Positions 1-39,234 of a stretch of DNA of 39,234 nt are shown here, one piece after another. The DNA lies in the NCBI GenBank assembly GCA_007125005.1, contig SLDY01000133.1:1-39234 (forward strand), read 5' to 3'. Under the pieces are notes generated by a model. That model made no database searches. It was given only the letters and a program-made list of their open reading frames with translations, and had not been told where the DNA came from. The first letter of the stretch is position 1. The number at the start of each line of letters is the position of its first letter. The DNA is from Natronohydrobacter sp. (GTDB taxonomy: Bacteria; Pseudomonadota; Alphaproteobacteria; Rhodobacterales; Rhodobacteraceae). Both the position numbers and the translations under genes were made by a program.

Positions 1-167
1 AGTTTCACGCCAAAGACGGTACCCTCGGATGTCAGCCCCACAAACTGAGATTTTGCGAGGCAGAGGCAGTGGAGCAGAACCGGCCACGCGTATTCCCGGC
101 AGCGATGCAGATCGCTGCGGGAGGTTTGATCGATAAGTATCTTTCCTGCCAGTTCATTGGAGCCGAA
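1..167. other. Non-coding lead-in upstream of the EPS kinase gene
   Basis: No gene can be supported here. The reading frame of the downstream kinase stays open back to a GTG at 69, but the residues it would add do not look like part of the Wzz domain, and a good ribosome-binding site sits only before the ATG at 168. The stretch probably holds the promoter and leader of the kinase gene; I could not pick out a convincing -35/-10 pair. Confidence 0.4.
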
Positions 168-2492
168 ATGAACCGCGTTAACAGTGCAGAATTCAGGGTG
201 CATGATTCCATGCGTGATCGTGCGGATGACGAGATCGATCTTGCGCGTCTTGTTTCGCTCATTCGGCGCAACTGGCAGATCCTGGCTCTGGGTGGCTTGA
301 TTGGCCTGCTGCTTGGCATCGCACATGTCGCCACAACCACGCGCCTGTATACTGCCCATGTCGAGATAAATACATTTCGATCTGCTGATCTGGAAACCTT
401 TCAGGATTTCACTGGCATAACAAACGCACGGAATAACAGCTTCGACTTCGATACCGAGATCGAGGTGCTGAGGTCGGACAAAATTGCTGAACGCGCCGTT
501 CTGAATCTCGGCTTGCATGAGCAACCTTTCTTTGCAGCTGCAGAACGAGTTGGCCCGATAAATCGGATCAGGCGCTTTGTGACAGAACATGTTCTGCAGC
601 GCGGCGGGTCTGTGGGTGCGTTGCCTTCTGGCACGGCCGAAACCTTGCCGCAGCCCGAAACACCAAACATTGATGAACAGCTTGCGATTGAACGCGCTGT
701 CCGTCAGTTGCGCGAAGGCATCATCGTTACTCCGGTGCGCAGAAGTGCAGTGCTTCGCGTAAGCTACACGTCACCTTCAAGACTGCTCTCTGCACGCATC
801 GCAAATGGCATTGCAGAGGCTTACATCGAGGATCAGCTTGCAGCGACAGATGAGGCCTCTCAGCGTGCGATTGCGTGGTTGCTGACGCGGCGTGATGAGC
901 TTCGCGCTCAATTGGAGCGCGTAACTCTGATTGCTGATCAGTTTCGTGAAGACCATGACCTTTTCGGTGTAAATACAGGTCAGATCGCGGATGCAGAATT
1001 GGAGCGCCTGTCCCAGAACCTGGTCGCCGCGCGCGCAGAACAGGTTGAGCTTGAAGCTCGCGCCCGTCGCTTGGCCGAAATCGTCATGAATGCAGACAGC
1101 ACCGCTGTCGTGCGCGAGACGGCGACACAAGGCATCACATCAGGGCTACGATCGCGCTATCTGGATGTGCTGAGCAGCTACAACACTTTGGCGGTTAGTC
1201 TGGGGCAGGAACATGCCCAGACGCAGCGCCGTTTGCGCGAGTTGCAGGAGATCGAGGCCCTTATGTTTGAAGAGATCCGCCGGAGCGCCGAACTTGTGCA
1301 CGACGATTTACGGGCCATGCGCGAACGCGTGGCGAGTTTGGAGGCCGCGCAGGCTCGCGTAGGCGAACGCGTAGGCGCAGATCAAGCAACGCTCCTTCAA
1401 TTGCGTGATATGGAGAGAGATATCGAAACGCTGCGCGATCTCTATACAAGTTTCCAGCAACGCCACCAGGAAGCTACGCAGCGCCAGCAAATCCCCGTCT
1501 CGAATGCGCGCATTCTCAACCGTGCCCAGCCCCCTGAAGGCCCTAGCGCGCCCAATGCAAAGCTCATTCTCGCACTTGGCGGTTTTCTGGGGTTTCTCAG
1601 CGCTGGTGGTCTCGTAGCCTTTCGGGAATGGAGTGATAACAGTATCAGGTCTGAAGAAGACATCCGCGATCACCTCGGGTTTGAGTATTTGGGGGGGCTG
1701 CCATTGCTGAAGGGGCTGTCAGGCAGCCCGCGTGGGCTACCCCCTGCCGAGGGGATGCAAGAAAAAATCGTTCATTTGCCCGAGAGCCTAACCTTCGCCT
1801 CTGATCATCCCTTATCAAATTATGCCGAGACTCTGCGGGCGGGAAAAATCGCATTCATGTTGCGACACGGCCAGACAGTACTGCCGCCAAAAATCGGGTT
1901 TGTTTCGTGTTTCCCAGTTGAAGGAAAAACCACCACGGCCACGAATTTTGCCTCGCTGCTGGCGCAACAGGGTGCTCGCGTCATGTTGATCGATGCTGAT
2001 ATCCGCAACCCAGGACTGTCATGGGCGACGGGACAGAGCTTCGAGACAGGGTTAGGTGATGTCCTGCTGGGCACATGTGATTGGCGCGATGCCCGCCAAA
2101 GGGTGCAAGGGACCAGTTTGCACCTGCTTGCCAATTCAAAAACGCCTGTCGTCAATACATCCGAGTTATTAGGCAGCGCAATGATGGCTGATTTGCTTGC
2201 GCAGCTTGAACAGGACTATGATTACATCATCCTGGATCTGCCCCCGCTTGGCCCGGTCATTGATGCGCGCGTCATGCTCGACAAGCTTGATGGGCTCTTC
2301 TTCATTTTTAAATGGGGCGAGACCAACCGGGGTTTGGCACAGCGCATTCTGCGAATGGATTCGCGTATTCATGAGAAATGCTACGGCGCGTTTCTTAACT
2401 TCTTCGATCCTCAAAAGGCGCAGGCATACGGTGCATATCAGGCTCATCAGTATGACACGTCATATTATCAACGGTATTTCCTTGATCGCTGA
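168..2492 (+). CDS. Wzc/GumC-type polysaccharide co-polymerase with BY-kinase domain
   Basis: Inner-membrane protein that controls polymerisation and export of a surface polysaccharide and autophosphorylates on tyrosine. The 774-residue product has an N-terminal Wzz-like segment beginning DEIDLARLVSLIRRNW, followed by a first membrane helix at about residues 36-57. A long periplasmic coiled-coil region follows, then a second membrane helix (LILALGGFLGFL). The cytoplasmic kinase carries Walker A at about residues 583-590 (PVEGKTTT), Walker A' (VMLIDADIR) and Walker B (YIILDLPPLG). The last 25 residues hold six or seven tyrosines, the usual autophosphorylation cluster. I chose ATG 168 because GGAG lies 5 bases upstream; GTG 69 and ATG 210 are alternatives. 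Activator and kinase are fused in one chain, as in Wzc/ExoP. A small unknown gene follows after 9 bases and a Wza-type gene lies 3 kb downstream, supporting a Wzy-dependent pathway. Confidence 0.93.
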   Translation: MNRVNSAEFRVHDSMRDRADDEIDLARLVSLIRRNWQILALGGLIGLLLGIAHVATTTRLYTAHVEINTFRSADLETFQDFTGITNARNNSFDFDTEIEVLRSDKIAERAVLNLGLHEQPFFAAAERVGPINRIRRFVTEHVLQRGGSVGALPSGTAETLPQPETPNIDEQLAIERAVRQLREGIIVTPVRRSAVLRVSYTSPSRLLSARIANGIAEAYIEDQLAATDEASQRAIAWLLTRRDELRAQLERVTLIADQFREDHDLFGVNTGQIADAELERLSQNLVAARAEQVELEARARRLAEIVMNADSTAVVRETATQGITSGLRSRYLDVLSSYNTLAVSLGQEHAQTQRRLRELQEIEALMFEEIRRSAELVHDDLRAMRERVASLEAAQARVGERVGADQATLLQLRDMERDIETLRDLYTSFQQRHQEATQRQQIPVSNARILNRAQPPEGPSAPNAKLILALGGFLGFLSAGGLVAFREWSDNSIRSEEDIRDHLGFEYLGGLPLLKGLSGSPRGLPPAEGMQEKIVHLPESLTFASDHPLSNYAETLRAGKIAFMLRHGQTVLPPKIGFVSCFPVEGKTTTATNFASLLAQQGARVMLIDADIRNPGLSWATGQSFETGLGDVLLGTCDWRDARQRVQGTSLHLLANSKTPVVNTSELLGSAMMADLLAQLEQDYDYIILDLPPLGPVIDARVMLDKLDGLFFIFKWGETNRGLAQRILRMDSRIHEKCYGAFLNFFDPQKAQAYGAYQAHQYDTSYYQRYFLDR

Positions 2493-2501
2493 GCCGGACA
2501 G

Positions 2502-3053
2502 ATGCGATTTACCCTGACTTCTTCAATCTTCGCAGGTGCCCTCATCATCAGTGCGGTGCAAACCGGATTGGAGTTGAAGCAGTATCTGACCATGCGCAGC
2601 TACGATGCTCTTGCTGCAAAGGTGAGGGGCGGGCGTGCAGAGTTTTCCGACCTTGTCGTTCTTGGTCCGGTACTAAACCAGCATAAAGCAACGCCCTGCG
2701 GGATCCTGCGTAACAGCCAAATCGTGATGCTGCACTTTTATGCAAATGACCTTATCGCACAGCAGGCAGGTGAGGATCCGTTCCTGCCGACGAATGATCC
2801 CGTGAACCTTTTGCAACGCAATATAACACACGAATTGCTTGGGCAGGCGCTGGCCTGCGCGCCAATGGATGGCAATCTCTGGCTTCATCGCGCAACACTC
2901 TCACATGCCATTGGTTTTAGCACTGAGTACACAACGCGCTACCTCGAGCGGTCGCTGCGCTACGCCCCTTTTGAGAACCGGATCGCTGTGCGTCGCGAGC
3001 AGATATTCTGTGATAGGGTTAACGAATTGCCGTTTGCTACCGCATGTCACTGA
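2502..3053 (+). CDS. Small anchored or secreted protein of unknown function, EPS locus
   Basis: I do not recognise this 183-residue protein. It starts with a hydrophobic stretch (FTLTSSIFAGALIISAVQT) that could be a signal anchor. Most of the protein would then lie in the periplasm. The rest is mixed helical, with a segment near residues 120-165 (ALACAPMDGNLWLHRATLSHA, then RYLERSLRYAPFENRIAVRR) that resembles a TPR-like helical pair. It contains four cysteines. It begins 9 bases after the kinase gene stop and is almost certainly co-transcribed with it. Its last 17 bases overlap the 3' end of the convergent peptidase gene. A role in polysaccharide assembly is inferred from position only. Confidence 0.75.
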   Translation: MRFTLTSSIFAGALIISAVQTGLELKQYLTMRSYDALAAKVRGGRAEFSDLVVLGPVLNQHKATPCGILRNSQIVMLHFYANDLIAQQAGEDPFLPTNDPVNLLQRNITHELLGQALACAPMDGNLWLHRATLSHAIGFSTEYTTRYLERSLRYAPFENRIAVRREQIFCDRVNELPFATACH

Positions 3054-3702
3054 GGTCATGCCAGGCGCGCGGATCGGTGTGATCTTGTAGCATCAGAAAA
3101 CTGTAATCGGTCTCATCCCATGGCAATATGCGCGCGTGCAGATTGTCCAGCGCATAATCGACCGCTCCAATGCGCACCAGAAGCACGACATGCGGCACAT
3201 CATGACGTGTCCGGACAATCGCAAGGCGAAGAGCCGCGCTTGGCCAGCCTTGTGCAAGCAGGTCGGCACGTTTCTGAAGCGCGTAATCCTCGCAATCTCC
3301 CTCTGAAACATCAATATCCCAGGAATCGAAGCCCCTATCTGGCACTGGTCGAATGGATTGGTTGACAGACAGGTTGACAGCGAGCGCTTCTGCCTTGCGC
3401 TCTGTCTTGCGTTTGGTGGGGGCGCGGCGGTCTGGATAGGCGTCACATTGGCCTTGGTAGAGCAAGCAAAAACGCATATGCGCCAACAGAGGCCTGCGCG
3501 GTGTCAAAGTGAATGCATGCTCGATTAAGCGCGGCGCCTCTGCCGCTGGCGCAGGCAGGGTCATTCCCGCAATACCTGTCCAAGCCCATATGACCACACA
3601 GAGAATCGCGCGCGCATGGCCGAGGATCATGTGGAACGCAGCAGCGCGGTAACTGCACAGGATTGGCCGCAGACAGCGATAGATATATGTCCTGAGCGCC
3701 AT
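3037..3702 (-). CDS. Transglutaminase-like cysteine peptidase (BTLCP, LapG-related)
   Basis: Predicted periplasmic cysteine peptidase of the BTLCP (DUF920/peptidase C93) family, whose best known member LapG clips biofilm adhesins. The signature is visible: catalytic Cys in EGDCEDYALQKR, His in HDVPHVVLLV, and Asp in DYALDNLHARILPW. The N-terminal third has a signal-like hydrophobic run (ILCVVIWAWTGIAGM followed by PAPAAEA). ATG 3702 is used; a GTG at 3720 and an ATG at 3630 are alternatives, and the 3630 start would give a neater signal peptide but lacks a ribosome-binding site. At 221 residues it is of normal size. It sits alone on the minus strand in the EPS locus and overlaps the 3' end of the plus-strand gene by 17 bases. 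The substrate is unknown. Confidence 0.85.
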   Translation of the reverse strand: MALRTYIYRCLRPILCSYRAAAFHMILGHARAILCVVIWAWTGIAGMTLPAPAAEAPRLIEHAFTLTPRRPLLAHMRFCLLYQGQCDAYPDRRAPTKRKTERKAEALAVNLSVNQSIRPVPDRGFDSWDIDVSEGDCEDYALQKRADLLAQGWPSAALRLAIVRTRHDVPHVVLLVRIGAVDYALDNLHARILPWDETDYSFLMLQDHTDPRAWHDLSDMR

Positions 3703-3849
3703 GACATGACGTCTCCCCACACCCGATTCACCCGCGTTTAATCTGTGCGAGTCGGGCGGCAGCGCATCGGCATGATTGCGGCTCGAAAGAGGCGTTTGAT
3801 AGTTATTTTATTCTATATATTTACACATGGGCTGGCGCGCGGCCGAGCC

Positions 3850-5202
3850 CTATGTGCCTGCCGGTCGCGCGCTGGGCAGGATAGAAATCGCACATCCTGC
3901 GCCAGTCAATGCTGCAAAATAATATGCTAGGCCAGGTATCTGAAGCGGAAAGTCCACCGAGGAGTGCAGCAAGATGAAGGCCAGCGCACCAAGACTCAGG
4001 ATCGGGATCGCCTGAAGGGAGCGGCGCTGCCTTAACCCTATCAGAAAGCTACGGACCAGCACCGTGAGCGCGATCATGCCCAGCACGCCACCGATTACAC
4101 CCATCCCGGCCAGAAATTCGAGATACGAATTATGCGCCCGCAACCAGACTCCTTGCGTGCCAAGGCATTCAGCGTTGCGAAATTGCGGGAAAACATCCGC
4201 GAATGTGCCTAGACCCATGCCAGTGAACGGGCGCTCCGTGATTATTTCCCAGGTCGCCCGCCATACGCAGATACGGCGATCCTCGAAGATTGCTCCCATG
4301 CGTGAGATGAGCGTTTCCCCAAAGGTGATGAAAAGAGTTGCTCCTGCGCCAAGCACCAAGCCTGCCTTTATGCGATTGCTCCGCCGATAATGTTCATATC
4401 CGCTCTTTTCAGGCTTAAGTGCAAATATAGAGGCTATGGCGAGCGTCAGGCAGATCAACGCGAAGGTGGCGCCTGCGCGCGAGCGTGTGCTGAGGAGCGC
4501 GATGAGCAGCAAAAACAGGAGTGCGCACAAGAATACGCTCTGCCAATTGATATGTGAAATGCCTGAGTGTCTGGTCGTGCCATCGCGTGGCAGGAAGAGC
4601 CATCCCGTGGTCGCAAATGCAGCCAGGGCAAGAAAGGCTGCAGTCGTGTTTCGGTTGACGAAAACCCCATTAAACGCACCACGCCCCACCTCGAATTGCG
4701 AGAAGAAAGTGACATCGGGAAAAAACAGCTCCAACACTGCCGAAAGCGCAAAGATTGCTAAACCAAGGGCGGCCAGAACCTTCCATGCCAGCAGCGCAGA
4801 CCGTAGGTTCTGACAGAGCAGAAGCATCGCGGCAAAGATACACAAGGGGAGAATAAGCTGCGGGATAGCGCTCCGTGTACTGCTTGGTGAGACTGAGATC
4901 GAAAGCGGTGCATCTATTCCGAGTTCTGACAGGTCATCCCAGACAGGATGTGCGAGCACTCCAGAGGGGAGTTCAATGCTTTGAGCGATTGCCCAGATCA
5001 ACAAGCCGCCTGCCACTAAAGCGCACCAGCCAATGAGTCTTGCCGTTGCGGGATGGTGTATCCGTATCGCAAGTGTTGATGCCAATGGCGGTAGCAGCGC
5101 AAAAACTGCGATCTGTTGATAGGGCGCTGCGACCGCACCATTCATCATGATGCCAAGCCCGATGGCGGCGATCAATGCCATCAAAACACTGTCGCGCGCC
5201 AT
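3850..5202 (-). CDS. O-antigen ligase/polymerase-type membrane protein (Wzy/WaaL family)
   Basis: Polytopic inner-membrane protein of about 450 residues with some eleven or twelve hydrophobic segments. It carries the family's large periplasmic loop: RMGAIFEDRRICVWRATWEI, then PFTGMGLGTF and RAHNSYLEFLAGMGVIGG. The R-H-N-S-Y-L-E pattern is typical of the Wzy_C/O-antigen ligase domain, in which Arg and His handle the undecaprenyl-linked donor. In an EPS locus it most likely polymerises repeat units (Wzy) rather than ligating O-antigen to lipid A, but sequence does not separate the two. I chose ATG 5202, preceded by AAGG 8 bases upstream; the frame stays open to ATG 5220 and further to 5340. The gene is divergent from the Wza-type gene. 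Confidence 0.85.
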   Translation of the reverse strand: MARDSVLMALIAAIGLGIMMNGAVAAPYQQIAVFALLPPLASTLAIRIHHPATARLIGWCALVAGGLLIWAIAQSIELPSGVLAHPVWDDLSELGIDAPLSISVSPSSTRSAIPQLILPLCIFAAMLLLCQNLRSALLAWKVLAALGLAIFALSAVLELFFPDVTFFSQFEVGRGAFNGVFVNRNTTAAFLALAAFATTGWLFLPRDGTTRHSGISHINWQSVFLCALLFLLLIALLSTRSRAGATFALICLTLAIASIFALKPEKSGYEHYRRSNRIKAGLVLGAGATLFITFGETLISRMGAIFEDRRICVWRATWEIITERPFTGMGLGTFADVFPQFRNAECLGTQGVWLRAHNSYLEFLAGMGVIGGVLGMIALTVLVRSFLIGLRQRRSLQAIPILSLGALAFILLHSSVDFPLQIPGLAYYFAALTGAGCAISILPSARPAGT

Positions 5203-5448
5203 TCGAATGCCTTGGGGCATTATGTGTTTCGGATGCTTTGCGTTGCACCTCAAATCTACGCAGGGTGTGGGCATGGTCGATCTCCAGCATCCGTTTGTTG
5301 TCGTAGATTGCGGGCCGAAATCTTGCTTCTCCCGATGCAAGCATCTCTACGCAGCGCTTGATCACTTTATTAGTATACAAAAGGTAAAAAATACAACTAT
5401 AAGAGGAAATCCTGACCTGAATCGGTAGGATGTATCGGAGGCGATCCT

Positions 5449-6627
5449 ATGCCTGTCTTGCTGAAAAAGCTTATTGCGGCTGCGAGTGTCGCTGCCTTAT
5501 CGAGCTGTGCTATGCTCCCGGGAACTGGCCCGCGTGAACAAAGCATCCACGTAAATGCCGCCGCCTCAGCGGAAAACACAAATGCTACGCTTGGATATGA
5601 TTACGCTGTGGTGGATGTGACCCGCGCTACGTTACCCTTCTTGTCTCGCGATCCGGTGAGTGAGTTCCGTAGCTTTGGCGTCAGCAATCAGTCCATACCC
5701 GCGATACGCTTAGGCCCGGGCGATGTGGTTCGCGTAACTGTCTTTGAAAGTCAACTTGGGGGATTGTTCTTGCCCGATGACGCAGGCGCCCGGCCGGGAA
5801 ATTTCGTGCAGTTACCTGCGCAGCGCATCGATCAAGATGGCAGGATAAGCGTGCCTTACGCGGGGATTGTGCAAGCGGCAGGACAAACGCCTGCGGCCAT
5901 AGAGCGAATTATCAAAGACAGGCTTCTGGATCGCGCAATTGAGCCCGAGATATCGGTGGAGATCCTTGAACAAAACTCTTCCCGCATCTCGGTGCTGGGG
6001 CGAGTAGGCGCTGCTGGTGTATTTCCGTTGCGGGAGGGGGGGAGCCGTATTCTGGAAGCAATTTCTCACGCCGGTGGTATCTCGGCCGATGCTGACAGCA
6101 GCTTTGTGGTTTTGAAGCGCGGTGGCCAGAGCGTCAAAGTCGCTTACCGCATGATTACCGAGAACCCGCGCGAAAATATTTATCTGGCGCCCGGCGATAC
6201 AATCGAGGTGATCGAAGAGGAGAGAACCTTTTTTGCTTTCGGCGCAACCGGGCTCGTTGGGAATTTCGGATTCGGGGCAAATTCAATGACGCTGAACGAC
6301 GCAGTTGCACGGGTTGCGAGCTTGCAAGACAATCAAGCTGATCCGAGGCAAGTTTTGGTTTATCGCAAAGAAACGCGTCATGCGCTTGAAAATATGGGCG
6401 TAGAACTGACTCAGAGCATGGCAGATGGCAAATACATTCCCACAATCTTTCGTGCCAATTACAGATCACCCGACATTTTCTTTCTCGCCAACGAATTCGA
6501 GATGCGTGATGGTGATGTGATTTTCGTGACAAATGCCGCCGCGATTGAATTCCAGCGCTTTTTCAATAACGCAACATCCCTCACAGGCAACCCTCTCAGC
6601 GTGCGTGACAATCTTCGCGCTTACTAG
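5449..6627 (+). CDS. Wza-type polysaccharide export lipoprotein
   Basis: Outer-membrane export channel of a capsule or EPS pathway. The 392-residue product opens with a lipoprotein signal: Lys6-Lys7, hydrophobic core, then lipobox LSSC with Cys20. A polysaccharide-export domain starts near residue 85 (IRLGPGDVVRVTVFES) and includes QRIDQDGRISVPYAG. It is followed by two SLBB-like modules (ISVLGRVGAAGVFPL...ILEAISHAGG, and FFAFGATGLVGNFGF). The C-terminal part (MRDGDVIFVTNAAAIEFQRFFN) matches the usual helix that forms the membrane pore. GGAGG lies 7 bases before the ATG, so the start is firm. It pairs functionally with the Wzc-type kinase at 168-2492. No gene follows for about 330 bases. Confidence 0.92.
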   Translation: MPVLLKKLIAAASVAALSSCAMLPGTGPREQSIHVNAAASAENTNATLGYDYAVVDVTRATLPFLSRDPVSEFRSFGVSNQSIPAIRLGPGDVVRVTVFESQLGGLFLPDDAGARPGNFVQLPAQRIDQDGRISVPYAGIVQAAGQTPAAIERIIKDRLLDRAIEPEISVEILEQNSSRISVLGRVGAAGVFPLREGGSRILEAISHAGGISADADSSFVVLKRGGQSVKVAYRMITENPRENIYLAPGDTIEVIEEERTFFAFGATGLVGNFGFGANSMTLNDAVARVASLQDNQADPRQVLVYRKETRHALENMGVELTQSMADGKYIPTIFRANYRSPDIFFLANEFEMRDGDVIFVTNAAAIEFQRFFNNATSLTGNPLSVRDNLRAY

Positions 6628-6709
6628 GCGAGTGCATGCTTTCATCTGAAGTGATTCCTGCAATACGGGATTAAGACCCAGAGTTTTTGGAGCATGTCAT
6701 CGTGAATCG

Positions 6710-6809
6710 CGGCGCCTTGAGATTCGGTTCAGGACTGGAACTCGCGCATGACGATAGGTCTGGGATATGAACAGAGAGATGCGAGTTCAGATCTGCGATA
6801 AGGGCGCCG
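6710..6809. repeat. Nested inverted repeat, possible sRNA or mobile-element remnant
   Basis: Two pairs of complementary arms are nested. The outer pair is CGGCGCC (6710-6716) with GGCGCCG (6803-6809). The inner pair is GAACTCGC (6738-6745) with GCGAGTTC (6781-6788). The outer arms extend by TT/AA across a bulged G at 6802. The RNA or single strand could fold into a long imperfect stem of about 100 bases with a loop of about 35 bases. No T-run follows, so it is not a simple terminator. No transposase is left nearby. Confidence 0.5.
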
Positions 6810-6927
6810 ATGCCGGGGGCTTGGTGTAAGTGTCAGTAATATTGCAATAAAAACTGCATAGCATTCGGCTCACAGTGAAATGGGTTTTTGTTGGCGAATT
6901 GAGTAAAACTATGTATGGTTGATTAGA

Positions 6928-6933
6928 TATAAT
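6928..6933 (+). promoter_or_regulatory. Candidate -10 box of the WecA-type gene
   Basis: A perfect TATAAT lies 23 bases before the ATG in an A+T-rich stretch. No good -35 is at the standard distance: TTGAGT at 6899-6904 is 23 bases away. The promoter may need an activator, or this is only an A+T-rich match. Confidence 0.3.
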
Positions 6934-6956
6934 AATAATCACCCATAGGTTGCTTG

Positions 6957-8105
6957 ATGGATAACCTCATACCTCCACTCTTCAACTTCGGAACATTCAT
7001 CACGCTCTTTGGCTTATCTGTAAGTGTCAGCGGCGCATTGGTGCTGCTTCATCTCCAACCTGCGAGTTACCTGCGTGCAGATGAGGATCTCAAATCTGTG
7101 CAATGTGCGCATCAGCGGAATACGCCGCGCGTGGGGGGGCTAGGATTCATAGCCGCGATGCTATTTGCTTTCTGGTATCTGGTTCCCGGCCCCGACCATT
7201 ACTTTTTCTCGGTATTCGCAATGACATTGATGCCGGTCTTTCTCGCAGGGCTGGCAGAGGATCTTGGTTGGCGGGTAAGTCCATTGGGCCGGATGCTTGC
7301 AGCAGCGGGTTCTGCCTTGCTTGCTATCTTGTTGCTCGAGGTTTGGATTCCATCTCACGCGTTTCCGGGATTTGAGATGCTGCTAGGCTTTGCGCCACTC
7401 GCTATCGCGATCACAATCATTTGGGCTGCTGGCGTCTGCCACGCCATCAATTTGATTGATGGCGTGAATGGGTTGGCGGGTGGCGCAGGATTGTTGATAG
7501 CAACTGGCCTCGTACTCGTAGCCCATAAAGCCGGCGCGATAAATTTCGCCATTGCCGCTGCGGCTGTCATTCCAGCAATCATCGGATTTCTTGTTTTCAA
7601 TTGGCCGATGGGGCGGATATTTCTTGGAGATGCAGGCGCCTATTCTCTGGGCCATATTCTGGTTTGGCTCGCTATCGGGCTTGCCTGGTTACACCCGCAG
7701 GTCTCAGCTTTGTCCTTGTCACTGATGTTCTTCTGGCCAGTGGCGGACACCTTTCTTGCGATCTATCGCCGCGCGCGCGCTGGCAGGCCCGTGAGTTTGC
7801 CTGACAGGTTGCATTACCATCAACTGGTGATGCGCGGACTGATACTTCTCTCGCGTGGCAGATTGGGCAAGGGGACTGCAAATTCCGCCACTTGCATTAT
7901 TGTGCTGCCATTGATTGCGATCCCTATCGCAATGTCGGTCTATTTTTGGGATCGGCCAGTTGCCGCGTTGGTGGCATGGGCGGGATTGGGCTTCGCTTTC
8001 GTGCTGAGCTACATTGCAGGGATACGTTGTCTGCAAAAGAACGCCTGGCGGCAAGTCAGATCGGCTAAACCTGCGCCGATCAGTTTGCGGATCACGACAC
8101 ATTGA
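6957..8105 (+). CDS. WecA/MraY-family undecaprenyl-phosphate sugar-1-phosphate transferase
   Basis: Integral membrane enzyme that starts a lipid-linked glycan by moving a sugar-1-phosphate (in WecA, GlcNAc-1-P) from a UDP-sugar to undecaprenyl phosphate. Family motifs appear in order: HQRNTPRVGGLGF near residue 53; GLAEDLGWRVSPLGR (the DD motif, here Glu-Asp); NLIDGVNGLAGG (Mg/nucleotide-binding NxxDGxxGL); IFLGDAGAYSLG; and DRLHYHQLVMR, matching the C-terminal HxH-type motif. About ten or eleven hydrophobic helices are visible in 382 residues, which is normal. ATG 6957 is used; a TTG immediately precedes it. It ends 28 bases before the convergent GT32 gene. It probably primes the polysaccharide made by this locus. 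Confidence 0.9.
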   Translation: MDNLIPPLFNFGTFITLFGLSVSVSGALVLLHLQPASYLRADEDLKSVQCAHQRNTPRVGGLGFIAAMLFAFWYLVPGPDHYFFSVFAMTLMPVFLAGLAEDLGWRVSPLGRMLAAAGSALLAILLLEVWIPSHAFPGFEMLLGFAPLAIAITIIWAAGVCHAINLIDGVNGLAGGAGLLIATGLVLVAHKAGAINFAIAAAAVIPAIIGFLVFNWPMGRIFLGDAGAYSLGHILVWLAIGLAWLHPQVSALSLSLMFFWPVADTFLAIYRRARAGRPVSLPDRLHYHQLVMRGLILLSRGRLGKGTANSATCIIVLPLIAIPIAMSVYFWDRPVAALVAWAGLGFAFVLSYIAGIRCLQKNAWRQVRSAKPAPISLRITTH

Positions 8106-8133
8106 TCTCCATAGCGGCATGTTACTGCGCTGC

Positions 8134-10392
8134 CTACCGCCAGTGATCGGGGCTGCGTTTGTGGGGATACGGGAGATTTGTAGCAACATAGCGAGAGTAT
8201 TGCGTCTGAGAAAGAAATCTGATGTCACGCGCGCCCGTTATGAAATATTGTGCGAAAGCGGCACGCGTCCATTGCGCAGGGCCTGTGTGCCACCAAGCGT
8301 AAGGGACATCGGTGTGATCAAGAGCCTCACAGATATTCTCGAGTGCCTGAGCGCAAAGTTCATGCGCAGGCGTTGCTGCGATGAAATTATTCGCGATGCT
8401 GCCAAAGCCTCGTTCGATGCAGAGCACAGCTTTTGCACCTTCAAGCCAAGTGGTCACTGGCACACGAGGATATTCGTCCAGATCAGTAAAGATCCCTCCC
8501 TCGCGCAGGATCCATGCTGCCCGGAAGAGATCTGCACGCAGCGCTGGGTGATCGAGCGCCACGAAGAGATCAGCTAAATCATGTCCGAAAGACTCAATAA
8601 GCCAGTCTGCTGCGGTGGTTTCATCGAAAATGTGTTGCTTGAAACCCGGATGAAGCCGTGCCCATTGCGCTTTTGCGCGGCCAAGCGCAGGGCCAGGGGC
8701 GCCTTGCCAATAATGCGCGATCTTACGCGGGATCTGCGCACCAACGACAGGCTTGAACTCAAGCGCGCCCTGTGCGCGGGCTCGCAAAATCAGGAAAGCG
8801 GACAGGGCCGGGGATTGAGCAATCCGATCCGGGCCGACTGTTCTGATCGTCTCGGCAACCGGACCGTCTTGTCGAAGCGTCGCCTCATATCCTTTTGATG
8901 CGTGACAGGCATCCTCCAAGACCCGATCGCGCAAATCTGGCTTCGCTGCCTGACCGATCTGCGTCGTCTTCAGCAGGTTAAAACGGTGATTGGCAGCCTT
9001 GGCAGCTGAAAAATCCCCTTGCTGAAAAGCGATACGCGCTTCGGTCAAGGGCACGACCATGCGATTTGGAAAGGCCAGGCCCACAGGCCGCAGGAATGCC
9101 GCAGCCTGTGTCGGATTGACATCGGTCAGTTCGATCTCTGCCGCCTGAATAGCGCAACCTGCGCGCTGAACTTCATCGAGCGCAAGATTCATTGCCAAAG
9201 TAAGCACGTGCCGGGCGGCTTTGATCCGCCCAGCCTGTGCGAATGCCTCAGCACGCAGAAGGTGCATCCGCAAAGTTTCGGCTTGGTTTGGGTGGTCACG
9301 CCGCGCGGCCGCAAGCGTTCGCAACGCAGCTGCGCTCAAGCCGTGCCGCAAACTTGCACGCGCCAGGATCAGGTTGTGCTCGGCAGTCGCACTCGCTTGG
9401 GCAATTTTGAAATTCAGGCTCGTCCAATCCTCTACGGTCTCAAGCAGATTGAGTGTCAGATGGAACAGTCCGCTGTGCCTTGCATGCAGGCGTGCCGCTT
9501 TGCGCGCGTGGTCCAGAAGCCTCTGTGGTTCGGTCTGCAAGAGATGGCCCGTGCGCAGCCATTGCATATGGTCGATGGCACTCCAATCCCATGGCCGCGC
9601 CATATCAAGGCGCCTCTCGAGATAGGACAAAGCGCTTTTTCCATCACCGCGTTCAATCGCTAAACGCGTCCGCGCGCGTGCGAGTGCGGTCGTATTGATC
9701 CGGGCACAAGCCGCCCAGCGCGCTAGTGCCTCCGGCGCCAACTCGAAATCGTTCTCTGAAATCGCGATTTCATAGGCTTGAGCCAGAGCCTGAGCAGGTC
9801 GTGCCTGTGGCCTTGCCAGCCAGTCCGCGACAGCTCTCGCACCATCGCGCAGATATCCAAGGCGCAATGTCAGGATCGCAACTTCTGCTGTCTGCTCTTG
9901 CGCTGCAAGCCAATCAATATCGTCCTGAGCTGCATTGAAATCCCCACGTCCGAGGGCCAGCTCGGCACGACGATGAATATCCTTTGCTGCGGTTGCGGAC
10001 TCTGGATCAATATCTTGCAGCGCGGCTTCCGCAAGGTCTGGGCGTTTCGCGCGCAGATAAGCATTGGCCAGAACTTCCCGACGTCTGTTCTGGCGCAATA
10101 CGCAATGGCGCAGATGATCTAGCGCTTCATCCTGTGATGACGTTGGCCCAAGCTGCAAAGCCAATAGAGCGATGTCGATTGAGTCTGGCCAACGTCGTCG
10201 CGCCTGCCTGGCGAGCACCTCGCCAGAAAATCCGCGCGCCGAAAGTGCGCCCATTGCCTTTAGGAGATGGCCATAGGGCGCGCCAGCTTCCAGATCCGCA
10301 AGCGCCGCTGTTTCATGTGCTTCGTGGCTGCCCTGTGGTGCATTCCAGAGGCTTTGCGTAAGCGCTTCGCCATCGAATGCCCACTGTCTCAT
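8134..10392 (-). CDS. TPR protein with C-terminal GT32 glycosyltransferase domain
   Basis: A 752-residue two-part protein. Residues 1 to about 540 are Ala/Leu/Arg-rich helical repeats of TPR type (for example GRGDFNAAQDDIDWLAAQ and QAGRIKAARHVLTLAMN). From about residue 554 comes a glycosyltransferase family 32 domain (Gly_transf_sug, OCH1-like). It opens with IPRKIAHYWQG and contains ALRADLFRAAWILREGGI and the DxD metal/nucleotide-sugar motif as DLD at about residues 637-639. The domain ends with WWHTGPAQWTRAAF. There is no signal peptide, so it is cytoplasmic. The gene is last in a minus-strand run with the sulfotransferase (14 bases upstream), an unknown protein and a GT2 enzyme. Donor and acceptor are unknown; the TPR part may dock the enzyme on a partner. 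Confidence 0.85.
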   Translation of the reverse strand: MRQWAFDGEALTQSLWNAPQGSHEAHETAALADLEAGAPYGHLLKAMGALSARGFSGEVLARQARRRWPDSIDIALLALQLGPTSSQDEALDHLRHCVLRQNRRREVLANAYLRAKRPDLAEAALQDIDPESATAAKDIHRRAELALGRGDFNAAQDDIDWLAAQEQTAEVAILTLRLGYLRDGARAVADWLARPQARPAQALAQAYEIAISENDFELAPEALARWAACARINTTALARARTRLAIERGDGKSALSYLERRLDMARPWDWSAIDHMQWLRTGHLLQTEPQRLLDHARKAARLHARHSGLFHLTLNLLETVEDWTSLNFKIAQASATAEHNLILARASLRHGLSAAALRTLAAARRDHPNQAETLRMHLLRAEAFAQAGRIKAARHVLTLAMNLALDEVQRAGCAIQAAEIELTDVNPTQAAAFLRPVGLAFPNRMVVPLTEARIAFQQGDFSAAKAANHRFNLLKTTQIGQAAKPDLRDRVLEDACHASKGYEATLRQDGPVAETIRTVGPDRIAQSPALSAFLILRARAQGALEFKPVVGAQIPRKIAHYWQGAPGPALGRAKAQWARLHPGFKQHIFDETTAADWLIESFGHDLADLFVALDHPALRADLFRAAWILREGGIFTDLDEYPRVPVTTWLEGAKAVLCIERGFGSIANNFIAATPAHELCAQALENICEALDHTDVPYAWWHTGPAQWTRAAFAQYFITGARDIRFLSQTQYSRYVATNLPYPHKRSPDHWR

Positions 10393-10406
10393 TGCCCGAC
10401 CGATAC

Positions 10407-11204
10407 CTAATCTGCGATATCAAGAAAACCTTTGTATTCGGTGAACCTGAAGTCAAAATGACGCTCCGCTGCTTCGCGCTTTTGCCACAGCAGGCCATGT
10501 AGGAAATACAACACTTCAGTTTTCACCGGATAGGGAACACTGGCCCAGACGCGTTTGTTCATACGCTTGTCGAATTCTGCACGCGCATCCTCGGGCATTG
10601 ATCCGATATCAAACCCACAATGAGAATAGACTCGCGCCATTACCTCAGCCGGGCTGGAGAGGATATCCTCATAATTCAAAACCAGAATATCGTCGTAATA
10701 TTTGGCCCAGCGCAAGTAATTAGCCATATACGAACTCATCTCGACAATCTTCGCGTGCTTAATGAGATTGATCAGGTCGTCGTTAAATTCAATCTGGGCC
10801 TCTTTCTCGCGGTCTTTACCCATGCGCCACAGCGTATGCATGCGCAGTGCCGAAATAGCGCGCACAACTGGGTCACGTAAGACATAAATAACGCGGGCGG
10901 TTGGGTTTATTTCCTTGCACTCCTTGACCTGTGCCTCGGACATCATTGAATATTCCGGCGTGAAGTCGAGTGAAAGTAACTCTGGATCAGGTGGCGTGAG
11001 CAGATTGCGATACCAATCCACACCGCGTTTACGGTTCCAGTCCCAGAAATGTGCTTCCTTATTGGTCGAGGTGATTGGCTTGGAGTTTGGGAACGAATAG
11101 GCTTTCGGATGGGCGTTTATCACATGGTGCAACCAACTGGTCGAAGCCTTCTGCGCGCCGATGCATAGGATATCAGCGCAGTTTTGGCGTGGTTCAACGC
11201 TCAT
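10407..11204 (-). CDS. PAPS-dependent sulfotransferase
   Basis: Cytoplasmic enzyme expected to transfer sulfate from PAPS to a glycan or other hydroxyl or amino acceptor. The 5'-phosphosulfate loop is visible near residue 16 (IGAQKASTSWLHHVIN, matching the K-x-G/S-T-S/T-W-L pattern). The 3'-phosphate site is RVIYVLRDPVVRAISALRMH, with the conserved Arg and Ser about 8 residues apart. A second family feature, LVLNYEDILSSPAEVMARV, follows. At 265 residues it resembles the N-sulfotransferase domain of heparan-type enzymes. Its ATG overlaps the TGA of the upstream unknown gene by 4 bases, so the two are translationally coupled. Flanking glycosyltransferases suggest the target is a polysaccharide or glycosylated product of this locus. 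Confidence 0.87.
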   Translation of the reverse strand: MSVEPRQNCADILCIGAQKASTSWLHHVINAHPKAYSFPNSKPITSTNKEAHFWDWNRKRGVDWYRNLLTPPDPELLSLDFTPEYSMMSEAQVKECKEINPTARVIYVLRDPVVRAISALRMHTLWRMGKDREKEAQIEFNDDLINLIKHAKIVEMSSYMANYLRWAKYYDDILVLNYEDILSSPAEVMARVYSHCGFDIGSMPEDARAEFDKRMNKRVWASVPYPVKTEVLYFLHGLLWQKREAAERHFDFRFTEYKGFLDIAD

Positions 11205-11977
11205 TCCGTTTCTCCTGTCTCAATCCCCGCTGTGGTCGCGCGGAGTTCTGAAAGCGCTGCCGGTAGCGGCCACTTTTCTTCATATTGCCGCAGATGAAAA
11301 AGCAGGGCGTCCTGATTTCCCGCTGCTTTGGCCGCCTCTATCGCTAAACTGCGCCGGTACTGATTGTCACCAAGATTTATTGCCGCTTCGTAAGACGACA
11401 AAGCCTCGGGGAACCTTTCTGCCCTAGCCTGCAGATCTCCGATCATCCGTAGGGAATATCCTGCATTCTGCCACCTGTCATCACGCTTTACCTGCGCTCT
11501 TTGCAAGAGATATGGCAGAAACATGTCAATAAAGAAAGCGGAACGTGTAACCTGATTGTAATTCAGCAATAGGCGCAGAACCCGCGAAATTTCACGAAGC
11601 TCGACTTGACCGCCGTTCGCTACAGTGTTTTTCACGCGTGAGATTTCAAGGTCCGCGACGAGCCAGGTGCGCAGGAATTCAAGGTAATGGAAGACTTCAA
11701 TTCGCGGCTCGGGGTAACTGCTTAGCTTTTCAAGCGAAAACGCTGTTCCCAGCCAAGGCTGCTCCTCTAGCCTCTGCGCGGCTTTGCGCATTCGATCCGG
11801 GTTCTTTCGTGCGACATCGGAGTATCCTTTGACATCCGTGCCGTCTCCATCTGAAACCACCGTCGCGATGCATTCATAGTGATAGCGGCGTTCTCTTTCT
11901 GTCTCGACACGGTGAAATACATCAATTCCGTACTCGCCACGGATTGCGATTTCCTGTATTTCACCTGATCCCAGCAC
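11201..11977 (-). CDS. Unknown protein with C-terminal TPR-like helices
   Basis: I do not recognise this 258-residue protein. The N-terminal 60 residues look alpha/beta (EYGIDVFHRVETERERRYHYECIATVV shortened here to its key part YHYECIATVV), with many charges. The middle is helical. The C-terminal part has a TPR-like pair (GDLQARAERFPEALSSYEAAI, then SLAIEAAKAAGNQDALLFHL). No signal peptide or membrane helix is present. It starts at GTG 11977 with AAGGA 8 bases upstream; no ATG is available in frame. It overlaps the sulfotransferase start by 4 bases, and GT2 ends 56 bases upstream. The tight coupling suggests a partner or acceptor-binding subunit of the sulfotransferase, but that is inference only. 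Confidence 0.75.
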   Translation of the reverse strand: MLGSGEIQEIAIRGEYGIDVFHRVETERERRYHYECIATVVSDGDGTDVKGYSDVARKNPDRMRKAAQRLEEQPWLGTAFSLEKLSSYPEPRIEVFHYLEFLRTWLVADLEISRVKNTVANGGQVELREISRVLRLLLNYNQVTRSAFFIDMFLPYLLQRAQVKRDDRWQNAGYSLRMIGDLQARAERFPEALSSYEAAINLGDNQYRRSLAIEAAKAAGNQDALLFHLRQYEEKWPLPAALSELRATTAGIETGETE

Positions 11978-12033
11978 GCTCTCGATCCTTCATGCATTCG
12001 ATCCACCTGAACGTAGGTTGTCGCGTGGTCCTG

Positions 12034-13635
12034 TTACATCGGCTCCAGCACCAGGTTGGTGCAGATGAATTGGAAATTGTCGGCATTACGGGGGAAGATG
12101 ATCAGCACTCTGGGCTGAATAGCGGCCTGAAGCCAATCAGCTTCGATGCCGCGCGTAATCAGACAGCCCGTTTCTGCATCGCAATGATGGACTTCAAAAG
12201 CCTCCATGTGGTGTCCATCACCGCCCTCGTTATGGTTTTTGCGGCGCATGATTGCAGTTTCAAAAAGATAGCTGTTACGAGTTTCAACGCTAAAGCGGCA
12301 ACGAAGCCCTCTGTGAAGTGGTGCCAATCCAGCGACATTGATCTCAAGCGCTGCCCAATCCTGCGTTTGGGGCATTTGCAGCACCAATTTTTCATGCGCG
12401 CGGGAGGCGTGCATCATTAACCCGTATTGCTCGGCCTTGCAGGAAAGTTGCAACCGCTCTGCAAAACTCTGGCCCGGCACGACATAATGTGCTTGCCCTT
12501 CCTCGGGGATCACGGACCAGATGTCAAAAACTGACGCATCCGGAGCGGGGCGCTCAAATGGCAGCCTTTGTGGCGTTGTTTGCTTAGGTTCAAGGGGTGT
12601 TTCAGCGGGCGCGGCTACAATCACTGGCTGCGCCAAGTCGTCTTTCAAAGCCTCAAGGCGGCGCTGAAGCTCTGCCTTGTCTTCGGCTATCTGCGCCCTC
12701 AGGCTCTTCATCTCGCCATCGACCTTGTTCCAGATCGCGCTCGTCTCGTAATTAACTTCAGACATGAGGTCTGTCGCGATACTGCGGACGATCGCCGCCT
12801 CCTTGGAGCTTTCGGCATAGCTGATGGTCGGGCGCGCGAGATCCGCATAGAGGCGCCAGTCATATGATGGATTGTCGAGCGTGTTGAGCAATACGTTGCG
12901 TGTGTTGTCGGTTGCACGCTGTACCCGGCGATGATGGTAAGCGAGCTTGCTATCCAGAATAGCCACCCGCCAGCGCACCAGAAAACGGTTCATGAAGGCT
13001 CGGTCCTCCATGACATCGAACTCTTCCGGGAAGCCCCCGACCTCGAGCACTGCCTCGCGGCGCATCATCCATTGTACAGGATAGATATCCTGCCGGTAAC
13101 AGGCATAGGCGAGCGGGTTGAGGAAAAACTCACCGCGAAAAAAAGCCGGCGGCAACTTGTCCTGCCCGATCACCCGCAATTCGCTCTTGCCATCAGTCTC
13201 GATGATTTCTTCCTTCAGAGCTGTGACCCGTGCCCCGGCGCCGCCGAGATCGGGTACGCTCCGCGATGTCTCGCCAATAAACTCGACGAGTGCCGACATG
13301 AACTCAGGTTCCCAAGTGTCATCATCGTCAAGACAGGTGACGAAATCGGTTTTCAAAGCCTCGACGCCACGGTTGAACGCTGCCGAGCGTCCTTGCCCCG
13401 GATTGAGGTCGAGTAACGTAAACCGGTTCTTCGGTAATGCCGCGATGTCTGAAGCGATGGTTTCCTTCAGGGCCATAACATCGCCGCCGTCATTCACCAG
13501 CATGATCTGCCAGTTTGGATGGGTCTGCGCTGCTACCGATGCCAGCGCGCGTTTTACGAAGAAGGGCCTGTCCTTGGTGCGAATAACTACACCAACAGAG
13601 TTCTGGGTGGTCGCGGACGCGTGACTAATCTTCAT
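12034..13635 (-). CDS. GT2-family glycosyltransferase with coiled coil and C-terminal beta domain
   Basis: A 533-residue protein in three parts. Residues 1 to about 250 are a GT-A fold family 2 transferase: VGVVIRTKDRPFFVKRALAS, the nucleotide-sugar DxD region as CLDDDDTWEPEF, and the acceptor/base motif near GGFPEEFDVMEDRAFMNRF. A short coiled coil follows (LRAQIAEDKAELQRRLEALK) with a proline-rich linker. The C-terminal 170 residues (from DIWSVIPEEGQAHYVVPGQS) look beta-rich and may bind carbohydrate; I cannot name that fold. AGAAGG precedes the ATG. It is first of a four-gene minus-strand run, with a TTGACA-type promoter candidate upstream. It probably extends the glycan that the later genes modify. 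Confidence 0.87.
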   Translation of the reverse strand: MKISHASATTQNSVGVVIRTKDRPFFVKRALASVAAQTHPNWQIMLVNDGGDVMALKETIASDIAALPKNRFTLLDLNPGQGRSAAFNRGVEALKTDFVTCLDDDDTWEPEFMSALVEFIGETSRSVPDLGGAGARVTALKEEIIETDGKSELRVIGQDKLPPAFFRGEFFLNPLAYACYRQDIYPVQWMMRREAVLEVGGFPEEFDVMEDRAFMNRFLVRWRVAILDSKLAYHHRRVQRATDNTRNVLLNTLDNPSYDWRLYADLARPTISYAESSKEAAIVRSIATDLMSEVNYETSAIWNKVDGEMKSLRAQIAEDKAELQRRLEALKDDLAQPVIVAAPAETPLEPKQTTPQRLPFERPAPDASVFDIWSVIPEEGQAHYVVPGQSFAERLQLSCKAEQYGLMMHASRAHEKLVLQMPQTQDWAALEINVAGLAPLHRGLRCRFSVETRNSYLFETAIMRRKNHNEGGDGHHMEAFEVHHCDAETGCLITRGIEADWLQAAIQPRVLIIFPRNADNFQFICTNLVLEPM

Positions 13636-13701
13636 GCCATACCTTCTCTAAAATCCACCCGAGCGCTCTTGTGTCTGGTTCGTTCTGCAAAGTTTTGTTG
13701 T

Positions 13702-13739
13702 GCTAGAACGATCCCAAAAGCCCTGTCAAGAAATCTTGA
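13702..13739 (-). promoter_or_regulatory. Candidate promoter and operator dyad of the GT2-sulfotransferase run
   Basis: On the minus strand a perfect -35, TTGACA (13729-13724), is followed after 16 bases by TCTAGC (13707-13702), a weak -10. The plus-strand 14-mer TCAAGA-AA-TCTTGA (13726-13739) is a perfect dyad overlapping the -35. It would suit a dimeric repressor. Function is inferred from layout only. Confidence 0.4.
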
Positions 13740-13768
13740 GCGGATTGTCATGTCGATCCGCCCTTCCT

Positions 13769-14686
13769 TCAGCGGTGTGTCAAGCGCACCCCGAGATGCT
13801 GCATTCCGCGTGACTTGGCCAGTTTGATCTGCCGCTGACGCTCCCGGAAGGCAGCGCGCCGCTCCGAGGTGAATTGATCGACGCATTGATGACATTGCAC
13901 GCCTTCTTCATATTCCGGTCGCTCGCGATCTTCGGGCCAGAGCGGTCGGCGGCAAGCGTGGCACATGATGTGAGGGCCGGGCTTAAGCCCGTGCTCGACC
14001 GAAACGCGGTCGTCAAAAACAAAGCAGGCACCTTGCCAGAGGCTTTGATCCTCAGGGATTTCTTCGAGGTATTTCAGAATGCCACCCTTGAGATGATAGA
14101 CATCTTCCATCCCCTGCGAAAGCAAGTAATTTGTCGATTTTTCGCAACGGATACCGCCTGTGCAGAACATGGCGATGCGTTTGTTGTGAAAACGATGGCG
14201 GTTTTCCGCCCACCATTTCGGAAATTCGCCGAAGGATTGCGTGCCGGGATCAATGGCACCCTCAAAGCTGCCAATCGCGACCTCATAGTCGTTTCGCGTG
14301 TCGATCACGGCGACATCGGGCTCGGAAATCAAGGCATTCCAGTCTTGCGGTGCCACATAATGACCCACGCGCGCGCGTGGGTCCACGTCCGGCTGGCCCA
14401 TGGTGACAATCTCGCGCTTGAGCCGCACTTTCATCCGCCCGAAAGGCATCGTCTCTGCCGGGCTTTCCTTCCATTCCAGATCCGCGCAGCCGGGTAATGC
14501 CCGGATATGGGCGAGCATCGCATCAATCCCGAGGCGTGTGCCCGCGATCGTTCCGTTGATGCCTTCCTGCGCCAGAAGCAACGAGCCTCTGATGCCGTTC
14601 GCCTCCGCCAAATCTAGCAATGGCCCGCGCAAGGCAGCGGGGTTGTCAAAACGGGTGAAATGATAAAGTGCACAAACTGTCAGCAT
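13769..14686 (-). CDS. trhO: tRNA uridine(34) hydroxylase TrhO (YceA/UPF0176)
   Basis: Oxygen-dependent enzyme that makes 5-hydroxyuridine at the wobble position of tRNAs that carry cmo5U/mo5U-type modifications. The 305-residue product has the N-terminal ferredoxin-like domain with the signature [16 protein letters not shown] rhodanese domain follows ([22 protein letters not shown]) with active-site loop [12 protein letters not shown], Cys175 and Cys181. The C-terminal part carries paired cysteines that may bind metal ([10 protein letters not shown] and CHQCVDQF). It is a stand-alone gene, divergent from pncA across about 100 bases. The assignment follows strong full-length family resemblance. 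Confidence 0.92.
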
Positions 14687-14790
14687 GACTGGGCTTTACT
14701 GCGCAGGCCCCTTGCACGCAAGAGAGCAGCATTGACGCGCGCGCGTCTGACCCTTAGCCCTGTCATCAAAGCGTGAGGGAGGGCCAAGCC

Positions 14791-15387
14791 ATGACAAGAG
14801 CGCTGATCGTAATCGATATGCAGATTGATTTCTGCCCAGGCGGTGCGCTCGCGGTTGCTGAAGGCGACGAGATCGTCGTTGGCATTAACGCCCGTATGGC
14901 TGAAAGCGACGCCGTGATCCTGACACAGGATTGGCACCCCGCCGATCATAGCTCTTTCGCGAGCCAGAATCCCGGTTGCAAGCCTATGGAACTCGTCGAG
15001 ATGGCGTATGGCCCGCAAGTTCTGTGGCCAGATCATTGCGTGCAAGGCACGCAGGGCGCGGCCTTTCACCCGGCTCTGAAAGCGGATCGTGCGGATCTCA
15101 TCCTGCGCAAGGGCTATAACCGCGCAATCGATAGCTATTCGGCCTTTTTCGAGAATGATCATCGCACCCCAACCGGGCTAGAGGGTTATCTGCGGATCCG
15201 GGGCCTGACTCAGCTTGATTTCGTGGGGCTGGCCACGGATTTCTGTGTGGCTTGGTCCGCAATTGATGCTGTCAAGCTGGGCTTCGAAGTGCGGGTTCTG
15301 ACCGAGCTTTGCCGCGGGATCGATCTCGACGGATCGATGGCGCGTGCGCGCACAGACATGCAAGCCGCCGGGGTTACATTGGTCTGA
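14791..15387 (+). CDS. pncA: Nicotinamidase
   Basis: Hydrolyses nicotinamide to nicotinate and ammonia in NAD salvage. The catalytic triad is in place: Asp9 (ALIVIDMQIDF), Lys107 (LILRKGYNRAID) and Cys152 (GLATDFCVAW). The metal-binding set D47-W-H49...H53 is in TQDWHPADHSSF. GGHxx-type conserved WPDHCVQGTQGA is present. The 198-residue length is standard. ATG 14791 is chosen because GAGGGAGGG lies about 7 bases upstream. pncB begins only 3 bases after the stop, giving a two-gene salvage operon. Confidence 0.96.
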   Translation: MTRALIVIDMQIDFCPGGALAVAEGDEIVVGINARMAESDAVILTQDWHPADHSSFASQNPGCKPMELVEMAYGPQVLWPDHCVQGTQGAAFHPALKADRADLILRKGYNRAIDSYSAFFENDHRTPTGLEGYLRIRGLTQLDFVGLATDFCVAWSAIDAVKLGFEVRVLTELCRGIDLDGSMARARTDMQAAGVTLV

Positions 15388-15390
15388 GCC

Positions 15391-16680
15391 ATGGATATCG
15401 CCACTCGCGTCTATAACCATCGTTGGAAGCTCGATCCGATTGTCCGCTCGCTGATCGACACGGATTTCTACAAGCTCTTGATGTGCCAGTCGGTCTTTAC
15501 CAACCATTCGCATACGCACGTCACCTTCAGCCTGATCAACCGGGCAACCCACATCCCGCTGGCCGATCTGATCGACGAGGGCGAATTGCGTGATCAGCTC
15601 GATCATATCCGCGCGCTCTCGCTTTCGCGCGGCGAGTCGACCTTCCTGCGAGGCAACATGTTCTATGGCAAGCGCCAGATGTTCCGGCCCGATTTCATGG
15701 AATGGTTCGAAGGGTTCCGCCTGCCACCCTATCATCTGGAGCGCGTGGGCGATCAGTATGAACTGACCTTCGAGGGGCGCTGGTGCGAGGCAATGCTCTG
15801 GGAGATTCCGGCGCTGGCGGTGCTTATGGAGTTGCGCTCGCGCGCTGTGCTCGGGCGGATGAAACGGTTCGAGTTGCAGGTGCTCTATGCGCGCGCGATG
15901 ACAAAGCTCTGGGAGAAGATCAAGCGCCTGCAGGCTATCGAGGAGTTGCGCATCGCGGATTTCGGGACACGCAGAAGGCACTCCTTCCTGTGGCAGGATT
16001 GGTGCGTGCAGGCCATGATCGAGGGGTTGGGCGCGCGTTTTGCCGGGACCTCCAACTGCCTGATCGCGATGCGTCGCGAGGTCGAGGCGATTGGGACTAA
16101 TGCCCATGAATTGCCGATGGTCTATGCAGCTCTGGCGGATAGCGATGAGAGCCTTGCGCAGGCCCCTTATCGGGTGCTGGCCGACTGGCAGTCGGAGCAT
16201 TCGGGCAATCTACGTATCATTCTGCCCGATACTTTCGGATCGCGTACCTTCTTGGAACGCGCGCCTGACTGGTTGTCGGATTGGACCGGCATCCGCGTCG
16301 ATTCGGGAGATCCCGCTGAGGGGGCCGAGTTGGCGATTCAGTGGTGGCAGGCACGCGGGCAGGATCCGCGCGAAAAGCTCGTGATCTTCTCGGATGGGCT
16401 CGATGTGGACAAGATTGCCGAATTGCATCGCCAATTCGCAGGCCGGGTCAAGGTGAGCTTCGGCTGGGGAACGCTTTTGACAAATGATTTCAGAGGCTTC
16501 ACTTCGGATGATGGTCTCGCACCCTTCTCGCTGGTGTGCAAGGCTGTTTCAGCAAATGGGCGGCCGACAGTAAAACTCTCCGACAATCCCAAAAAGGCGA
16601 TGGGCCCAGAGCCAGAGATCGCGCGGTATCGCAAAGTTTTCGGAACAGTGGCACAGACCCCACAAGACGTGATTGTTTAA
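15391..16680 (+). CDS. pncB: Nicotinate phosphoribosyltransferase
   Basis: Joins nicotinate to PRPP to give nicotinate mononucleotide, directly using the product of pncA. Markers are SLIDTDFYKLLMCQSVF at the N-terminus, RIADFGTRRRHS near residue 187, and TNAHELPM with His239, the residue phosphorylated in the ATP-coupled cycle. Further markers are TGIRVDSGDP and FGWGTLLTNDF, which form the PRPP/product pocket. At 429 residues it has the usual length of the Salmonella-type enzyme. The start codon follows the pncA stop by 3 bases, so translation is probably coupled. Confidence 0.96.
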   Translation: MDIATRVYNHRWKLDPIVRSLIDTDFYKLLMCQSVFTNHSHTHVTFSLINRATHIPLADLIDEGELRDQLDHIRALSLSRGESTFLRGNMFYGKRQMFRPDFMEWFEGFRLPPYHLERVGDQYELTFEGRWCEAMLWEIPALAVLMELRSRAVLGRMKRFELQVLYARAMTKLWEKIKRLQAIEELRIADFGTRRRHSFLWQDWCVQAMIEGLGARFAGTSNCLIAMRREVEAIGTNAHELPMVYAALADSDESLAQAPYRVLADWQSEHSGNLRIILPDTFGSRTFLERAPDWLSDWTGIRVDSGDPAEGAELAIQWWQARGQDPREKLVIFSDGLDVDKIAELHRQFAGRVKVSFGWGTLLTNDFRGFTSDDGLAPFSLVCKAVSANGRPTVKLSDNPKKAMGPEPEIARYRKVFGTVAQTPQDVIV

Positions 16681-16802
16681 GTCTGGTTGACCATGTCAGC
16701 AGAATTCGGCGCAAGCGACAGCATGTCACGCCGATTTTTGATGACAGATGGCCGCCTCTGTGATGCAATCAACTTGTTACAATCAGAGAAGGAGGACCCT
16801 GA

Positions 16803-16970
16803 ATGTCATTGAGTTCACATATTGCAGAACTCCGCCGGAAACACGAACACCTCTCTGAGAAAGTCGAAATGGCCCAGCGAAGCCCGGGCATCGACGACCT
16901 CGAAATCGCTGATTTGAAGAAGCAGAAATTGCGTCTCAAGGAAGAGATTGAACGTCTGTCGCATCATTGA
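16803..16970 (+). CDS. YdcH-like small protein (DUF465)
   Basis: A 55-residue highly charged helical protein, beginning MSLSSHIAELRRKHEHLSEK and ending in KLRLKEEIERLSHH. The heptad pattern points to a short antiparallel coiled coil. DUF465/YdcH proteins are common in alphaproteobacteria, with no settled function. A strong GGAGGA lies about 6 bases upstream of the ATG. It is followed within 25 bases by a strong terminator, so it is transcribed as a short single-gene message or as the tail of pncA-pncB. Confidence 0.88.
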   Translation: MSLSSHIAELRRKHEHLSEKVEMAQRSPGIDDLEIADLKKQKLRLKEEIERLSHH

Positions 16971-16992
16971 GTGACGGTTACTCTTGTTTTGC

Positions 16993-17021
16993 AACGGCCC
17001 GCCCCATGCGGGCCGTTTTTT
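16993..17021 (+). terminator. Rho-independent terminator after the YdcH-like gene
   Basis: Stem ACGGCCCGC (16994-17002) pairs perfectly with GCGGGCCGT (17008-17016) over the loop CCCAT. It is followed by six T (17016-17021). This separates the YdcH-like gene from pnp. Confidence 0.92.
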
Positions 17022-17102
17022 GTTAAGGACCGCACTCAGCTTTGACACTTTTCTTGTGGGCGGTTTTCCTGTATCCCGCGCGCATCTGAGACGTGACGCA
17101 TT

Positions 17103-17188
17103 GGCCCCGGCGTGATGCATAAGGTATTGGGGTCGGCGGCAATGGGGCCGCCATAGGAAACGGAAAGGCCAGAGGGCTGGCGCTTTCC
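17103..17188 (+). promoter_or_regulatory. Structured pnp leader (tandem hairpins)
   Basis: Two strong hairpins sit just before the pnp start. Hairpin 1 pairs GGCGGC (17135-17140) with GCCGCC (17147-17152). Hairpin 2 pairs GGAAAGGCCAG (17162-17172) with 17177-17188 over the tetraloop AGGG, with one bulged G at 17182. A weaker stem (17103-17108 with 17129-17134) precedes them. In E. coli, an RNase III-cut leader hairpin lets PNPase repress its own translation. The layout here suggests an equivalent, but that is inference. Confidence 0.55.
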
Positions 17189-17205
17189 ATGAGGAACCGC
17201 AGAGA

Positions 17206-19335
17206 ATGTTCAATATCACGAAAAAATCGATCCAGTGGGGCGAAGAAACGCTGACACTGGAAACGGGCAAGATTGCCCGTCAAGCCGATGGCTCGGTAAT
17301 CGCTACACTGGGCGAAACCTCGGTCATGGCTAATGTCACTTTTGCCAAACAGGCAAAACCCGGTCAGGATTTCTTCCCGCTGACAGTGCATTACCAGGAA
17401 AAGACCTATGCGGCTGGCAAGATCCCCGGCGGCTTTCTGAAGCGCGAAGCCCGCCCCTCTGATAAGGAAACGCTGACCTCGCGCCTGATCGACCGGCCGC
17501 TGCGGCCGCTGTTTGTCGATGGCTTCAAGCATGAAGTTCTGGTTATGTGCACGGTGCTGAGCCACGATCTGGTTAATGAGCCCGATATCGTGGCGCTGAT
17601 CGCCGCCTCAGCCGCGCTCACGATTTCCGGCGTTCCCTTCATGGGCCCGATTGGTGCAGCGCGCGTGGGTTTCGTCGATGGCGAATATGTGCTGAACCCC
17701 GAATGTCAGGACATGGAAAAGCTGCGCGAGAACTCCGAGCAGCGTCTCGATCTGGTGGTTGCGGGCACGCGCGACGCTGTGATGATGGTGGAATCAGAAG
17801 CCTATGAGCTTACTGAAGACGAGATGCTTGGTGCAGTTAGATTCGCGCATGAAAGCTATCAGCCAGTAATCGATATGATTATCGATCTGGCAGAGGAATG
17901 CGCGAAAGAACCTTTCGACTTCCAGCCGCCCGATTACTCCGAGCTCTACGCAGCTGTGAAAGCCGCAGGCGAAGAGCAGATGCGCGCGGCGTTCGCGTTG
18001 CGTGACAAGCAGGAACGTGTGGCAGCAATTGCGGAAGCCCGTGAGGCTATCAAGGCCGCATTGAGCGAAGAGCAACTTGAAGACACCAATCTTGGCTCCG
18101 CCATCAAGAAGCTGGAAGCTTCGATCCTGCGTGGTGCAGTTGTCAGCGGCGAGCCGCGTGTTGACGGTCGTAACACGACCACTGTTCGCTCGATCGTAGC
18201 GGAAACCGGCATTCTGCCGCGCACGCATGGTTCGGCGCTGTTCACGCGTGGCGAGACTCAGGCATTGTGTGTGACCACCTTGGGCACCGGCGATGACGAG
18301 CAGTTCATTGACGCGCTGACAGGCACATCCAAGGCAAATTTCCTGCTGCATTACAACTTCCCGCCCTATTCTGTGGGCGAAGTTGGCCGCGTTGGCCCTC
18401 CTGGCCGCCGCGAAGTGGGGCATGGCAAACTCGCATGGCGCGCGCTTCAGGCCGTGTTGCCCGCGGCGACCGACTTTCCCTATACGATCCGTGTTGTTTC
18501 CGAGATCACGGAATCGAACGGCTCCAGTTCAATGGCTTCGGTCTGCGGTGGATCGCTGTCGATGATGGATGCAGGTGTGCCGCTCAAGGCTCCGGTAGCC
18601 GGTGTGGCGATGGGCCTGATTCTCGAAGAAGATGGTCGTTTCGCCGTCCTGACCGATATTCTGGGCGATGAAGATCACCTCGGAGATATGGATTTCAAGG
18701 TTGCAGGCACCGAAGCCGGGATCACCTCGCTGCAGATGGATATCAAGGTTGCCGGCATCACGTTCGAGATCATGGAACAGGCTCTCGCACAGGCCAAGGA
18801 TGGGCGGATGCACATTCTGGGCGAGATGAACAAGGCGATCAGTGCACCGCAGGGCTTTAGCCAATATGCACCAAAGATCGAAACCATGCAGGTGCCGACT
18901 GACAAGATCCGCGAAGTTATCGGCACAGGCGGCAAAGTCATCCGCGAGATCGTGGAAGTCTCTGGCGCCAAGGTCGATATCAATGATGACGGCGTGATCA
19001 AGATTGCCTCCAATGATGCCGAGGCCATCAAGAAAGCTTATGACATGATCTATTCGATCGTGGCAGAGCCCGAAGTCGGCAAGATCTACACCGGTCGCGT
19101 GGTCAAGCTGGTTGATTTCGGCGCGTTTGTGAACTTCTTTGGCAAGCGCGACGGTCTGGTGCATGTCTCGCAGATCGAGAACCGTCGTCTCAACCATCCC
19201 TCAGATGCACTGAAGGAAGGGCAGGAAGTAAAGGTCAAGCTTCTGGGCTTTGATGATCGCGGCAAGGTCCGGCTGGCGATGAAGATGGTCGATCAGGAAA
19301 CTGGCGAAGAGATCGTTTCCGAGCAGGCAGAATAA
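17206..19335 (+). CDS. pnp: Polyribonucleotide nucleotidyltransferase (PNPase)
   Basis: Trimeric 3'-to-5' phosphorolytic exoribonuclease of RNA decay. The 709-residue product has the full domain order. RNase PH domain 1 comes first ([35 protein letters not shown]). The all-alpha linker is next, then RNase PH domain 2 from about residue 310 ([42 protein letters not shown]). The KH domain has its GxxG loop in [14 protein letters not shown] near 570. The S1 domain is [20 protein letters not shown] near 625. GAGGAA precedes the ATG. rpsO, the usual upstream partner, is absent here; pnp has its own structured leader and an upstream terminator, so it is probably monocistronic. Confidence 0.98.
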
Positions 19336-19358
19336 CACACGTTTTGCAAAGAGATACG

Positions 19359-19390
19359 CAGGCCCCGGTCTATGTGCCGGGGCCTGTTTA
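19359..19390 (+). terminator. Terminator between pnp and petR
   Basis: A perfect 10-base stem, CAGGCCCCGG (19359-19368) with CCGGGGCCTG (19377-19386), is followed by TTTATT. It lies between convergent genes, directly beside the petR stop codon. It best suits pnp, but the stem could also stop petR transcription from the other side. Confidence 0.82.
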
Positions 19391-20107
19391 TTCTGTCACC
19401 AACATATATCCGGCGCCGCGCACTGTCTGAAGATAGCGCGGGTCTTTCGGATCCCGCTCGATTTTGCGACGAAGGCGGGTAATCTGAACATCTACCGCCC
19501 GTTCTTGGCCAACCACCCCGCCATGCCCCGCTCGGTCATGGCTCAAATGCTCGACAAGGGCCTCGCGCGTGATGACTTCACCGGGATGCTGGCAGAAAAA
19601 GCGCATCAATGTCGCTTCGGTCTGCGTCAGGCGAATGATGGCGTTGTCGCGCTTTAATTCGCCGCGCTCCATGTCATAGCGCAATGGTCCGATCATGAGC
19701 ATCTGCGGTTGGATTGCGGTGCGCGCCGCGGGCGGGCTCCGACGCAGGATTGCGTTGATCCGCAGGACCAGTTCGCGCGGCTCGAAGGGTTTGGGCAGAT
19801 AGTCATCCGCGCCGGCCTCAAAACCGGAAATCCTGTCTTCTGCCTCGCCACGCGCAGTGAGCAGCAAGACCGGTGCGGTCCCTTCAGCGCGAATATGGCG
19901 CGTCAGGCTGATCCCGTCCTCACCTGGCATCATCACATCAAGCACGATCATGTCAAAGGCGAGCCCTTGCATTAGCCGTCTTGCGTGGGCTGCATCGCGG
20001 GCAGCTGTCACCAGAAAGCCGTTGCGTAGCAGATATTTCTGCAAGAGCGACCGAATACGCGCGTCATCATCGACGATCAGTAAATGCGGCACTGTTTCAT
20101 GGATCAT
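19388..20107 (-). CDS. petR: OmpR-family response regulator PetR
   Basis: Two-domain DNA-binding response regulator of 239 residues. The receiver domain has the acidic pair DDD at 13-15, phospho-acceptor Asp57 in MIVLDVMMPGEDG, the Thr in LLLTARGE, and Lys in DDYLPKPFEPREL. The winged-helix effector domain ends QITRLRRKIERDPKDPRYLQ and TVRGAGYMLV. No histidine kinase is beside it. Instead a MarR-like gene overlaps it by 4 bases, the arrangement of Rhodobacter petP-petR. In R. capsulatus that pair is required for cytochrome bc1 production. The gene name rests on that layout and family; the partner kinase is not in the window. Confidence 0.87.
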   Translation of the reverse strand: MIHETVPHLLIVDDDARIRSLLQKYLLRNGFLVTAARDAAHARRLMQGLAFDMIVLDVMMPGEDGISLTRHIRAEGTAPVLLLTARGEAEDRISGFEAGADDYLPKPFEPRELVLRINAILRRSPPAARTAIQPQMLMIGPLRYDMERGELKRDNAIIRLTQTEATLMRFFCQHPGEVITREALVEHLSHDRAGHGGVVGQERAVDVQITRLRRKIERDPKDPRYLQTVRGAGYMLVTE

Positions 20108-20613
20108 GGGCGACGGTCTCGTAAGTTCAGATATTGACGGCGAATTTCGTCATCCATCATCGCTTCCAGAACCTGCCGGAATCCAGCCACGGCCTGCGGC
20201 CCCGCAGCTCTGTAGGCTGCGCGCATTCGCTCACGCTGTGCCTCTGATAGCTCGCGCTCAAGGGTCTCGCCTTTTGCTGTCAGGTAAAGATTGCGCTCAC
20301 GTCGATCAGTGCGCCCGATACGGCTCTCCACCAGACCATCCTCGATCAGCGTGCGCAGCACTCTGTTCAGCGATTGTTTGGTGACGCCAAGGAGCGAAAG
20401 CAAATTGTTTACGGTCGTGCCATGCGTCCGATTGATGAAATGCAAGGCGCGGTGATGTGCGCGGCCATAGCCATGCGCCTCCAGAATGCGGTCGGGATCG
20501 GCTGTGAAGCCACGATAGGCGAAAAACATTGCCTCTATCCCTTTGCGCAATTGTTCATCGGTCAGAAAGAGAAGGTTCTCGCCGCCTATCGCGCTGCCAT
20601 GTCCTTCGGCCAT
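20104..20613 (-). CDS. petP: MarR-like regulator PetP
   Basis: Winged-helix transcription factor of 169 residues. A helix-turn-helix core is visible in TTVNNLLSLLGVTKQSLNRVLRTL, and the wing is GLVESRIGRTDRRERNLYLT. A C-terminal dimerisation helix follows. ATG 20613 is chosen because AGGA lies about 6 bases upstream; the frame is open a further 28 codons, but that part has the promoter in it. It overlaps petR by 4 bases (ATGA), so the two are made together. Its own promoter has a dyad filling the -35/-10 spacer, which fits autoregulation. The name follows the Rhodobacter petPR precedent. Confidence 0.85.
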   Translation of the reverse strand: MAEGHGSAIGGENLLFLTDEQLRKGIEAMFFAYRGFTADPDRILEAHGYGRAHHRALHFINRTHGTTVNNLLSLLGVTKQSLNRVLRTLIEDGLVESRIGRTDRRERNLYLTAKGETLERELSEAQRERMRAAYRAAGPQAVAGFRQVLEAMMDDEIRRQYLNLRDRRP

Positions 20614-20645
20614 AGAGTTTCCTGCCCTTCGTGTCAGCTGCAGAT

Positions 20646-20674
20646 ATTTTATGTCAGCCTTGTTGACATTCCAA
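20646..20674 (-). promoter_or_regulatory. petP-petR promoter with operator dyad in the spacer
   Basis: On the minus strand, TTGGAA (-35, 20674-20669) and TAAAAT (-10, 20651-20646) are separated by exactly 17 bases. That spacer, with one base on each side, is the dyad ATGTCA-N7-TGACAT (20651-20669, 6-base perfect arms). A dimer bound there would block polymerase. PetP is the obvious candidate, by inference. Confidence 0.6.
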
Positions 20675-20682
20675 GAGTGAAT

Positions 20683-20728
20683 TGATACCGATTCCAAGAT
20701 TTAGCGTAATTTTATGTCCAAGATGGAC
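20683..20728 (+). promoter_or_regulatory. Candidate ilvE promoter and operator dyad
   Basis: TTGATA (20683-20688) is followed after 18 bases by TAATTT (20707-20712), a modest plus-strand promoter. Over the expected transcription start lies the dyad GTCCA-AGA-TGGAC (20716-20728). It extends to TTA and TAA at 20712-20714 and 20730-20732. The binding protein is unknown. Confidence 0.4.
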
Positions 20729-20781
20729 CTAATATGCGCAATATCTGTAAATTGCAGCACTGGGGCGTGAAGGAGGCAAGC

Positions 20782-21651
20782 ATGGCCGGCGCATATGATG
20801 ACAGGGATGGGATGATCTGGATGGATGGCGGGCTTGTGCCGTGGCGTGACGCCAATGTGCATATCCTGACCCATGCGCTGCATTATGCGTCTTCCGTGTT
20901 CGAGGGAGAGCGGTGTTATGGCGGAAAGATCTTCAAAAGCCGTGAACATTCCGAACGCTTGCTGGAATCGGGGCGATTGCTGGACATGCCGATCCCGTAT
21001 TCGGTTGATCAGATTGAAGCCGCCAAAGCCGAGGTTCTCCGCGCAAACAACCTTACAGACGCATATGTTCGCGCGGTTGCATGGCGTGGCGCTGGTGCGG
21101 ATATGGGCGTCGCCGCACGGCGGAATCCCGTGAAACTCGCTGTCGCGGCATGGGAGTGGGGTGCGTATTATGGCGATGCGAAATGGCAGGGCGCGAAGCT
21201 CGATATCGCGAAATGGCGCCGTCCTTCACCCGAGACAATCCCGACAGCAGCCAAAGCTGCCGGGCTTTATATGATCTGCACCATGTCGAAACACGCCGCT
21301 GAGGAGAAGGGTTGCTCGGATGCGCTGTTCATGGATTATCGTGGCTATGTGGCCGAGGCTACGGGGGCAAATGTGTTCTTTGTCAAAGATGGCGACGTGC
21401 ACACTCCGATCCCCGACGCTATCCTGAATGGCATCACCCGCCAGACTGTTATTGCCATGCTGCGTGACATGGGCATCACGGTCCATGAGCGCCATATCAT
21501 GCCTGAGGAACTGGCCGATTTCTCGGAATGCTGGCTGACAGGAACTGCCGCTGAAGTCACGCCGGTTGGCCAGATTGGCGAGCACCATTTTCAGGTCGGA
21601 CAGATGACACGCAAAGTCGCAGAGACTTATGAAGCGCTTGTTCGGGCGTAA
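20782..21651 (+). CDS. ilvE: Branched-chain amino acid aminotransferase
   Basis: PLP enzyme of fold type IV that interconverts branched-chain 2-oxoacids with Leu, Ile and Val. The 289-residue product starts with GMIWMDGGLVPWRDANVHIL. It has HALHYASSVFEGERCY and the PLP lysine at about Lys158 in PTAAKAAGLYM, followed by a cofactor-binding Glu in YVAEATGANVFF. LTGTAAEVTPV closes the family signature. ATG 20782 is chosen because GAAGGAGG lies just upstream; an in-frame ATG at 20734 has no such site. It is divergent from petPR. The D-amino-acid and 4-amino-4-deoxychorismate enzymes share the fold, but length and motifs favour IlvE. Confidence 0.93.
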   Translation: MAGAYDDRDGMIWMDGGLVPWRDANVHILTHALHYASSVFEGERCYGGKIFKSREHSERLLESGRLLDMPIPYSVDQIEAAKAEVLRANNLTDAYVRAVAWRGAGADMGVAARRNPVKLAVAAWEWGAYYGDAKWQGAKLDIAKWRRPSPETIPTAAKAAGLYMICTMSKHAAEEKGCSDALFMDYRGYVAEATGANVFFVKDGDVHTPIPDAILNGITRQTVIAMLRDMGITVHERHIMPEELADFSECWLTGTAAEVTPVGQIGEHHFQVGQMTRKVAETYEALVRA

Positions 21652-21673
21652 GCCAGGCTGATGTAATCCTGCG

Positions 21674-22300
21674 ATGCTACCTGTCTTGTGGTCATTCCGG
21701 CGTTGCCCCTATGCCATCCGCGCAAGGCTCGCGCTTTTGGCCAGCGGGCAGCAGGTTGCGCTGCGTGAAGTTGTGCTGCGCGAAAAGCCTGCTGCTTTTC
21801 GCGCAGATTCGCCAAGCGCTACGGTTCCCTGTCTGGTGCTGGCGGATCGCGTGATTGACGAGTCGCTTGATATCATGCGCTGGTCCTTGGCGCAGAATGA
21901 TCCTGACAGGTGGCTCGACATGCCCAATGCGGGTTGGGACTGGATCGCGCGCAATGATGGGCCTTTCAAGCACGCGCTGGATCGGTGCAAATATGCCACC
22001 CGTTACCCCGATGAAAACCCGGCACAGCATCTTGCGCACGCCTCTGAATATCTTGCCGAGCTTGACGCGCAGATCGAGCGCTGGATATTCGCGCGCCCCA
22101 CGTTGGCCGATTTTGCAATTCTGCCTTTTGTGCGCCAGTTCGCCTTTATCGACAAAGCGTGGTTCGACTCTCAGCCTTGGCCGTCTTTGCAAGCATGGCT
22201 CGTGCGTTTTCTGGGATCAGCGTCCTTTGCAGCCGTCATGCCAAAATTTCCGTCATGGCAAGAAGGCCAACCGCCCCTGATTTTCCCGAGTGCGCCCTAA
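21674..22300 (+). CDS. Glutathione S-transferase-like protein
   Basis: A 208-residue protein with an N-terminal thioredoxin-fold GST domain. LWSFRRCPYAIRARLAL carries a Cys-Pro-Tyr-Ala motif where GST/glutaredoxin relatives have their active site. SATVPCLVLADRVIDESLDI holds the cis-Pro and the Glu-Ser that bind the glutathione glutamyl group. The C-terminal helical domain ends RPTLADFAILPFVRQFAF. The substrate cannot be inferred. It follows ilvE by 22 bases on the same strand and may be its operon partner. Its stop overlaps the convergent antiporter gene by 4 bases. Confidence 0.85.
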   Translation: MLPVLWSFRRCPYAIRARLALLASGQQVALREVVLREKPAAFRADSPSATVPCLVLADRVIDESLDIMRWSLAQNDPDRWLDMPNAGWDWIARNDGPFKHALDRCKYATRYPDENPAQHLAHASEYLAELDAQIERWIFARPTLADFAILPFVRQFAFIDKAWFDSQPWPSLQAWLVRFLGSASFAAVMPKFPSWQEGQPPLIFPSAP

Positions 22301-24816
22301 GCCGCCGCCTCTGGCCTTTTTGCGATTGCGCTATCCTCAAGGCGAACACCGCGAATCTCTGCGCTATGCAGCACAGCGTCATAAAGCGATCTATTGCGCG
22401 CGAGCAGTCGTTTGAAGCGGGTTTCATCCAGCGAAAGCAATGTTGTGTGGCTGATCGCGCTGATCATGGCGCGGCGCGGCTGTCGTGTCAGGAGCCCGAT
22501 ATGACCGAAAAAGTCGCCGCGCCCCAGACGCAGCTTATGCCCCTTTTGTTCAAGTTCGACTGCGCCAGAGGCAATGAAATAAACGCAGTTCGCCACCTCA
22601 CCCTTGCGCAAAAGCACTGTGCCCGGCTCGACATGGTGCGTTCGTAACGCGCGGGCAAGTTGCTTGCGTTGTGTATCACTCATGTCTTGAAATAGCGGGA
22701 AGCTGCGCAAGAGCGCATCTTTCTGCAGCACGAAATCGAGGCGTGGTCTGGCCTCAACCCGCGCGCGGCGCTCTGACAAGCGGTCAAGCAAGGCAATATA
22801 AAGCTCGCGACTGATCAGCCCGTCATTCAGCAACTGCTGATATTCGCGCGCCTCAAGGCGCAAGGACGCCCGACGGATGAAGCGGCGCTCCATTTCTTCT
22901 GCAAATCCCGGATACTGCAACCGCAGCCCTTCGAGGGCATTGTCAGTTTCTTCTTCACGGCGCCGTAGTAATTCATGCAGCAGATCGGCAACGCGCCGAC
23001 CATGGATGCGCCGGATCTTGCCATCAATATATTCATGTAACTCACCAAGGATCAGGCGCTGGTTAAGCAGAATTTCAAAGCGCTCCGCTGTCATCGTCTC
23101 CAGCGGTCCGGACCAGTGCAGATAATTCTGAACCCAGACAGCGAGCCGATACCAACCGCCATACCCCAATGCCTTGCGTCCTGCGATACGGTATTCGTTG
23201 CGCCCGCCGCCGCGCGTCATCTCGATCATCCGGTCCACGTCCGAGAGCATCCGATCTACAAGACGCGATGAAAACACCTGCTGGCGGAAATTTTCTATGA
23301 TCAGATCACGCTCGCGCCCTGCCAGGGCGACGAGCCCGAGCGTTATGCGGTCGCGGTCGGGGATTTCCTCTGCGGCTTCGGCGAGTTCGACCGCCTTGTC
23401 CAATCGCTCGGCAAAGCGTTTGGCCTCAGAGCGCACGATTTCCTTGGGCAGACGATATTCGCGTGTAGTTTCGGCGATGTCTTCGCGCACATTTTGCAGG
23501 GCAACTGCGATCACTTGATGGGACAGGGCTTGGTCCAGCCTTGGAAGCCTGTCCAGCCCGAGCCGCGCGATAACCCAGCGTAGCGTGGTGCCCTGCACCA
23601 GCAACGTGAACAAAGTGAAGCCCGTGGCGAGAATCCCGACTTCCCGCTTGATCGCGGGCGGCACCAGCGCGCTTTCTGTTACGGCGAGTGCGAGCGCCAG
23701 TGTAACCGCGCCGCGCAAGCCGCCCCAGAGAATGGCCGTGCGGTAGGGGGGCTCGACCTGCGGAGAGAGACGCAGTAGCGAGAGCGCGGGCAGCATGCCC
23801 CAGAGCATAATCGCCCGAGCGGCAAAGGCGGCAATGACAATGATCCCGATCAGGTAAATATCGCTCGGTCGCAAGTCTCCCATCAATCGCGGGATGAGCA
23901 AAGCTGCTAGAATGAAGATCAGCGCGCCCGCCCAATAGGCAAGAACTTCCCAGACCTCGCGCAGATAGCTCCAGCTGACAGGGGTCAGGCGCCCGGGTCC
24001 CACCAGATTCAGCACCAGCCCCGCGACGACAACCGCAATTACGCCTGATGTGGCGAGAAACTGCTCGGCGATGATATAGGTCAGATAGGGCAGGGCAACG
24101 CTGACAGAAACCTGCGCACGCGGGAAATTCGGTATCACAGCCATCAGGGTAATCGCCAGCCAAGCGATGACCAGGCCTGCCGCAATCCCCCCAAGGAGCA
24201 ACCAAGGAAAGATGACTATGGCGTCTTGCAGGCTGGGATTAGGCACGCCTGACATGACGAATGTCAGGAAAAAGCCGAAGAGCGCAATCGCGGCGGCGTC
24301 ATTGAGCAGGCTTTCACCTTCGACAATCCGCGACAACCGCCGTGGTGCTGCGATGTTGCGAAAGATGCTGACGACCGCAGAGGGGTCTGTGGTTGAAACA
24401 ATGGCCCCGATCAGCAGGCAGGCTGCGAGCGAAAGGCTTGTAAAGGGCGTCAGTGCGTAGCCGATAACAACTGTCGATAGCACGACTGCCCCGATAGCCA
24501 TCACAAGGATCGGAACCCAGTCGTCCAGCATCCGGCGCGCATTGACCATGAGCGCTACCTGAAAAAGCAATGTCGGCAATAACACGTAAAGGAAGATGTT
24601 GGAACGAATGGGTAGCTCCAGCAAGCGTCGGAGCGTGGGGTTGAGTGTATCGCTCAGGTCGCTTGAAAGTACATAAAGGGCAAGGCCGCCAATGACCGCC
24701 CCGACAATGGCAAGTATAACTGTAAACGGCAGGCGAAGCCGCTCGGAAAGCGGCTCAGAAACTCCAATCACGATGAATAAAGCGGCCAGCGCGCCGACCA
24801 ATGCGATGATATCCAT
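22297..24816 (-). CDS. CPA1-family Na+(K+)/H+ antiporter with CNB-like C-terminal domain
   Basis: Large (839-residue) secondary transporter for monovalent cation/proton exchange. About twelve N-terminal membrane helices carry the CPA1 motifs: TDPSAVV at about 143-149, the ion-site Asn-Asp in ESLLNDAAAIALFG (172-173), and WGGLRGAVTLALALAV. A long cytoplasmic helical tail is followed by a cyclic-nucleotide-binding fold from about residue 700 (FPLFQDMSDTQRKQLARAL, GTVLLRKGEVANCVYFIASG, FFGHIGLLTRQPRRAMISA). The usual Glu of the phosphate-binding cassette is His772, so true cNMP binding is doubtful. The layout recalls NhaP and plant SOS1 proteins. No Shine-Dalgarno is visible before the ATG; a TATAAT 6 bases upstream suggests a leaderless message. 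Confidence 0.9.
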   Translation of the reverse strand: MDIIALVGALAALFIVIGVSEPLSERLRLPFTVILAIVGAVIGGLALYVLSSDLSDTLNPTLRRLLELPIRSNIFLYVLLPTLLFQVALMVNARRMLDDWVPILVMAIGAVVLSTVVIGYALTPFTSLSLAACLLIGAIVSTTDPSAVVSIFRNIAAPRRLSRIVEGESLLNDAAAIALFGFFLTFVMSGVPNPSLQDAIVIFPWLLLGGIAAGLVIAWLAITLMAVIPNFPRAQVSVSVALPYLTYIIAEQFLATSGVIAVVVAGLVLNLVGPGRLTPVSWSYLREVWEVLAYWAGALIFILAALLIPRLMGDLRPSDIYLIGIIVIAAFAARAIMLWGMLPALSLLRLSPQVEPPYRTAILWGGLRGAVTLALALAVTESALVPPAIKREVGILATGFTLFTLLVQGTTLRWVIARLGLDRLPRLDQALSHQVIAVALQNVREDIAETTREYRLPKEIVRSEAKRFAERLDKAVELAEAAEEIPDRDRITLGLVALAGRERDLIIENFRQQVFSSRLVDRMLSDVDRMIEMTRGGGRNEYRIAGRKALGYGGWYRLAVWVQNYLHWSGPLETMTAERFEILLNQRLILGELHEYIDGKIRRIHGRRVADLLHELLRRREEETDNALEGLRLQYPGFAEEMERRFIRRASLRLEAREYQQLLNDGLISRELYIALLDRLSERRARVEARPRLDFVLQKDALLRSFPLFQDMSDTQRKQLARALRTHHVEPGTVLLRKGEVANCVYFIASGAVELEQKGHKLRLGRGDFFGHIGLLTRQPRRAMISAISHTTLLSLDETRFKRLLARNRSLYDAVLHSAEIRGVRLEDSAIAKRPEAAA

Positions 24817-24822
24817 ATTTCT

Positions 24823-24828
24823 ATTATA
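24823..24828 (-). promoter_or_regulatory. Candidate -10 box giving a leaderless antiporter mRNA
   Basis: On the minus strand TATAAT lies 6 bases before the ATG of the antiporter gene. Transcription would start at or within one or two bases of the start codon. The -35 is weak (TTCTTC at 24851-24846, 17-base spacer). Confidence 0.4.
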
Positions 24829-24904
24829 GGCGGCTCAACCTGCGAGAAGAATCACTTAATCGGGCACTCGCTGAATTTTCTGGCAGATCTTGAGCTCTGC
24901 CCGC

Positions 24905-25768
24905 TTATTCGGCTGCCAAGGGCAATTGAATACCGGGATCACGGCCCAGCCCTGAGAGTTTGCTCACGATGCGCTCCATCACGGCGCAGAAGCTCTCAAA
25001 GCTCGCATTGGGCGCTACCCGGCGCTCATCCAGATACAAACCACGATCGATTTCTATCTGGATGGCATGCTGGCCGATTGACGGCAGCCCATGGCGCTGC
25101 GTTATGTAAGCGCCGGCAAAAGGTGAATTTCGAGCAACCCGAAACCCGGCTTCGGCAAATATCGAGGCAACTGCTTCCGTGATGGCCGAATGCGCAGACG
25201 CGCCAAAGCGATCACCCAGCACGATATCCGGTCGCAATGTGCTGTGTTGACCATTCATGCTGATCGCGTCGCGTGGCATGGAATGCATATCCAGCAAGAT
25301 CACCCGCCCATGTCGGGCACGTTTCTCAGCGAGGATCGTGGTCAGTTTGTCGTGATAGGGGTGCCAGTAGAGCTGCAGGCGCTTCTCCGCTTCGGCCAAA
25401 CTCAGTTTACCACGATAAATCGTCCGCCCCCCCGCAACAACACGCGGAATTACTCCCAGCCCGGAACTGATCCGTGGATTGAGCCGCCGTGAAGAGACGC
25501 CTGCAATCAGCGCGGGGTCAAGCTCCGTCGCAGCGCGGTTGTAATCGACATAGGCACGCGGGACGCCGCCCAGAAGTACTGCCGCTCCAGCCTCGGGCGC
25601 TTTGCGCAGGAAGCAATCCACATAGGCATCCTCTGACGACCGTAGCACAACCGGTTCCAGCATCGATGATGCCAGAAATTCGGGCGTATAGTTGCGTCCG
25701 CTATGCGGGGAGGCGAAGACCACCGCGCTGTCGGAGCTGAGTGCCGGATGGTAGATGAAGGACTGCAT
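24905..25768 (-). CDS. N-formylglutamate amidohydrolase family protein
   Basis: Zinc-type hydrolase family that includes HutG/FGase, which cleaves N-formyl-L-glutamate to glutamate and formate. Seen in the 287-residue product: [17 protein letters not shown] (metal-binding His), [29 protein letters not shown] (second metal His) and [16 protein letters not shown], a highly conserved substrate-site block. No hut genes are nearby, so the physiological substrate is open; other family members act on N-formyl or related amide compounds. ATG 25768 is used; upstream GTG and TTG codons are less likely. The gene stands alone. Confidence 0.88.
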
Positions 25769-25821
25769 GTCACCATTTGTTTTTTTCACTATAGAGCATG
25801 GCAATCAGGTTTCAAAAGCCC

Positions 25822-25850
25822 TTGATCATGTGCGCGACTCCTTTTATAGA
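25822..25850 (+). promoter_or_regulatory. Promoter of tRNA-Val-rpmJ
   Basis: TTGATC (25822-25827) and TATAGA (25845-25850) are separated by exactly 17 bases, on the strand of the tRNA and about 70 bases before it. The -35 element lies upstream of the divergent amidohydrolase gene. Confidence 0.6.
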
Positions 25851-25861
25851 CCGCATCAATC

Positions 25862-25883
25862 GACGCGGGCTTTTGGCCGCGTC
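25862..25883 (+). other. Hairpin in the tRNA-Val leader
   Basis: GACGCGG (25862-25868) pairs perfectly with CCGCGTC (25877-25883) over an 8-base loop. A T-rich but interrupted tail (CCTTTTCGTTTT) follows. It lies in the transcript between the promoter and the mature tRNA. It could be a weak attenuator or a processing signal. Confidence 0.4.
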
Positions 25884-25920
25884 CCTTTTCGTTTTGGGGC
25901 GTATATCAAAAGACTGCTCG

Positions 25921-25995
<75 letters not shown>

Positions 25996-26060
25996 TTCAC
26001 CCCTGCATATTGCAGGATCAACCCTCAAGGCGCGCGTGCGCCGCGAACAGGAGAAGGCCG

Positions 26061-26186
26061 ATGAAGGTCAGAAACTCGCTCCGGTCGCTCAAGCAGCGTC
26101 ACCGCGATTGTCAGATCGTGCGCCGCAAGGGCCGGGTCTATGTTATCAACAAGACACAGAAGAAATTCAAAGCCCGTCAGGGTTGA
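26061..26186 (+). CDS. rpmJ: 50S ribosomal protein L36
   Basis: A 41-residue basic protein, [20 protein letters not shown] followed by [21 protein letters not shown]. It shows the L36 pattern KxRxSLKxLKxRHxxCxxVRRxGRxYVINKxxxxFKARQG. Only one cysteine remains (Cys17), so this is the zinc-free (C-minus) L36 form common in alphaproteobacteria. CAGGAGAAGG precedes the ATG. A strong terminator follows. It sits outside any ribosomal operon, next to tRNA-Val. Confidence 0.95.
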
Positions 26187-26210
26187 GGATTTCCTCAAGA
26201 AGACATCAAG

Positions 26211-26239
26211 AAATCGCCCCTTACGGGGCGATTTTTTTG
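26211..26239 (+). terminator. Rho-independent terminator of tRNA-Val-rpmJ
   Basis: AAATCGCCCC (26211-26220) pairs perfectly with GGGGCGATTT (26225-26234) over the tetraloop TTAC. It runs into a T7 stretch (26232-26238). A small TTGAGG/CCTCAA hairpin lies between it and the rpmJ stop. Confidence 0.93.
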
Positions 26240-26270
26240 TATTGAAGTTTGCATTGAATATTGAGCGCGC

Positions 26271-27080
26271 TCAGCGATAGACGTTTTCCGCGCTGGGGAA
26301 GTTGCGCGTCTTCACCTCTTCTGCGTATTCCGAAACCGCGCGCTCGATTGCAGGTCCGAGATCGCCATAGACCTTGACGAATTTCGGCACGCGCGGGTTC
26401 AGGCCCAGCATATCCTCCAGCACCAGGATCTGTCCGTCGCAGTTCTTGGAGGCACCGATCCCGATGGTCGGAATATCCACTGCCGCTGTGATCCTGTCTG
26501 CCAACTCCTCGACCACGCCTTCGACGACCAGCGCAAAGGCCCCGGCTTCCGCGACAGCGCGCGCGTCTTCGATATGCACTTGCCAGGCCGCTTCATCACG
26601 ACCCTGAACTTTGAAGCCACCCATCGTGTTGACGGATTGTGGCGTGAGCCCGATATGGGCCATGACCGGGATGCCACGCTCAGTGAGAAACCGGATCGTC
26701 TCTGCCATACGCGCCCCCCCTTCCAGTTTCACGGCCCCGCAGGCTGTCTCCTTCATGATTCTTGCCGCATTGCGAAAAGCCATATTCGGGGATTCCTCGT
26801 AGGTGCCAAAGGGCATATCCACCACGATCAGCGCGCGCTGGGTGCCACGCACCACGGCTTTGCCATGCATGATCATCAATTCAAGGGGCACGCCGATGGT
26901 CGAGTCCATGCCGTGCATGACCATCCCGAGACTGTCGCCCACCAGAATGAAATCAGCATATTTGTCCACGATGGCGGCTGTATGCGCGTGATAGGATGTC
27001 AGCGACACGATGGGATCGCCCCTTTTGCGGGCGCGGATTTGCGGCACTGTCATACGGCGGATCGGGGCTTGAGTGCTCAT
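26271..27080 (-). CDS. panB: 3-methyl-2-oxobutanoate hydroxymethyltransferase
   Basis: First committed enzyme of pantothenate synthesis; it transfers a hydroxymethyl group from methylene-tetrahydrofolate to 2-oxoisovalerate. The 269-residue product shows [31 protein letters not shown] (metal-binding Asp), [16 protein letters not shown] and AVKLEGG. It also has [33 protein letters not shown] and [17 protein letters not shown], all standard PanB blocks. Its start overlaps the panC stop by 4 bases, so panC-panB form an operon on the minus strand. Confidence 0.97.
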
Positions 27081-27940
27081 GGCTCCTCCTTCGGGGGCTG
27101 AACGACGCGGTTATCAATGAGAAAGACCTGGCCGAATTTCACAGCAAGCAGAATGACTGCAGGACGGCGTAAAGGGCCGGAAATCGTGTCCAGACTCTGC
27201 GCATCACGAATATCGACCGATTGCACCCGCGCACGCGGTTCGGCCTCAAGTGTAGCGCGCACATGGCTGCGCAGGCGCGCGGCAGTGATGCCCGTGGCCG
27301 CCATCGCCTCTGCCTCATCAAGCGCTTGCGAAAGGATCGAGGCGGCGGTGCGGTCCTCGGGGGCGAGGCGGACATTGCGCGAGGACATCGCCAGCCCGTC
27401 TGGCTCGCGCTGGATCGGGGCGCCGATGATCTCGATCCCCATATCCAGATCGCGGACCATGGTTCGGATCACGGCAAGCTGCTGGTAATCCTTTTCACCG
27501 AAGACGGCTGCATCAGGGCGGATGATGTTGAAGAGTTTGGTCACGATCGTGGCCACACCGCGGAAATGGCCGGGGCGCAGCTTGCCGATGAGGGTTTTCG
27601 CAAGCTCGGTCGTCTCGACAATGGTCTGTGCGGCCGGGTCATAGATCTCGGCCACCTCGGGCGCAAAGACCGCGTCCACGCCCTCGGCGCGCATCAGGTC
27701 GAAATCGCGGGCCTCGTTGCGCGGGTAGCTGTCGAAATCCTCTCCAGGGCCGAATTGCGTGGGGTTCACGAAGATCGAGGCCACTACCTTGCCGGTCGCA
27801 CCTGCCCGCGCGCGCGCCAGACGCATCAGCGAGAGATGCCCTTCATGCAAAAAGCCCATGGTCGGCACCAGCACGATGGGCGCGGGGCGCCACGCGGCCA
27901 GCTGTGCGCGGATCGCGGATTTGGTGCGGCAGATTTCCAA
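27077..27940 (-). CDS. panC: Pantothenate synthetase
   Basis: Condenses pantoate with beta-alanine at the cost of ATP (to AMP), the last step of pantothenate synthesis. The nucleotidyl-transferase HIGH-like motif is [65 protein letters not shown] and the KMSKS-equivalent [15 protein letters not shown] follow. The length of 287 residues is normal. It lies upstream of panB with a 4-base overlap. hemF is 22 bases further upstream on the same strand, so a hemF-panC-panB transcript is possible. Confidence 0.97.
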
Positions 27941-27962
27941 GCGCCCCTCCTCCCTGCCCGCG

Positions 27963-28856
27963 TCAGACCCAGCGCGCGAATGGCGGCAGCGACATCAGCA
28001 CGGCATCCGGGTCATGTCCGGTCTGCAGGCCGAATTTCGTGCCGCGGTCATAGACAAGGTTGTATTCGGCATAGAGGCCACGATGGACAAGCTGGGTGTC
28101 CTTGTCAGCCTCGGACCATGCCATGCCCCGCCGCCGTTCGACCTGCGCGAGAAAGGCGGGCAGGAAGGCACGACCCACATCCTGCGTGAAGGCGAAATCG
28201 GCCTCCCAGTCGCCAGTGCAGTAATCATCATAGAAAATGCCACCTACCCCCCGCGCGCGCTTGCGATGGGGGATGAAGAAATACTCATCCGCCCATTCCT
28301 TGAAACGCGGGTAGAGCGTCTCCCCATGCGGGTCGCAATAGCCCTTCAGCGTTGCGTGAAAATCGGCTGTGTCCTCGGGATATTCGATGCAGGGATTGAG
28401 ATCCGAGCCACCGCCGAACCACCAAGCGCCCGGTGTCCAGAACATGCGCGTGTTCATATGCACTGCGGGAACATGCGGGTTCTGCATATGGGCTACCAGC
28501 GAGATGCCCGACGCCCAGAAGCGCGGGTCATCCTCCAGACCGGGAATTTCCTTTCGTGCAGTCAGCGAGCGCTGTGCCTGCGCCCCAAGTGCGCCATGCA
28601 CTGCCGAGACATTGACGCCCACTTTCTCGAACACCCGCCCGCCGCGCATGACGCTCATCAAACCGCCGCCCGCATCACTGCCATCGGGGCTGTGGCGCTC
28701 GGTTTCGCGGATCTCGAAGCGTCCCGGCGCGCGCTCCGACAGGGGACCATCCGTGTGATTGTCCTCGACGGCCTCGAAGGCCGCGACGATCTGGTCACGC
28801 AATTCGCGAAACCAGCTTGCGGCGCGGTGCTTGCGGTCGGTGAACTCATCGGTCAT
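27963..28856 (-). CDS. hemF: Oxygen-dependent coproporphyrinogen III oxidase
   Basis: Aerobic heme-pathway enzyme that decarboxylates two propionates of coproporphyrinogen III to give protoporphyrinogen IX. The 297-residue product has GGGLMSVMRGGRVFEKVGVN, SAVHGALG, PHVPAVHMNTRMF, WWFGGGSDLNPC, GGIFYDDYCTGDWEADF and EYNLVYDRGTKFGLQTG, all HemF signature blocks with conserved His and Asp. The gene is followed within 22 bases by panC. An HD-hydrolase gene lies 63 bases upstream on the same strand. Confidence 0.97.
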   Translation of the reverse strand: MTDEFTDRKHRAASWFRELRDQIVAAFEAVEDNHTDGPLSERAPGRFEIRETERHSPDGSDAGGGLMSVMRGGRVFEKVGVNVSAVHGALGAQAQRSLTARKEIPGLEDDPRFWASGISLVAHMQNPHVPAVHMNTRMFWTPGAWWFGGGSDLNPCIEYPEDTADFHATLKGYCDPHGETLYPRFKEWADEYFFIPHRKRARGVGGIFYDDYCTGDWEADFAFTQDVGRAFLPAFLAQVERRRGMAWSEADKDTQLVHRGLYAEYNLVYDRGTKFGLQTGHDPDAVLMSLPPFARWV

Positions 28857-28919
28857 AGGCGGGCTTCCTCTCGGCTTTGCCCAGATGTGGCACGGCTGCG
28901 CGACAGTGACAAGCTGCCT

Positions 28920-29510
28920 CTACATCTGCGCCAACAGCGCCTGATGGCGCGCCAGATAAGCCGCGCGGGTCTCTGCGGGGGGGCGCAGATGCAGCGACAA
29001 CCCTTCGAGCTGCCCTGCCTCGGGTCGTCCGAAGAAACGATCGGCCTCGGCCTCGGTGAAGCCTGCGATCTGCGTGGCCTCCAGCCAGGCCGACAGTTTG
29101 TCTGCGGCCTTGATACGTTTCTTGATTGCCGCAGGCAGGCGCGCGGGCAGGCCGAAGCGGATATGAATGGCCGCCGCAAGCCGTTCATCGAGCGCGCCGT
29201 AATCTGGGCCTACAGCTACCTTGACCGGCGAGATCATGTCGCCGATCACATATTCAGGTGCGTCATGAAGCAATGCCGCAAGCTGCCAGCGCGGCTCGGG
29301 CCGTGTGCTCATCCGCGTCATGATCTGCTCGACCAGTAGCGAATGCTCGGCAACAGAATAGGGCCAGTCGCCCTTTGTCTGCCCATTCCAGCGCGCAACA
29401 AAGGCGAGGCCGTGGGCAATATCCTCGATCTCGATATCAACCGGGGTAGGGTCCAGCAGGTCAAGTCTGCGGCCCGAAAGCATACGTTGCCAAGCGCGTT
29501 TTGGGGGCAT
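28920..29510 (-). CDS. HD-domain phosphohydrolase (YfbR-like)
   Basis: A 196-residue metal-dependent HD hydrolase. The metal ligands are visible: His33 (EDIAHGLAF), His56 (YSVAEHSLLVEQIM) and the HD pair His82-Asp83 in LAALLHDAPEYVIGDM. A late Asp in RIKAADKLSAWLEA completes the set. The arrangement resembles YfbR-type 5'-deoxynucleotidases, but the substrate cannot be read from sequence. It is upstream of hemF on the same strand and divergent from the SDR gene. Confidence 0.87.
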   Translation of the reverse strand: MPPKRAWQRMLSGRRLDLLDPTPVDIEIEDIAHGLAFVARWNGQTKGDWPYSVAEHSLLVEQIMTRMSTRPEPRWQLAALLHDAPEYVIGDMISPVKVAVGPDYGALDERLAAAIHIRFGLPARLPAAIKKRIKAADKLSAWLEATQIAGFTEAEADRFFGRPEAGQLEGLSLHLRPPAETRAAYLARHQALLAQM

Positions 29511-29569
29511 GGGGAGCCTCTATAGGTTTGGTTTTTCCTAGCGGGCGGGCATGATATCGGCAAGCGGGT

Positions 29570-29580
29570 GACGTAACGTC
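29570..29580. promoter_or_regulatory. Palindrome in the HD-hydrolase/SDR divergent region
   Basis: GACGT-A-ACGTC is a perfect 11-base dyad, 61 bases before the SDR start and 59 bases before the HD gene. It could be an operator for either side. The regulator is unknown. Confidence 0.3.
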
Positions 29581-29641
29581 GCCTTTGCGCCGATCCATAC
29601 GCTTGCGCATAGAATATCCGGGGGCAAGAGGAGATCATGCC

Positions 29642-30406
29642 ATGCAGATTGCAGGACATCTGGCCATCGTTACAGGTGGTGGAAGTGGGCTGGGGGCAGC
29701 AACAGCGCGTCATCTGGCAGCACAAGGCGCAGAACTCGCGCTACTGGATTTCGACCTGGCGCGTGCGCAGGCTCTTGCCGAAGACATTGGTGGGCGAGCC
29801 TACAAGGCAGATGTTGGCGACGCAGAGATGGTCGGTGCTGCCATTGCTGAGGCTGTTGACAACGCGCAGGGCAGTTTACGTATCGTTGTGAACTGCGCTG
29901 GCATCGCAGATGCAGCACGCGTTGTGCAGCGTGATGGCACACCATCGACGGCGCTTTTTGAGCGCGTGATCCGTGTGAATCTGATCGGTTCCTTCAATGT
30001 GATGGCCCATGCAATGGCACAGATGCACAAGCTCGATTTGCTGGAAAATGGCGAAAGGGGTGTCGTGGTGAATACGTCTTCTGCGGCTTGGCAGGACGGG
30101 CAGGTGGGGCAGGCGGCCTATGCGGCCTCAAAGGGTGGAATAGCAGCGCTCAGCCTGCCAGTTGCGCGCGATCAGGCCAAATTCGGTATCCGCTGCGTTG
30201 CGGTTGCGCCGGGGCTCTTTCGTACTCCGATGATGGAGGCACTGCCCGCGGAGACGACAGCTGCCATCACTGCCAATATCCCTTTTCCGGCAAGGCTGGG
30301 CGATCCAGATGAATTCGCGCTGATGGTCCAGCAGATCATCGAAAACCCCTATCTCAACGGCACAACGATACGTCTGGATGGCGCTACGCGCCTGCCCGCG
30401 CGATAA
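29642..30406 (+). CDS. HSD10-type short-chain dehydrogenase
   Basis: NAD-dependent SDR of 254 residues. The Rossmann motif is VTGGGSGLG (residues 9-17). Asp in LLDFDLARAQ favours NAD over NADP. VVNCAGIADAARV follows, and the catalytic Ser-Tyr-Lys set lies in VVNTSSAAWQDGQVGQAAYA and AASKGG. The GQVGQAAYAASKGG block is typical of HSD10/type-2 3-hydroxyacyl-CoA dehydrogenases, which act in fatty-acid and isoleucine degradation (2-methyl-3-hydroxybutyryl-CoA). GAGGAG precedes the ATG at 29642. The perfect palindrome GACGTAACGTC (29570-29580) lies upstream. Convergent pxpA ends 9 bases after its stop. Confidence 0.88.
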   Translation: MQIAGHLAIVTGGGSGLGAATARHLAAQGAELALLDFDLARAQALAEDIGGRAYKADVGDAEMVGAAIAEAVDNAQGSLRIVVNCAGIADAARVVQRDGTPSTALFERVIRVNLIGSFNVMAHAMAQMHKLDLLENGERGVVVNTSSAAWQDGQVGQAAYAASKGGIAALSLPVARDQAKFGIRCVAVAPGLFRTPMMEALPAETTAAITANIPFPARLGDPDEFALMVQQIIENPYLNGTTIRLDGATRLPAR

Positions 30407-30415
30407 TCAACAGGG

Positions 30416-31192
30416 TCAGCTTTTGCGCTGGCCCTCGAAAGCTTGCAGGCGCACGCCCTCCTTGCTCAACGCTTCATGGAGCGCGCGTGCCAGGGCCACG
30501 GCACCTGCTGTATCGCCATGCAGGCAGATTGTATCTATCTGCGCGGTAAGATGCGTGCCTTGCGAAGTAATGATGGCCCCAGCGCGCAGCATCGCAAGGA
30601 TGCGGGCGCAGACCGCGTCCGCGTCATGAATCACTGCTCCGGGCAGGCGACGATCCATCAGCAGGCCATCCTCGGTATAGGCGCGATCTGCGAAAATCTC
30701 ATGTGCCATGCGGGCATCAAGGCTATGCGCGGCGCGCGCTTGTGCCGTGCCTGAAATCACCATCAGAATGATCTCCGGGTCGACTGTCAGCGCGCCTTCA
30801 TAAGCAGCGCGGGCCAGTGCCTCGTCTTCCGCAGCCATATTCGCGAGCGCGCCATGCAGCTTGAGATGGCGCACCTGCCCTCCTGCCATCCGCGCCATCG
30901 CGCGCGCTGCGCCGAGTTGATAGGCAACAAGATTGCGCGCTTCGTCATGCGTTATCTGCATGCGCCGACGACCAAAACCCTGAAGGTCGGGTAACCCCGG
31001 ATGCGCCCCGATTCCGACGCCATTTGCGACAGCAACTTTCATCGCCTGCGCCATCACATCCGGATCGCCAGCGTGAAACCCGCAGGCGATATTGGCCGAG
31101 GTGATGATCTTCAGAAGATCGGCATCGGCACCCATCGGCCAGGGGCCGAAGCTTTCGCCCATATCAGCGTTCAGATCGATCTGTGCTATCAT
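30416..31192 (-). CDS. pxpA: 5-oxoprolinase subunit A (LamB/YcsF family)
   Basis: One of three subunits of the prokaryotic ATP-dependent 5-oxoprolinase, which opens 5-oxoproline (pyroglutamate) to L-glutamate. The 258-residue product has the LamB/YcsF signature DLNADMGESFGPWPMG, SANIACGFHAGDP, GIGAHPGLPDLQGFGRR, VRHLKLHGALANMA and FADRAYTEDGLLMDRRLPGA. Its start overlaps the pxpC stop by 4 bases. It is the last gene of the pxpB-pxpC-pxpA operon. Confidence 0.95.
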   Translation of the reverse strand: MIAQIDLNADMGESFGPWPMGADADLLKIITSANIACGFHAGDPDVMAQAMKVAVANGVGIGAHPGLPDLQGFGRRRMQITHDEARNLVAYQLGAARAMARMAGGQVRHLKLHGALANMAAEDEALARAAYEGALTVDPEIILMVISGTAQARAAHSLDARMAHEIFADRAYTEDGLLMDRRLPGAVIHDADAVCARILAMLRAGAIITSQGTHLTAQIDTICLHGDTAGAVALARALHEALSKEGVRLQAFEGQRKS

Positions 31193-32208
31193 CGGGTTGT
31201 CCTTTCAAGTTCGTCGCCGCAGCTCACACCGCCAATCAGTTGATAAGCCAGCAGATCCTGTATGTCATGCGGGTCGCGGATGAGCGGGCGCAGTTGTTTG
31301 GGTAAGTCGGCGCGACGGCTGGCTGCGTCGCGCTCAAGCGCGACTGCCTCCTCCAACGTGACAAATTCGAAACGCAGCGCCACTGTGGCAGGGGCCTGAA
31401 CAAGCCGCGGCAGGTCACAGGGCAGAACAGTTCCGATGCGTGGATAGCCACCGGTTGTCTGGCATTCTGCCAGAAGCACAAATGGCGCGCCGTCCCCTGT
31501 GATCTGTATGTCGCCGGGTACGATGGTTTCAGAAAGTATGCGTAACCCTGCCTCAAGCTTGAAATCAGCCTCATCGCAGACAAGCCGTTGGCCCATGCGA
31601 TTGCCGCGCGCGTCCTTGTGGAAGATCGTACTTGTGAAGCGCTGCAACTGACAGTCGGAGAAGAGATGTGACTGTGGGGTCTTGACCAGACGCAAGGCTC
31701 CGCCATCAAATCGCGCTTCTGGCGTAAAGGTGAGCCCCGTGCGATTTCCGCTGTCCTCGCCAAGTGCGAGCCGCGTGCCAGCCTCAAGCATTCTAAGAAT
31801 ACCTGCCGCCAAATGGGCGGAGCGCGCCCCGAGAGCTGCCTCGCTCGAAACACCGCCGCCAAAATGCAGGTAACTGTATCCTCCGACGGGCGCGCCAAGC
31901 TCAAACATTGCGCCGGCGGGCAAGGCGTGGCTCGCGTTCCAAGTGAGTTCCGAGCCATCGCAGCGCGCCCGCATCCTGGCCCCCGTAACTGCAATCCGCG
32001 TCGGCGCGGTTACTTCCAGGGTAAGAAAACTGCCAGCGATCTCGATTGCGGCCAGGCTTGGATCCTGCCCCAGCAGAGCTGCGCCTTCAGCCATGGCAAG
32101 CAGATCTGCGGCTCCGCCACGCGACAGGCCCTGCGCCAGATATCCCTGTCGTCCCTGATCCTGAACTGTGACACCCGGCCCGACGCGATGGAGGATGACC
32201 TCTGGCAT
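31189..32208 (-). CDS. pxpC: 5-oxoprolinase subunit C (KipA-type carboxyltransferase-like)
   Basis: A 339-residue member of the biotin-dependent carboxyltransferase-like (KipA/AHS2) family that works with PxpA and PxpB. It begins with VGPGVTVQDQGRQGYLAQGL SRGGAAD (two adjoining blocks). LGAPVGGYSYLHFGGGVSSE and FVLLAECQTTGGYPRIGTVL are the late AHS2 blocks. It has no biotin site. It shares one base with the pxpB stop and 4 bases with the pxpA start, so all three are translationally coupled. Confidence 0.94.
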   Translation of the reverse strand: MPEVILHRVGPGVTVQDQGRQGYLAQGLSRGGAADLLAMAEGAALLGQDPSLAAIEIAGSFLTLEVTAPTRIAVTGARMRARCDGSELTWNASHALPAGAMFELGAPVGGYSYLHFGGGVSSEAALGARSAHLAAGILRMLEAGTRLALGEDSGNRTGLTFTPEARFDGGALRLVKTPQSHLFSDCQLQRFTSTIFHKDARGNRMGQRLVCDEADFKLEAGLRILSETIVPGDIQITGDGAPFVLLAECQTTGGYPRIGTVLPCDLPRLVQAPATVALRFEFVTLEEAVALERDAASRRADLPKQLRPLIRDPHDIQDLLAYQLIGGVSCGDELERTTR

Positions 32209-32963
32209 CAGCGCTGCCCCTCCGATTTCGCCCCGCCATCCGGGTCGTTAGAGCGGATCTGCTCCAGTTCCGCATCCGAAACTCTCTGAAACAAGACTTC
32301 ATCACCGGGGCGCAGCAGGAATGGTGTGTCTTGCTCGGGGCGAAAAAGGCGCAGGGCCGTCTGCCCGACATGCCGCCAACCTGTTGGTGTGCTCACCGAA
32401 AACAAGACGACCTGACGAATCGCTACCACCAAAGCACCTTCGGGCACGCGCGGAGATAGATCCGTCTGGCGCGGGATGTCCCATTCTGGTGGCAGCGCGC
32501 CCAGATAAGGTTGGCCCGGTGCAAAACCAATTGTCTGCACACGCAAAGGTGCTGCGCAGATTGCGGCAATCGCAGTTTCAGGTGCAAGGCCCGCAAGTTC
32601 TGCTGCTGCACCCAGTTGCGGCCCGTTTTCGCCCCCAAACGCCGCTGGCACATACCACCGACGCCGACCTTCGGGCACTGGCGCGTCATACCAGTCGCGC
32701 TGGGTTAACAACGTGTTCAGTGTTGTTTGCAATGTTGCATGATCGGTTCGTGCAAGATCGAATCGTACAAACACCGAGGTCAAGGAGGGGGCTGTTTCTT
32801 TAAGCCCTGTCGGGTCTGCCGACTCAATCGCGGCGCGGAAAGCCAGCGCGGCGCGATTCGCTGGTTCAGTCAGTTTCGCTCCAAAGCTTACAAGAAAACC
32901 GTCCACACCCAGCGTAGTGATTGCCGGGAATTGGGGTGTTTGCGGTTTCAGGTGCTGGTTCAT
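32208..32963 (-). CDS. pxpB: 5-oxoprolinase subunit B (KipI-type)
   Basis: Subunit of the 5-oxoprolinase complex, from the KipI/AHS1 family. The 251-residue product carries VDGFLVSFGAKL at the start and TIGFAPGQPYLGALPPEWDI, the AHS1 hallmark (usual form GFxPGFxYL). Near the end are RQVVLFSVSTPTGWRHVGQT and FLLRPGDEVLFQRV. ATG 32963 is chosen because the family block starts soon after it; the frame is open back to 33044, but that part runs into the shared operator region. It is first gene of the operon, divergent from the TRAP receptor gene. Confidence 0.92.
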   Translation of the reverse strand: MNQHLKPQTPQFPAITTLGVDGFLVSFGAKLTEPANRAALAFRAAIESADPTGLKETAPSLTSVFVRFDLARTDHATLQTTLNTLLTQRDWYDAPVPEGRRRWYVPAAFGGENGPQLGAAAELAGLAPETAIAAICAAPLRVQTIGFAPGQPYLGALPPEWDIPRQTDLSPRVPEGALVVAIRQVVLFSVSTPTGWRHVGQTALRLFRPEQDTPFLLRPGDEVLFQRVSDAELEQIRSNDPDGGAKSEGQR

Positions 32964-33021
32964 GGCTGCTTTATGACTGATTTCGGGGCAACAAAACCCT
33001 GCATTCTGGCGCTTCATGAAA

Positions 33022-33057
33022 AAACGTTGACGAAATGACGACATAATGTCAACGTTT
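33022..33057. promoter_or_regulatory. Operator-like dyad between pxpB and the TRAP receptor gene
   Basis: AAACGTTGAC (33022-33031) is the exact inverse complement of GTCAACGTTT (33048-33057), 10 bases per arm with a 16-base spacer. The centre adds further partly symmetric bases (ATGACGACAT). Each arm holds a TTGAC core that could be a -35 for its side. One dimeric or tetrameric regulator could control both divergent operons; the MarR-like product of 35990-36520 is a candidate. Confidence 0.65.
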
Positions 33058-33101
33058 ATTCCGCACCATCTTTCAAGGGTGCCAGAACAGGGAGTTCAGA
33101 A

Positions 33102-34073
33102 ATGACCATTCGTGCAACACTTGCAGGCGTTGCTATCGCGCTGACAGCAGCCCCCGCCTTTGCTCAGACAACTTGGGACATGCCCACTCCATACGGTGAT
33201 GCAGTGTTCCACACGCAGAATATCATGGCCTTCGCAGATGATGTGCGCGCTGCAACTGATGGCTCGCTCGATATTACAGTGCATTCTGCAGGTTCGCTGT
33301 TTGCCCATGGCCAGATCAAGGATTCTGTCCGCCGCGGTCTTGCACCCATCGGCGAAATCCTGATGTCGCAACTGGTCAATGAAAATCCCGTCTTCGGCGT
33401 TGACAGCATTCCATTCCTCGCGGCCAGCTATGACGAGGCTGAAGCGCTCTGGGCTGCATCGCGCGAGGCGGTGTCGGACGCGCTGGAAGCGCAGGGGCTG
33501 ACGCTGCTGTTCTCGGTCCCGTGGCCCGGCCAGTCGCTCTTCCTGCGCGAGGAAGTGACGGATCCCGCACAGCTTCAGGGCGTGAGCTTCCGTGCCTATA
33601 ACAACGCCACCGAACGCATGGCGCAGCTTCTGGGCATGATCCCGACACAGGTCGAAGCCGGCGATATTCCAACCGCGTTCAGCACGGGGCGCGTGGCCTC
33701 AATGATCACCTCACCCTCAACCGGGGTATCGTCACAAGCCTGGGATTATACCAGCCATTATATCGACGTGCAGGCATGGTTGCCAAAGAACATGATCTTC
33801 GTGAACTCCGCTGCTCTGCAAGGCCTGACCGAAGAGGAGCGCAACGCCGTTCTGGCGGCTGCCGAGGCTGCCGAGGCCCGTGGCTGGGAGATGTCGCGCG
33901 CCGAGACTGATACGCAAATCGCGGCCCTCGAAGCGGCTGGCATGGTCGTGATGCAACCCTCCGAAGCGCTTGCCGCGCGTCTGTCGGAGATCGGGGAAAT
34001 CATGGCTTCCGAGTGGCTTGAGCAAGCCGGAGATTCCGGCGCTGCTATCCTCGAAGCCTTTCGCGCCGAGTAA
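33102..34073 (+). CDS. TRAP transporter substrate-binding protein (DctP family)
   Basis: Periplasmic receptor of a tripartite TRAP transporter. The 323-residue product has a clear Sec signal peptide cleaved after AFA at residue 21. Conserved DctP features include HTQNIMAFADDVRAATDGSL, VRRGLAPIGEILMSQL, and the carboxylate-binding Arg at about 164 in LQGVSFRAYNNATERMAQLL. The family typically binds organic anions. Divergence from the 5-oxoprolinase genes suggests pyroglutamate or a related compound as ligand, a precedent being the Bordetella DctP6/DctP7 receptors. GGGAG precedes the ATG. A terminator follows before the membrane subunits. Confidence 0.92.
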   Translation: MTIRATLAGVAIALTAAPAFAQTTWDMPTPYGDAVFHTQNIMAFADDVRAATDGSLDITVHSAGSLFAHGQIKDSVRRGLAPIGEILMSQLVNENPVFGVDSIPFLAASYDEAEALWAASREAVSDALEAQGLTLLFSVPWPGQSLFLREEVTDPAQLQGVSFRAYNNATERMAQLLGMIPTQVEAGDIPTAFSTGRVASMITSPSTGVSSQAWDYTSHYIDVQAWLPKNMIFVNSAALQGLTEEERNAVLAAAEAAEARGWEMSRAETDTQIAALEAAGMVVMQPSEALAARLSEIGEIMASEWLEQAGDSGAAILEAFRAE

Positions 34074-34082
34074 ATGAAGGAC

Positions 34083-34112
34083 AGGCAGGGCATCACTACC
34101 CTGCCTTTTTTC
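34083..34112 (+). terminator. Partial terminator between receptor and membrane-subunit genes
   Basis: AGGCAGGG (34083-34090) pairs with CCCTGCCT (34099-34106) over an 8-base loop and runs into six T. Placed between dctP-type and dctQ-type genes, it would let the receptor be made in excess over the membrane subunits. It ends 22 bases before the next start. Confidence 0.8.
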
Positions 34113-34134
34113 CTCACACCGAATGGAGGTCAAG

Positions 34135-34689
34135 ATGCGCAAGGCCCTCGATGGATTGTACAGCAGTGGGCTCGTCCTTGCCTGTCTGGCTATGGTGATC
34201 ATTGCAGCAATGGTTCTGACCCAAATCATGGGTCGTGTGCTGGATCGGGCGCTGGTCATCTTCGGTGCACAACCTCTGGGCTTTACCATTCCCTCCCTTT
34301 CGGATTTCGGCGGATTTCTGTTTGTTGCCGCTGCTACGCTCGCGCTTCCTGCCACGCTGCGGGCAGGGGGGCATGTGCGCGTCAGCCTTCTGCTGAGGGT
34401 TGGAGGGCCATGGGTGCAGCGCAGCCTGATGGTTCTCGTGCTGATTGCAGCACTGGCGCTTGCCGGCTTCGCAGCCTGGCATTCCGGGGCACAAGCGCTC
34501 GATAGCTGGCGCTTCAATTCGGTCTCCTTCGGCATGGTGCGCGTGCCGCTCTGGATCCCGCAAGGGGTAATGACACTGGGCTTCGTGCTTCTGGTCGTAG
34601 CGGTTCTGGATGAACTCCTCGCAGCACTGCGCGGGCGTGATCCGGCCTTCCAGCAAGCCGAAGAAGCGCGCGACAGCGGGGGGCACTGA
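34135..34689 (+). CDS. TRAP transporter small membrane subunit (DctQ family)
   Basis: A 184-residue membrane protein with four hydrophobic helices (LVLACLAMVIIAAMVLTQIM; FGGFLFVAAATLALPATL; LMVLVLIAALALAGFAAW; VMTLGFVLLVVAVLDELL), the standard DctQ topology. GGHVRVSLL in the loop is the usual conserved block. ATG 34135 is preferred because GGAGG is 5 bases upstream; an ATG at 34123 would lie ahead of that site. Its stop shares one base with the DctM start. It links receptor docking to the large subunit. Confidence 0.9.
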   Translation: MRKALDGLYSSGLVLACLAMVIIAAMVLTQIMGRVLDRALVIFGAQPLGFTIPSLSDFGGFLFVAAATLALPATLRAGGHVRVSLLLRVGGPWVQRSLMVLVLIAALALAGFAAWHSGAQALDSWRFNSVSFGMVRVPLWIPQGVMTLGFVLLVVAVLDELLAALRGRDPAFQQAEEARDSGGH

Positions 34690-35993
34690 TGGATCTGCTC
34701 ACGCTTTCGATCATACTTGTCATTGTCCTATTCGGCTTTTTGCTGGCAGGGCTCTGGGTTGGCTTCTCGCTGATGGCGGTCGCGTTCGTCGCGATGGAAC
34801 TGACACGCCCCGGCCTTGCTGGCGCGGTTTTTGCGACCAAGGTCTGGGGGTCGCTCAATGTCTGGGATCTCACAGCGCTGCCCATGTTCATCTGGATGGG
34901 CGAAATCCTCTTTCGCTCGCGCCTCTCCTCCGATCTCTTTCGAGGTCTTGCGCCCTTCACGCGGCGTCTGCCGGGCGGGCTATTGCACGCCAATATCCTT
35001 GGCTGCGCGCTCTTTGCCGCTGTCTCGGGGTCTTCGGCGGCGACCACAGCGACTGTGGGGCGCATGTCACTGCCAGAACTGAAATCACGCGGTTACGACT
35101 CCAATATCGCTATCGGAACGCTTGCGGGCGCGGGAACATTTGGTTTTCTGATCCCGCCCTCGATCATTCTGATTGTCTATGGCGCGGCGACTGAACAAAG
35201 CATCGCGCGGCTGTTTCTTGCAGGCGTCGTACCGGGGCTGATGCTTGCTGGTCTTTTTGCAGGCTATGTAATGCTCTGGGCGCTCTTCAACCGTGACAAG
35301 TTGCCCGCGCCGGAACCTGCGCCGAGCTGGGCCATGCGCTGGGATGCGATCAAGGCGCTTGGGCCGACAGTAGCGTTGATCATCGCAGTCATCGGCTCGA
35401 TCTATGCAGGGCTTGCCTCACCTACTGAGGCAGCTGTGATCGGGGTGGTGGGCGCGCTGATGATCTCCGGTTTATCGGGCGGGCTTGATCGGGCAAGCGC
35501 ATGGGCGAGTTTGCGCGGGGCAGCCATGACCACCTGCATGATTGCCTTCATCCTCGCTGGCGCGTCTTTCCTGACCGTGGCAATGGGTTATACCGGCATC
35601 CCGCGTTTTCTGGCGCAATGGATCGGTGCACAGGGGTATTCGCAATTCACGCTCTTGGCAGCGCTGCTGGTGTTTTTCATCGTGCTGGGTTTCTTCCTTG
35701 ATGGTATCTCGATCGTTGTGCTGACGACATCGGTGATCCTGCCTATGGTCATGGCCGCAGGGATCGACCCGATCTGGTTTGGTATCTTCCTCGTGCTGGT
35801 GGTGGAGATGAGTCAGATCACGCCGCCGGTCGGGTTCAACCTCTTTGTGTTGCAGTCCATCACCGGGCGCGGCATTTTCCAGATCGCGCGTATGGCTTTG
35901 CCTTTCTTCCTGATTCTGGTGCTGGCCACCGCGATCCTGTCCATATTCCCGGAGATTGCCCTGTGGCTTCCAAACACGATGCTGAACCGATGA
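34689..35993 (+). CDS. TRAP transporter large membrane subunit (DctM family)
   Basis: A 434-residue polytopic protein that carries out Na+-driven transport. DctM features include LPMFIWMGEILFRSRLSSDL, GGLLHANILGCALFAAVSGS followed by SAATTATVGRMSLPEL, and GTLAGAGTFGFLIPPSIILI. Late blocks are GLASPTEAAVIGVVGAL and EMSQITPPVGFNLFVL. All are hallmark substrate/sodium-site segments. It overlaps the DctQ stop by one base and the regulator start by 4 bases, completing the operon. Confidence 0.95.
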   Translation: MDLLTLSIILVIVLFGFLLAGLWVGFSLMAVAFVAMELTRPGLAGAVFATKVWGSLNVWDLTALPMFIWMGEILFRSRLSSDLFRGLAPFTRRLPGGLLHANILGCALFAAVSGSSAATTATVGRMSLPELKSRGYDSNIAIGTLAGAGTFGFLIPPSIILIVYGAATEQSIARLFLAGVVPGLMLAGLFAGYVMLWALFNRDKLPAPEPAPSWAMRWDAIKALGPTVALIIAVIGSIYAGLASPTEAAVIGVVGALMISGLSGGLDRASAWASLRGAAMTTCMIAFILAGASFLTVAMGYTGIPRFLAQWIGAQGYSQFTLLAALLVFFIVLGFFLDGISIVVLTTSVILPMVMAAGIDPIWFGIFLVLVVEMSQITPPVGFNLFVLQSITGRGIFQIARMALPFFLILVLATAILSIFPEIALWLPNTMLNR

Positions 35994-36520
35994 CACCGCC
36001 AAGACCGATCATACCGGATATTGGCCCGGTGGTCAGTTCGGCGCATCTGGCCTCCTCCTCGCTGCCCGCACTCTCGGAGGTGGAGTTTGCCCTGACCATG
36101 GCTAACAATGCCTTCCACCGCTGGATGGTGCGGTGCATGACAGCCTCTGGTATGCCGGGCCTCTCGCCGTTGGAGGTGTTGATCGTCCATCTGGTGAACC
36201 ATCGTGATCGCCCCAAGACGCTTGCCGATATCTGCCTCGTGCTGAATATCGAAGACACGCATCTGGCCAATTACGCGATCAAGAAGCTCGAGTCGCATAA
36301 GCTTGTAAAATCAGGGCGCAAGGGCAAGGAAAAAACAGTCACGATTTCCGCCGAAGGTGCCCGACTTTGTGCTCGCTATGCAGAGATTCGTGAGGCGCTG
36401 GTGGTCCGTGCGGCGCGGCAGATGGGGCATGACCCGGCCGATATCAGCCGAATGGCAGCACTTCTGCGCACGCTTTCCGGGGCCTATGATCAGGCGGCGC
36501 GTGCGGCAGCAGCCCTATAG
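35990..36520 (+). CDS. MarR-like winged-helix regulator of the TRAP/5-oxoproline unit
   Basis: A 176-residue transcription factor. Winged-helix elements are LSPLEVLIVHLVNHRDRPKT, then LADICLVLNIEDTHLANYAI, KKLESHKLVKSGRKGKEKTV and TISAEG, with a C-terminal dimerisation helix. ATG 35990 overlaps the dctM stop as ATGA; a GTG at 35963 is an alternative. As the last gene of the TRAP operon it is the likely local regulator. The dyad at 33022-33057 is its most plausible binding site. Ligand unknown; 5-oxoproline or glutamate would fit. Confidence 0.85.
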   Translation: MTPPRPIIPDIGPVVSSAHLASSSLPALSEVEFALTMANNAFHRWMVRCMTASGMPGLSPLEVLIVHLVNHRDRPKTLADICLVLNIEDTHLANYAIKKLESHKLVKSGRKGKEKTVTISAEGARLCARYAEIREALVVRAARQMGHDPADISRMAALLRTLSGAYDQAARAAAAL

Positions 36521-36572
36521 AATGCCCGCGCGCGGCGGCTTCTTTCCGCGATTCAATCAATCAACCATACAA

Positions 36573-36590
36573 GTGTCATAAAACTGTCAT
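36573..36590 (+). promoter_or_regulatory. Pho box upstream of phoR
   Basis: GTGTCAT-AAAA-CTGTCAT is an 18-base direct repeat differing from the E. coli Pho box consensus (CTGTCATAWAWCTGTCAY) only in its first base. It lies about 180 bases before the phoR start. PhoB, encoded at the end of this operon, would bind here and autoregulate under phosphate limitation. The -10 that follows is weak (around 36601). Confidence 0.87.
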
Positions 36591-36686
36591 ATCCTGGCGT
36601 TACGCAATGTGCATCAGCCCAGATCGGGCGAAAACTTGTGACCGCCCCATGTGTAAGCTCCGCAGATCACTGAAATCAGATCAGAC

Positions 36687-36704
36687 GCACGCCGCATGGC
36701 GTGC
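36687..36704 (+). other. Hairpin in the phoR leader
   Basis: GCACGCC (36687-36693) pairs perfectly with GGCGTGC (36698-36704) over GCAT. No T-run follows, so it is not a terminator. It lies in the roughly 170-base untranslated leader between the Pho box and phoR. Confidence 0.4.
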
Positions 36705-36769
36705 TATTCATGTCGTGTCGGCAGTGTGGATCGGCAGCACCGATAGCGACGGGCTGGCATAGGTTGGAG

Positions 36770-37801
36770 ATGACGGATAGCGCAACGCACGCACTTATCT
36801 CGGCGCTGCCGCAGCCGATATTGCTGATAAACCGCGAAGGCATGGTCGAAATCGCCAATCAGTCTGCGCGCGAGTTATTCGGCGCGCGTATCCAGCATGC
36901 ACAGATCCGTGCGCATTTGCGTCAGCCAGAGGTCGCGGCCATGCTTGAGCGGGTCCTGGCCGGCAAGAGCGAAGACAGCGCCAATTTTGTCATGGCCACC
37001 GGCAATCATGAAACCATCTGGCGGGTGGTCGCCCGCAATGGTGTCGCGGGTATGTTTGTGCTGTCTTTCAGCGATATATCAGACATCGAGGCAGCCGAAG
37101 CGCAGCGGCGTGACTTCGTGGCCAATGTGAGCCATGAGCTGCGCTCGCCATTGACTGTGCTTGTGGGGTTTATCGAAACCTTGCAGGGCCCTGCTGGCGA
37201 AGACCCGGTCGCGCGGGCCGAGTTTCTTGGCATAATGTCAGAGCAAGCCGCGCGGATGAGCGGGCTTGTGGCAGACCTGCTCTCGCTCAGCCGGGTGGAG
37301 GCGGTCGAGAAGATCCGTCCGCGGACACCCGTCTGCCTGGATGCGGTGCTGAAGGCTACCTTGGCGGCACTGCGCCCACAGATCGAAGCTGCAGGAATAT
37401 CGATAAACTACGATGTCCCGGAGGGCTTGCCGGATATCCCCGGAGATTACGATCAACTTGTGCAGGTGTTTCACAATCTGGTTGAAAACGCGTTGAAATA
37501 CGGTGCGACAGGTGGGCGCGTCGATATCTCGGCAACGCATGTGCCGATGTTTCCAGCCCATCAGGGGCCTGTGCTTCGCGTAAGTATCCGCGATTACGGA
37601 GAGGGCGTTGATCCGATTTACATCCCCCGCCTGACAGAGCGGTTCTACCGTATCGACAAAGCACGCTCGCGAGACAGCGGCGGAACCGGACTTGGGCTTG
37701 CCATCGTCAAGCATATTCTCAGCCGCCATCGTGGGCGCTTGGTTATCCGTTCCGCGCTGGGCGAAGGTGCAAGCTTTGATGCGGTCTTGCCGCTTACATG
37801 A
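36770..37801 (+). CDS. phoR: Phosphate-regulon sensor histidine kinase PhoR
   Basis: A 343-residue kinase that controls PhoB by phosphorylation and dephosphorylation. An N-terminal PAS domain (ALPQPILLINREGMVEIANQ) is followed by the HisKA helix with His122 in FVANVSHELRSPLTVLVGFI. The HATPase domain carries the N box in FHNLVENALKYG, the G1 box in VSIRDYGEGVDP and the G2 box in RDSGGTGLGLAIVKHILSRH. No membrane helix is seen, unlike E. coli PhoR. ATG 36770 is chosen because the PAS-like sequence begins there and AGG lies upstream; open frame extends to 36701. phoU follows after 22 bases. Confidence 0.92.
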   Translation: MTDSATHALISALPQPILLINREGMVEIANQSARELFGARIQHAQIRAHLRQPEVAAMLERVLAGKSEDSANFVMATGNHETIWRVVARNGVAGMFVLSFSDISDIEAAEAQRRDFVANVSHELRSPLTVLVGFIETLQGPAGEDPVARAEFLGIMSEQAARMSGLVADLLSLSRVEAVEKIRPRTPVCLDAVLKATLAALRPQIEAAGISINYDVPEGLPDIPGDYDQLVQVFHNLVENALKYGATGGRVDISATHVPMFPAHQGPVLRVSIRDYGEGVDPIYIPRLTERFYRIDKARSRDSGGTGLGLAIVKHILSRHRGRLVIRSALGEGASFDAVLPLT

Positions 37802-37823
37802 ACACACCAAGAGGATAAGAGCC

Positions 37824-38531
37824 ATGAAACCCCACACACTCTCCGCTTTCGATCGTGATCTTGAAACGATACGGCTGTCAGTTCTGACCATGGGCGGTCA
37901 GGTTGAGGCCGCGATACTTGATGCCTCGCGTGCGCTTGACAGTCGCGACGAGGATCTTGCCGCTCAGGTTGTGCAGGGCGACAAGCAGATTGATGCGGCC
38001 GAAGAAGAGATCAACGCTCAGGTCGTCCGTCTGCTGGCGCTGCGCCAGCCGCAGGCGGATGACCTGCGCTCGGCAGTGGCGGTCATGAAGATGGCGGGTG
38101 AGTTGGAGCGGCTGGGCGATTATGCCAAGAACATGGCCAAGCGCGTGCCGGTATTGATCGCCGCACCCACAATCGAGGGTGCCGCGAGCGCCTTGCGGCG
38201 CCAGGCGCGGCTGGTAGGGCAGATGCTCAAGGACATGCTCGACGCTTTCGCGCGTTTGGATGCCACGCTTGCCCGTGATGTCATCGCACGCGACATTGAG
38301 GTCGATGACATGACCAATGCGCTCTTTCGCGAGTTCATCACCCATATGATGGAAGACCCCCGCAATATCACGCCATGTCTGCATTACGTCTTCATTGCCA
38401 AGAATATCGAACGGATGGGCGATCTGGTGACGCATGGTGCCGAACAAGTCATCTTCGTGGTCGAGGGGCGGCTTGCCGAGGCCCGCGAGAAAGGTCACTC
38501 GACAGCCACGATAGAGGCACCAAAGGAATGA
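37824..38531 (+). CDS. phoU: Phosphate-signalling regulator PhoU
   Basis: A 235-residue all-helical protein of two PhoU repeats that links the Pst transporter to PhoR. The first repeat contains QVVQGDKQIDAAEEEINAQV and MKMAGELERLGDYAKNMAKR. The second contains VIARDIEVDDMTNALFREFI and YVFIAKNIERMGDLVTHGAE, which carry the paired E/D-xxR-xGD metal motifs. GAGG precedes the ATG by about 8 bases. It lies directly between phoR and phoB; the pstSCAB genes usually found in this position are missing here. Its stop overlaps the phoB start by 4 bases. Confidence 0.95.
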   Translation: MKPHTLSAFDRDLETIRLSVLTMGGQVEAAILDASRALDSRDEDLAAQVVQGDKQIDAAEEEINAQVVRLLALRQPQADDLRSAVAVMKMAGELERLGDYAKNMAKRVPVLIAAPTIEGAASALRRQARLVGQMLKDMLDAFARLDATLARDVIARDIEVDDMTNALFREFITHMMEDPRNITPCLHYVFIAKNIERMGDLVTHGAEQVIFVVEGRLAEAREKGHSTATIEAPKE

Positions 38532-39232
38532 CAGCGATGAGCGAAGTCAACACTCCTCTGGTTCTGGTTGTCGATGATGAACCTGCCCAGCTTGCACTCC
38601 TGAGCTATAATCTCAAGGCTTCCGGGTTTCGCGTCGCGACTGCGAAAGACGGTGAAGAAGCGCTTCTGGTGGTTGCTGAACAGGGACCAGATGTTGTGTT
38701 GCTGGATTGGATGTTGCCAAGGCTTTCGGGTTTGGAAGCCTGTCGGCAGATCAAATCCACCAGCGCTGGGCGTGATGCCGCCGTGATAATGGTCTCTGCA
38801 CGATCGGAGGAAAGTGATCGTATTCGCGGGCTCGATACCGGGGCAGATGATTACATCGTCAAACCTTATTCCGTGGCAGAACTCATTGCCCGGGTGCGCG
38901 CCAATCTCCGCCGTTTGCGCCCTGTCAGTGCCGGGGAGGTGCTGCAGATCGGCGATATCCGGCTGGATGCCGATAGTCATCGCGTCACCCGTGCGGGCAA
39001 GAGCCTGCATCTTGGCCCCACGGAATTTCGCCTGCTTGCCGCATTCATGGAGCGCCCCGGCAAGGTCTGGACCCGCGATGCGTTGCTCGACCGCGTCTGG
39101 GGGCGCGATGCCTATATCGACACGCGGACAGTGGATGTCCATGTCGGGCGTCTGCGCAAAATACTTTGCACCACAGGCGGGGCAGACCCGATCCGGACTG
39201 TGCGCGGCGCAGGCTATGCGCTGGGCGAATAA
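38528..39232 (+). CDS. phoB: Phosphate-regulon response regulator PhoB
   Basis: A 234-residue OmpR-type response regulator that activates Pho-box promoters. The receiver has Asp16-Asp17 in VLVVDDEPAQ, phospho-acceptor Asp60 in VVLLDWMLPRLSG, the Ser in VIMVSARSEE, and Lys in DDYIVKPYSVAEL. The effector winged helix runs from GDIRLDADSHRV through KSLHLGPTEFRLLAAFMERP to VDVHVGRLRKIL and TVRGAGYALGE. ATG 38528 overlaps the phoU stop as ATGA; ATG 38537, with AAGGA upstream, is an alternative. It is complete, ending two bases before the window edge. Confidence 0.96.
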   Translation: MTAMSEVNTPLVLVVDDEPAQLALLSYNLKASGFRVATAKDGEEALLVVAEQGPDVVLLDWMLPRLSGLEACRQIKSTSAGRDAAVIMVSARSEESDRIRGLDTGADDYIVKPYSVAELIARVRANLRRLRPVSAGEVLQIGDIRLDADSHRVTRAGKSLHLGPTEFRLLAAFMERPGKVWTRDALLDRVWGRDAYIDTRTVDVHVGRLRKILCTTGGADPIRTVRGAGYALGE

Positions 39233-39234
39233 GG

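Follow-up and report, generated by a model that had tools for sequence, protein, structure and literature searches.

A MarR-like regulator and its candidate operator accompany predicted 5-oxoproline utilization units with exchangeable enzymes in proteobacteria

5-Oxoproline arises spontaneously from glutamate and glutamine, and a locus of the alphaproteobacterium Natronohydrobacter sp. raises the question of how its uptake and breakdown might be placed under a dedicated regulator. In the 39,234-nucleotide stretch that we analysed (contig SLDY01000133.1, hereafter the window), ORF and family scans bear out the preliminary description of a reverse-strand pxpB-pxpC-pxpA set diverging from forward-strand dctPQM genes and a MarR-like gene (Table 1). 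That description read the locus as a 5-oxoproline uptake and catabolism unit with its own regulator. Our comparisons support this reading through the solved relatives of its DctP receptor (2pfy/2pfz), two unrelated kinds of oxoprolinase, a candidate transporter and a shared operator, and the PxpABC-DctPQM-regulator unit very probably serves the import and breakdown of 5-oxoproline under a single dedicated regulator. According to the authors of PMC13274462, the bacterial control of 5-oxoproline had not been studied before 2026.

Table 1. Features of the predicted 5-oxoproline unit, in window coordinates
Feature	Coordinates	Strand	Basis
pxpA, 5-oxoprolinase subunit A (LamB/YcsF)	30416..31192	-	Pfam PF03746, 314 bits; NCBIfam NF003814, 342 bits
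pxpC, 5-oxoprolinase subunit C (CT_A_B)	31189..32208	-	Pfam PF02626, 188 bits
pxpB, 5-oxoprolinase subunit B (CT_C_D)	32208..33044 (longest ORF)	-	Pfam PF02682, 169 bits
Candidate operator between the two gene sets, where the MarR-like regulator would bind	33022..33057		Palindrome AAACGTTGAC-N16-GTCAACGTTT
dctP, TRAP solute receptor, 2pfy/2pfz subfamily	33102..34073	+	Pfam DctP; phmmer against PDB
Terminator-like hairpin between dctP and dctQ	34083..34106	+	Stem AGGCAGGG/CCCTGCCT and T run
dctQ, small TRAP permease	34123..34689	+	Pfam PF04290
dctM, large TRAP permease	34689..35993	+	Pfam PF06808, 294 bits; TIGR00786, 360.8 bits
MarR-like (HTH_27 winged-helix) regulator	35963..36520	+	Pfam PF13463, 68 bits (cut-off 22.2)

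Translational coupling had been proposed throughout each half. It holds for pxpB/pxpC (TGATG), pxpC/pxpA (ATGA), dctQ/dctM (TGATG) and the overlapping dctM/regulator junction, where the regulator starts at GTG 35963 or at ATG 35990 (ATGA overlap), and fails for dctP/dctQ, which are separated by a 49 nt gap containing a terminator-like hairpin. As the number of hairpins alone is at chance level (4 in the scanned region versus 5.7 expected), the case for this element rests on its recurrence in relatives, a strict stem with a T run being found at 19 of 48 dctP-dctQ junctions, the window's included. A promoter scan of the region recovered two sigma-70-like sites versus 2.2 expected, none of them between the divergent genes. 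The true start of pxpB is probably ATG 33017 or 32963 instead of 33044: the latter would put the first codons of the longest ORF within the palindrome, and the alignments of all 19 relatives with more than 55% identity (the window's own row not counted) begin at residue 19 or later.

The regulator contains a winged-helix DNA-binding domain, with HTH_27 above its cut-off. We term it MarR-like because the MarR_2 model scores 22 bits, under its cut-off of 27, and no NCBIfam model matches; a sequence search against solved structures returned nothing at E 0.1. Outside the window we recovered 37 relatives in 100 genomes and fetched the surroundings of 34 (all but G066:C1, G093:C18 and the G066:C232 fragment). 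A 5-oxoprolinase lies within about 4 kb of the regulator in 28 of these (20 PxpABC, 8 OPLAH), and contig ends truncate four of the remaining six. Among 93 distinct regulator loci, 80 have an oxoprolinase in the stretch (35 PxpABC, 45 OPLAH); this set excludes L001-L032 (short copies of the genome-search matches), near-identical regulators and the later L147-L182, with L180-L182 and the loci of the phylum survey below counted apart. A neighbourhood unique to this genome had been set beforehand as the outcome that would speak against the unit; instead, at least 12 of the 36 genomes from the same genus share the pxp-TRAP-regulator block, and in two of them (L113 and L121) pxpA lies beyond the contig end. 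One full block (L089) also holds an FAD oxidoreductase gene.

PxpABC and OPLAH are both 5-oxoprolinases (PMC13274462), and PxpA, PxpB and PxpC show no significant similarity to OPLAH (best E 0.33). On a regulator tree of 59 rows (at most three per 85% cluster, length at least 140 aa, loci without an enzyme in view left out of the label count) the enzyme label changes seven times between PxpABC and OPLAH, and at least five of these changes are forced by well-supported branches. Judged by these sequence comparisons, what stays constant in the units is the regulator, while the enzymes swap.

The associations of the regulator extend further. In a Klebsiella plasmid and three further genomes a relative stands beside DUF969-DUF979-DUF2891 genes, which are divergent from it. 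When the corresponding genes (cj0552-4) were mutated in Campylobacter, the strain failed to grow on 5-oxoproline in a preliminary test (PMC12795558). These are probable 5-oxoproline uptake genes; they belong to transporter families unrelated to that of the window unit, which has no DUF969/979/2891 genes. Of the 29 strong relatives of the regulator that a survey of 299 genomes in the phylum turned up, 12 have no oxoprolinase next to them: three adjoin DUF969/979, three adjoin TRAP genes and an FAD oxidoreductase, and one adjoins TRAP genes (L158); TRAP genes lie 4.3 kb (L154) and 1.4 kb (L155) off in two more, and none of these neighbours is present in L150, L156 and L157. Neighbours were read from coordinates for 17 of the 29 (with PxpABC represented by the PxpA search only) and from fetched DNA for 12; as at most two OPLAH candidates were scored per genome, the OPLAH survey can miss paralogues, and the 12 were decided by fetched DNA. 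Of 11 weak matches to the regulator, the six that were fetched (30-32% identity) have neither such a neighbour nor the operator. Plasmid records with a regulator match number 132, and three of the eight opened lack such a neighbour (L106, L109 and L182). In L033 the TRAP genes, operator and regulator are present with a LysR gene upstream in place of the enzyme. An exclusive link of the regulator to TRAP genes is ruled out by the TRAP-less arrangements, and one to oxoprolinases by the 12 of 29 relatives above.

What, then, might the unit carry and sense? The TRAP set is complete, with DctP, DctQ and DctM all found by Pfam. The best solved relatives of DctP in a phmmer search of the PDB are 2pfy (3.2e-80), 6wgm (2.3e-75) and 2pfz (1.1e-65), with the next match at 3.7e-11. 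We take 2pfy to be Bordetella DctP7 and 2pfz to be DctP6, which on this identification places the window receptor in the same subfamily as those of B. pertussis. The structures of DctP6 and DctP7 were solved with 5-oxoproline bound (PMC13274462), and pyroglutamate is also given as the ligand of these receptors in PMC5812351. As far as the accessible part of PMC13274462 goes, their genes lie near a eukaryotic-type 5-oxoprolinase gene, a different type from that found here, no MarR-like regulator is described and use of 5-oxoproline is not demonstrated.

It is unlikely, though worth weighing, that the transporter and the regulator act on a compound closely related to 5-oxoproline, such as a different lactam, a hydantoin, a proline derivative or a D-amino acid, with oxoprolinase as one of several downstream enzymes. 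OPLAH-type proteins share a family with caprolactamase and hydantoinases, L053 contains an amidohydrolase, and L147, L148 and L149 combine TRAP genes with an FAD oxidoreductase, joined in L147 and L149 by a mandelate-racemase-like gene. However, 5-oxoproline is the substrate common to PxpABC, OPLAH and DUF969/979, the nearest solved relatives of DctP are, on the above identification, pyroglutamate receptors, and the FAD oxidoreductase may be accessory, since it also occurs inside the full block L089.

The palindrome between the divergent genes does not figure in the preliminary description. It extends over 33018-33061, with 14-nt arms that are 93% complementary. Inspected by eye as a promoter pair, it was rejected, the TTGAC arms having no good -10 partner. 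The exact pattern GTTGAC-N16-GTCAAC has a single site genome-wide, namely that of the window. With up to two mismatches it occurs 77 times per strand genome-wide versus 95 for the reversed control, and because this loose pattern is indistinct from chance we assign no additional members to the regulon in this genome. One further exact match, at C71:16574, exists for the shorter TTGAC-N16-GTCAA; we take it as chance because the reversed control also yields one per strand.

Comparison across loci is more telling. When each whole locus is scored with a matrix built from 15 PxpABC-type sites only, the top match falls in the target region, upstream of the genes, in all 45 OPLAH loci (1.14 expected), in 18 of 20 further PxpABC loci and in 7 of 13 loci without an enzyme in view; five of the six misses in this last group show no more than 24 bp of that region, and the remaining one is L106. 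With one locus per regulator cluster, the count is 24 of 24 for OPLAH versus a mean of 5.2 (maximum 20) for 200 column-permuted matrices. Matches are weak throughout in Chromobacterium (about 6 to 16), and a convincing operator is absent from the fetched stretches of L150 and L154-L157 (best 0.3 to 11.7).

We consider it very improbable that the palindrome serves some other regulator, the MarR-like gene being a mere passenger of the TRAP operon. The link between the two is drawn from sequence comparison. In favour of such a reading, among 15 PxpA- or OPLAH-matching stretches without an adjacent regulator, taken from regulator-bearing genomes, L168 and L169 have a partial match shortly upstream of a pxp operon among their two best, with the regulator elsewhere in the genome. 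Against it, the palindrome accompanies the regulator where TRAP genes are missing, where the other enzyme is present and where the other transporter is; in the remaining 13 stretches the two best matches fall within or behind the genes, are over 1 kb upstream or have negative scores; and the six weak regulator relatives lack operator and neighbours alike. A dedicated 5-oxoproline regulator with its candidate operator is, on these comparisons, well supported.

The three subunits (LamB/YcsF, CT_A_B and CT_C_D) are encoded together. PxpA exceeds two NCBIfam subfamily cut-offs (including NF003814, cut-off 226 bits) and falls below all three PxpA equivalog cut-offs, while PxpB (TIGR00370, 107 bits, cut-off 145.6) and PxpC (equivalog model, 148.6 bits, cut-off 500) likewise stay under theirs. 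That the set is another carboxyltransferase-like enzyme, as these equivalog scores and a second, unlike set in the same genome with biotin carboxylase and biotin carrier genes might hint, is most improbable given that ORF and Pfam scans show no biotin carboxylase or carrier gene beside the window set, that PxpA clears the two subfamily cut-offs and that OPLAH and PxpABC repeatedly replace each other under the same regulator.

The reading that we favour is 5-oxoproline utilization under a dedicated regulator, and we put the probability of the whole model at roughly 0.78. The DctPQM transporter would bring in 5-oxoproline (pyroglutamate), which PxpABC would turn into glutamate. The MarR-like protein, encoded at the end of the transporter operon, would occupy the palindrome at 33022-33057, most likely repressing both divergent operons and hence its own gene, and would release it when 5-oxoproline enters. 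The sequences themselves show which genes are present, how the two operons diverge, where the palindrome lies and that it is conserved along with the regulator when arrangements differ, as well as the enzyme swaps; from these features we infer binding of the regulator to the palindrome, 5-oxoproline as both regulator ligand and transporter substrate, and repression as opposed to activation.

A comparable unit is pxpTABC/PxpR of Corynebacterium glutamicum, described in PMC13274462, which likewise combines dedicated uptake, PxpABC catabolism, a local regulator and a palindrome between divergent genes; PxpR proved to be a repressor that binds 5-oxoproline with a KD of 726 nM. There, however, the regulator is of the GntR type and the transporter belongs to the APC superfamily, in contrast to the MarR-like protein and TRAP transporter here, and the site agattgttcaacaatct differs from the window palindrome. 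While this GntR-type unit is on record, we found no description of a 5-oxoproline unit with a MarR-type regulator in the open-licence literature, among the matches listed, in agreement with the preliminary description.

More broadly, we lean towards the view that 5-oxoproline use in proteobacteria is built around this regulator and its operator as an invariant core, into which unrelated enzymes (PxpABC and OPLAH, with at least five exchanges) and transporters (TRAP and DUF969/979) are plugged. In alpha-, beta- and gammaproteobacteria it would then be the regulator, more than enzyme or transporter, that marks the pathway. A second regulator family, unrelated to the GntR type and with a candidate operator that can be read from sequence, yields a specific prediction for many proteobacteria. 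It also offers a handle for naming genes that are still uncharacterised, among them those annotated as 'winged helix DNA-binding', DUF969/979 or OPLAH-type, and might serve as a 5-oxoproline biosensor. These units would present a clear case in which a regulator-operator pair is retained as non-homologous enzymes replace one another under its control.

ORF and family scans of the window show a minus-strand pxpB-pxpC-pxpA set and a plus-strand dctP-dctQ-dctM-regulator set, with a single intergenic region between the divergent halves, bearing out the arrangement given in the preliminary description. Its further claim of coupling throughout each half holds for pxpB/pxpC, pxpC/pxpA, dctQ/dctM and dctM/regulator, which display stop/start overlaps, and fails at dctP/dctQ, the sole junction without overlap, where a 49-nt gap contains a terminator-like stem. 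The regulator contains an HTH_27 winged-helix domain (Pfam, 68 bits) and misses the MarR_2 cut-off, making MarR-like the accurate name for it; sequence searches recovered no relative of it among solved structures. Directly downstream of the unit (window 36701-39232) lie a histidine kinase gene (PAS, HisKA, HATPase) and then PhoU-like and response-regulator-like genes, the latter two called by eye on ORF translations.

Features located in the unit
Feature	Position (window)	Location
palindrome AAACGTTGAC-N16-GTCAACGTTT	33022-33057	between the divergent genes
terminator-like stem-loop	34083-34106	dctP-dctQ junction

The stem-loop between receptor and permease genes recurs in position across the TRAP operons of relatives, with varying sequence. 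A strict stem with a T run is seen in 19 of 48 dctP-dctQ junctions (the window unit and its relatives), and all 48 junction stretches fold at -18.8 kcal/mol or below, as raw values read without a shuffled control. In the scanned region overall, terminator-like stems are not in excess (4 found versus 5.7 in shuffles). The dctP-dctQ stem would permit receptor production above the permease level.

A search of 100 genomes, the window's own and its relatives, recovered 38 regulator matches, the window's included, in 33 of them. DNA was fetched around 34 of the 37 non-window matches: PxpABC is encoded within about 4 kb in 20, and a single-chain OPLAH-type 5-oxoprolinase in 8. The remaining six comprise four contig-cut loci (L112, L116, L130, L132), L118 with TRAP genes and no enzyme, and L143, where the regulator match is at 35% identity and none of the query genes is in the stretch. 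The PxpABC loci show three recurrent layouts: 1) pxp divergent from dctPQM-regulator, as in the window; 2) pxp divergent from the regulator alone; 3) dctPQM-pxp divergent from the regulator. Since the first is found in 12 or more of the 36 genomes from the same genus (in two of these pxpA falls past the contig end), it is not unique, and the neighbourhood is not confined to one genome, the outcome that the preliminary description would have counted against itself. One genome (G019) has three regulator copies, on contigs C223, C262 and C130, respectively with pxp and TRAP genes (L115), TRAP genes only (L118) and pxp only (L129).

Screening a one-genome-per-species collection yielded 72 loci; the comparison set, with the relatives and five plasmid records added, came to 93 distinct regulator loci. 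PxpABC is present in 35 (22 with TRAP genes) and OPLAH in 45 (20 with TRAP genes); 13 have neither enzyme in view, 8 of them contig-cut. Both OPLAH proteins tested for them (L105, L107) contain hydantoinase/oxoprolinase domains, and the one compared (L107) has no significant similarity to PxpA, PxpB or PxpC. Models for caprolactamase and acetophenone carboxylase likewise hit the three OPLAH proteins examined with them, under their cut-offs, so the exact OPLAH substrate is to be named with caution. A tree built from 59 regulators shows 7 switches of enzyme label, at least 5 of these forced by well-supported branches, and 10 switches in TRAP-gene presence.

Of 132 plasmid records with a regulator match, 8 were inspected: OPLAH lies by the regulator in L105, L107 and L108, dctPQM-pxpBCA in L180 (Leisingera), and DUF969-DUF979-DUF2891, per the plasmid's own annotation, in L181 (Klebsiella), while L106, L109 and L182 have none of OPLAH, PxpABC, TRAP or DUF969-DUF979-DUF2891 annotated. 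In L108 (4189-15508, Phyllobacterium) ABC transporter genes and an M14 peptidase come after the OPLAH-regulator pair, a possible link of the unit to peptides.

A profile search of 299 genomes across the phylum separated 29 strong regulator matches (at least 207 bits) from 11 weak ones (at most 107 bits) by a clear gap. Seventeen strong matches, the window counted, have an oxoprolinase gene no more than about 4 kb away (OPLAH in 11, PxpA in 6). DNA fetched around the other 12 showed that L151-L153 adjoin DUF969-DUF979-DUF2891, L147-L149 TRAP genes and an FAD oxidoreductase, and L158 TRAP genes; L154 and L155 have TRAP genes 4.3 kb and 1.4 kb off, and L150, L156 and L157 have no oxoprolinase, DUF969-DUF979-DUF2891 or TRAP genes in the fetched DNA. 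Among the six weak relatives fetched of the 11, none has an oxoprolinase, TRAP or DUF969/979 neighbour. According to PMC12795558, a Campylobacter mutant in the corresponding DUF969-DUF979-DUF2891 genes lost growth on 5-oxoproline in a preliminary experiment. In Chromobacterium, PxpABC and DUF969-DUF979 are united beside the regulator, which is divergent from pxpBCA then DUF969-DUF979 in six of seven loci, the seventh being contig-cut. An FAD-dependent oxidoreductase (DAO family) lies between regulator and dctP in L147, L148, L149, L062 and L089, in the last within a full pxp-TRAP-regulator block, and could widen the pathway to take in a D-form or a proline relative; L147 and L149 also have a mandelate-racemase-like gene on the regulator's far side.

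The exact core of the palindrome, TTGAC-N16-GTCAA, recurs at pxpB/dctP, pxpB/regulator and OPLAH/dctP gaps and, in one locus (L107), at the OPLAH/regulator gap; exact GTTGAC-N16-GTCAAC occurs once in the window's own 2.83-Mb genome, at the window site. We ran a 34-bp matrix, derived from 15 PxpABC-type sites only, on the remaining 78 distinct loci, scoring the best match of each entire locus against a target region of non-coding DNA up to 300 bp upstream of enzyme, dctP or regulator. The best match falls there in all 45 OPLAH loci (1.14 expected by sequence share). For PxpABC loci the count is 18 of 20, the two misses (L096, L097) being Chromobacterium loci with weak sites, and for loci with no enzyme in view it is 7 of 13. 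When each regulator cluster is represented by a single locus, the OPLAH count is 24 of 24; 200 column-permuted symmetric matrices averaged 5.2 and never exceeded 20. The proposed operator is likewise the best match in the Leisingera plasmid locus (31.0) and the Klebsiella locus (23.5), and not in L182. No convincing site was found in L150 and L154-L157, where oxoprolinase and transporter genes are absent or TRAP genes only distant. Among 15 control stretches in which PxpA or OPLAH is matched and no regulator adjoins, several being PxpA alone or looser gene sets, partial sites lie shortly upstream only in L168 (13.2) and L169 (15.1). These two are pxp operons with DUF969/979 in genomes that have their regulator homologue elsewhere, in L154 beside a purL-like gene, and they may be controlled in trans. 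Some sites resemble half-sites repeated in 11-bp steps (second-best matrix matches), a hint that an operator may take up more than one dimer.

A sequence search against PDB recovered 2pfy (3e-80), 6wgm (2e-75) and 2pfz (1e-65) as the top relatives of DctP, the next being at 4e-11. Of these, 2pfy is DctP7 and 2pfz DctP6 of Bordetella. According to PMC13274462, both receptors were solved with 5-oxoproline, the affinity of DctP7 for it is 0.3 uM, and their genes lie near a eukaryotic-type 5-oxoprolinase gene; PMC5812351 concurs on the ligand. The window's PxpA passes two NCBIfam subfamily cut-offs and no equivalog cut-off, and PxpB and PxpC score under theirs; judged by sequence, this PxpABC is a divergent branch, and we infer its 5-oxoprolinase activity from the trio, its context and the swaps with OPLAH. 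Elsewhere in the same genome is a distinct, unlike set (L144, contig C98, 3258-11276) combining LamB/YcsF, biotin carrier, biotin carboxylase, CT_C_D and CT_A_B genes with a sugar-type ABC transporter; PxpABC-type domains are probably reused here in a biotin-dependent carboxylase or carboxyltransferase system.

The unit is most likely governed by a repressor-operator switch: the regulator would occupy the palindrome, shutting off both operons, its own gene included, and entry of 5-oxoproline would release it. Alternatively, the regulator may activate instead of repress. A repressor-operator switch would follow the same logic as the GntR-type PxpR of Corynebacterium, as shown in PMC13274462, with unrelated parts. 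Among the matches listed for open-licence PMC literature on 5-oxoprolinase, pyroglutamate/DctP/TRAP, MarR, winged helix and DUF979, we found no description of this regulator. The comparative evidence supports, and allows one to strengthen, the original reading of a 5-oxoproline uptake-and-catabolism unit with its own regulator. Dedicated 5-oxoproline units are already known as a type of system; what is new is the regulator and its operator, constant across exchanged enzymes and transporters.
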